A stretch of DNA of 35,028 nucleotides from Polyangium sp. 15x6 (GTDB lineage: Bacteria; Myxococcota_A; Polyangia; Polyangiales; Polyangiaceae), in the NCBI RefSeq assembly GCF_029960785.1, contig NZ_JASBQE010000117.1:1-35028 (forward strand), read 5' to 3'. Positions 1-35,028 of this stretch are shown piece after piece (positions within the stretch are counted from its first letter, which is position 1; each line of letters opens with the position of its first letter). The notes under the pieces were generated by a model. The model was given only the letters and a program-made list of their open reading frames with translations. It was not told where the DNA came from and did not search any database. The translations under genes were made by a program, and so were the position numbers.

Positions 1-63
1 GAGCTTCGGGCGAGCTGCGTCTCCCAGGGGTTCTTCCACGACGAACTCGTCACGCTGCGGCAT
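1..63 (-). CDS. Partial gene start, outward-reading, unknown function
   Basis: The first 21 codons of a gene that leaves the window on the left. It starts at the ATG complementary to 61-63 and begins MPQRDEFVVEEPL. The family is not recognised. The start is supported by comparison: the right end of the window has a gene beginning MRRHDEFVKNEG at 34964 with the same DEFV core, and the homology continues upstream without gaps through a preceding TAA stop and a 12-base spacer. This argues that both are real gene starts of one family, placed directly after a small upstream reading frame. Confidence 0.45.
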   Translation of the reverse strand, partial: MPQRDEFVVEEPLGDAARPKL

Positions 64-126
64 CGCGGCGGAAGGTTACGCAGCTGCCTCGATGCGCGCC
101 ATGATGCGGGTGGGCGAACGGATACG
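40..126. repeat. Left arm of an 87-bp inverted homologous segment
   Basis: Read on the - strand, this segment aligns without gaps to 34901-34987 on the + strand. My hand alignment gives 72 identities in 87 positions. It covers the end of a small reading frame, a 12-base spacer and the first eight codons of the next gene. The mismatches are scattered, so this is diverged paralogy and not a recent terminal inverted repeat. Confidence 0.75.
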
Positions 127-174
127 CGCGTCAAGGAAGCTGGAGACCAAGTCGGCCTCCTGTTCGTCGACCAC
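76..174 (-). CDS. Possible short reading frame upstream of the left-end gene
   Basis: An open frame on the - strand ends with TAA at 76-78, 12 bases before the ATG at 63. From a GTG at 174 it would encode 32 residues ending RIRSPTRIMARIEAAA. The frame is open further upstream with no good start or ribosome binding site. Its C-terminal part is matched at the right end of the window by a frame ending RIRSATRIMALFRTAA (stop 34949-34951). The stop and spacing to the next ATG are conserved, which supports translation, but the true start is unknown. Confidence 0.3.
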   Translation of the reverse strand: MVDEQEADLVSSFLDARIRSPTRIMARIEAAA

Positions 175-300
175 GTGATCGTCACAGCGTCGGGCCGTTT
201 CAGCTCGTTCGTGGCGAACCAGTGGGCAACCGACTCTGCGCGGAAATAACCGACGGGACCCGGTATAACAATCCGGGGGGAACCAACCATGGAGGTCATC

Positions 301-594
301 ATGATGTCGCGGTTCTTGAGCCGCCTTCGCGATCCCGAGCTGGTCAGCAAGGCGATGCGTATCGGGGCCGCCGTCCTCACGATGGTCGCCCAGGTCATCC
401 CCATCATTACCGGAAGGAAAACCGAATTGGCCAACAACGCCCAGAACAACAACGCCCAGCCCGCCCAGGACCTCTCGACGCCTTTCCTCAAGCGCGTCAT
501 GGCCAATGACTCGACAAAAAAGGGCGCTGCCGCGCTCGTGGCCGGCGTCGTGCTCGCGGTCGTCACCGAGGCCATCTGGCCCTCCAACTCGTAG
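301..594 (+). CDS. Small putative membrane protein, unknown family
   Basis: A 97-residue protein. An upstream in-frame ATG at 289 exists, but GGAGG at 291-295 sits correctly for the ATG pair at 301/304, so I chose 301. Residues about 18-38 are hydrophobic and end in an Ile/Pro-rich stretch. A second hydrophobic stretch at about 75-92 (AAALVAGVVLAVVTEAIW) reaches nearly to the C-terminus. The segment between is polar and Asn/Gln-rich. The layout suggests a small two-span membrane protein, as is common in phage- or plasmid-like cargo. No specific function can be assigned. The next frame opens at its 3' end. Confidence 0.6.
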   Translation: MMSRFLSRLRDPELVSKAMRIGAAVLTMVAQVIPIITGRKTELANNAQNNNAQPAQDLSTPFLKRVMANDSTKKGAAALVAGVVLAVVTEAIWPSNS

Positions 595-941
595 CCGACA
601 TCCTCGGCGAGGCGCTATTCGACGAGCTGCGGCGCCGCCTCAAGGACATCGCCCCTGTCGCCGATGAGACGCTCGAATGGCTCCGGGAGGCGGCACGTCC
701 GCCGCCGGGCGTCGAGCTCGTCAGCGAGGACGGGGCCATGTTCACCGGTGTCGTGTTCGTCGAGCGAAACCGTCCCGTGGCCATGCTGGCATTCCGGCAT
801 GCGCCGACGCGGTCGGCGCCTCGATACGGTCCGCCCCAATACCCCAACCAGTACCCGCCTCCCCACCAGCGGCACCTCTTCGACGAGGACGAGGAGGAGT
901 CGCCGCCGGCCTGGAGGCCCAGCAGGTTGTGGGATCGTTGA
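576..941 (+). CDS. Hypothetical acidic protein, start uncertain
   Basis: This frame is open across the end of the preceding gene and has coding-like composition well before its first ATG (738). From a CTG at 576 it would be 121 residues: an amphipathic N-terminal helical part (FDELRRRLKDIAPVADETLE), a short beta-like middle (FTGVVFVERNRPVAMLAF), then a Pro/Tyr/Gln-rich linker and an acidic run (DEDEEE). Translation may be coupled to the upstream gene. If ATG 738 is the start, the product is 67 residues. I do not recognise the family. Confidence 0.45.
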   Translation: MALQLVADILGEALFDELRRRLKDIAPVADETLEWLREAARPPPGVELVSEDGAMFTGVVFVERNRPVAMLAFRHAPTRSAPRYGPPQYPNQYPPPHQRHLFDEDEEESPPAWRPSRLWDR

Positions 942-964
942 AAGCGTTCATCGTCCGTCGACCA

Positions 965-1013
965 GGGCGTCCCGCTGGCACGTAGTGACGTGCCCCGGGG
1001 CGCCCTTCTGTTT
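965..1013 (+). terminator. GC-rich hairpin with pyrimidine tract ahead of the next gene
   Basis: The arm at 965-982 pairs with 989-1005 (GGGCG...CGCCC outer stem, GGCACG/CGTGCC inner stem, small bulges) around a short loop. It is followed by ttctgttt. The ribosome binding site and start codon of the next gene follow within about 20 bases. Confidence 0.55.
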
Positions 1014-1030
1014 CCGGAAAGGAGATTCCC

Positions 1031-1318
1031 ATGCGCGTCAATGGCCGCATGCTTCGTTACTCTACCCTCGCCGAGCGGCGCATGTTCCTCTCGCTCGGCA
1101 TCACGGAGCTGCGCGTGCCGCGTTCCATGAACCCGTACACCGTCGCCCGGCGAATCGCTCGGGCGGCGAAAAACAACACGCCCGACATGGAGCTTTTCAA
1201 GAGCCTCGCCACGCAGTCGAAGCGTGCCCCCGACCAGGCGCCGGGGCCGTCGCCGGACTTCGATCGGCCCGAGCCCGTGCTGCCGGAGCCGCACGAGCCG
1301 CTGCATGCCGCGGCGTAG
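1031..1318 (+). CDS. Hypothetical protein, 95 residues
   Basis: The start is well supported: AAAGGAG lies 6-8 bases before ATG 1031, just after a terminator-like hairpin. The first about 60 residues are basic and helical (TLAERRMFLSLGITELRVP, then TVARRIARAAKNN). The tail from about residue 65 is Pro/Glu-rich. The end overlaps the start of the next gene by 14 bases in another frame, so the two are probably translated together. No family is recognised. The basic N-terminal half could bind nucleic acid, which is only a guess. Confidence 0.6.
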   Translation: MRVNGRMLRYSTLAERRMFLSLGITELRVPRSMNPYTVARRIARAAKNNTPDMELFKSLATQSKRAPDQAPGPSPDFDRPEPVLPEPHEPLHAAA

Positions 1319-1982
1319 CAGCCTCGAAGAGCTGCGGTGCGCGCTTCGGATCGCGGAGCCCAATACGAAGAGCCTCAGCCGATATCTCGAGGAGGCGTCC
1401 GAGCACGTGGCCGTTCTCCTCGGGGTCGAGCGCGAGGCTCTCGAACAGCTCATCGGCAAACCCGACCGTGAAGTGGGGCCGAAGCTCGAGGCCCTGCTTC
1501 ACAGGCGAACAGAAGCGCAGGAAGCGAGGCGCGCGGAGCGGGCAGCCCAGATCGCCGGCTCTGCCGCCGAGCATCTCGCTCGCACCGCCGTGTGGCACGA
1601 GGGGCGGGTGCATCTCGACCCGAGCATTCTTTTCGGTGCCATCCTCGCGGATGTGGGGCACAAGTTCATTGCGTTTCACGGCGGACGTGCGTTCGAGATC
1701 CGCATTCTGCGCCATACGCTGTGGAGCGCGGGCGAGGCGCTCTCCCGGCACGACGACCTCGTCGTCTGGGTGGATGTCGAGGGGCTCCACTTCCGCTGGA
1801 AGAACGGGCGAGGCGGCCTGAACTTCCTTTCGCAGCACGTGCCCGCGCGCGACATGGGGTTCGGACTGCACGTGTATCTCACGCCGCCCGTACAGCGGCC
1901 GAGCGTGCACCGGGCGCAGCGGCCACCGCGGCGTCCGGTCTCGCTAGGCGATGAAGTCGTGAACATGACGCTCTTCGCGTAG
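1305..1982 (+). CDS. Hypothetical protein, 225 residues
   Basis: The frame extends back to an ATG at 1224, but those first residues are Arg/Ser-rich shadow sequence of the previous gene. ATG 1305 gives a protein that reads normally from its start (MPRRSSLEELRCALRIAEP). Residues about 10-95 look alpha-helical and charged. The second half (from about residue 100) has alternating hydrophobic segments suggesting a beta-rich domain (KFIAFHGGRAFEIRILRHTL, then DDLVVWVDVEGLHFRW). No catalytic motif or known family is recognised. It follows the preceding gene with a short overlap, consistent with co-transcription. Confidence 0.6.
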   Translation: MPRRSSLEELRCALRIAEPNTKSLSRYLEEASEHVAVLLGVEREALEQLIGKPDREVGPKLEALLHRRTEAQEARRAERAAQIAGSAAEHLARTAVWHEGRVHLDPSILFGAILADVGHKFIAFHGGRAFEIRILRHTLWSAGEALSRHDDLVVWVDVEGLHFRWKNGRGGLNFLSQHVPARDMGFGLHVYLTPPVQRPSVHRAQRPPRRPVSLGDEVVNMTLFA

Positions 1983-2036
1983 CGCCTGACGACAACGTAT
2001 CGCCGCGACGAACCACGTCTGCGGTGCCCTCTATTC

Positions 2037-2072
2037 GGACGGCATGCTTGAAAAGCATTGCGTCCTCTCTCT
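2037..2072 (+). terminator. Short interrupted hairpin with TC tract before the 2082 gene
   Basis: GGACG (2037-2041) pairs with CGTCC (2061-2065), and ATGCTT (2044-2049) with AAGCAT (2053-2058). The two stems are separated by a 2x2 internal loop, the terminal loop is GAA, and tctctct follows. The ATG of the next gene is ten bases further on. The layout matches the other leader hairpins in this block. Confidence 0.5.
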
Positions 2073-2081
2073 GGACACCCC

Positions 2082-3023
2082 ATGACCAGCAGCGCTGCTT
2101 CGACCCTTTCCCGGTCCCAGCGCCGTGTCGCCGCCGGAGGTCGCCATATCGGCGACATCGTCGGATGGAACACGGAGCGCATCAATGTTTCCCGCGAGGA
2201 CGCTCGAAAGCTCCTCGCGGCCGAGAAGTTCGAGCATCTCATCGTGGACATGGATCCCGCCACGGCGCTCTCCCGCGCCGCCGGCGAGGTCAAGCGGCCG
2301 GCGAACATCCTCGTCCGGCCGTTCTCCCGCCCGAATGTCGACACGCCCGCGTCGTTCGGGGTGTACCTCCAGAACAAGAACGACGGCGAGAAGGGCGACA
2401 ACGTCGTCTGCGGCGCGCGGTGCCGCGTCGATTCGGGTGGCAACCGGATCGTCTCTCTGCCGCCCGAGGGAGGCGCCGGGCTCGAGGCCGCTCTCGCACA
2501 CGCCGAGAACATTGCCGCGCACGCCAATCACCTCATCACGCATTGCGAGACGCGGGACATCTCGAATGTCCTCGTCGCCATGGTGAAGGCCCTCTCGGGG
2601 GTGCCCATCCGCAACCGGGGCGGCCTCTACCTGCTTCCGCCGCCGTCCTGCGGCACGTGGAAGCGCCTCAAACCCGCGCTCGAAGAGCTGCGCGTCGAGC
2701 CCCTCACCATCGAGATGCACGACGCGCCGGACAACCTCGCCGTCGCCAAGTCCGCGGCGCAGAGCGCGCTCGAGTCCGACATCGCCGAGCTTCTCACGGA
2801 TCTCGAGAAGGCCAAGACCGACGGCATGCGACAGGACGCCCTCTCGCGGCGGGTGCAGTTCTGCAATGAGCTCGTCGCCAAGGCCGAGCTCTACCGCGGC
2901 GTGCTCGCGGGGGTCTCCGACAAGATCACCACCAAGGTGAAGGAGCTCCAGGACAGCTTCCAGCGCCAGCTCTCGGGCGGCGGAAGCAGCGGGCCGTCGT
3001 TCTCCATCGCCGTGAACGACTGA
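2082..3023 (+). CDS. Hypothetical protein upstream of the RavA/ViaA-like pair
   Basis: A 313-residue protein. ATG 2082 lies just behind a hairpin/TC tract; an earlier ATG at 2058 falls inside the hairpin and is less likely. The N-terminal half is mixed alpha/beta (KFEHLIVDMDPATALSRAAG, then ANILVRPFSRPN). The C-terminal third from about residue 225 is strongly helical and probably coiled-coil (ESDIAELLTDLEKAKTDGMR, then KVKELQDSFQRQL), ending in a Gly/Ser tail. It sits about 80 bases before a RavA-like ATPase and is transcribed with it, so it may be a substrate, adaptor or structural partner of that ATPase. That is inferred from position only. I cannot assign a family name with confidence. 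Confidence 0.6.
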   Translation: MTSSAASTLSRSQRRVAAGGRHIGDIVGWNTERINVSREDARKLLAAEKFEHLIVDMDPATALSRAAGEVKRPANILVRPFSRPNVDTPASFGVYLQNKNDGEKGDNVVCGARCRVDSGGNRIVSLPPEGGAGLEAALAHAENIAAHANHLITHCETRDISNVLVAMVKALSGVPIRNRGGLYLLPPPSCGTWKRLKPALEELRVEPLTIEMHDAPDNLAVAKSAAQSALESDIAELLTDLEKAKTDGMRQDALSRRVQFCNELVAKAELYRGVLAGVSDKITTKVKELQDSFQRQLSGGGSSGPSFSIAVND

Positions 3024-3037
3024 TTGCACGCCAAACC

Positions 3038-3073
3038 GGCCCCGTCTCGGGTGACACCGGGGCGGGGCGCCGC
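3038..3073 (+). terminator. GC-rich intergenic hairpin without a clear T tract
   Basis: GCCCCGTCTCGGGT (3040-3053) pairs with ACCGGGGCGGGGC (3057-3069) with G-U pairs and one bulge. CGG/CCG can extend the base. Only ggcttc follows, so termination would be weak; it may instead be a leader structure. Confidence 0.35.
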
Positions 3074-3105
3074 CGCGGCTTCAACCAGTCGCGGACTTCC
3101 CCAAC

Positions 3106-4251
3106 ATGAAAAAGAACGGTTCCATCGACATGGGCTCCGTCCGCGCGCGGTTCCGCGCCGTGCGTGATGGGCTCAATGCGGCTTTTCGGGAGCGCGAGGA
3201 CGCGATCGAGTGCATGTTGCTCGCCGCGCTCGCGCAGAGCCACGCGCTGCTCGTCGGGCCTCCGGGCACGGCGAAGAGCGCGCTCTTCTTCGGGTTCCTC
3301 GCGTCGTTCCCGGACGCGCGGAAGTTCCAGACGCTCGTCACGAAGTTCGGGACCGAGGACGAGTACTTCGGCCCCGTGAAGCTCTCGGCGCTCAAGAACG
3401 ACCTCTGGGAGAGGAATCTGGATGGCCGCCTCGCGGCTGTCGAGTGCGCCTTCCTCGACGAGGTCTTCAAGGGCTCGGACAGCGTGCTCAATGCATTCCT
3501 CTCCGCGATGAACGAGCGGCTCTACAAGGGACAGCCGATTCCCCTGCGGCTGCTCGTTGGAGCGTCGAACGAGCTGCCCGAGGAGGAGATCCTCGCGGCG
3601 ATCTATGACCGTTTCCTCCTGCGGGACGTCGTCGAGTACGTGCAGGCGGACGCGACGTGGATGCAGCTCGTGGCCACGCCGCCCGAGTACAAGCCGGCGG
3701 CGCAGATTGCCCTCGCGGAGTGGGACGCCGCGTGCAAAGACGTCATGCGCCTCGAGTTGCCCCAGCGTGTCGTCGAGGAGCTGCTTCGGCTCCGTACGGC
3801 GCTGAAGGCGGATGGCCTCGTCCTCTCCGATCGGCGCTGGATCGCGCTCACGCGTGTCCTCAAGGCGGCGGCGTGGCTCGACGATGCGCCCGCGGTCGAG
3901 CTCGATCACCTCTCCGTCCTGAAGTACGGACTCTGGAACAAGCCGGAGGAGCGGGCGCGCGTCGTCGCGGTCCTCCAGACGGTCGATCGCTCCGTCGTCG
4001 CGCAGGCGATCGATATCGTGGACGAGGCGCTCCGCGGATACGCGAATCGGCCGACGGAGCCGGCGGCGTATCAGTCCGCATTGCCCCAGCTCGCGGACAA
4101 GGTCACGGAGGCGGGCAAGCGTGTGCAGGATCTGCTGAAGAACGGCGTGTCGCGCCGCGCTCACGCGCGCATCCAGCCGAAGCTCGACGAGCTCAAGAAG
4201 GCCCACGACGCGCTCACGGCCGACCTCTCCAAGCGCTACGCGCTGCCGTAG
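3106..4251 (+). CDS. RavA-like MoxR-family AAA+ ATPase
   Basis: A 381-residue AAA+ ATPase. Walker A GPPGTAKS is at 51-58, Walker B FLDE at 116-119, and the sensor-1 region VGASNELPEEE is around 151-161 with Asn156. The TKFGTEDEYFGPVKLSALK block and VFKGSDSVLNAFLSAMNER are typical of the RavA branch of MoxR proteins. Such ATPases remodel target complexes with the help of a partner that has a von Willebrand factor A domain, and exactly that is encoded three bases downstream. The protein is shorter than E. coli RavA (about 500 residues); its C-terminal region (residues about 220-381) is helical and ends in a probable coiled coil. The target is unknown. No Shine-Dalgarno sequence stands out before the ATG, which is preceded by a hairpin. 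Confidence 0.88.
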   Translation: MKKNGSIDMGSVRARFRAVRDGLNAAFREREDAIECMLLAALAQSHALLVGPPGTAKSALFFGFLASFPDARKFQTLVTKFGTEDEYFGPVKLSALKNDLWERNLDGRLAAVECAFLDEVFKGSDSVLNAFLSAMNERLYKGQPIPLRLLVGASNELPEEEILAAIYDRFLLRDVVEYVQADATWMQLVATPPEYKPAAQIALAEWDAACKDVMRLELPQRVVEELLRLRTALKADGLVLSDRRWIALTRVLKAAAWLDDAPAVELDHLSVLKYGLWNKPEERARVVAVLQTVDRSVVAQAIDIVDEALRGYANRPTEPAAYQSALPQLADKVTEAGKRVQDLLKNGVSRRAHARIQPKLDELKKAHDALTADLSKRYALP

Positions 4252-4254
4252 GCC

Positions 4255-5424
4255 ATGGGCACGTTCTTGCAGGCGAGGCGCCGGCATCTCTGTGTCAAGG
4301 AGGCTTCCTTCGAGGACGCGGAGAAGGCCGGCGACCTGTGGAATGCAATCGTGGGGCTCGGGCGGGATCCGCCGACGCGCTCATTCGCGGAGGCCGTGAG
4401 GGATACGGTTCCCGCCGAGTACATGGCCTTTCTCGCCCTCGACGAGGTCGGCGCGGCCTACGCGTTCGGGCTCTTGTGGAAGGCGGGAAAGCACGTCCCC
4501 GAGGGGGCCTCGGCCTTCGAGATGCGCAGCGCTGCGCGCGAAGAGTGGGCGACGTTCGACAGGAAGGCGAAGCAGGTCAAGCACCTCTCCGATGGCTTCG
4601 GCTGGGATTGCTCGTCGGCCTGGGCGCAGGTTCGGCAAGTGGATGCTACGGGAGACGACATGGATCGGGTCGAGCGCATTGCTCGGCTGGCTGGTCGCAT
4701 GTTCGCCTCGCTTCGCGGCGCGCACGCGAGCAAGGTCCACGGGGTCTCGGGCGAGGTGTACTCGGTCGAGCAGGGCAATGACGTCGCCCGGCTTCTGCCG
4801 GCAGAGACGGTGCTCCTTACCGATCCGCAGATCGAGATCGTGGCCCTCGAACGAATTGCCTCTCGCCGGGCCGCGCAGTACGCGGTCCGGGGGACGACGA
4901 AGAAGTCGAAGGGACCGCTCGTGCTCGCGCTCGATGAATCGGGCAGCATGTCCGGAATCCGGAACGAGTGGGCGAAGGCCGCTGCGGTGGCGCTCGCCCG
5001 CGTTGCTGCCGCAGAGGATCGGCCCGTGGCGGTGGTGCATTACGCGACGTCCACCGTGGTGCAGATCGTGAAGCCCGGAGACAGCGCCGGGGTCGTGAAG
5101 ATGATCCTTCACTTCCTCAGCGGTGGAACGGCAATCGGCCTGGCCCTCAGCGTCGCAGTGGATCAGGTGAAGGTGCTCGCGCAGAAGGGCCAGCACGGCG
5201 CCGACATCATCCTCGTCACGGACGGCATCGACCGGAACGAGGAGGAGCAGAAGAAGTCGGTCGACGCGGCGTCGAGCATCGGCGTGCGGCTCTGGACGGT
5301 GGTGATCGAGTGCTCCATCGCGGAGGACTCGCCGCTGCGAAAGAGGGCCGCGCAATACACCGAGCTCAATGACAAGGCGATGACCGAGGGCTCGAGCATC
5401 ACGCTGCTCGCGGGGGCAACGTGA
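4255..5424 (+). CDS. ViaA-like VWA-domain protein, partner of the RavA-like ATPase
   Basis: A 389-residue protein with an N-terminal helical region of about 215 residues and a C-terminal VWA domain from about 220. A complete MIDAS metal site is visible: DESGS at 227-231, the GGT of LSGGTAIG, and the Asp of ILVTDGID. Together with the ATPase ending at 4251 it forms a MoxR/VWA pair in the RavA-ViaA arrangement, in which the VWA protein modulates the ATPase and binds targets. The gene begins three bases after the ATPase stop, and the next gene begins within its own stop codon (GTGA), so translation is coupled through the set. What the pair acts on in this organism cannot be read from the sequence. 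Confidence 0.85.
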   Translation: MGTFLQARRRHLCVKEASFEDAEKAGDLWNAIVGLGRDPPTRSFAEAVRDTVPAEYMAFLALDEVGAAYAFGLLWKAGKHVPEGASAFEMRSAAREEWATFDRKAKQVKHLSDGFGWDCSSAWAQVRQVDATGDDMDRVERIARLAGRMFASLRGAHASKVHGVSGEVYSVEQGNDVARLLPAETVLLTDPQIEIVALERIASRRAAQYAVRGTTKKSKGPLVLALDESGSMSGIRNEWAKAAAVALARVAAAEDRPVAVVHYATSTVVQIVKPGDSAGVVKMILHFLSGGTAIGLALSVAVDQVKVLAQKGQHGADIILVTDGIDRNEEEQKKSVDAASSIGVRLWTVVIECSIAEDSPLRKRAAQYTELNDKAMTEGSSITLLAGAT

Positions 5425-5822
5425 GCGACGAAGATGACGATGTCGGTGGAGAGTTTGTCCTGATTGCGGCTTACAGCCGCGCGCAGGCGCTCGAAGACGG
5501 CACGCTCGTCGACGTCACCGAACTCGCGAAGCAGGCCGGAATCAAGGCGCCGGTGGCGCTGACGCGCTCCGTCTGGGAGAGGTACGTCGAGCTGTCCCCG
5601 GCTGCGGAGAAGGCGGGAAACGACACAACGGGCAGGACGTGGGACATCCTCTGGATGTTCCGCTGTGCCGCCCTGCAACGGCCGGATGAAGCCGAGATCC
5701 GGTACCAGTTGCATGTCGTCACCGACTCGATTGAACCGTCCCTCGTCGAGCTGAAGGCCATCATCGGGCCTGGCGACGACGGCGAGGCGGTCATCACGAT
5801 CCTCTTGCCCGAAGAGGATTGA
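5421..5822 (+). CDS. DUF6573-like protein
   Basis: A 133-residue protein beginning at a GTG that overlaps the preceding stop (GTGA). The segment YSRAQALEDGTLVDVTELAK, followed by a hydrophobic VALTRSVWERYVEL, fits my memory of DUF6573, a small family common on plasmids, prophages and other accessory DNA. Its function is not established. The C-terminal half is predicted beta-rich (AEIRYQLHVVTDSIEPSLVE, then DGEAVITILLPEED). Coupling to the VWA gene suggests co-expression with the RavA/ViaA-like pair, though family members also occur without it. Confidence 0.7.
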   Translation: MSDEDDDVGGEFVLIAAYSRAQALEDGTLVDVTELAKQAGIKAPVALTRSVWERYVELSPAAEKAGNDTTGRTWDILWMFRCAALQRPDEAEIRYQLHVVTDSIEPSLVELKAIIGPGDDGEAVITILLPEED

Positions 5823-5840
5823 GCGACAAACCAAGAACAG

Positions 5841-5882
5841 GAATGCGGCGTGCGGTTCTTCCGTGCGCCGCATTCGCTTTTT
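5841..5882 (+). terminator. Rho-independent-type terminator or attenuator
   Basis: GAATGCGGCG (5841-5850) pairs perfectly with CGCCGCATTC (5866-5875). The stem can be extended inward around a TTCTT loop, and gcttttt follows. The start codon of the next gene is only 13 bases after the T tract, with its ribosome binding site (AGGGGAG) directly behind the Ts. Confidence 0.75.
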
Positions 5883-5894
5883 CAGGGGAGACAC

Positions 5895-6233
5895 ATGTCG
5901 TCCAAGCAGTCGCCCACGAAGAACGCGGAGAACGAAGAGCAGGACCGCGTGGAGGAGTGCATGGCCTCGTTCGCGCTCGCCAGTGACGGGCACGTTTACA
6001 TCCACGAGGACGAGCTGCCGGCGGACAAGCGGCGCGGGCGGAAGGAGTGGCGCGGCGTGCGCCTGACGCGGGCCGAGACGGAGTTCTTCGCCGAGGAGGT
6101 CGAGCTCATCATGCCGAACGTGGCCGTCGCGCTGCGAAGCGCCATCGAGAAGGGCAAGCTCGGCGGGCAGGAGCCGCCCGAGGGCGCCGAGCCGGTGAAC
6201 CCGGGGACGGGGCCGGAGTCGGGCGTCTTCTGA
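5895..6233 (+). CDS. Hypothetical charged protein, 112 residues
   Basis: The frame also has an ATG at 5850, but that lies inside the terminator stem. ATG 5895, with AGGGGAG seven bases upstream, is the better start and gives MSSKQSPTKNAENEEQ. The protein is hydrophilic with a central stretch ASDGHVYIHEDELP and RLTRAETEFFAEEVELIMPN. The C-terminus is low-complexity Gly/Pro/Glu. No family is recognised. It stands between two hairpins, so it may be a single-gene transcription unit or be controlled by read-through. Confidence 0.6.
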   Translation: MSSKQSPTKNAENEEQDRVEECMASFALASDGHVYIHEDELPADKRRGRKEWRGVRLTRAETEFFAEEVELIMPNVAVALRSAIEKGKLGGQEPPEGAEPVNPGTGPESGVF

Positions 6234-6240
6234 TCGAAAT

Positions 6241-6282
6241 GGGCCCGGGGGCATCTGCCTCCGGGCCCGCTTCTTCCTTTTC
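6241..6282 (+). terminator. Rho-independent-type terminator or attenuator
   Basis: GGGCCCGGGGGCA (6241-6253) pairs with TGCCTCCGGGCCC (6256-6268) with one G-U pair. The tract gcttcttcctttt follows. The ribosome binding site (AAGGGAG, about 6298-6304) and ATG 6310 of the next gene come shortly after. Confidence 0.75.
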
Positions 6283-6309
6283 ACAATCAATCAGCCGAAG
6301 GGAGTCGAT

Positions 6310-7848
6310 ATGGGGAAGCATCCCCAATCGGAGAAGTGCCTCCGGAGCGAGGTGCTTTCCATCTCGCTCACGGGTCTCGTCGCGTCGCTCGTGAGCATCG
6401 TCGTCACGATCGAGACGGGCGCGAGCGTGTTTCAGCTCGTCGGTCTCGCGGAGATCAGCCTGCGCGAGACGAAGGTGCGCGTCCGCTCCGCGCTCGCGCA
6501 GGTCGGCGTGCGCCTCGATGGCCACAACATCACGGTCAAGATCTCCCCCGCAGATCTTCGGAATGATGGGTTCTTCGACCTGGCCATCGCGACGGCCGTG
6601 ATTCTTGCCTTCGAGAAGATGACGCTGCCCGGCACCGTCGTGCTCGGCGAGCTGTCCCTCTCGGGGGGAGTGCGGCCCGTTCGTGGGGTGCTGCCGGCGC
6701 TGCGGGGTGCGGCGAGCAAGGGGATCCAGCATGCGATCGTGCCCCGTGCCAACCTCGCGGAGGCCGCGAGCGCGCTGGAGCTCGACGTGCGCGTGGCGGG
6801 TAAGTTGGATGCCGTGCAGGACTACCTACGTGGCGCCTGCGAGCTCGAGGGCGCGAGCCTGCCCTTCCGACCGAAGCAGCCTGCGGCGCTCGATCTCGCG
6901 GACATGCGCGGGATGGCCTCCACGCGGCGAGCGATCGAGATCGCGGCGGCGGGCCAGCATTCGATTCTCCTCGTCGGCCCGCCCGGTGCTGGGATCACGA
7001 TGGCCTCGCGCCGCATCCCCACGATACTGCCCCCGATGTCCGTGGACGAGGCGCTCGAAGTTACGAGCATCCACTCCGTCGCCGGATTGCTCAATTCGGA
7101 GCAGGGGCTCGCTACGAACCGGCCGTTCCGCGCGCCGCATCATACGGTGACTCCGGCAGGACTTGTCGGAGGAGGAGAGCCCGTGCGTCCCGGGGAGGTG
7201 TCCCTCGCCCACGGCGGCGTCTTGTTCCTCGACGAACTGCCGGAGTTTCGTCGGAGCTCGCTCGCCCTGCTGGAGACTACGCTCGCCCAGGGAGAAGCGG
7301 TCATCATCCGGGGGCAGAACCGCACGGTCTTTCCAGCGCGTCCTCTCCTGGTTCTGGCAACGCACGCGTGCCCTTGTGGGTTCTACGGGGACGCGAAACG
7401 GCGGTGCACATGTTCTGTCGAGCAAATCCGGCGTCATCGGGAGCGTGTGCGTGGGCCCCTGTTCGAGCGAGTCGACATGCAGATCGTGGTGCCGCCTGTC
7501 GACGTCGCGCAGCTCGGGGGCAAGGCGAAGGGCGAGAACAGCGAGACGGTGCGGAACCGGGTCGTTGCAGCACGAACGATCCAGCATGCGCGCGCCGCGC
7601 GGCAGAAGGTCGCCGCATCGCTCAACACCGCGTTGAACGACCGCGACCTCGAGCGCATCGCCGTGCCGGATGCGCAGGGCAAGCGGACCCTGGAGCAGGC
7701 CGTCGAGCGTCTCGGGCTGTCGGCCAGCCTCCGGACCAAGGTGCTCCGTGTGGCCCGAACGATCGCTGACCTCGACGGGAGCGAGGTCATCCGCACGCCG
7801 CACGTGGCCGAGGCCGTGCTCCTCGCTCCTGTCTTCGGGCGTGGCTGA
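6310..7848 (+). CDS. ComM/YifB-like AAA+ protein with altered Walker A
   Basis: A 512-residue protein of the YifB/ComM family (Mg-chelatase ChlI-like). The N-terminal domain contains FQLVGLAEISLRETKVRVRS and ITVKISPADLRNDGFFDLAI. The AAA+ core has RPFRAPHHT, HGGVLFLDELPEF (Walker B, about 305-309) and the CPCGFYG...RRCTC cysteine pairs, and the C-terminal lid follows. ComM proteins act as hexameric DNA helicases that promote branch migration during natural transformation. The Walker A motif here reads GPPGAGIT (223-230): the lysine that contacts ATP phosphates is Ile229 (ATC, 6994-6996). The next residues are also unusual (MASRRIP). Everything else appears intact and the frame is uninterrupted, so this may be an ATP-binding-defective or specialised paralogue. 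A base-call error would need two changed bases to restore lysine. Confidence 0.88.
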   Translation: MGKHPQSEKCLRSEVLSISLTGLVASLVSIVVTIETGASVFQLVGLAEISLRETKVRVRSALAQVGVRLDGHNITVKISPADLRNDGFFDLAIATAVILAFEKMTLPGTVVLGELSLSGGVRPVRGVLPALRGAASKGIQHAIVPRANLAEAASALELDVRVAGKLDAVQDYLRGACELEGASLPFRPKQPAALDLADMRGMASTRRAIEIAAAGQHSILLVGPPGAGITMASRRIPTILPPMSVDEALEVTSIHSVAGLLNSEQGLATNRPFRAPHHTVTPAGLVGGGEPVRPGEVSLAHGGVLFLDELPEFRRSSLALLETTLAQGEAVIIRGQNRTVFPARPLLVLATHACPCGFYGDAKRRCTCSVEQIRRHRERVRGPLFERVDMQIVVPPVDVAQLGGKAKGENSETVRNRVVAARTIQHARAARQKVAASLNTALNDRDLERIAVPDAQGKRTLEQAVERLGLSASLRTKVLRVARTIADLDGSEVIRTPHVAEAVLLAPVFGRG

Positions 7849-8171
7849 TGACCGACACCCAAGAGCCGGAGGAGGCCGACGAGGGACCTCCAACCGAACC
7901 GGGCATGAAGGCGAGGCCGACCATCCCCTCGGAGGATCGTTGGCACATCGCCTCGTGCTCGGAAGGCAGGGCCATCATTCGTGATCAGAACGGACTGTTC
8001 GTCGCGGAGGTCATTGAGGCGGATGCCGCGCTCATCGCGGCGGCTCCCGAGCTCCTCGACCTCATGAACGACCTGCTGGACGACCTCCGTCGCGATCATC
8101 GCATTCCCGAGGCGCTCGCGCTCCTCGAACGGCTGACCACGCACGCGAGCCGCAGGCAAAAGCAGGAATAA
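7848..8171 (+). CDS. Phage-style small hypothetical protein
   Basis: A 107-residue protein whose ATG overlaps the stop of the ComM-like gene (TGATG), implying coupled translation. The N-terminus is acidic and Pro-rich. The C-terminal half contains [19 protein letters not shown], very like the (A)[13 protein letters not shown] segment that recurs in small proteins of tailed phages and prophages, whose function is unknown. A beta-like stretch ([15 protein letters not shown]) precedes it. This is one of the clearer hints that the block has a phage or phage-derived history. Confidence 0.65.
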
Positions 8172-8258
8172 CAACCACGGCGCTGCCTCCGGGCATCGCA
8201 CGAATAAGCACCCGAGCCCAGATGTGCCGCGAATGGCGGCTCCTGGGAGCTTCGACAG

Positions 8259-8291
8259 GCGCACCTTCTCGGGGAGGTGCGCTCTTCTTTT
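8259..8291 (+). terminator. Rho-independent-type terminator or attenuator before recA
   Basis: GCGCACCT (8259-8266) pairs perfectly with AGGTGCGC (8275-8282) around an eight-base loop, followed by tcttctttt. It lies 15 bases before ATG 8306. Since it falls inside the longer open frame beginning at 8222, it supports 8306 as the recA start. Confidence 0.75.
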
Positions 8292-8305
8292 GTGGACCAA
8301 CGACC

Positions 8306-9301
<996 letters not shown>

Positions 9302-9360
9302 TTGAGGGGCCTGTGCGGGCGCCTGTGCGTCATCACGCGGGCAAGAAGAAGTAGAGATCA

Positions 9361-9409
9361 GCGCGCCGTCAGAGTCACCGAGGCAACTCGCAGGACTTCT
9401 GACGCGCGC
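9361..9409 (+). terminator. Long imperfect hairpin after recA
   Basis: GCGCGCCGTCAGA (9361-9373) pairs with TCTGACGCGCGC (9398-9409) with one bulged base; a few more bases can extend the stem inward. No T tract follows, so it may be a leader structure and not a terminator. Confidence 0.4.
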
Positions 9410-9413
9410 ACAG

Positions 9414-9426
9414 CCCTCTCGGAGGG
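9414..9426 (+). promoter_or_regulatory. Small hairpin covering the ribosome binding site of the 9430 gene
   Basis: CCCTC (9414-9418) pairs with GAGGG (9422-9426) around TCG. The GGAGGG sequence is the only ribosome binding site for ATG 9430, so the hairpin would hide it. Translation of the DUF6884-like/DndB-like pair may depend on opening this structure. Confidence 0.4.
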
Positions 9427-9429
9427 TTC

Positions 9430-9915
9430 ATGTTCACGGAGAAGCAGCCGGGGGCCAAGCGGGTCGCTCTCGTGGGCTGTTCGGCTCTGAAGAACAAGAA
9501 ACCGGCTCCTGCAAAGGACTTCTATACGTCGGCGCTCTTTCGCGCCGCCTACGCGTACGCCGAGAAGACATGCGACGTGATGGTCATCGTCTCCGCCTTC
9601 TACGGCGCGGTCGCCCCGAAGACCGTGCTGCACCCGTATGACCGGAGCCTCCGCAAGTTCCGGAAGAACGATCGGGAGGACTGGGGAGCGCGAACGATCG
9701 GCGAGATTTCGCCGATGTTCAACCCTCCTCCACAGCTCGTGATTCTAGCCGGAAAAGTTTATGCCGACGCGCTCGTACACGGGGCGCATTGGCACAACCT
9801 CCCTCGGCCGGAAGAACCGTTGCGGAAGATTCGTGGATGTGGCGCGCGGGTCGCGTGGATGAAGGCGAATACGCCAGTTGTGAAATCGAGCTCCTGTCAG
9901 TGGAGTAATCAATGA
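9430..9915 (+). CDS. DUF6884-like protein
   Basis: A 161-residue protein. The pattern VALVGCSALKNKKPAPAKDF, then YTSALFRAAYAYAE and VMVIVSAFYGAVAPKTVLHP, followed by a C-terminal VILAGKVYADAL, matches my memory of DUF6884. That family is frequent in phages and accessory regions and has the 'CS..K..pA.dlYtS..F....ya' signature. Its biochemical role is not firmly known. A similar signature occurs in domains attached to 7-deazaguanine (archaeosine/queuosine) enzymes, which is suggestive but not proof. The gene overlaps the DndB-like gene by four bases (ATGA), so the two are translated together. Its ribosome binding site lies in a small hairpin. Confidence 0.65.
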   Translation: MFTEKQPGAKRVALVGCSALKNKKPAPAKDFYTSALFRAAYAYAEKTCDVMVIVSAFYGAVAPKTVLHPYDRSLRKFRKNDREDWGARTIGEISPMFNPPPQLVILAGKVYADALVHGAHWHNLPRPEEPLRKIRGCGARVAWMKANTPVVKSSSCQWSNQ

Positions 9916-10955
9916 CGAAGAAGAAACTCGACCAGAAGAGCGGCACCCAGACCGGTCCGACGAAGGAGAGGAGCCACGAGACCGAGGCGAAGAACCCCGC
10001 GTCCGAGTGGGCCTTTCCGGCCATCCGCGGTGTCCAGGCCGGCGGCGAGTACTACTCGGTCATGGTGCACCTCCGGGACGTGGCGAAGCTCTTTGCCCCC
10101 GTGGATGGCAAGCTGCCGCCCGAGCTCCGGGCGCAGCGGGTGCTGAGCAAGGTCCGTGTTCCGAAAATCGCGGACTACATCACGAACAACCCGACGAGCT
10201 ACACGTTGCCGGCCCTCGTCGGTGCGATCGACGGTCTGCCCCGCTTCGAGCCGGCGCACGAGAAGAGCCACATGGGCACGCTCTACATCCCGCGGGACAT
10301 GACGGTCGCGGTCCTCGATGGGCAGCATCGGCGGGCGGCGGTCGCGATGGCGCTGTCGCAGGAGTATGTGAGGAAGCGGCGGGGATCGCTCGGCGATGAG
10401 AGCCTCTTCGTGACGCTGTTCGTCGACGCGGGGCTCGAGAAGGCGCAGCAGCGGTTCGCGGACTTGAACCGCTTCGCGGTGCGGCCGAACAACTCGCTCG
10501 GGCTCTTGTACGACCACCGCGACGAGCTGGCGAAGCTCACGCGCGCCGTCGTTCGCGACGTCTTCCTCTTCAACCAGCTCACCGACGGGGAGAAGACCTC
10601 GGTCTCGGGCGGCTCGAACAAGCTCTTCGCGCTGGCCAGCATCCATGCGGCGACGAAGGCGCTGCTCGCGGGGTTCAGCGGGAGTTTCGAAACCGCGAGG
10701 CAGATCGCCGTCGAGTTCTGGACCGAGCTCACACGCGTGATGCCGGATTGGCACGAGGTCGGCCTCGGTAAGATCAAGGCGCAGGTGCTGCGAGATCGGT
10801 GCGTGCACGCGCACACGGTCGTGCTCGAGGCCCTCGGCCGCGTCGGCAACGCCGTGCTCCGGGAGCGGCGCGAGGACTGGAAGAGCGTGCTGACGGGGCT
10901 CGGGACGCTGGACTGGTCCCGTGCGAGCCCGCGGTGGGAGGGGGCACGGTTGTAA
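9912..10955 (+). CDS. dndB: DndB-type DGQHR-domain protein
   Basis: A 347-residue protein of the DndB family. FPAIRGVQAGGEYYSVMV is at about 35-52, LPPELRAQRVLSKVRVPKIA at about 68-87, and the DGQHR signature at 136-140, followed by FADLNRFAVRPNNSLGLLYD. DndB is the transcriptional repressor and modulator of the dnd phosphorothioate DNA modification genes; the homologous DpdB acts in deazaguanine DNA modification. Here no dndA, dndC, dndD, dndE or restriction genes dndFGH are seen on either side, so it is an orphan within the window. It is translated with the DUF6884-like gene upstream (ATGA overlap). The name rests on sequence family only; it might be a DpdB-like or otherwise recruited member. 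Confidence 0.85.
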   Translation: MTKKKLDQKSGTQTGPTKERSHETEAKNPASEWAFPAIRGVQAGGEYYSVMVHLRDVAKLFAPVDGKLPPELRAQRVLSKVRVPKIADYITNNPTSYTLPALVGAIDGLPRFEPAHEKSHMGTLYIPRDMTVAVLDGQHRRAAVAMALSQEYVRKRRGSLGDESLFVTLFVDAGLEKAQQRFADLNRFAVRPNNSLGLLYDHRDELAKLTRAVVRDVFLFNQLTDGEKTSVSGGSNKLFALASIHAATKALLAGFSGSFETARQIAVEFWTELTRVMPDWHEVGLGKIKAQVLRDRCVHAHTVVLEALGRVGNAVLRERREDWKSVLTGLGTLDWSRASPRWEGARL

Positions 10956-10966
10956 ACGGCAGGGTC

Positions 10967-11110
10967 ATGAAGAACGCGGCGAGCGTGATCCTGACGGCGA
11001 ACCTGATCAAGCATCATCTCGGGCTCGAGCTCTCCATCGAAGAGCGGCGGTACGAGCCGGCGCTGGTCGGCGAGGACGCGCAGGTGGACGGGGCGGCGGC
11101 GACCGCCTGA
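10967..11110 (+). CDS. Small hypothetical protein, 47 residues
   Basis: The ATG at 10967 lies 11 bases after the dndB stop, behind a weak purine stretch (CAGGG). The protein (MKNAASVILTANLIKHHL...) has a helical N-terminal half and an acidic Ala-rich end, and is followed at once by a strong hairpin. It could be a small partner of the DndB-like protein. The short length means the call rests on position, start and the following terminator. Confidence 0.45.
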   Translation: MKNAASVILTANLIKHHLGLELSIEERRYEPALVGEDAQVDGAAATA

Positions 11111-11120
11111 CCGGGACGAC

Positions 11121-11150
11121 GGCGCAGCTCGGGGGGCTGCGCCGCTTTTC
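11121..11150 (+). terminator. Rho-independent-type terminator or attenuator
   Basis: GGCGCAGC (11121-11128) pairs perfectly with GCTGCGCC (11136-11143), loop TCGGGGG, followed by gcttttcatt. The next gene starts at 11166 with GGGG at 11157-11160 as its ribosome binding site. Confidence 0.75.
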
Positions 11151-11165
11151 ATTCTTGGGGTGTCA

Positions 11166-11942
11166 ATGAAAGCATCGCTCGCCGAGCTGAGGCGACAACC
11201 GCATACGAGCATCGCCCAGCTCCGGATGTTCCTGCACTGCCCGCGGCAGTACAGGTTGAAGTACATTGACCGTGTCCAGCCGTCATTCCGGCCGATTGCT
11301 ATGGTCTTCGGGGCCATCTGGCACGAGACGGTGGACAAGTACCTGCTGGGCGCTGGGCCCGAGGAGATGCGCGAACTCTTCCGCGGAGGGCTCGAAGCTG
11401 CGGTGAAGGCAAGTGCCCCGCCGGTATTGTTCAATGAGGATGAAGACCTCGGGCAGATGAACGACCTCGGCGTGCGCATGATCGGCGTGTTCGTGGAGCG
11501 CGTGCCGCGGCCGAAGAGGGTACTCGGGGTGGAAGTCGACTTCCTACTCGAGCTCGCGGATCCCAGCACGGGAGAGATGCTGCCGGTGCCCCTCGTCGGC
11601 GCGATTGACGCCGTGGTCTCCACCAGCGGCAGAAAGGCCGTCTGGGAGTTCAAGACGGCCGCGAGGAAGTGGAGTGCCCCGATGCTCCAGTACGACCTTC
11701 AGCCGACGGCCTACGCGATGGCGGCGCGGAAGGTGTTCGGGAAGGTCCAGGTTGTCCTCATCGTCGCTACGAAGACGAAGAAGCCCGACATCCAGATCGA
11801 GCAACTCTCGCGCGGGAAAGGGGATGAACGGGACCTTGCTGCGACGGCGGCGTCGGCGCTTCGAGGCATCAAGGCGGGCGTGGACCATCCAGTCCGGGGC
11901 TCGCAATGCGTGTCGTGCCCGTTTGCTTGGAAGTGCCGGTAG
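11166..11942 (+). CDS. PD-(D/E)XK nuclease, Cas4/RecB-like, with cysteine cluster
   Basis: A 258-residue protein of the RecB/Cas4-type PD-(D/E)XK superfamily. His53 (in GAIWHE) is the N-terminal catalytic histidine, Asp148 (GAID) and EFK at 161-163 form the metal site, and QYDLQPTAYAMA (175-186) is the motif-IV helix. Cys25 (HCPRQYRLKYI) plus Cys248, Cys251 and Cys257 (CVSCPFAWKC) have the spacing seen in iron-sulfur Cas4 and AddB-type nucleases, so a 4Fe-4S cluster is likely. The expected activity is single-strand exonuclease/endonuclease at DNA ends. No cas genes or CRISPR array are present, so this is a Cas4-like nuclease outside CRISPR, probably working with the RecA and ComM-like proteins of the same block. 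ATG 11166 is preferred over GTG 11160 because GGGG is correctly spaced for it. Confidence 0.85.
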   Translation: MKASLAELRRQPHTSIAQLRMFLHCPRQYRLKYIDRVQPSFRPIAMVFGAIWHETVDKYLLGAGPEEMRELFRGGLEAAVKASAPPVLFNEDEDLGQMNDLGVRMIGVFVERVPRPKRVLGVEVDFLLELADPSTGEMLPVPLVGAIDAVVSTSGRKAVWEFKTAARKWSAPMLQYDLQPTAYAMAARKVFGKVQVVLIVATKTKKPDIQIEQLSRGKGDERDLAATAASALRGIKAGVDHPVRGSQCVSCPFAWKCR

Positions 11943-11968
11943 AGCGCGCGAAGTATGCACCAGGAAGC

Positions 11969-12000
11969 GTGGTGGGTGAAGTCGAGCCCACCACTCTTTC
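11969..12000 (+). terminator. Terminator at the end of the left + strand block
   Basis: GTGGTGGG (11969-11976) pairs with CCCACCAC (11987-11994), followed by tctttcc. It closes the + strand gene block. The convergent hxsC gene ends about 110 bases further on, and I see no gene between. Confidence 0.65.
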
Positions 12001-12108
12001 CGTTAATTCCAGTCGGTCTCTTCGCCCGGATGCAGTACTATGTGGTCGACTATCAATGACGGTACCGCCTCCAGTGTCTCGAGATCTGCCGCCCGCATCC
12101 GGAGGGTA

Positions 12109-13263
12109 TCAGCCATACGGAGAGATCCCCCTACTACGCTTCACCGCCGAGGATGTGAAGAACCCACCGCACTCCTCCTTCCGTCGACACGTCTGGCATA
12201 CCTCGACGTACACATTCTTCCAATCCGAAATGCTCTTCCGTGCAAACCGATGCAACGTCGGATCGAGGACGCAGAGCTGATGGTTATAGATCGAAGTCGC
12301 CATCCCCGCACGGTCCAAGGTCAAGACAGCTTCTCGTAGTGGCCTCTGGTAGTCGACCGGATCGATCCACAACGCCTCGAGATTGGTCCTCGCGAACCCC
12401 ACGTGCTCGAGGCCCATGAGCGCGACGTGATCCAAAAAGGTTAAGTTCTTCGCGACGAAGCGCGCGAACTCCGGCATCCTCTCGACCGTCTCCCGATGGA
12501 TCACGAACCGAAGCTCGACGCGGACCCGCCGCCGCTTCAGGTTCAGGATTCCTCGCACCGTCTCGTCGAAGGCACCTTTGGCCTGGACGACATAGTCGTG
12601 CTCCTCGGCCAAATCCGAGTAAAGCGGGATACCGATCATCAGATCCGGATGCCTCACGTCGCCGACGGCGCGCGCGAAACCGGCGTCGGAGAACCGTCGA
12701 CCATTCGAGAGGACATGTACGCCCGTGCGGGGGAGGTGCTCTCGGAGCAGCACGAGGAGCCGCACGAGACGCTCGCCCAGGAGAGCAGGCTCGCCCCCCG
12801 TGATACCGATCTCCGTGGCATCCGGCGAAATCAAGGGGATGGCCCGCTCGATATCGTCCACGAGCCAGCCGTCGTCGTGGTCCTTCGGCGGCTGAGAACA
12901 CATCACGCAGAAGTTGTCGCAGCGCTCGGTCACGAGGAACGTGTTCGACCGTGAATTCGCGCGGTAGAGCGCCGAGACCGTGCCCCGCACGGGGTCGATC
13001 CGTACGACGTCCCCGTCGCGCAGGTAAGTGTGATCCGCGCCGAGGAGATACGTGTCCTTTGGGGCCAAGGGGCGTGCCGCCTGGCGGAGGAGGTATCCTC
13101 GGAACCCTGGTGGAAAATCGGACGCCTCCCCGGACAGCAGCAGCAGCAGCTTCGATCGAGCCGCCTCCGGAAGCGCCGGAGTCTCCGTGATTCGCGCGAC
13201 GAACGGCGCGCGCGAGGTTTCGGAGAGCGCCCGCAGACCACGCGCCGAGAGCTTCACCAGCAT
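12109..13263 (-). CDS. hxsC: His-Xaa-Ser system radical SAM maturase HxsC
   Basis: A 384-residue radical SAM enzyme. The cluster motif is C115-x3-C119-x2-C122 in VTERCDNFCVMCSQPPKD, followed by WLVDDIERAIPLI and the GITGGEPALLG motif. Near the end are four cysteines, in DPTLHRF-linked NHQLCVLD and CQTCRRKEECGGFF, and the protein ends SRGISPYG. This is the signature of HxsC, one of two radical SAM proteins in the His-Xaa-Ser system, which is thought to modify the repeat protein HxsA. The chemistry is unknown. The gene is last in the operon, starting four bases after hxsB ends. The length is normal and the frame intact. Confidence 0.92.
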   Translation of the reverse strand: MLVKLSARGLRALSETSRAPFVARITETPALPEAARSKLLLLLSGEASDFPPGFRGYLLRQAARPLAPKDTYLLGADHTYLRDGDVVRIDPVRGTVSALYRANSRSNTFLVTERCDNFCVMCSQPPKDHDDGWLVDDIERAIPLISPDATEIGITGGEPALLGERLVRLLVLLREHLPRTGVHVLSNGRRFSDAGFARAVGDVRHPDLMIGIPLYSDLAEEHDYVVQAKGAFDETVRGILNLKRRRVRVELRFVIHRETVERMPEFARFVAKNLTFLDHVALMGLEHVGFARTNLEALWIDPVDYQRPLREAVLTLDRAGMATSIYNHQLCVLDPTLHRFARKSISDWKNVYVEVCQTCRRKEECGGFFTSSAVKRSRGISPYG

Positions 13264-13267
13264 GGAC

Positions 13268-14719
13268 TCATACCCACCGGAGAAGGATGTCCCGCGCCTC
13301 GGCGTCGGTCTCGAGGAGCCCGATCACGTGCCGCAGGACGCCCATCTGCTTCGTGCAAAATGCGCTGAACGCCTTGTGCCCGACGGCGTCGCCCTGCGTG
13401 GCCCTGTGAAACACGGGATCGGCGCCGCAATAAGGCAGGAAGGGACAGTCGGCGCACATGGGCATGCCCTCGAGGATGGTCTCGCCGAGCGGTGCGAGGA
13501 GCGCTTCGGACGTCAAGAGCTCCTCGTAGCTGTGCTCGTCCAGGTGCCCCAATCGGAAGGTCTGGTCCCCCATCTCGGCCAGCATGCGGCCCTCATCCGA
13601 TGCATACACCGCACCGTCGTAATTGTAGACGAGCGCCCCGATCCCGACTCCTGCGGGGGATTGGAGATCGACGTATCCCGAGCCGAGGGGCGAGAACATC
13701 TTCTGGAGCAGGATGGTCGTGAACTCCTCGCGCAGGAAGTAGCCTCCGGCATTGATCCGGAGGATGTGCGAGAGCCCGCGCTTGTAAAAGTCGAGCCAGT
13801 CTTCGACGCCGTACCGTTTGACCAGGCTCCGCGCCGCGAATCCGTACGGGCTGAGGCTCCGCAGGAAGATGCCGTGGAACCCGAGGCGCACGTACTCGTC
13901 GATGATCTCGTCGACGCGCGACAAGCTCCTCGGCGTGGTCGTCATGAGCGCCGATATCCGGTCCAGACCGAGCACCTCGCGGACCCTGTGAATCCCCTCG
14001 ACCGTTTTCCGGTGACTGCCACCGCCGCGCGTCGGCCGCTGGCCGTCGTGGAGATCGGCGGGACCGTCCAGCGAGGTCGACAGGTACACGCCGTGCTCCT
14101 TGCAGAACGACAAGACGTCGTCGGACAGACGCGAAAGATTGGAGGTAATGACAAACTGTAGATCGCGCCGGTGGTCCTCGTTGAGCTTCCGCGCGCGCTC
14201 CACGATGTGGCAGACGAGCGGGAAGTTGAGGAGCGGCTCGCCTCCCTGAAGCTCGATCTTGATGTGCTCGTTCGGGCTTCTGAACACGAGATCGAGCGCC
14301 TTGTCGGCGTGCTCGACCGTCATGTCGAACGCGGTACTGTCCTCCGATTGCCTAGAGACCTGGCAATACTGACAGGAGTGATCACACCGCAACGTAACGA
14401 CGAAGATGTGTAGCCCCGTGAACGCGGCAACGCGCTCTGCTCGGCTCCTGTATTTCAACGCCAGCAAATCGAAGGCGACAGACGAGTCGTTTTCGTACAG
14501 GAAATGGCGCGACTTCAGCGCCTTGTAGACGCTCGTGTCCGAATCGAGCCTCCGCTCGAGGAACGCGACGAGCTCGTCACGCGCGAGGCGGACGTACTCG
14601 CCGACGTCGTTCGTCACGATGTACGCATGCTCGTCGAGGCGACCGAAGCGCAGGGGCAGCAGGCGATATCCCGCCGACGGCGCGTAGGCACTCCTCGGAT
14701 GGAAGACCGCCCGCGCCAT
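13268..14719 (-). CDS. hxsB: His-Xaa-Ser system radical SAM maturase HxsB
   Basis: A 483-residue radical SAM/SPASM enzyme. An N-terminal domain of about 100 residues (YRLLPLRFGRLDEHAYIVTN) precedes the C112-x3-C116-x2-C119 motif in VVTLRCDHSCQYCQVSRQ. KIELQGGEPLLNF is the SAM-binding GGEP motif. The C-terminal SPASM-type cluster includes GMPMCADCPFLPYCGADP and a late Cys in FCTKQMGV. This matches HxsB. Such enzymes use a 4Fe-4S cluster and SAM to generate a radical and usually modify peptide side chains. The start codon is one base after the hxsD stop, so the genes are tightly coupled. Confidence 0.93.
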   Translation of the reverse strand: MARAVFHPRSAYAPSAGYRLLPLRFGRLDEHAYIVTNDVGEYVRLARDELVAFLERRLDSDTSVYKALKSRHFLYENDSSVAFDLLALKYRSRAERVAAFTGLHIFVVTLRCDHSCQYCQVSRQSEDSTAFDMTVEHADKALDLVFRSPNEHIKIELQGGEPLLNFPLVCHIVERARKLNEDHRRDLQFVITSNLSRLSDDVLSFCKEHGVYLSTSLDGPADLHDGQRPTRGGGSHRKTVEGIHRVREVLGLDRISALMTTTPRSLSRVDEIIDEYVRLGFHGIFLRSLSPYGFAARSLVKRYGVEDWLDFYKRGLSHILRINAGGYFLREEFTTILLQKMFSPLGSGYVDLQSPAGVGIGALVYNYDGAVYASDEGRMLAEMGDQTFRLGHLDEHSYEELLTSEALLAPLGETILEGMPMCADCPFLPYCGADPVFHRATQGDAVGHKAFSAFCTKQMGVLRHVIGLLETDAEARDILLRWV

Positions 14720-14720
14720 G

Positions 14721-15071
14721 TCACCCGCGGGGAGGGAGGCTCGTGCGCGAGAAGGCGTGGGCGAGGATCAGTGCGCGGAGCGAGGCTGTTTGTTCTCCAA
14801 CTTTCTCACGGAGCTCCTGGTCAAGGAGCTCCTGGAAGAAGAGCCTCGCCGTCTCGAGGGCCTCGCGCTCGCCGGTCGTGGGCGAGAAGGTGAGCGTCAC
14901 GACGAGCGAGTGCTCTCGGACCTCGCCGATGATGGCGGTGCACTTCGCGGCCAGCCTGTAGGCGGTCTTCTGTACGGCCGAGAGGCGGTAGGCGCGGACA
15001 TCGACGGTGACGCCGATGCATCCGTCCCGAAACACGAAGGGAGCGTCCGCGCCGGGATCTTCGGCCCTCAT
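14721..15071 (-). CDS. hxsD: His-Xaa-Ser system protein HxsD
   Basis: A 116-residue protein with the HxsD pattern: an N-terminal region with RLSAVQKTAYRLAAKCTAII, a beta-rich middle (SLVVTLTFSP), and the highly characteristic ELLDQELREKVGEQTASLRA followed by LILAHAFSRTSL. HxsD is the small conserved member of the system. I suspect a substrate-recognition or chaperone role by analogy with small RiPP-pathway proteins, but this is unproven. It lies between hxsA (four bases upstream) and hxsB (one base downstream). Confidence 0.9.
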   Translation of the reverse strand: MRAEDPGADAPFVFRDGCIGVTVDVRAYRLSAVQKTAYRLAAKCTAIIGEVREHSLVVTLTFSPTTGEREALETARLFFQELLDQELREKVGEQTASLRALILAHAFSRTSLPPRG

Positions 15072-15075
15072 CCGC

Positions 15076-15591
15076 CTACCACTGGACCACGATCATGCCG
15101 GTCTGCCCCTCGGACACGTCGATGCTCGTGTTCGTGTCGCCGACGAACTTGTTCTCCACGCGGACCTCGTGTCGTCCGGGCGTGAGCGTCAGCGTCGCCG
15201 TGGAGTCGGTTCCCACGAGCTTCCCGTCCACGAAGATCCGGCCCCCGGGATAGGCCACGAGCGACACCGTGGCTGGCTTGGGGGGAGGAGGCGGCGGGGC
15301 CGGCGCTTCTTCGCTGTCGTAACCTCGGGAGCCCGAGGCATAGCCCCCGGAGTAGTGGCTGCGGTGCGACGAGTGCGAGCGATGTGAGCTGTGCGACCGG
15401 TGCGCGAGGTACATCGGCTGCTCGATGCTCGGGGCCGTGAGCAGCAGTGAGTCGTCCTCGCCGTCGTCGTCGGGCTTCCGTGGGGACTGGGCGAGCGCGC
15501 TCGGGACGAGCGCGTCGGAAGGCAACGCTCCCTGCACGACGGCCATGATGGCTGTTCCCAGCGCGACGAGAGGAGGACGCGGATTGCCCAC
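15076..15591 (-). CDS. hxsA: His-Xaa-Ser repeat protein HxsA, exported, with PEGA-like C-terminus
   Basis: A 171-residue protein from a GTG at 15591. The same frame is open to 16494, but that extension is the antisense of the zinc-motif gene. The N-terminus is Arg/Pro followed by a hydrophobic stretch (about 8-23) and a possible signal peptidase I site Ala32-Leu-Ala34/Gln. Six His-x-Ser units occupy about 64-81 (HRSHSSHRSHSSHRSHYS), then Gly/Tyr/Ser-rich sequence and a run of prolines (about 97-104). The last 65 residues resemble a PEGA domain (GGRIFVDGKLVGT, then LTLTPGRHEVRVE). The repeat is the presumed substrate of HxsB and HxsC. As I recall the family, the repeats normally sit close to the C-terminus; here they are followed by a folded beta domain. 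The start has only a distant GGAGG, so it is less certain than the rest. Confidence 0.85.
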   Translation of the reverse strand: MGNPRPPLVALGTAIMAVVQGALPSDALVPSALAQSPRKPDDDGEDDSLLLTAPSIEQPMYLAHRSHSSHRSHSSHRSHYSGGYASGSRGYDSEEAPAPPPPPPKPATVSLVAYPGGRIFVDGKLVGTDSTATLTLTPGRHEVRVENKFVGDTNTSIDVSEGQTGMIVVQW

Positions 15592-15735
15592 GTCGCATTC
15601 TCGTCCGGATCCTCCGTGTGCGTCAAGGCGACCTGTTTGTCCGACCCGAGGAGGCTCTTTGGCGCACCTTTTCCGCTCCGCGGGGATGTCTGGAAGCTCT
15701 ACACGGCTCGTCAGGACGAAGGTACGCTCGCCAAG
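15592..15735. promoter_or_regulatory. Divergent intergenic region between hxsA and the zinc-motif membrane protein
   Basis: If the starts are GTG 15591 (-) and ATG 15736 (+), these 144 bases must hold the promoters for both directions. No convincing sigma-70 -35/-10 pair is visible. The + frame is open across part of it, so the + gene could start as early as GTG 15616, which would shrink the region. Confidence 0.35.
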
Positions 15736-17973
15736 ATGGTCGCAACTCCGTATCGGGGCGAGGAGACGGACGACGCAAGCGCGAACGTGAACGTGCGGAC
15801 CGCGTTCGCGTCGTGGGCCCGCACAGTGTTCGGGGCTCCTCGACGCCCCGATGCGTTGATCACGTCGGTGAAGGAGCGCGACGAGCTCATCACGCGCGTG
15901 GCGACGACGGTGATCCGTCGCGACCTCGTGCAGCAGCGCATCCCCACGCACGAGCGCAGGAGCCGCAGCACGAGCCCGGTCCACGAGGCGACGCTCGATC
16001 CGTTCCGCGGGACGATGGAGGATCTGCGCACGCGCACCGAGCACGTCGACCGCTGCACGCCGTGCGGTGGCGGCGGCATCGCGGCGTGCCCCGCATGCGG
16101 CGGGAGCGGCAGGCAGCGATGCGGGGGCTGTGGCGGCAGCGGGCGTGTGCTCAAGCACTACAAGAAGTCGAGCAAGTACATCAACTGCTCGATCTGCCGC
16201 GGAGGCGGCACCGTGGGCTGCGGCGGGTGTCTGTCGAAGGGCACCGTTACGTGCGCGGGCTGCGCGGGGAGCGGCCAGCAGCTCGTGTGGTGGACATACC
16301 AGGAGAGCATACGCGTCGTCGTTCAGATCTCGACGGACAGCCCGATCGTGATGGCGCACGGGCAGCTCCGCGAGGAGCGATTCCTCCGGCCTTCGGACCT
16401 CGGAGCCTTCACACAGTTCGTCTCCGTGGAGGGCGCGGGCAGCATCGCCGGAGGCGAGCTCGCGCCGGAGGATGATGCCGCTCTGCGAAGACAAACCCCC
16501 GCGATCGATCCCCAGCTCGAGCGGATCCAGGCGCAGCAGTTTCTCCGCTTCGGCGTTCTTCGCCGCGACGTGCGGTACGAGATGTGCGGCACGAAGGGGA
16601 CGGTCGTCCTGTCGGGCGCGAACCTGGTCGGGGCCACGACGCCGAAGGCCGTGCAGCCAATTCGCCGACGGCTGATCCTCTGGGGCATCACGTCGTTCCT
16701 GCTGTTGATCGGCGGCACGTGGTTCATCACGGCGATGAGCGGGCCGACGACCTATTTCCAGTCCGTCAACCGAGTCATCGCCTTCGCGTCGTTGATCGGC
16801 ATCGCGGCGGCCATCGTCGCGGTCGGAGGCCTGCTGCGCGCGCTTCGACCCGGCTTCCGTTTCTGGCCGGCGAGCGTCGTGGATCGCGCCGCGATAGGGA
16901 TCAGCGCGGCCGCCTTCCTGCTCTGCCCCGTGGTGGGTTACTTCGGCAAGCCGAGCCCAAAGGAGGTGCAGCAGGCGGTCGCCACGGGGGACCTCGATCG
17001 AGCCCGGATCACCGCGGAGGCGCTCACGGCGACCGAGTCGTCCAAGCAGGTCTCGGATGTCGTCGACGAGCTCGAGCTCGCCGAGGCCGAGCGGCTTTCA
17101 GGAGATGCGCGCCTCGAAAAGCTCGACGAAATCGCTGCGCGAAACGGCAGTCATGCGGGCGATGCCAAGGCGCGCACGCAGCGGGCACGCATCGAAGCGA
17201 TCGAGGCGGCCCTCCAGGCGAACCGGTCCGCGGACGCCGCCGGGCTGCTCGAGCGCTGGTCGTCGGAGCTCTCGGACGTCCCGGAGATCGGTGATCTCAA
17301 GGCGCGCGTGTTCGACGTGCAGGGCGCTGCTTGTACGGATGATGCCTGCCGCTTCGGAGCGGCGAGAGTCGCAAAGGCGGCACACAGCACGCCCGAGCGC
17401 GAGGCTACGCTCGACAAGACGCGGCGGAAGCTATGCGAGGAGCTCGACGCCCGGAGCATTCCCGCGGGCGATCTCCTCTCGCGGGTCCGCTGGCTCCGGT
17501 CCCAGTCGAAGCTGGCCGCCTCCGCGCGACGGCTCGGCGAGGGGGACGGCGAGGTCCAGGAGAAAGCGAAAGCGGCGGCGGTGTGGGCGAGCAGCGAGCT
17601 CGGCAAGGTGGCGTTGATCGGCGCGCCCGTCAGCGTGGTGAACGAGATTCTCGAGCGCGAGCCCGGCTCTGCGAGCACGGGGTGGACCGAACTGAAGGGC
17701 GTGTCCGTGTACGCGGCGATGGTCGGCGGCGTGTGCACCGGCATCTATGCCGTCGGAGCGGCGCAGGGCCAGCGGTCTCTCTACGGACAGGACGAAGGGC
17801 TGCGGCGGCTCGTCGCGCAGGCGACGGGGCGGTCCGAAGTGAAGCTGCCCGCGCGGCCGGCGTCTTCTAAGACGCATGAAGTCTCGAAGTGGAACGAGGG
17901 GAGTACGCCGGTTGTGGCGCGATGGAATGACAATCTGTTGATGGAGCTGAGGATTGGGACTGTGAATCTGTAA
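15736..17973 (+). CDS. Membrane protein with six CxxC zinc motifs, DnaJ-cysteine-rich-like
   Basis: 745 residues from ATG 15736; an in-frame GTG at 15616 would add 40 residues and cannot be excluded. Residues 107-180 hold six Gly-rich CxxC units (Cys pairs 107/110, 118/121, 129/132, 151/154, 162/165, 173/176). Most read CxxCxGxG, the zinc-binding repeat of DnaJ/Hsp40, but DnaJ has four and a J-domain, absent here. Three hydrophobic segments follow at about 312-334, 348-372 and 384-406. The remaining about 340 residues are Ala/Glu/Arg-rich, helical and likely coiled-coil or TPR-like, with several Cys. It diverges from the hxs operon, so a shared role is possible but unproven. It could act in protein folding, zinc sensing or envelope assembly; I assign no specific function. 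Confidence 0.75.
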   Translation: MVATPYRGEETDDASANVNVRTAFASWARTVFGAPRRPDALITSVKERDELITRVATTVIRRDLVQQRIPTHERRSRSTSPVHEATLDPFRGTMEDLRTRTEHVDRCTPCGGGGIAACPACGGSGRQRCGGCGGSGRVLKHYKKSSKYINCSICRGGGTVGCGGCLSKGTVTCAGCAGSGQQLVWWTYQESIRVVVQISTDSPIVMAHGQLREERFLRPSDLGAFTQFVSVEGAGSIAGGELAPEDDAALRRQTPAIDPQLERIQAQQFLRFGVLRRDVRYEMCGTKGTVVLSGANLVGATTPKAVQPIRRRLILWGITSFLLLIGGTWFITAMSGPTTYFQSVNRVIAFASLIGIAAAIVAVGGLLRALRPGFRFWPASVVDRAAIGISAAAFLLCPVVGYFGKPSPKEVQQAVATGDLDRARITAEALTATESSKQVSDVVDELELAEAERLSGDARLEKLDEIAARNGSHAGDAKARTQRARIEAIEAALQANRSADAAGLLERWSSELSDVPEIGDLKARVFDVQGAACTDDACRFGAARVAKAAHSTPEREATLDKTRRKLCEELDARSIPAGDLLSRVRWLRSQSKLAASARRLGEGDGEVQEKAKAAAVWASSELGKVALIGAPVSVVNEILEREPGSASTGWTELKGVSVYAAMVGGVCTGIYAVGAAQGQRSLYGQDEGLRRLVAQATGRSEVKLPARPASSKTHEVSKWNEGSTPVVARWNDNLLMELRIGTVNL

Positions 17974-17989
17974 TGCTTCGGGTCATCTC

Positions 17990-18565
17990 ATGAACTGGAC
18001 TCCAATCACGGTGGGCGTCCTGGGCGCGTGCCTCGTTGCGTGCGGCAGCTCGACACGTAGTGCATCGCCAAACCCGTCCACGCCGACTTTCATCATGGTG
18101 CCGCCGTCGAGCCCACCCATGCCAATCACCGCTCCGTGGCACGCCGAGCTCACGAAACCATGCGGTTCTGCCCCCCTGATCTCGCGGGCGCGGCTTGCTC
18201 CGGTCGGCGATATCGACGGCGACGGGCGCGTCGACGTCCTGGAGACGACCTGCGCCGACCACGCGGGGGCCGATGCGTGCGTCATGCGTCTCTGCCTCGG
18301 TGTTGTCCAGGGAGGTGGGTTCATGGCTGCGGCGTGGACAGCACCGACGCCCCAGTCGGTCGTCGCGTTCAGCGACGTTGCTGCGCCACGAGACTTCGAG
18401 GCATTCGAGGTGAAGTACGCCGGGGGTGGTGCGTGCGTCTCCGGCCGCCGCTTTCACTGGGTTCGAGGCCGAGGCGGCTACCTGAGGACAACGAATCTCC
18501 GCTGCGCGTGCACAATTCCGGCGGGTGCCCCGCTACCGCCAGGATGTGCGAGGGTTCTCCCGTGA
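17990..18565 (+). CDS. Lipoprotein with a GDIDGDGRVDV calcium-type repeat
   Basis: A 191-residue protein beginning MNWTPITVGVLGACLVACGS, a signal peptide with lipobox LVAC and lipid-attachment Cys18. After a Ser/Pro-rich linker comes PVGDIDGDGRVDVLET, the Asp-rich loop of FG-GAP/VCBS-type repeats that binds calcium in beta-propellers. Only one unit is present, so it is a small single-repeat protein. Several further cysteines (in CADHAGADAC, CLG, CVSGR, CACT) could form disulfides outside the cytoplasm. The stop overlaps the start of the next gene (GTGA), so the lipoprotein genes form one translational unit. Confidence 0.75.
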   Translation: MNWTPITVGVLGACLVACGSSTRSASPNPSTPTFIMVPPSSPPMPITAPWHAELTKPCGSAPLISRARLAPVGDIDGDGRVDVLETTCADHAGADACVMRLCLGVVQGGGFMAAAWTAPTPQSVVAFSDVAAPRDFEAFEVKYAGGGACVSGRRFHWVRGRGGYLRTTNLRCACTIPAGAPLPPGCARVLP

Positions 18566-19173
18566 AGCGACACTCGCTCATCGCCTGGGGCATGTTCATC
18601 ATCTCGGTGCTGGTCGGATGCAGCGCGCAGATGGACCGACGCCTCGGACAGGTCGAGCAACGGCAGTCGGAGCTCGATCTCCGGGTGGCTGAAGACGAGC
18701 GACGCGCAGCAGACCTACGCGCCGATACACTTCAGTTGCAGCACCTGCTCGATGCGCAGCGACGATGCATCGCTTGGCAGGAGTGCCGAGCTCGGACCTC
18801 GCGTATCCAAGCGACCATCATGGCCAAGCTCGCCTCGTGCAACATGAACACGGCGCACTGGTTCGCGTGCGACGCGCAGCGGACGAGAAACACCGCGGAA
18901 GGTGCCGGGCTGGGCTGCCTCCTCGGCTGGGTAGTCGCCGGCGTGACCGGCGGCTCCGCGGCGCCTGCAGTTCTGATCGGCTGCGGGGCGGGTGCTGCTA
19001 CCGGCAGTTCGGGGAGCACGGGCTCATGCACGACGCAGCCGAAGCCGCAGCCTTGCGGAAGGATGGAGCCCGCGTTCCGGAGTGAGGCACTCATGCTCGA
19101 GGGCCTCACCACCATGCCCGATTGTGGAATAATGCCGACAGAATGCGTCGCGCTGAACTTTTCCTCACGCTAG
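18562..19173 (+). CDS. Lipoprotein with coiled coil and Gly-rich hydrophobic segment
   Basis: A 203-residue protein from GTG 18562, which overlaps the preceding stop. The longer frame from 18136 is antisense/shadow sequence. The N-terminus VKRHSLIAWGMFIISVLVGC is a signal peptide ending in a lipobox (LVGC, Cys20). Residues about 25-75 form a heptad-rich charged helix (RRLGQVEQRQSELDLRVAED). A Gly/Ala-rich hydrophobic segment (LGCLLGWVVAGVTGGSAAPA) lies near 115-150, and cysteines occur throughout. Family unknown. The 3' end overlaps the following gene by 31 bases. Confidence 0.65.
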   Translation: MKRHSLIAWGMFIISVLVGCSAQMDRRLGQVEQRQSELDLRVAEDERRAADLRADTLQLQHLLDAQRRCIAWQECRARTSRIQATIMAKLASCNMNTAHWFACDAQRTRNTAEGAGLGCLLGWVVAGVTGGSAAPAVLIGCGAGAATGSSGSTGSCTTQPKPQPCGRMEPAFRSEALMLEGLTTMPDCGIMPTECVALNFSSR

Positions 19174-19784
19174 GCGTTTTCGCCTGCGGTTGTGGCGGAG
19201 GCCGTCTCGAAGGAGTGGCCGCGGTGGAGCAGTCGCTCGCGGACAGCGAGCAGACCCTCGAGCAAGCGGATGAGACGTACCGCCTGACGGAGCAGGACAT
19301 GGCCTTCATGCGCACGATGGCCATGGATGTCCTTGAGCGTGGCAACCGAGCTGCCCGTGATCTGGAGGCTGCGGCGCGGGCCTACGAACAGGCTGCGGCG
19401 TTGTACGGGACGGCGAGCGTGGAGTTTGGCAACGCGGCCGGCTCCTACAAGATGGCAGCGGACAAGTACCGCGAGGTGACGATCACGCTCGTCGCCGCCG
19501 CGGCCTCCGACCTCTTCCTTCGCGGCGTCTGCGGGCGGTCCGTGAGCACGCGGAAATACCGCGAAACGCTCCGAGCGCGGGGCGTCAACCTGGAGGGCAA
19601 GGACATCGACCACATCATCCCGCGTTCGCGTGGCGGGCCGGACATGCCGTGGAACTACAACCCGCTGGACGCGAGCATCAACCGGAGCCTGCAGGCGAAC
19701 GGGATGTGGTGGAAGCTGATGAACTACCCTCTGGAGACGATGAACGCATGGGCCAAGTACGCGTCGTATTTGCTCATGTGCTGA
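19143..19784 (+). CDS. Putative lipoprotein with coiled coil and C-terminal HNH-like motif
   Basis: 213 residues from ATG 19143; an earlier in-frame ATG at 19122 is also possible. The N-terminus (MRRAELFLTLGVFACGCGGG) looks like a lipoprotein signal with Cys15 as the candidate lipid site, although Phe at -2 is unusual. Residues about 25-110 are a long helix (SLADSEQTLEQADETYRLTE, then NRAARDLEAAARAYEQAAAL). The C-terminal part holds KDIDHIIPRSRGGPDMPWNY (about 153-172) and then NPLDASINRSLQ, an HNH endonuclease pattern with His157, the Asn171/173 region and Asn180. A nuclease fold on an exported lipoprotein would suit a secreted toxin or a DNA-uptake/processing factor. Enzymatic activity is not demonstrated; the fold could be structural. 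Confidence 0.65.
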   Translation: MRRAELFLTLGVFACGCGGGRLEGVAAVEQSLADSEQTLEQADETYRLTEQDMAFMRTMAMDVLERGNRAARDLEAAARAYEQAAALYGTASVEFGNAAGSYKMAADKYREVTITLVAAAASDLFLRGVCGRSVSTRKYRETLRARGVNLEGKDIDHIIPRSRGGPDMPWNYNPLDASINRSLQANGMWWKLMNYPLETMNAWAKYASYLLMC

Positions 19785-19867
19785 CGTCAATAACGGTTCC
19801 TTCTGAGGTAACTGGGCCACAGCGCGTTCGACCGCTATGGTAGCAACCCAATAGGGAGGCGTGCACC

Positions 19868-20755
19868 GTGTTCGATGCTCACGACGTCTTCGACCTTCTG
19901 TTCGCTCCCGGTCACACGACAGACTGGTGGGTAAACCTCGACGGTGAGGACAACAAGAAGACGAAGGGACGGTTTCTCGTCGATACGCTGAGTGCCTGGC
20001 TTAAAGAGCGCCACCACGACTCGGGGCAGGGCCGCGAGCGCATGCAGCACTTCTTTTCGTCGCACGCGCAGTCCCGGATGGACCGCCGCTTCGACGGGGT
20101 CGGCGTTGAGGAGAAGGTCATCGAGCTCAAGTACAACAAGCTCCTCGACGGCGCGCTCGGCGGCTCGCTGGTATGGGTACTGGGAGGCCGACCGAAGGAC
20201 ATCGCACAGGGCAACGCTGCCGCCATCGGGCTCTGCGTAACGAAGGGCTCGGCGCGCATGTCCGCCGCACTCGCGAACGCCATCATTCCCGCGATCGTTG
20301 CGGTCCAACAAGAGAATGCGCACGTCATCTTCGTGCACGGCGGCAGCGGCGACCGGTGGCCCAAGAACCTTGGCACGAGGGATCCCTTGCCGCCTTGGCT
20401 GAGTGAGATTGCCGAGCCGACGACATGGGATCTCGATCCGCCGTCTCACCCAGATGCCGAGGCGCTCGAACAGGTTGAGCGGCCCGCGGCGATGAAGCTC
20501 TTCGAAAAAAGGCCGTGCTTCATCGAGCAGGTTGGCCCTAATGGCAAGAGGGTAGCCGTCGCGTCGTGGTCAAACCAATGGCAGATGCTGGACGTGGGAC
20601 TGACGTTGCGAGGCCTCGGCTACGCGGCAGTGAAGGTGTTCTACTCCGGCTCCCAGAAGTTGGTCCCTGCCGGAAAGGGCGTCGAGCAGAACGTCCGGGC
20701 CGCGATGAAGTTGAAGTTCGGCATTGTTCTGGACTGGGGCGTCGCTCTCGATTGA
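19868..20755 (+). CDS. Hypothetical protein, 295 residues
   Basis: The start is GTG 19868, preceded by GGGAGG at about 19854-19859. The protein is cytosolic in character (no signal, no membrane span), with Trp-rich N-terminal TTDWWVNLDGEDNKK, a central hydrophobic ANAIIPAIVAVQQENAHVIF and HGGSGDRW loop, and a C-terminal alternating region (KRVAVASWSNQWQMLDVGLT). No catalytic motif or family is recognised. It follows the lipoprotein genes in the same direction after an 83-base gap that could contain its own promoter. Confidence 0.6.
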   Translation: MFDAHDVFDLLFAPGHTTDWWVNLDGEDNKKTKGRFLVDTLSAWLKERHHDSGQGRERMQHFFSSHAQSRMDRRFDGVGVEEKVIELKYNKLLDGALGGSLVWVLGGRPKDIAQGNAAAIGLCVTKGSARMSAALANAIIPAIVAVQQENAHVIFVHGGSGDRWPKNLGTRDPLPPWLSEIAEPTTWDLDPPSHPDAEALEQVERPAAMKLFEKRPCFIEQVGPNGKRVAVASWSNQWQMLDVGLTLRGLGYAAVKVFYSGSQKLVPAGKGVEQNVRAAMKLKFGIVLDWGVALD

Positions 20756-21105
20756 TAGGGACGATGGGGCCGACAGCACGGGCCGGTTCAGGTCTACGAG
20801 GACGCGCAAACCAACGACATTCCGAGCGACGAAACTGCCGCGACAGCGGCTCGAAGGTAAACAACACAAATGCGGGGCGGCCGGCAGGCTGCGCCATGGT
20901 TCATGCCTCAAGCTGAGGCGGCTTGCTAGCTTAGTTTACTCGTGCCTTTGGTCGGCATCTTTTCTATTTTTCTGCGAATTAGCAGCTGACGATCGCCTGG
21001 CGATCAGCAGCGAAAGAGCCAGCCCGCCTCTGCTTTTCATTCCGCGGACATCCAACGGACTCCGCGCTACTCTTACATTCCGCCGCCTCGAACCCGGAGG
21101 GCCCC
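20756..21105. other. Intergenic region with AT-rich patch and palindrome
   Basis: There is no convincing gene in these 350 bases; the open frames here have shadow-type composition. An AT-richer patch at about 20928-20980 (including cttttctatttttctgcg) is a plausible promoter area for the following gene. Just after it lies a palindromic segment at about 20985-21008 whose core is GATCGC-CTG-GCGATC, with GCTGA/AGC flanks, a possible operator or small hairpin. Confidence 0.35.
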
Positions 21106-22111
21106 GTGCCACAGCAGAAATGCCCCGTCTGCGGTCAAGCGCTGCTCGATCCGAAGGCAAATGAGCGCGTACAGGCGAACCTCCACAAGCTCCTCGGGCA
21201 GGAAAAGGCGAAGCTCGCGCGAGGCGAAACTCGAAGCCAAAGCGCTCGCTCAGCGCCAAGTGGAAGAGCTCCGTCGCCGGCATGCCGATGAACTCCTGCG
21301 TGCCAGGTCCCAAGCGGCAGCCGAGGCGAGCCGCACGCAGCTACGCGAGAACGAGCAGCTCAAGAAACGGGTTACGGAACTGCAGCGGAGGCTGGAGAAA
21401 CAGACCGCCGACCAGCGCGGCGAGTTTTGCGAGGCGGATGTACTCACCCAGCTTCAAGCAGCGTTCCCCACGGACGAGATCCACCGGCGCGCGAAGCGCC
21501 AAGGCGGCGCCGACATCTTGCACGAAGTCCGCGAAAACGGCGCCGTGTGCGGGGTGATCGCGTACGAGTGCAAGAATGTTGCGGCCTGGAGCAACGGCTT
21601 CATCACGCAGGTACGCAAGGCCCGTACCGTGCACAAGGCGCGCTACGTCGTGCTCGTGACCAACGTGTTCCCGCGCGGCCAGAAGCACCTCTGCGTCGTG
21701 CGCGACGTGCCAATTGTGCATCCGTCGATCGCAGTTCATCTCGCGCACTACCTCCGCGAAGCGATCGTCACCTTGGCCCAGAGCAGGGCAACAGAGCCTG
21801 AGCGCCAACGAAGGGCAGACCGACTCCTCCAACTCATCCAGAGCGAGGAGTTCGGCGAGCAGATGCACGCGATCGCCTCTGCCGTCCAGGACCTCAAGGT
21901 GCTCCAGGACAAGGAGCGGCAGGACCACGAGCGTACGTGGGCGCGGCAGTCCGAACACCTGGCCGCGATCAGCAAGAACGCTACCCGACTCGACGGTCAG
22001 ATCGCTGCGATCCTCCATGCACCTGTCGCCCGCGACACCGGCGCTGGCCCTCCGCTTGCGCGCACGCGGACGTGGGCGCTTCCGACTAGAGTCGCGGCGC
22101 GTCGCGCCTAA
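21106..22111 (+). pseudogene. DUF2130-type coiled-coil nuclease, frameshifted
   Basis: Two frames join into one DUF2130-like protein. The first part starts at GTG 21106 (GGAGG upstream) and encodes a zinc-ribbon-like start, MPQQKCPVCGQALLDPKANE, then a helix to about 21217. The rest continues in the next frame from about 21218 (REAKLEAKALAQRQVEELRR) through a long coiled coil. It then enters a PD-(D/E)XK-like core with GGADIL and YECKN and AWSNGFITQVRKAR, and ends at 22111. DUF2130 proteins are coiled-coil proteins with a predicted nuclease domain and unknown role. A single-base shift at about 21217-21223 separates the halves, so this is a pseudogene, a sequencing error or, less likely, a programmed frameshift. 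Beyond about residue 300 the sequence loses family character. Confidence 0.75.
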
Positions 22112-22338
22112 GCCGTTGATCGGCCCGAGGTTGAGCTTGATCGTGGAGCTGCCGGGCGCTTGGCCATTTCCAGGTGCAGGTGAGGAGACCCATGTCAAAG
22201 GAGCGTTCTCGTGCACGCCAGCACGAGAAGACGAGGTAGGTAGCCGGTTGACCCGCCTCGCGATCGGTTCTTTCCTTCGCGGCGAGGTGCAACCATAGAC
22301 ACAAGAGAGACATCGAACTGCTCGACGAGATCCGCGCC

Positions 22339-22653
22339 GTGCTCGCAAACGCCGCGAAAGGCAAGGGGCCTGTCCCGCAATTCCTCACGAGCTTTCAGAT
22401 CCTCAACCGACTCCCCGCAGCCACGAGGGAGTGGCTCATCACGGAGTATGGGCGCCCTGGGGAGGGGGCGAAGACGCACTTCGCCGCTGCAAACGTCATT
22501 GCCGCGTCGCTGAAGAAGCTGGGCGGCGAGGTCGACGTCATGTACTTCGACGCGAGGGGCGTCTCGTTCGACGTGGGCGATGAGCAGGTTCGGTTCGGCT
22601 ACCAGCTGTGCGGGCTGTACCGCCTGCGACAAGCCGAGCCGGAAATTGCTTAG
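22339..22653 (+). CDS. Hypothetical protein, about 104 residues, start uncertain
   Basis: From GTG 22339 the frame encodes a compact protein (VPQFLTSFQILNRLPAATRE, then ANVIAASLKKLGGEVDVMYF, RGVSFDVGDEQVRFGYQLCG). Coding character extends upstream in the same frame (RHKRDIELLDEIRAV), so the natural start may have been further 5'. An ATG at 22192 with a good GAGGAG site is in this frame but is closed by TAG after 15 codons. The gene therefore looks either 5'-damaged or started at an unusual codon. The composition suggests a small alpha/beta DNA-related protein; the family is unknown. Confidence 0.5.
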   Translation: MLANAAKGKGPVPQFLTSFQILNRLPAATREWLITEYGRPGEGAKTHFAAANVIAASLKKLGGEVDVMYFDARGVSFDVGDEQVRFGYQLCGLYRLRQAEPEIA

Positions 22654-22667
22654 CGTCTCCGAAGTCA

Positions 22668-23228
22668 TCATCCTCCGCGCCGCCTCTTCTTCGGTGCCTC
22701 CACCTGACGAGCCACCTCGGGGACGTGACTCCAGGTCTTGCCCTCGTCGATGTTGCGGATCGACTTCGCGTCCACGCCGAAGCTGGAGCCGATCATCCTC
22801 GGAGGTACGCCTTGATCCGGGAAGACGCGGATCGGCTTGACCTGCTCCTCGGTGAGCCGAGCGCGCGGGTTGTTGATCCCCGGCCGCCCTCGCGATGAAG
22901 AAGCCGCGGGAAGCGCCTTGCGCTCGATCTCCTCGAGCAGCACCGCGCCCGCGTTGCACGGGTTGGGCTTCGAGCCCTCGTAGAGGTGGCTGGGATTGAC
23001 GCACGTCTTCTTGTCGCAGGTGTGCAGCGTCATCCCAGACGGAGGAAGTCCGTGCCCCAGCTCGAACATGCGGCGGTGGGCCATGACGACGCGGCGTCCG
23101 ACGCAGAACACGCCGTACCCGCGGTTGTTCACCGCGCCAAGCCAGTACCAGCACTCGTCGCCGCTGCCCTGACGAACAAGGGTGCTGAACTTCGCGAAGG
23201 ACGAGAGGTTCTGCTTTCCTCGGGCGCA
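22668..23228 (-). pseudogene. HNH endonuclease gene lacking a usable start
   Basis: The frame encodes a phage-type HNH protein: DECWYWLGAVNNRGYG, VVMAHRRMFELGHGLPPSG, LHTCDKKTCVNPSHLYEG (the Cys pair and the His/Asn of the HNH site). A C-terminal helix-turn-helix-like part follows (ARLTEEQVKPIRVFPDQGVP) and a basic tail (PKKRRRGG). The first start codon in frame is GTG 23132, which would cut off the conserved DECWYW segment. The frame is open back to 23228 with no ATG, GTG or TTG before a TAG. The 5' end has therefore probably been lost or frameshifted. If translated from 23132, the product is 154 residues and may lack part of the fold. Confidence 0.6.
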
Positions 23229-23334
23229 CTAGATGTCGCTAGCTGAGGTGTACGGCTCGTCTTCTTCTCGCCCAGCCGATCAGACAGCGTCGTGGCGGGT
23301 GCTGGCTACGCGAGCCTCTGAGCCGGAGCGCGTC

Positions 23335-23738
23335 ATCTGGTCCGAAGTTCGTGTCCCGGGGGGACGACTCGGGCACGGATCAGCGCGAGGTCGCGCTCTG
23401 GAAGGCGGCTGGGGTCGCGGCGACCAGCTCCTTCATCCTCCAGGCGAACACCGGCATGGACGAGACACGCTCGAGCGGGTCTCGGACGAGTTCACGCTCT
23501 GCGATCGGTCGACCTTCCTGGCGAAGCAGAAGACGTGAAGCTCGCCATCGTGTTCCAGGGGGACGAGTCGCTCAGAAATACCTACGCCGTGCTCGCGCCG
23601 GAGGCGAGGGCGCAAGTGAACGCGGAGGGAGCGCGCGCTTTGGCGGACTTCCTCCTCTCGCCGGAGGGACGTGCAATCATCGGCGCCTTCGGCGTGAAGG
23701 CCAGCGGCGAACCGCTCTTCACGCCCCAGGCGCAGTAA
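23335..23738 (+). pseudogene. Decayed tungstate-binding protein gene (TupA-like)
   Basis: Three consecutive pieces in three frames read as the C-terminal half of a TupA-type substrate-binding protein of a tungstate ABC transporter. They are GPKFVSRGDDSGTDQREVAL plus WKAAG (about 23340-23460), DTLERVSDEFTLCDRSTFLA (23464-23538, ending TGA), and KLAIVFQGDESLRNTYAVLA to GARALADFLLSPEGRAIIGA and GEPLFTPQAQ (to 23738). The FVSRGDDSGT, TLxDRxTFLA and SPEGRxxI...GEPLF blocks are typical of TupA. Two frameshifts (about 23460 and 23530) and a missing 5' half show decay. No tupB/tupC permease or ATPase genes are present. Confidence 0.75.
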
Positions 23739-23851
23739 GGGCAGGCTGGCCTTGCCGGCAGTAGGACCTTTTTCTGCCGCGAGATCGGTGATGCTCGTGC
23801 CGGGACACGTGTGCTCGTGACACATCCCGAGCTTTCTTGTGCAGCAAGACG

Positions 23852-24922
23852 TTATCGCCGCCGTCGTTTACCTTTCTCAAACCGGCCGTCCGAGCCTCGG
23901 TACCGGCGAACGCTCTCGTCCCACTCGGTGTCGTTGGACGCCAACTTGGTGAGCAGCGCAGCCACAAGCCCGGCCGCCATCCCTCCGGCGAGCAGTGTCG
24001 CCCCCAGCCCAGGGCCGGAGGTTGCGGCTGCAGGAGCAGGCACAGAGACGGACGGCACGTTGGCGGAAGGTGCTCGAGCGGCAACAGCCGCGGGCGCCGC
24101 GGGCTGGACAGCGCGCGGAGGTGCGGCAGCCCGCTGGGAGACCGCCTCGGGCGCGGGCGAGGCGCTTGCTTGAACAGGGCCGATTTTGACGATCTCCGCG
24201 AGCCGCGAAGCGATCTGGTGGAGGTCTGGACGCTTCGTCCTGTCGGCGGCGATCATCTGGAGCACCAACTCGCGCAGCGCTGCCGGGATGGTCGCGTTGT
24301 TCAGACGGGCCGGATCCCCGGTTCCCGTAAGCAACTCCGTCGCCACAACCCCGAGCGAGTAGATGTCCGCCCCCGCGTGGAACCCAACGCTCCCATTGTC
24401 CACCTCCGGCGCGATGTACCCCCGCGTGCCTGCCTTGTGGTTGGTCATGGTGGTCGTGCCCTGCGGGACACGCGCCAGGCCGAAGTCCGCGACCTTCACG
24501 ATGAAGCCCATGTCGGGGTCCGACGTGACGAGCAAGTTTTCCGGCTTCAGGTCCCGGTGAAACCCGCCCAGCCGGTGAATGCCCCAGAGCCCCTGCAGCG
24601 CGTAAGACAGCGCGAAGGCTACCACCAACCACGGCTTCGGCTGCTCCACCCAGCTACGCAGAGAGCCGTGCTCGCAGTACTCGAGCACGATGTAAGGGGG
24701 GTGGGCGTCGAAGTCGGCGTCGAGCACATCGACGACGTATTTGTTATCGATCTGGTCGTAGAGGATGGCGTACTCGTTCCGGAACCTATCCAGCGCGTCA
24801 CCGCGGAGTTCGATGAGCTCCTTCACAGCCACCTGCTCGCCCGTCTCTTGGTCGAGCGCGAGACTCACGCGACCGAATCCGCCACTGGCCAGAGGGCGAA
24901 GAATGCGATAACGACTGTTCAC
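23852..24922 (-). CDS. Hanks-type Ser/Thr protein kinase with C-terminal membrane segment
   Basis: 356 residues from GTG 24922, chosen because AAGGAG lies nine bases upstream and the kinase fold starts at once (SRYRILRPLASGGFGRV); an earlier start at 25000 adds unrelated sequence. All key kinase residues are present: Gly loop 11-18, Lys34 in AVKE, HRDLKPEN (122-129), DFG (146-148), APE (171-173). A Pro/Ala-rich linker (about 250-300) leads to one hydrophobic span (GLGATLLAGGMAAGLVAALL, about 304-323) and a basic tail RFEKGKRRRR. The kinase is therefore tethered with no large outside sensor domain. It lies 88 bases after the DUF4417-like gene on the same strand and may be the last gene of that set. 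Confidence 0.88.
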   Translation of the reverse strand: MNSRYRILRPLASGGFGRVSLALDQETGEQVAVKELIELRGDALDRFRNEYAILYDQIDNKYVVDVLDADFDAHPPYIVLEYCEHGSLRSWVEQPKPWLVVAFALSYALQGLWGIHRLGGFHRDLKPENLLVTSDPDMGFIVKVADFGLARVPQGTTTMTNHKAGTRGYIAPEVDNGSVGFHAGADIYSLGVVATELLTGTGDPARLNNATIPAALRELVLQMIAADRTKRPDLHQIASRLAEIVKIGPVQASASPAPEAVSQRAAAPPRAVQPAAPAAVAARAPSANVPSVSVPAPAAATSGPGLGATLLAGGMAAGLVAALLTKLASNDTEWDESVRRYRGSDGRFEKGKRRRR

Positions 24923-25010
24923 TCGGGGATCTCCTTCCGCTTTCGTTGCATGGCCGGCTCGGGCCGCACCACCACTTTGATCACGTCGGCTGCTTCTCAC
25001 GGGCGCCGGC

Positions 25011-26093
25011 TTAACTGCTTGCTCGTCGGGAGACCCAGTCGGAGTATCGGCCGACGTTGTGAATCAGCAGGTCGTCGACCGGCTCGCCCAACGCAGGTTG
25101 CCACCTGATGCGACGACTGACACTGGCAGCAACCCGCCTCTTCACGGCCTTCATGAACGGCTCGGAGTCAAGCAGGGTCCAGGAGTCGAATAGCTTGGGC
25201 AGGCGGTGCCGATAACGGGCAGCTCCGATTGCCATGAGGTGCAATCTGCGGCCAACCGCATCCTGGAGCTGCGCCAGGCGGGTGAGGGCGAGCTCGCCGC
25301 GTGCGGGAGTCGTAAGCCCTGTTTGGAACTCCTTGGCGACGACGTGGATATTCGGGTGGCTGCGCAGGAAGTCCTGCCAGTAGAGCCAGTCGGCGTCGGT
25401 GAGGGCCTGCAGGTATGGAATTGTGGGCATTCCCTCACGGCTCCACTCGGCCGCGCAGATGAGAGAGCGCTTTCGGTTGAACAGGTGCTGGGGCCTCGGG
25501 TCCTCAAGGAAGAAGGAGTAGTTCGGGGCAATACTACCGGCGAGTTCGAGCTGGGCAAGTGCCTGCGGAGCCCCGTGCCGACGTCGCCAGCGCCAATACG
25601 CTTCAATGGGCTTGTCCTTGCCCGTGCCGAGGAGAATGAGCGACGTGCTTGGAGCAACCCCGAAGTAGGCGCGCAGCGCAGCAGGAGCCTGGGCCACGGG
25701 CCCATACACTCCGCGGCGCATACGCAGGACCTCACGCAGCGGGAGGGCGGCCCAGGCAAGCGGAGCCCGTTCCTCTCGCTTGTACCCGTGTTGAATGACG
25801 GGAATGTACCGTGGGAACGCTTTCCAACCCTCGGGTTGCAGAAGGGGAGGAATGTTACGGAAGCCGAACCCACCCACCTCGAGCAGGTCTCTGGCAAAGG
25901 CGGTGGGTTTCTGCAGGCAAACGAGATCGCAGTCCTTCTGGTCGCAGGTCGAGCACCGATCCATGCAAGACCAGCCACCGCCCCGACGGGTATAGCCGCC
26001 GCAGTCGCTGAGCAGCGGGCAGGTGTAGCAGCCTGCGCTCAACGTGTGGCCGTCGAGGCGGTGCAGATCCATCTTCAGGGCGAGGCGTCTCAT
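25011..26093 (-). CDS. Cysteine-rich DUF4417-like protein
   Basis: A 360-residue protein. The first 60 residues contain eight cysteines (22, 25, 31, 43, 47, 50, 55, 59; CYTCPLLSDCGGY and CMDRCSTCDQKDCDLVC), enough for one or two iron-sulfur clusters or zinc sites. The remainder resembles DUF4417-type proteins: GVAPSTSLILLGTGKDKPIE, APNYSFFLEDPRP, NRKRSLICAAEWSREGMPTI, WLYWQDFLRSHPNIHVVAKE and FQTG. I assign that family by memory of its motifs, not by search; its biochemistry is unknown. The ATG overlaps the stop of the preceding small gene (ATGA), so it is translated with that gene and the STAS-like gene. Confidence 0.65.
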   Translation of the reverse strand: MRRLALKMDLHRLDGHTLSAGCYTCPLLSDCGGYTRRGGGWSCMDRCSTCDQKDCDLVCLQKPTAFARDLLEVGGFGFRNIPPLLQPEGWKAFPRYIPVIQHGYKREERAPLAWAALPLREVLRMRRGVYGPVAQAPAALRAYFGVAPSTSLILLGTGKDKPIEAYWRWRRRHGAPQALAQLELAGSIAPNYSFFLEDPRPQHLFNRKRSLICAAEWSREGMPTIPYLQALTDADWLYWQDFLRSHPNIHVVAKEFQTGLTTPARGELALTRLAQLQDAVGRRLHLMAIGAARYRHRLPKLFDSWTLLDSEPFMKAVKRRVAASVSRRIRWQPALGEPVDDLLIHNVGRYSDWVSRRASS

Positions 26094-26470
26094 CGCGTGG
26101 CCTCCGCGCGGCCCACCCTGAGCTCCGCGAGGCGATGCTCGGCGACGATCTGAACCACTTGACCGAGCAAGGGCGTGCCCGAGCCTCCGTATTCGCGGCG
26201 CAGGTAGTCTGCCTGGTCGCCTGCGACCTCAAGCGCCACCACACCGCCGCAGAAGAAGCGCACCGGCCCCTTGCCGTCGGCTGCGGGGCACGGCGCCCAG
26301 AGCTCCCCCTTGGGCGATACGACTGACTCGTTCACCACCGAGCCGCAGACGCTCGTCGTCGTCTCCGGCGGACAGTCCGTGAAAAGATCTCGGCCGAGAT
26401 GTTCGCGAAAGCAGTCGTCGCGCTGGCGCCGAAAGCGATCGTTCCGCCGACGCAGAAAGTCCTCACCCAT
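26090..26470 (-). CDS. Small cysteine-containing hypothetical protein
   Basis: 126 residues from ATG 26470 (a longer frame to 26515 overlaps the STAS-like gene and is less likely). The basic N-terminus (GEDFLRRRNDRFRRQRDD) is followed by Cys20, 33, 42, 61 and 74 spread over a beta-type region (GSVVNESVVSPKGELWAPCP, VRFFCGGVVALEVAG). The start overlaps the end of the STAS-like gene by eight bases and the stop overlaps the DUF4417-like start (ATGA). The tight overlaps on both sides suggest a working partner of those proteins. No family is recognised. Confidence 0.6.
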   Translation of the reverse strand: MGEDFLRRRNDRFRRQRDDCFREHLGRDLFTDCPPETTTSVCGSVVNESVVSPKGELWAPCPAADGKGPVRFFCGGVVALEVAGDQADYLRREYGGSGTPLLGQVVQIVAEHRLAELRVGRAEATR

Positions 26471-27044
26471 GGTACTGCTCCTTCCAAGAGGGCGCGTAGA
26501 TGAGTCGCCGACCATCCTTTCGTCGGCGAAGAATGCGAATCTGATAGAGGGCCGCGAGGCGATTGCTCCACGCCGTCACGCCGATGGTCCGATCGGACTC
26601 GAAGAGATCCGCTGCGGTTGCTTCCCCCTTCTCCAGCACGAACTGCAGCGTCGTCTTGAGAGGTGGATCGAGTGTGCCCAGCAACTCGGGCGCGTGCCCT
26701 CGGGGCAAAGCAGAGCGTTCGCGCCAGACAGCGGCGTTCTGGTCCTTGAGGACGAGCAGGATGTCATCGACCCCGTCGGCTGGGATGTTGGCAAGCACGG
26801 GGTACACTTCCGGCTCGTTCAGGCTCCACAGCGGCCAGAGGGCAGCAGAGAAGTAAGAAGCCGAGATGACCTCGACCCCTGCGAGGTCCAGCACGAAGGG
26901 CGAACCGCCGGGTACCTGGCGCGCCGCTGCCACCAGAAGCGGGCAATCACCTTGACCTGCAAGCCGTCCGGCAAGGATGGTACGGCCGACCACCTGGACC
27001 ACGGAGAGCAGGGGCATCGGCGAGCTGTCACCGTCCACGATCAT
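26463..27044 (-). CDS. STAS-like (DUF4325-type) protein with winged-helix C-terminus
   Basis: 193 residues from ATG 27044; GTG 27050 and TTG 27053 are alternatives. Residues about 50-75 (FVLDLAGVEVISASYFSAAL) match the core of STAS-like DUF4325 domains, 'DF.gv..is.sF...l', which are related to anti-sigma factor antagonists. Residues about 128-185 look like a winged helix-turn-helix (TTLQFVLEKGEATAADLFES, then AWSNRLAALYQIRILRRRKD). DUF4325 proteins often sit beside GHKL ATP-binding proteins, as here (27143-27964), in a layout recalling anti-sigma/antagonist partner-switch pairs. A direct DNA-binding output via the winged helix is inferred. Confidence 0.7.
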   Translation of the reverse strand: MIVDGDSSPMPLLSVVQVVGRTILAGRLAGQGDCPLLVAAARQVPGGSPFVLDLAGVEVISASYFSAALWPLWSLNEPEVYPVLANIPADGVDDILLVLKDQNAAVWRERSALPRGHAPELLGTLDPPLKTTLQFVLEKGEATAADLFESDRTIGVTAWSNRLAALYQIRILRRRKDGRRLIYAPSWKEQYHG

Positions 27045-27142
27045 CGTCACCAAAAATGATGACGATCGCGGAGTGTGTCAAGCCCGGTGCCGCTCTGCGC
27101 GGCCGAATGTCTATAAGTGCTTGATATTTATCACTTGTGTCG
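27045..27142 (-). promoter_or_regulatory. Short AT-rich intergenic region with palindrome, possible operator
   Basis: This gap between the ATP-binding gene and the STAS-like gene includes an AT-rich patch, unusual in this GC-rich sequence. It contains the perfect short palindrome GATATTTATC (within about 27119-27133) flanked by AAGTG/CACTT. On the - strand a TTGACA (27081-27076) is present, but no good -10 follows at the right distance. It may be an operator or internal promoter. Confidence 0.35.
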
Positions 27143-27964
27143 TCAGACGAAGACGCCAGACACGCACACGTGGAAACCGGGGCGACGTGGCGCCACCATC
27201 AGTCGGAGCGAGGTGGCGCCTGGGCTTTGGCCCTCCCAGTTACCAACGGCGCCCGTCGACCGGAGGCGGATGGTGCACATCCTATTAACCAGCGCCCGGA
27301 AAACGCTCGTGAAGCCGTAGCCTCGGCCCTTCTGTCCCGTCACGGAGACGCCATCCCGCAGCGCGAGGCGCACCGCCGAGACGTCGTCTGGGAGCCCCGA
27401 GTATGCCGGGTTGCGCCGGAGGCTATCGATGATGCCGCCGCCCACGTCGGTCACGCTGAACGACCAGCCCGTCGATGCAATCTCGTAGGACGCGACAGGT
27501 GGCAGGTCGGAGATGGCGTGTTCCGCAGCGTTACTCGCCATCTCGTGCAGGGCGCAGGCCAGCGCAGCAGCAAACCTCGAGGCCAGACCACCGCGGACGA
27601 GCGCCGTCTTGAACCTCTCCTGAAACAACAAGAAGGGCTGGCCGGGTCTCCAGTCGCTGGGCGACGGGGGAATCTCGTGAACCTCTCCGCCGCTTCCGTT
27701 GCCTGCGGGGACCTGTTCTTGGACGAGGCCCGTCGCGCGATCTAGCTCCTTGGGCAGGAGAGCAAGGTGGCCGGATGCTCCCAGGTCGCTCGGCAGGACG
27801 TGTAGAAGATCGTCGCCATGAGCTCGCCACCAGGACCAGCGAATCGCCGAGAGTTCCACGGTGGCGCAGAGGGACGCACGCGTTGCCTCCGCATGAAGCG
27901 CTTGATGCACGCCCGCGGGACCGCGGTACGCAAGGAGGTTCTCCAAGACATCGAGCGGGTGCAT
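27143..27964 (-). CDS. GHKL (HATPase_c-like) ATP-binding protein
   Basis: 273 residues from ATG 27964; the frame is open to 28039 but the GGGGGGA site upstream fits 27964. The C-terminal half is a GHKL ATPase domain: N-box HEMASNAAEH (140-149), G1 box VTDVGGGI (171-178), G2 box GQKGRGYGF (about 210-218), as in histidine kinases, anti-sigma kinases and MORC-type ATPases. No histidine phospho-acceptor domain and no receiver are present. The N-terminal about 110 residues are unique (WSWWRAHGDDLLHVLPSD) and have no recognised domain. It is the first gene of the - strand set with the STAS-like protein next, consistent with an RsbW-type kinase/antagonist relationship, which is inferred. Confidence 0.75.
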   Translation of the reverse strand: MHPLDVLENLLAYRGPAGVHQALHAEATRASLCATVELSAIRWSWWRAHGDDLLHVLPSDLGASGHLALLPKELDRATGLVQEQVPAGNGSGGEVHEIPPSPSDWRPGQPFLLFQERFKTALVRGGLASRFAAALACALHEMASNAAEHAISDLPPVASYEIASTGWSFSVTDVGGGIIDSLRRNPAYSGLPDDVSAVRLALRDGVSVTGQKGRGYGFTSVFRALVNRMCTIRLRSTGAVGNWEGQSPGATSLRLMVAPRRPGFHVCVSGVFV

Positions 27965-28039
27965 CAGTTCCCCCCACCATGCGCGACAATCCCAGCCGCA
28001 CAGTACGTGCAGTTTGCAGCATAGGGAGGGAAGTCCCAA

Positions 28040-28348
28040 GGCACAAACTTTAGGTCACAGGCGCCATGACACGCACCTCCTCGCTACGTTGGCCCATGCT
28101 CGCGGTCCGGAGACCGCCAGACCTCAGCGCCAAGCCCATCGAGCAGTCGAGGCGTCTACTTGGCGGTGGGCGCCCACGTCCTCCCCGTCGCGCGCCGAAC
28201 AGAAGTCGTCGCGCGCCCCAAGCCGCATCCATCCTCCGACCAGTGGGCGAGGATGGCCCGTCCCTCGGCCTTCCCGTCCGCGGCAACCACCTTCGTCATG
28301 TAGGTGGTTGCCGGACGGGCTCTGGTCGAGGTCCGCCTCAGGCCCGGC
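28040..28348. other. Gene-poor gap containing a strong inverted repeat
   Basis: The open frames here have shadow-type Arg/Pro/Ser composition on the + strand. A - strand frame (about 28156-28356) has a short plausible stretch (TYMTKVVAADGKAEGRAILA) but no supported gene. A strong hairpin lies at 28273-28319: CCCGTCCG...GCAACCACCT pairs with AGGTGGTTGC...CGGACGGG, a two-base bulge and a nine-base loop, with no T tract on either side. Confidence 0.45.
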
Positions 28349-28573
28349 TCACCCACTCCGCCGCCGTCCCCGCGTCACCGCACGTAGCACGCGGAGAACG
28401 GCATCCTGGACGTTCTCGGACGCGCCCTGGAGGAGCCGCGCCGCCTCGATGGCGGCCGGCTCGATGTCGTGGATGCCCCCCACGAACTCCCTCGGCGGCA
28501 CCCCGAGGCCTTTGCGACCGCGAGGATGCTCGACAGCGAGCGGGCACGCCGGCCGGCACCGTGGCTGGCTCAA
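28349..28573 (-). CDS. Possible small protein after the WD40 gene
   Basis: A 74-residue frame starting at a TTG that overlaps the WD40 stop codon (TTGA). Its second half is coding-like and helical (FVGGIHDIEPAAIEAARLLQ, then ENVQDAVLRVLRAVTRG). The first part is basic and less convincing. It could be a translationally coupled small gene or the remnant of a longer one. Nothing further can be said about its role. Confidence 0.3.
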   Translation of the reverse strand: MSQPRCRPACPLAVEHPRGRKGLGVPPREFVGGIHDIEPAAIEAARLLQGASENVQDAVLRVLRAVTRGRRRSG

Positions 28574-31254
28574 GGCGTCGTCCCGGTCGATGGAAGGTCA
28601 AGGCTATCGAGATCCAAAGGCCTAGACGCCACAGGGGGACATTCGAGACGAGCATGTTCAAGCTCTGGTTCCGCGTATGAGGTATCGCCTGCGAGGAGCG
28701 CGGGGAGCATGCCCTGCACGAACAAGCGTTCCCTACAGACATCGAATGGTACCGCGTGGTTTCCGAAACGGCAGACGAGGTGGGGATAATGCTGCACGAC
28801 GCATGCCTCGGGCCCGACGAACTCGATTCTGCTCTCCGCGTCCACTACATATCCGCCCGAAAAGACCCGCAGCGCGCCCAGCATCGCAATGCGTTCGCCA
28901 TCGGTAGTGCGATAGAGGCGTACGGCTCCGTCTTGCTCCACCGTGGCGAGCAAGCTCCCCTGGTTGGCGAATGACAGCGCGTGAACGTGGCTACCGAAGG
29001 TCCTGAGCAACTTGCCGTTCTGCGTGTCTATCAGCCGCACCGTCGCATCTTGTGCACCCGACGCGAGCATCTTTCCATCTGGAGAGAATGCAAGTGCAAT
29101 CACGTCCCTGCTGTGGCCCGGAACGTCCAGGAGAATCGTCCCGGACTCTGAACTCCAGAGAACCACGCTCCCCGTGGCTAGCCCCGACGCGAGAACCCGT
29201 CCATCGGGTGAGAACGCAAGCGATGTCACGCGGTACGCGGATCCTGAGAGTTCATGAATGAGCGTATGCTTATGTACGTTCCAGAGGCGAATGCGTGGGC
29301 CTTGTCGATTCGTGCGTCCACTGGTAGCCACGCCCAGTACGGCCCCATCCTTGGTAAGCGCGACAGGCTCCGACCAGACATCGCGCTCCTGCAGCATGGC
29401 TCGTTGCCGGCCAGTCTGCGCGTCCCAGACGACTATTCTACCGTCTCGATCAATCGCTGCGATATGCGTGCCATCCGCCGATGTCGTCGCCGACGCGAGC
29501 CCAGAAGCCCTCTGCCCCAAAGCGTCCTGTAGGTCCACGCTCTTTGAGGAGGCAAAGTAGACTTTGGAAGTGACCTGGCCACCAACCCTGGTTATGTCGA
29601 CATGCTGGGGCTCCATCAGAATCACTTGACCTTCACTCGTCCGCATACCGATAATGTGCGTTTCTCGACGCGTAAATGCAATCGCATCGACACCTTCGGG
29701 GTCAGCCGTCACGAACTGCCGCTGAACGAGATCCCAGAACCGTACGGTGGAGCCGCCCGTGGCAAACTGCAATCCCTTCGGGTAGAACGCAATTCGACGT
29801 ATCCGGTCATTGTATTCATTGACGCAGTACTGGTGCTTGCCTGTCTCTGTATCCCACGTGCGCAAAGAGCGAGGACCTACGGCAGCGAGTTGTCTCCCAT
29901 CGGGTGCCCAAGCGAAGGCGAGCGCTTCATCGGGATCATGCACGAGCGCTGTTGCTTTCCCGGTACTCATGTTCCAGCGGAGAATGGTGCCATCCCGGCC
30001 ACCGGATACCAGCTGGGTGCCATCCCACGAGAACTTCAGTGCGCGGACCGCACCTTTGTTCTGAGTTGAGGTCATGCGCCCGGCCCCCGTTCGAGCATCC
30101 CAAACGCGAACAGTCCCCTCTGCGGAAGCCGTGGCGACGTATTTCCCATCAGGAGAAAAAGCAACGGATGAGACCGCTGCGTCGTGTCCATCAAAGGTCC
30201 GGAGAGCTCTGCCAGTTTCCCCATCCCATAACATGGCCGAACGATCCGACGAACCCGTGAGGAGATGCTTGGCATCGTGAGAAAATGTTATGGCGCCAAC
30301 TTCGCCATTATGACCGCGCAGCGTCCCTCGCCATGCGCTACGGCGCCAGTCCCATAGGTGCGTGGAGCCATCTGCAGCGCCGATCGCGAGGACGTGGCCG
30401 CCAGGCGAATATGCCAGGACGATCGTCGCATTCTGTAACGAAGGCAAACACAGTGACCGCAAGAGCCGCCCTGAGGGCACCTCCCAGAGCCGCACGCAAC
30501 CATCACGTGCTCCGGAAGCAAGTTGGCCATCGGGCGAGAATGCAAGCGATTCTACGGTGTCCTCGTGCCCCTCGAGTATGAACTGCTCATTGCATGCCGC
30601 CGCGTCGGTTACTGTGATGGTCCGACCATGACCAAAGGCGAGCCACTTCCCATCGTGCGACCAGGCTACCGTATTGGAGGGCTCGCCTCCGATATCGATG
30701 ACGGGGGATCGCCCGCTCTTGCGGATCATCTCCCAAAGAGTTCGGTCGTGCAGTCGCTGCAACTGCGCGTAATTTCTGGATGCGCGAGCTTTCTCGGATG
30801 CTTCGAGAAGCGACGAAATGGAGGGGCTTGGAGGCGGGTCCGTGCTGAGCTCGATTGCCGCTTGCGCGGCAAACTTGGCATCTGAGGATGCCTCATTCGC
30901 GACAACGATCTGTTTGGCGAGCTGACGGGCCTCCGCAAATCGTCCTAGCATCACAAGAGTTTCGACAGCGACTGACCACGTCTCGGGCGCGCTGCGCGAG
31001 CAAAGGCGGTCAGCCTTATCGATTACGCGCATGGCCCGGTCGAGCTTTCCGTTTTCGACCAACGCCGGCACCTTGGCGCGCAGCGCGGCAGCGCGCGTGC
31101 AGGCATCGGACTGAGGTGTCGGGGAGGGGCTTGAGGAGGGCCGTGGCGCCGGGGACGGAGGCGGCGGAGCTGTGCAGGCGACGACAAGCGACAGCAGCGA
31201 GAGAAGTCCGTGACGGCGGAACGAGAGTGGATGGGTGTTACGACGGCCCAGCAT
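28570..31254 (-). CDS. WD40-repeat lipoprotein
   Basis: An 894-residue protein. The signal peptide FRRHGLLSLLSLVVACTAPP has lipobox VVAC (Cys27), followed by a Pro/Ser linker. A helical domain (about 50-190; VPALVENGKLDRAMRVIDKA, then MLGRFAEARQLAKQIV) resembles TPR-type repeats. From about residue 200 to near the end are at least twelve WD40-like blades (for example LEGHEDTVESLAFSPDGQLA, LRGHNGEVGAITFSHDAKHL, FDGHDAAVSSVAFSPDGKYV), enough for two propellers. Some blades end WD or equivalent and others are degenerate. It is a scaffold-type protein anchored to a membrane; partners are unknown. The base composition is clearly less GC-rich than its neighbours, pointing to a separate origin. The start at 31254 is supported by the signal peptide. 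Confidence 0.88.
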   Translation of the reverse strand: MLGRRNTHPLSFRRHGLLSLLSLVVACTAPPPPSPAPRPSSSPSPTPQSDACTRAAALRAKVPALVENGKLDRAMRVIDKADRLCSRSAPETWSVAVETLVMLGRFAEARQLAKQIVVANEASSDAKFAAQAAIELSTDPPPSPSISSLLEASEKARASRNYAQLQRLHDRTLWEMIRKSGRSPVIDIGGEPSNTVAWSHDGKWLAFGHGRTITVTDAAACNEQFILEGHEDTVESLAFSPDGQLASGARDGCVRLWEVPSGRLLRSLCLPSLQNATIVLAYSPGGHVLAIGAADGSTHLWDWRRSAWRGTLRGHNGEVGAITFSHDAKHLLTGSSDRSAMLWDGETGRALRTFDGHDAAVSSVAFSPDGKYVATASAEGTVRVWDARTGAGRMTSTQNKGAVRALKFSWDGTQLVSGGRDGTILRWNMSTGKATALVHDPDEALAFAWAPDGRQLAAVGPRSLRTWDTETGKHQYCVNEYNDRIRRIAFYPKGLQFATGGSTVRFWDLVQRQFVTADPEGVDAIAFTRRETHIIGMRTSEGQVILMEPQHVDITRVGGQVTSKVYFASSKSVDLQDALGQRASGLASATTSADGTHIAAIDRDGRIVVWDAQTGRQRAMLQERDVWSEPVALTKDGAVLGVATSGRTNRQGPRIRLWNVHKHTLIHELSGSAYRVTSLAFSPDGRVLASGLATGSVVLWSSESGTILLDVPGHSRDVIALAFSPDGKMLASGAQDATVRLIDTQNGKLLRTFGSHVHALSFANQGSLLATVEQDGAVRLYRTTDGERIAMLGALRVFSGGYVVDAESRIEFVGPEACVVQHYPHLVCRFGNHAVPFDVCRERLFVQGMLPALLAGDTSYAEPELEHARLECPPVASRPLDLDSLDLPSTGTTP

Positions 31255-31460
31255 GCAGCCTCATCTGTACTACCCGCATGTTAACTATTGGCGGTCGTTG
31301 CCTCGAAGGTAGAGCTTCCTGTCGTTGAGGACAAACTTCGGCAGATGAACCGTCCTCGTGTGTGAGGGGCACGGCGGGGATCTGGAACGTGAAGCTCATC
31401 AACAGCTTTCTTATCGCGTCCTGGACCCGCTGTCTCGGTTCGACGGGGATTCGGCGCAAG
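31255..31460. other. Gap with a possible 3' gene remnant
   Basis: On the - strand an ATG at about 31399 begins MSFTFQIPAVPLTHED. In the adjoining frame the sequence reads TVHLPKFVLNDRKLYLRGND and stops at TAG shortly after. Joined by one frameshift these would make a small protein of about 40 residues. It may be a decayed gene or chance; I do not list it as a gene. Confidence 0.25.
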
Positions 31461-32603
31461 CTACAGGCCCGCCTTCGCGATCCGCTTTAGGAGCGACGGT
31501 TTCTGCGCGTGTAGGGCGCGAAGGGCCTCGAGCCGAGTTTCGAAGTCGCCCGCCCCCGATCGTGCAGCCAGATCGCGTAGATCCACGAGGAGCTGCACCG
31601 CAGCATCGTAGTTCTTGGGCTGCTTGGTGGCGACGAGCCTCTCCGCGTCCGCCCAGAGCCGGGTCTCCTTGCCTACGAGCGTGTCCAGATGCTTGGCGCG
31701 CTCGCGCGCCGCTTGTCGCTGACGTCGGTCCACCTCGGCAGCTGCTTCTCGTTCGGCGTTCTGCCTTCGCTCCGCGGCGTGCCTCTCGGCGATGCGGCGA
31801 ATCTCGCCGATGGTTCGTCGTGGCGGCGGCGCCAAGCTCGGTTGCACCGGATCGTGATCCTGCACAAACCGACGATGGAGCTCCGCCGACACCGACAGTG
31901 TGTCCTCGGCGAACAAACGGGCGAGCCACGTATCCTTGTCGACCGGCGGTAACGTGGTGAGCCACGCCATCAGCTCTTTTCGGGCGGGCGATAGGGTCGA
32001 CACCTGCGCGCTCGCCTCCGCGGCGACACGAAGCAGATCGGGTTCGATACGCAGGAACTCGACCAATGCCTCGAGCGAAGCGCTGAGCTGCCCAAGCCCT
32101 GGCGGCACGGGCGGCTCCGGCTCGTCAACGTCGAGCTCGTCGGCTTGCACTGCGAGCAACCAGCCGAGGTACAGCGCCCTACGATCGCCGCGGGCGAGCT
32201 CCGCGCGAATTGCGATGAGGGAAGAGAGAATGCCCTCGCCGGTGTACCAATCTTCTTCCTCGTCGTCCTGCGAGGCGAAGGTGAGGACGACCTGGTCTTT
32301 GTTCTTGCGCGCCGTCAGGCTGTTTCGCGAGCAATACGGACGCACATCGGCGAGGTCGAGGGACTTCGAAGGCAGGCGTACCTTGAACACGTGCGTGCCC
32401 CAGTTCGCGAGATACAGGAACGCGTCGAAGTAGCGGAACATCCACGCGTCCTCGTCGCCCTTGAAGTTCCCCCACTCGTAATGGTTGGCAAAGCTCCTTG
32501 GCGTGATGCGGGCACGCGTCGAGTACGAACGGAGCTCGGCCATCTCCTTTTCGGTGAGAGGTCTGTCGATAGCCTGAAATTCATAATACTGATACTCACT
32601 CAT
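31461..32603 (-). CDS. Widespread hypothetical protein (MSEYQYYEFQAIDRPL type)
   Basis: 380 residues from ATG 32603; the longer frame to 32702 overlaps the upstream gene. The start is supported by AGGGG upstream and by an ATGA overlap with the preceding stop. The N-terminus, MSEYQYYEFQAIDRPLTEKE then ARITPRSFANHYEWGNFKGD and FDAFLYLANWGTHVFKVRLP, is a highly conserved block I have seen in hypothetical proteins of actinobacteria, planctomycetes and myxobacteria; the family has no function I can name. The C-terminal third is a long charged coiled coil (about 255-330) with a helical end. It is coupled to the duplicated-domain protein upstream. Confidence 0.7.
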   Translation of the reverse strand: MSEYQYYEFQAIDRPLTEKEMAELRSYSTRARITPRSFANHYEWGNFKGDEDAWMFRYFDAFLYLANWGTHVFKVRLPSKSLDLADVRPYCSRNSLTARKNKDQVVLTFASQDDEEEDWYTGEGILSSLIAIRAELARGDRRALYLGWLLAVQADELDVDEPEPPVPPGLGQLSASLEALVEFLRIEPDLLRVAAEASAQVSTLSPARKELMAWLTTLPPVDKDTWLARLFAEDTLSVSAELHRRFVQDHDPVQPSLAPPPRRTIGEIRRIAERHAAERRQNAEREAAAEVDRRQRQAARERAKHLDTLVGKETRLWADAERLVATKQPKNYDAAVQLLVDLRDLAARSGAGDFETRLEALRALHAQKPSLLKRIAKAGL

Positions 32604-33574
32604 TGCAGTCGCCCCTGCGATGCTTCGATCCAGCGCGGTGCGGAAACCAAGAGCGGCGCCGGGCGACCCCACGGGATGGGCAACGGAACCGCCGTGCGGC
32701 ACACGACATGCAGCATTATCCCCTCGTAACCCATCACGGACGCCTGCATGGCCGGGTTCTCTGCCCCATCTTTCGCCTGCCAGGCACGCAGCGTGAGCAG
32801 GCCCGTGTGATGCGCACAGCGAAGCCGAGCCTTGAACGCCGAGAGGCCGAGCCTCGTCGCCTCACCGCGGTCATCGAGCTCCTGGAACAGTTCCACGACG
32901 AGCGCGTCGTGCGAGCCTTCATTGACCACGGCCTGCACGCGGGCGGCGAAAGCGTCGAGCGACAGCGTGATCAAGCGGGGGCGCCCTTCACGGCGCATTT
33001 CATCCTGGTGGACCTTGCGCGCGAAGTCTTTGGCTGCGGTGTAAGCCTTGGGAGAGAGTGCCTCGACGACGTCGTCGAGCGCGGCGAACATGTTCCGACG
33101 CGACCATCGCTGCACGAGATGAAACGTGGTTCGTCGGGAACGAACCGCAGATGCGGCGACCACCAAGGGATTCTCGTCCTCGGCGCGCTCGCAGGTGGCG
33201 AGCTCGAGGAGCCCGCGGTTGTACGCTCGGAGCAGCCGCGCCTTGAACGCCGACAGCGTCGGGCTGGACGGGACCTCATCACGCTCTCGGAGCAGGCGGA
33301 AGAGCGGTGCGATGAACACGCCATCGTCATGTACCCCTTCGGTCACGCTGCGAGCCGCTGACTCCACGCCCGAGGCGAAGGCGCGAAGGGATCCGTTCAC
33401 GAGCCCCGGTGGACGCCGATGCTCAGCTTCGAGCTTGGCATGGGCGAAGAGCAGGGCCGCGGCCGCGCCGTCCCGCGAGAGGACGTCGAACGCGTCGGGC
33501 CCGGTTCTGAGCCGCCTCCGCGAGGGCGGAGGCGTGGGCTCGAAAGACGCGGAAGGCGTACGAGCGGAGGACAT
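32600..33574 (-). CDS. Hypothetical protein with a twofold internal repeat
   Basis: 324 residues from ATG 33574 (AGGGG five bases upstream); ATGs at 33592 and 33604 are alternatives. After a Ser/Pro-rich start, two copies of a domain of about 85-90 residues can be aligned. Copy 1 has DGVFIAPLFRLLRERDEVPS, LSAFKARLLRAYNRGLLELA and TTFHLVQR. Copy 2 has DALVVELFQELDDRGEATRL, LSAFKARLRCAHHTGLLTLR and IMLHVVCR. The LSAFKARL...GLL(E/T)L pattern resembles a small winged-helix module, but this is a guess. The gene overlaps the next one by four bases (ATGA). Role unknown; the pairing suggests a joint function. Confidence 0.65.
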   Translation of the reverse strand: MSSARTPSASFEPTPPPSRRRLRTGPDAFDVLSRDGAAAALLFAHAKLEAEHRRPPGLVNGSLRAFASGVESAARSVTEGVHDDGVFIAPLFRLLRERDEVPSSPTLSAFKARLLRAYNRGLLELATCERAEDENPLVVAASAVRSRRTTFHLVQRWSRRNMFAALDDVVEALSPKAYTAAKDFARKVHQDEMRREGRPRLITLSLDAFAARVQAVVNEGSHDALVVELFQELDDRGEATRLGLSAFKARLRCAHHTGLLTLRAWQAKDGAENPAMQASVMGYEGIMLHVVCRTAVPLPIPWGRPAPLLVSAPRWIEASQGRLQ

Positions 33575-33663
33575 CGCGCCCCTGAATCGCATGTTCCCGG
33601 GCAAACCGCAAGAGAGGACAAACCCTGCTGCTTGTCATGGTGGAGCACGTGGGGAGCGAAAGA

Positions 33664-33906
33664 TCACGGGATGAGCAGCTCGCGCTCCGTGCCGTCGGAA
33701 CTGCGCAGGATGACCCTCCCGGCCGCTTCGGATCGCTGAGAGCAGCACGTCGTACAGGACCACGGCGCGCCTCACCACCTCGGTGATCGTGCCGGACTCG
33801 CTCATCGCGCACATCTGATCGAGCCTGCCACGGAGGCGCTCGGGAAGTTCCAAGTTCAGCCGGACCTTGGGTTCTTCGCTTGCGCCCGTGGCACTCGATC
33901 ATCCAT
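33664..33906 (-). pseudogene. Ribbon-helix-helix protein gene split between frames
   Basis: A CopG/ribbon-helix-helix-like core is plain: KVRLNLELPERLRGRLDQMC, then SESGTITEVVRRAVVLYDVL. It has no good start in its own frame (first is TTG 33853, inside the beta strand). The start ATG 33906 (MDDRVPRAQA) and the natural-looking C-terminus (GRVILRSSDGTERELLIP, stop at 33664-33666) are both in a different frame. Two compensating one-base shifts, near 33875-33885 and 33730-33740, would restore a protein of about 80 residues. It may be a pseudogene or two sequencing errors. Such proteins are usually small DNA-binding repressors; it lies downstream of an XRE regulator. Confidence 0.6.
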
Positions 33907-33962
33907 CCACACCTGCCGTCGAGGCTCATCCTGGTTGCCTGCCAAGTCCGACCACTGCGGTT

Positions 33963-34334
33963 CTACACACGACGAGTTCCACGCGAAGGGCGAGGCTTCC
34001 CTGCCCGTGAGCTCTGGGAGGCGGACACCTGCTCGTACAACCGCGCGAGCTCTTCGGAGCTCATGCTGCTCATCTGCTCGACGACTGCCTCGAGCTCACT
34101 TTGCTCGGGAAACAGCACGAGGAACATCGGCGTCAATCCGAGTGCGCGTGCGATGCGATCGAGCGTGCCGACATTGCTCACGACGTACCCGCGTTCGATG
34201 AGCGAGAGGTGACTCGCGACGATGCCAGTCTTCCTTCTGAGGTGCTCGAGTGACATGCCCTGTGCGAGGCGCAGATCCCTGATCCGATGACCTAGTTTGA
34301 GTGCAAACGGCTCCGGCTCGTGTCGGCGACCCAT
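33963..34334 (-). CDS. XRE-family helix-turn-helix regulator
   Basis: 123 residues from ATG 34334; the frame extends to 34598 but the extra sequence is shadow of the upstream gene. Residues about 10-70 form a lambda-repressor-like HTH: FALKLGHRIRDLRLAQGMSL, then EHLRRKTGIVASHLSLIERG and VGTLDRIARALGLTPMFLVL. A short acidic helix follows (SELEAVVEQMSSMSSEELAR). The gene starts one base after the upstream gene ends, so they are co-transcribed. It probably controls this - strand set or its own promoter. Confidence 0.85.
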   Translation of the reverse strand: MGRRHEPEPFALKLGHRIRDLRLAQGMSLEHLRRKTGIVASHLSLIERGYVVSNVGTLDRIARALGLTPMFLVLFPEQSELEAVVEQMSSMSSEELARLYEQVSASQSSRAGKPRPSRGTRRV

Positions 34335-34335
34335 G

Positions 34336-34869
34336 TCAGGGCTCCCGCCGCCCGCGTGCCTCCAGAGCGGTACAGAAGTACAGTAGGCCCCGCTTCGGGT
34401 CCTGGATGCCCGCCTGCCGCTCGATGAACGGCACGAGCAGAGAAACAGGGATGAGCTTGAGCGTGCCCTCTCGCTCTGCTTGGACAAGAGCCGCCTCGAA
34501 TGTGGCTCGTGGAACTTGAACAAGGGCCCCGCGGAGAATCGGCAGCGGCACGCCTTGCGTGTTCTTGTAAGCCGGATGAAGCCGGCCCATCGCCGCAAGG
34601 ATCTCGCTCATGACCGCCGGATCTGGGCCCGCGTCACGCGCGGCGAGGGTGCGCTGCGCGTACAGCAGGACGTCGGTGAGCTCGGGGATGCGGAGCTGCC
34701 GGAGGACATCGTTCACCTCCTCGATCGGCGTGCGATGACGTCGTCGAGGCTCGACGGGTGGGGGCGCAGGCGGGGAAGGTCGGATCGTCGAGCGCGGGTT
34801 TGTCGAGATGGGCGCGGCCTGCGCATCGGTGCCGCCCGGCGTACGTGTGGTGATACGCTCGCCACTCAA
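34336..34869 (-). CDS. Hypothetical protein, 177 residues
   Basis: First gene of the right-hand - strand set. The N-terminal 45 residues are Pro/Thr/Arg-rich and disordered in character. The rest is compact and helical (IEEVNDVLRQLRIPELTDVL, then ATFEAALVQAEREGTLKLIP) with VPFIERQAGIQDPKRGLLYF near the end. It ends one base before the XRE start. No family is recognised; as the partner of a regulator it could be a sensor or co-regulator, but the sequence does not show this. Confidence 0.6.
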   Translation of the reverse strand: MSGERITTRTPGGTDAQAAPISTNPRSTIRPSPPAPPPVEPRRRHRTPIEEVNDVLRQLRIPELTDVLLYAQRTLAARDAGPDPAVMSEILAAMGRLHPAYKNTQGVPLPILRGALVQVPRATFEAALVQAEREGTLKLIPVSLLVPFIERQAGIQDPKRGLLYFCTALEARGRREP

Positions 34870-34900
34870 GACGCTCTCCTCGCTTGTTCAACGAGAGCGA

Positions 34901-34987
34901 CGTATCCGTTCGGCAACCCGCATCATGGCGCTCTTCCGGACTGCTGCGTAACATTTCCCCTCGATGCGGCGGCATGACGAGTTCGTC
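34901..34987. repeat. Right arm of the 87-bp inverted homologous segment
   Basis: The counterpart of 40-126 in inverted orientation. It holds the end of a frame reading RIRSATRIMALFRTAA (stop 34949-34951), the 12-base spacer and the first eight codons of the gene at 34964. Upstream of it the similarity to the left copy fades, and the sequence becomes the promoter side of the 34869 gene. Confidence 0.75.
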
Positions 34988-35028
34988 AAAAATGAAGGTG
35001 CAGAGGAGGCAACCGCCACGAAGACCGC
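34964..35028 (+). CDS. Partial gene start, outward-reading, homologous to the left-end gene
   Basis: The first 21 codons of a + strand gene leaving the window on the right (MRRHDEFVKNEGAEEATATK). An alternative ATG at 34974 in another frame is not supported by the comparison with the left copy, where only the DEFV frame is conserved. Family not recognised. Confidence 0.45.
   Translation, partial: MRRHDEFVKNEGAEEATATKT

What the first reader, a model, noticed from the sequence alone, without database searches (positions are those of the whole stretch)
23852..27964. Compact GHKL ATPase / STAS-like / Cys-rich / DUF4417-like / Ser-Thr kinase gene set: candidate undescribed system
Five - strand genes combine an ATP-binding GHKL protein, a STAS-like protein with a winged helix, a small Cys-containing protein, a DUF4417-like protein with eight N-terminal cysteines and a membrane-tethered kinase. 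The middle three overlap by 8 and 4 bases, so they are made together. GHKL plus STAS suggests partner switching. Coupling this to a possible metal/redox-cluster protein and a kinase is not a system I know. It sits among mobile and decayed genes, as defence or stress islands do.
Basis: partly seen in the sequence, partly recalled or inferred. Interest (0 to 1): 0.75.

Follow-up and report, generated by a model that had tools for sequence, protein, structure and literature searches.

The report
Mobile four-gene kinase-repressor-effector cassette
A small set of four genes, found in unrelated bacteria and often beside known anti-virus genes, seems to join a recently described stress switch to an uncharacterised enzyme shaped like those that swap bases in RNA or DNA.

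Summary
Four of the five genes (GHKL = A, STAS-wHTH = B, small = C, DUF4417-like = D; window 25011-27964) form a real unit: it recurs in 13 of 13 examined loci with a full-length D of this type (Myxococcota, Planctomycetota, rhizobial plasmids, one unplaced MAG), in four arrangements. The Ser/Thr kinase is not part of it. A and B are relatives of CapK/CapS, a DNA-damage-activated kinase/repressor pair published in June 2026: B matches CapS over its full length, keeps its phosphorylated serine in 13/13 and has a palindrome at its start in 11/13. C is predicted HIRAN-like; D is predicted to share the fold of tRNA-guanine transglycosylase/DpdA, with four added invariant Cys. The cassette moves as a unit, and on four of five rhizobial plasmids it lies beside known defence genes. 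Best reading: a self-regulated, stress-induced cassette, a third kind beside CapKS and VapKSC, whose effector acts on nucleic-acid bases. Activity and anti-phage role are inferred, not shown.

The parts
27143..27964 (-). Gene A: CapK-like GHKL kinase, 273 aa; N-box E141/N145/H149, G1 D173-x-G175-x-G177, G2 G215-x-G217
26463..27044 (-). Gene B: CapS-like STAS-wHTH repressor; invariant S63 (numbered from ATG at 27044); wHTH motif W159-x-N161-R162-L163, G178
27043..27066 (.). Palindrome ATCGTCA-N10-TGACGAT over the start of gene B, putative operator of B
26090..26470 (-). Gene C: small protein, N-terminal helix (MGxxF) plus predicted HIRAN-like domain
25011..26093 (-). Gene D: DUF4417-like protein; N-terminal Cys cluster, predicted TGT/DpdA-like TIM barrel (residues about 87-360)
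23852..24922 (-). Gene E: Ser/Thr kinase with a C-terminal hydrophobic stretch; NOT part of the conserved cassette

Best explanation
A self-contained, horizontally moving stress-response cassette. Step 1 (inferred from CapK): a signal, most likely DNA damage or single-stranded DNA, activates kinase A. Step 2 (homology and conserved residues shown, reaction inferred): A phosphorylates Ser63 of B. Step 3 (palindromes shown, binding inferred): unphosphorylated B dimers sit on the palindrome over the start of gene B and repress B-C-D; phosphorylation releases them. Step 4 (folds predicted, activity inferred): C binds DNA, perhaps ends or ss/ds junctions, through its HIRAN-like domain and places D there; D, a transglycosylase-fold enzyme, exchanges or removes bases and so spoils invading or damaged DNA, or tRNA. 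B may also hold D in check directly, as VapS does VapC. That A-D are one unit is close to certain; an anti-phage or cell-arrest role is likely; the exact chemistry is open.
For: Unit: A, B and D together in 13/13 loci, C by profile in 12/13 and by position in the 13th; B-C and C-D overlap or lie within 5 bases in all 13; full-length B in 3 of 282 Myxococcota genomes, all three D carriers; the same 8 plasmid records by B and by D. Switch. Operator: 11/13 against 0.9 of 13 in shuffles and 19 of 190 other starts; no copy of the half-sites at neighbouring defence genes in the 12 loci scanned, so regulation looks internal. Effector folds. Mobility. Defence setting: Gabija, AbiE, type IIG RM, Shosta, Kiwa, Hma and Mokosh genes against few matches in control windows.
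Against: No experiment. D has no detectable sequence similarity to TGT (prob 0.2), and the residue that I place, by strand count only, at TGT's nucleophile is D in 10, E in 2, S in 1 of 13. A's N-terminus shows no STAS or HTH match (the control CapK-STAS against CapS-STAS failed too). C's Z of 7.5-9.5 is near the level that the tool calls common for models without a clear match, and no member of 13 matches Pfam HIRAN. L017 and L030 lack a scored palindrome. Seven neighbours scanned in non-plasmid loci gave only weak PADLOC matches, and L011's scanned neighbour only 2e-8. My palindrome scan also missed capS of the reference L035.
Confidence: 0.55

Rival explanations
1. A damage-inducible DNA repair or tolerance operon of the cell: C finds broken ends, D removes or swaps damaged bases; defence islands are only where it travels.
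For: CapK-type signal is DNA damage (paper); HIRAN-like plus base-acting fold suits repair.
Against: Patchy: full-length D in 5 of 377 phylum genomes (a fragment in a sixth); cassette swapped between sites; neighbours are immune genes on plasmids.
Confidence: 0.2
2. A toxin-antitoxin-like system as in VapKSC: B binds and silences D (or C-D) until A phosphorylates B; transcriptional control is secondary.
For: Fixed effector behind the STAS gene, as in VapKSC; strict packing of B-C-D.
Against: B keeps a full wHTH and palindromes at its start, which VapS as described has not.
Confidence: 0.13
3. A regulator of the neighbouring defence operons, as CapKS is, with C and D as accessory parts.
For: B is CapS-like; different immune systems lie next to it.
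Against: C and D are present in 13/13 while neighbours change; half-sites of the operator found at no neighbour in 12 loci scanned.
Confidence: 0.08
4. A DpdA-like DNA marking system that inserts preQ0 or another 7-deazaguanine.
For: D's fold; DpdA 7ui4 at Foldseek rank 18.
Against: No QueC match in 2 of 6 D-bearing genomes, own genome included; only partial matches of 22-26 bits in 3; full-length in 1. No DpdB- or DpdC-like gene in the cassette.
Confidence: 0.04

Closest known systems
CapK + CapS (Chambers et al., EMBO J 2026, PMC13373217)
   Same: GHKL kinase with N-box Asn; STAS-wHTH protein homologous over its length, with the phospho-Ser; palindrome at its own start; beside immune genes.
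   Different: A is 87-95 residues shorter than the three CapK compared, with no detectable HTH or STAS part; A can lie behind D or on the other strand; C and D follow B in 13/13, not CBASS, Bub or Thoeris.
VapKSC (same paper)
   Same: GHKL kinase, STAS protein and a fixed effector in one operon.
   Different: No PIN nuclease in the cassette; B keeps a wHTH; the effector pair is HIRAN-like plus TGT-like.
tRNA-guanine transglycosylase / DpdA
   Same: Predicted TIM-barrel fold, Z up to 16.8 over about 250 residues.
   Different: No sequence similarity found; Cys cluster lies N-terminal to the barrel (TGT's zinc site lies C-terminal, recalled); the putative catalytic Asp is not strictly kept; most D-bearing genomes tested lack a full-length QueC.
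HIRAN domain (HLTF, Rad5, lp_0118)
   Same: Predicted order of strands and helix, and fold.
   Different: No Pfam HIRAN match; stand-alone with an N-terminal helix starting MGxxF.
DUF4417 (PF14386)
   Same: Plasmid homologues are annotated so; 3 of 11 members match weakly.
   Different: The window protein itself does not match; best E 0.0024; phage DUF4417 is reported fused to ParB-CTPase folds (PMC12704722, passages), ours is not.

Membership tests
CapKS | GHKL kinase with conserved active-site Asn (CapK N218) | tested here: met
   N145 aligned to N218, 13/13
CapKS | CapK N-terminal HTH and STAS domains | tested here: inconclusive
   no match, but the CapK-STAS against CapS-STAS control also fails; A 273 aa, CapK 360-368 aa
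CapKS | CapS STAS-wHTH architecture over the full length | tested here: met
CapKS | Phosphorylated Ser of the STAS domain (S54/S58) | tested here: met
   S63 in 13/13, aligned with the S58A site of 9z72
CapKS | Palindromic operator at the capS promoter | tested here: met
   palindrome in 11/13; binding not tested. The same scan found such repeats before capS in 2 of 3 reference loci
CapKS | capK directly followed by capS (443 of 443 in the paper), then a known or predicted immune operon (348 of 443) | tested here: not met
   A directly before B on one strand in 6/13 (window included), divergent in 1, behind D in 6; C-D follow B in 13/13
CapKS | Activation by ssDNA / DNA damage | not testable with these tools
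   needs biochemistry
VapKSC | PIN-domain VapC effector in the operon | tested here: not met
   no PIN match in the window proteins; none of the four conserved genes is one. A PIN gene is annotated 2 kb outside the cassette in L009 only
TGT/DpdA | TGT-type TIM barrel | tested here: met
   on a predicted model
TGT/DpdA | Sequence profile PF01702 | tested here: not met
   no match; hhalign prob 0.2
TGT/DpdA | Catalytic Asp residues | tested here: inconclusive
   placed by strand count only; D160 13/13, D309 10/13
HIRAN | HIRAN fold | tested here: inconclusive
   best known-HIRAN rows Z 7.2-9.5 on a predicted model, next unrelated rows 4.2; moderate Z
HIRAN | Pfam HIRAN profile | tested here: not met
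   0 of 13
DUF4417 | Match to PF14386 | tested here: not met
   none for the window protein, 3 of 11 members weakly (best E 0.0024)
MADS (through kinase E) | MAD6 equivalog cut-off | tested here: not met
   112 bits against a cut-off of 460

The most novel reading that the evidence does not exclude
A third class of GHKL-STAS immune module with a new effector principle: a HIRAN-like protein brings a transglycosylase-fold enzyme to DNA ends, where it excises or exchanges bases of invading DNA on demand, without a 7-deazaguanine pathway in most hosts. I know of no described immune effector of this kind.
Probability: 0.33. Interest if true: 0.87.

Novelty: new variant of a known kind. Interest (0 to 1): 0.72.

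Why it matters
It extends the CapKS/VapKSC logic, described only in 2026, to a fixed effector pair of unknown chemistry, and gives DUF4417, a family with almost no literature, a predicted fold and a setting. The cassette is small (about 3 kb), has clear borders and recurs on plasmids of soil bacteria, so each step (kinase, repressor, operator, effector) can be tested directly.

Tried and rejected
Rejected: kinase E as a member; C as a conserved Cys protein; MADS membership. Doubted: DpdA-type preQ0 insertion; control of neighbouring defence genes by B.

Led nowhere: phage records (no match); IMG/VR (no relative; one peptide pattern); PDB sequence searches with C and D; TGT profile alignment; STAS test of A's N-terminus; sigma-70 scan (0 found, 0.5 expected in shuffles). 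In the VIA list for D all 50 rows shown were TGT entries; DpdA was not among them. The genome-contig scan used one peptide pattern and kept 5 loci of 318 pattern matches, so the census is a lower bound. Of 42 plasmid records with a D-like match, 34 have no gene B at E 1e-3; I opened 2 of these 34 (L013, L014): no A or B, and only a sub-threshold C match (E 0.016) in L013. L032 holds only a D fragment. The weak partial D hits L026-L028 were not examined. Two more Aminobacter plasmids (H5, H6) with the same match values as L010 were not opened. L002-L006 and L019-L025 repeat places already counted or belong to the fragment. In one search L017 was not scanned, and L029 gave no hit with the half-site chosen. 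L012's MkoA has a weak kinase-like domain of its own (Pkinase E 4e-4).
Full report
WHAT IS THERE. The five - strand genes exist as described. I call them A (GHKL, 27143-27964), B (STAS-winged helix, 26463-27044), C (small, 26090-26470), D (DUF4417-like, 25011-26093) and E (kinase, 23852-24922). B overlaps C by 8 bases and C overlaps D by 4. Pfam matches of single A and B proteins are below cut-off, C and D have none, E is a clear protein kinase. The window lies in a 13.4-Mb genome. A D fragment in a same-genus genome sits on a contig of 5,599 bases, the length of a contig titled Polyangium sp., so I infer a Polyangium-like myxobacterium.

IT IS A UNIT OF FOUR. tblastn with D finds 42 of 72,556 plasmid records and no phage record. 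The best ones show a STAS-like gene, a small gene and D in a row, with a GHKL gene before or after. With profiles built from the window proteins, 13 of 13 loci with a full-length D of this type have A, B and D side by side; C is detected in 12, and in L029 an ORF at the right place was added by position. The 13 are the window, Planctomyces (L007), five rhizobial plasmids (L008-L012) and six genome contigs (L015-L018, L029, L030; L016 is a MAG without a named phylum). Three further loci with a distant or broken D (L013, L014, L032) lack the others. Order varies: A first on the same strand (window, L007, L015, L016, L018, L029), A first but divergent (L017), A last on the same strand (L010, L011, L012, L030), A last and convergent (L008, L009). 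Independent checks agree: window B finds 8 plasmid records and a rhizobial D finds the same 8; B matches 23 of 282 Myxococcota genomes, but over its full length only 3, and these three carry D. Full-length D is rare: 5 of 377 phylum genomes plus one fragment. Pairwise identities of the four families rise and fall together (r 0.82-0.89, 0 of 2000 permutations as high), as expected for genes inherited together.

E IS NOT PART OF IT. By phmmer at E 0.01 no relative of E adjoins the cassette in the other loci; the nearest are 4 to 5 kb away in L015 and L017. The genome has at least 151 matches to E. PADLOC's mad6 label is a kinase-domain match; the NCBIfam MAD6 cut-off is far from met.

A AND B ARE CapK/CapS RELATIVES. 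A paper of June 2026 (PMC13373217; I read the abstract, sections 7, 10, 12, 13, 14, 17 and 33, and passages) describes CapK, a GHKL kinase activated by ssDNA, and CapS, a STAS-wHTH repressor that lets go of DNA when its STAS serine is phosphorylated; the pair controls CBASS, Bub and other operons. A cousin, VapKSC, has a PIN toxin. B's profile matches PDB 9z72/9z73 at E 1.1e-6 over its length; the paper names these entries as V. cholerae CapS S58A, and the mutated position lines up with S63, kept in 13 of 13 B proteins. I fetched three CapKS loci, one with the paper's own CapS accession WP_001567865.1. Profile comparison gives prob 97.3, E 1.7e-11 for B against CapS over 171 columns, and prob 96.2, E 2.4e-9 for A against CapK over the GHKL part, with A's N145 on CapK's N218, whose mutation the paper reports to block signalling. 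A is shorter; its first 118 residues match neither HTH nor STAS of CapK, but the test is insensitive because CapK-STAS against CapS-STAS fails too. What A senses is open.

AN OPERATOR. Within -42 to +14 of gene B, 11 of 13 loci have an inverted repeat scoring 7 or more; 200 sets of dinucleotide shuffles average 0.9 of 13 (at most 5), and 19 of 190 other called gene starts in the same loci reach 7. In the window it is ATCGTCA-N10-TGACGAT over the start codon. The window, L015 and L016 share the half-site; other loci have their own. L017 and L030 score 5 and 6. I scanned 12 loci (not L017), each with its own half-site: apart from overlapping or second copies in front of B (L009, L010, L012, L016, L018) there was one other match, with a mismatch, 450 bases before A in L016; L029 gave none with the half-site chosen. 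No copy lay at a neighbouring defence gene. So B most likely regulates its own B-C-D operon. As a positive control the same scan found repeats before capS in two of three reference loci and missed L035.

C AND D BY FOLD. D's model (7 sequences, pLDDT 85, the first 60 residues weaker) matches tRNA-guanine transglycosylases: Foldseek E 6e-4, the only three matches below 0.001 all TGT, DpdA 7ui4 at rank 18, other TIM barrels with lower TM; VIA Z 16.8, rmsd 3.2 over 247 residues, all 50 rows shown TGT and within 0.7 of each other; phage proteins named queuine tRNA-ribosyltransferase among the BFVD hits. Sequence comparison with TGT gives nothing, so I claim a TGT-like fold, not membership. D keeps C22, C25, C31, C43, E72, D160, E164, N191, S193, R209, D235 and E255 in 13/13; C55 and C59 in 12; the position I place at TGT's nucleophile is D in 10, E in 2, S in 1. 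Such conservation suggests an enzyme, perhaps not with TGT's exact chemistry. For C, I noted a HIRAN-like pattern by eye before folding; the model (5 sequences, pLDDT 79) then matched lp_0118 at Z 9.5, HLTF HIRAN at 7.5, Rad5 at 7.2 and HamB of Hachiman at 6.0, with ribosomal proteins following at 4.2. That lp_0118 is a HIRAN protein and that the HLTF domain binds DNA 3' ends is recalled; entry titles say only that it binds DNA. No Pfam HIRAN match in 13. QueC has no match in the own genome and in G239, partial matches of 22-26 bits (just over the Pfam cut-off) in three genomes, and a full-length match in one of six, which speaks against preQ0 as D's substrate. The own genome has a normal TGT elsewhere.

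MOBILE AND, ON PLASMIDS, IN DEFENCE ISLANDS. Two rhizobial plasmids share 72% nucleotide identity over 3.07 kb that begins at the palindrome and ends 165 bases past the start of A; on one the neighbours are AbiE and Gabija, on the other Shosta and Kiwa (a second shared piece of 267 bases lies elsewhere). An Aminobacter plasmid and a myxobacterial contig share about 67% inside the cassette only. PADLOC matches at E 1e-20 or better were found for 11 of 13 flanking plasmid proteins that I scanned, chosen by name out of 41 flanking genes: type IIG RM, AbiEi, AbiEii, GajA, GajB, ShosT, ShosA, KwaA, KwaB, HmaC, MkoA. In five control windows on the opposite side of the same plasmids, 46 of 56 annotated genes (cut, very short or broken ones dropped) gave such matches in at most 4 (mad3 twice, HEC-06, Orf5). 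As 28 flanking genes were not scanned, 11 of 41 is a lower bound. In non-plasmid loci 7 neighbours scanned with PADLOC gave no match or weak ones (1e-6 to 1e-8); an integrase adjoins A in L017 and a transposase in L015. The defence setting thus rests on the rhizobial plasmids.

HOW IT PROBABLY WORKS. Signal (inferred: ssDNA or damage) to A; A phosphorylates B on S63 (residues shown, reaction inferred); B leaves the palindrome (site shown, binding inferred); more B, C and D are made; C takes D to DNA (inferred); D alters or removes bases (inferred). Rivals are a repair operon, a VapS-like contact antitoxin, a regulator of neighbours and a preQ0 insertase.

NOVELTY. Full-text searches of 5.39 million open papers found DUF4417 in three; the passages of PMC12704722 speak of ParB fusions and not of transglycosylases, and the other two I saw as listings. 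The main text of the CapKS paper does not contain DUF4417; its Dataset EV2 of 443 loci I did not see, so a few of our type could be in it. Listings for HIRAN/GHKL/STAS/antiphage and for HIRAN/transglycosylase/phage/defense, GHKL/STAS/antiphage and CapK/CapS/VapKSC (10 of 76 listed) showed no such system beyond that paper. A TGT gene in a BREX-related system is described with other partners (PMC12839542, passages). DefensePredictor's main text has no GHKL, STAS or DUF4417, though a figure legend lists an HATPase among predicted systems (PMC13092281, one passage). Subscription papers, supplements and preprints were not searched. I rate it a new variant of a known kind.

Noticed in passing
L008 7048-7884 and L009 7048-7884 (- strand): The public annotation places a 299-aa hypothetical protein on the + strand here; the conserved GHKL gene lies on the opposite strand.
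   Followed up: yes
window 8222-11942: RecA, a DUF6884 gene, a DndB-family gene and a PD-(D/E)XK nuclease in a row on the + strand; DUF6884 and DndB overlap.
   Followed up: no
window 3106-5424: bpMoxR ATPase and a vWA gene, parts of MoxR-vWA-beta-propeller ternary systems by Pfam's wording.
   Followed up: no
window 12109-14719: Two adjacent radical SAM genes on the - strand.
   Followed up: no
L014 3208-5672: Streptomyces plasmid: a ParB-domain gene just before a distant DUF4417 gene, then amidoligases; recalls DpdB-DpdA.
   Followed up: no
L018 5661-6278: A second STAS-like ORF about 3 kb from the cassette, weakly similar to gene B (E 5e-4), with a TIR-like gene at 3185-4627 (E 0.003, below cut-off).
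   Followed up: partly
L032 2828-3934: Fragment of D in a same-genus genome, perhaps a remnant of a lost cassette.
   Followed up: partly
window 22668-23132: HNH_3-like gene downstream of the kinase (E 0.001, below cut-off).
   Followed up: no
L016 near 12891: Very strong inverted repeat (score 14) at a called gene start outside the cassette.
   Followed up: no
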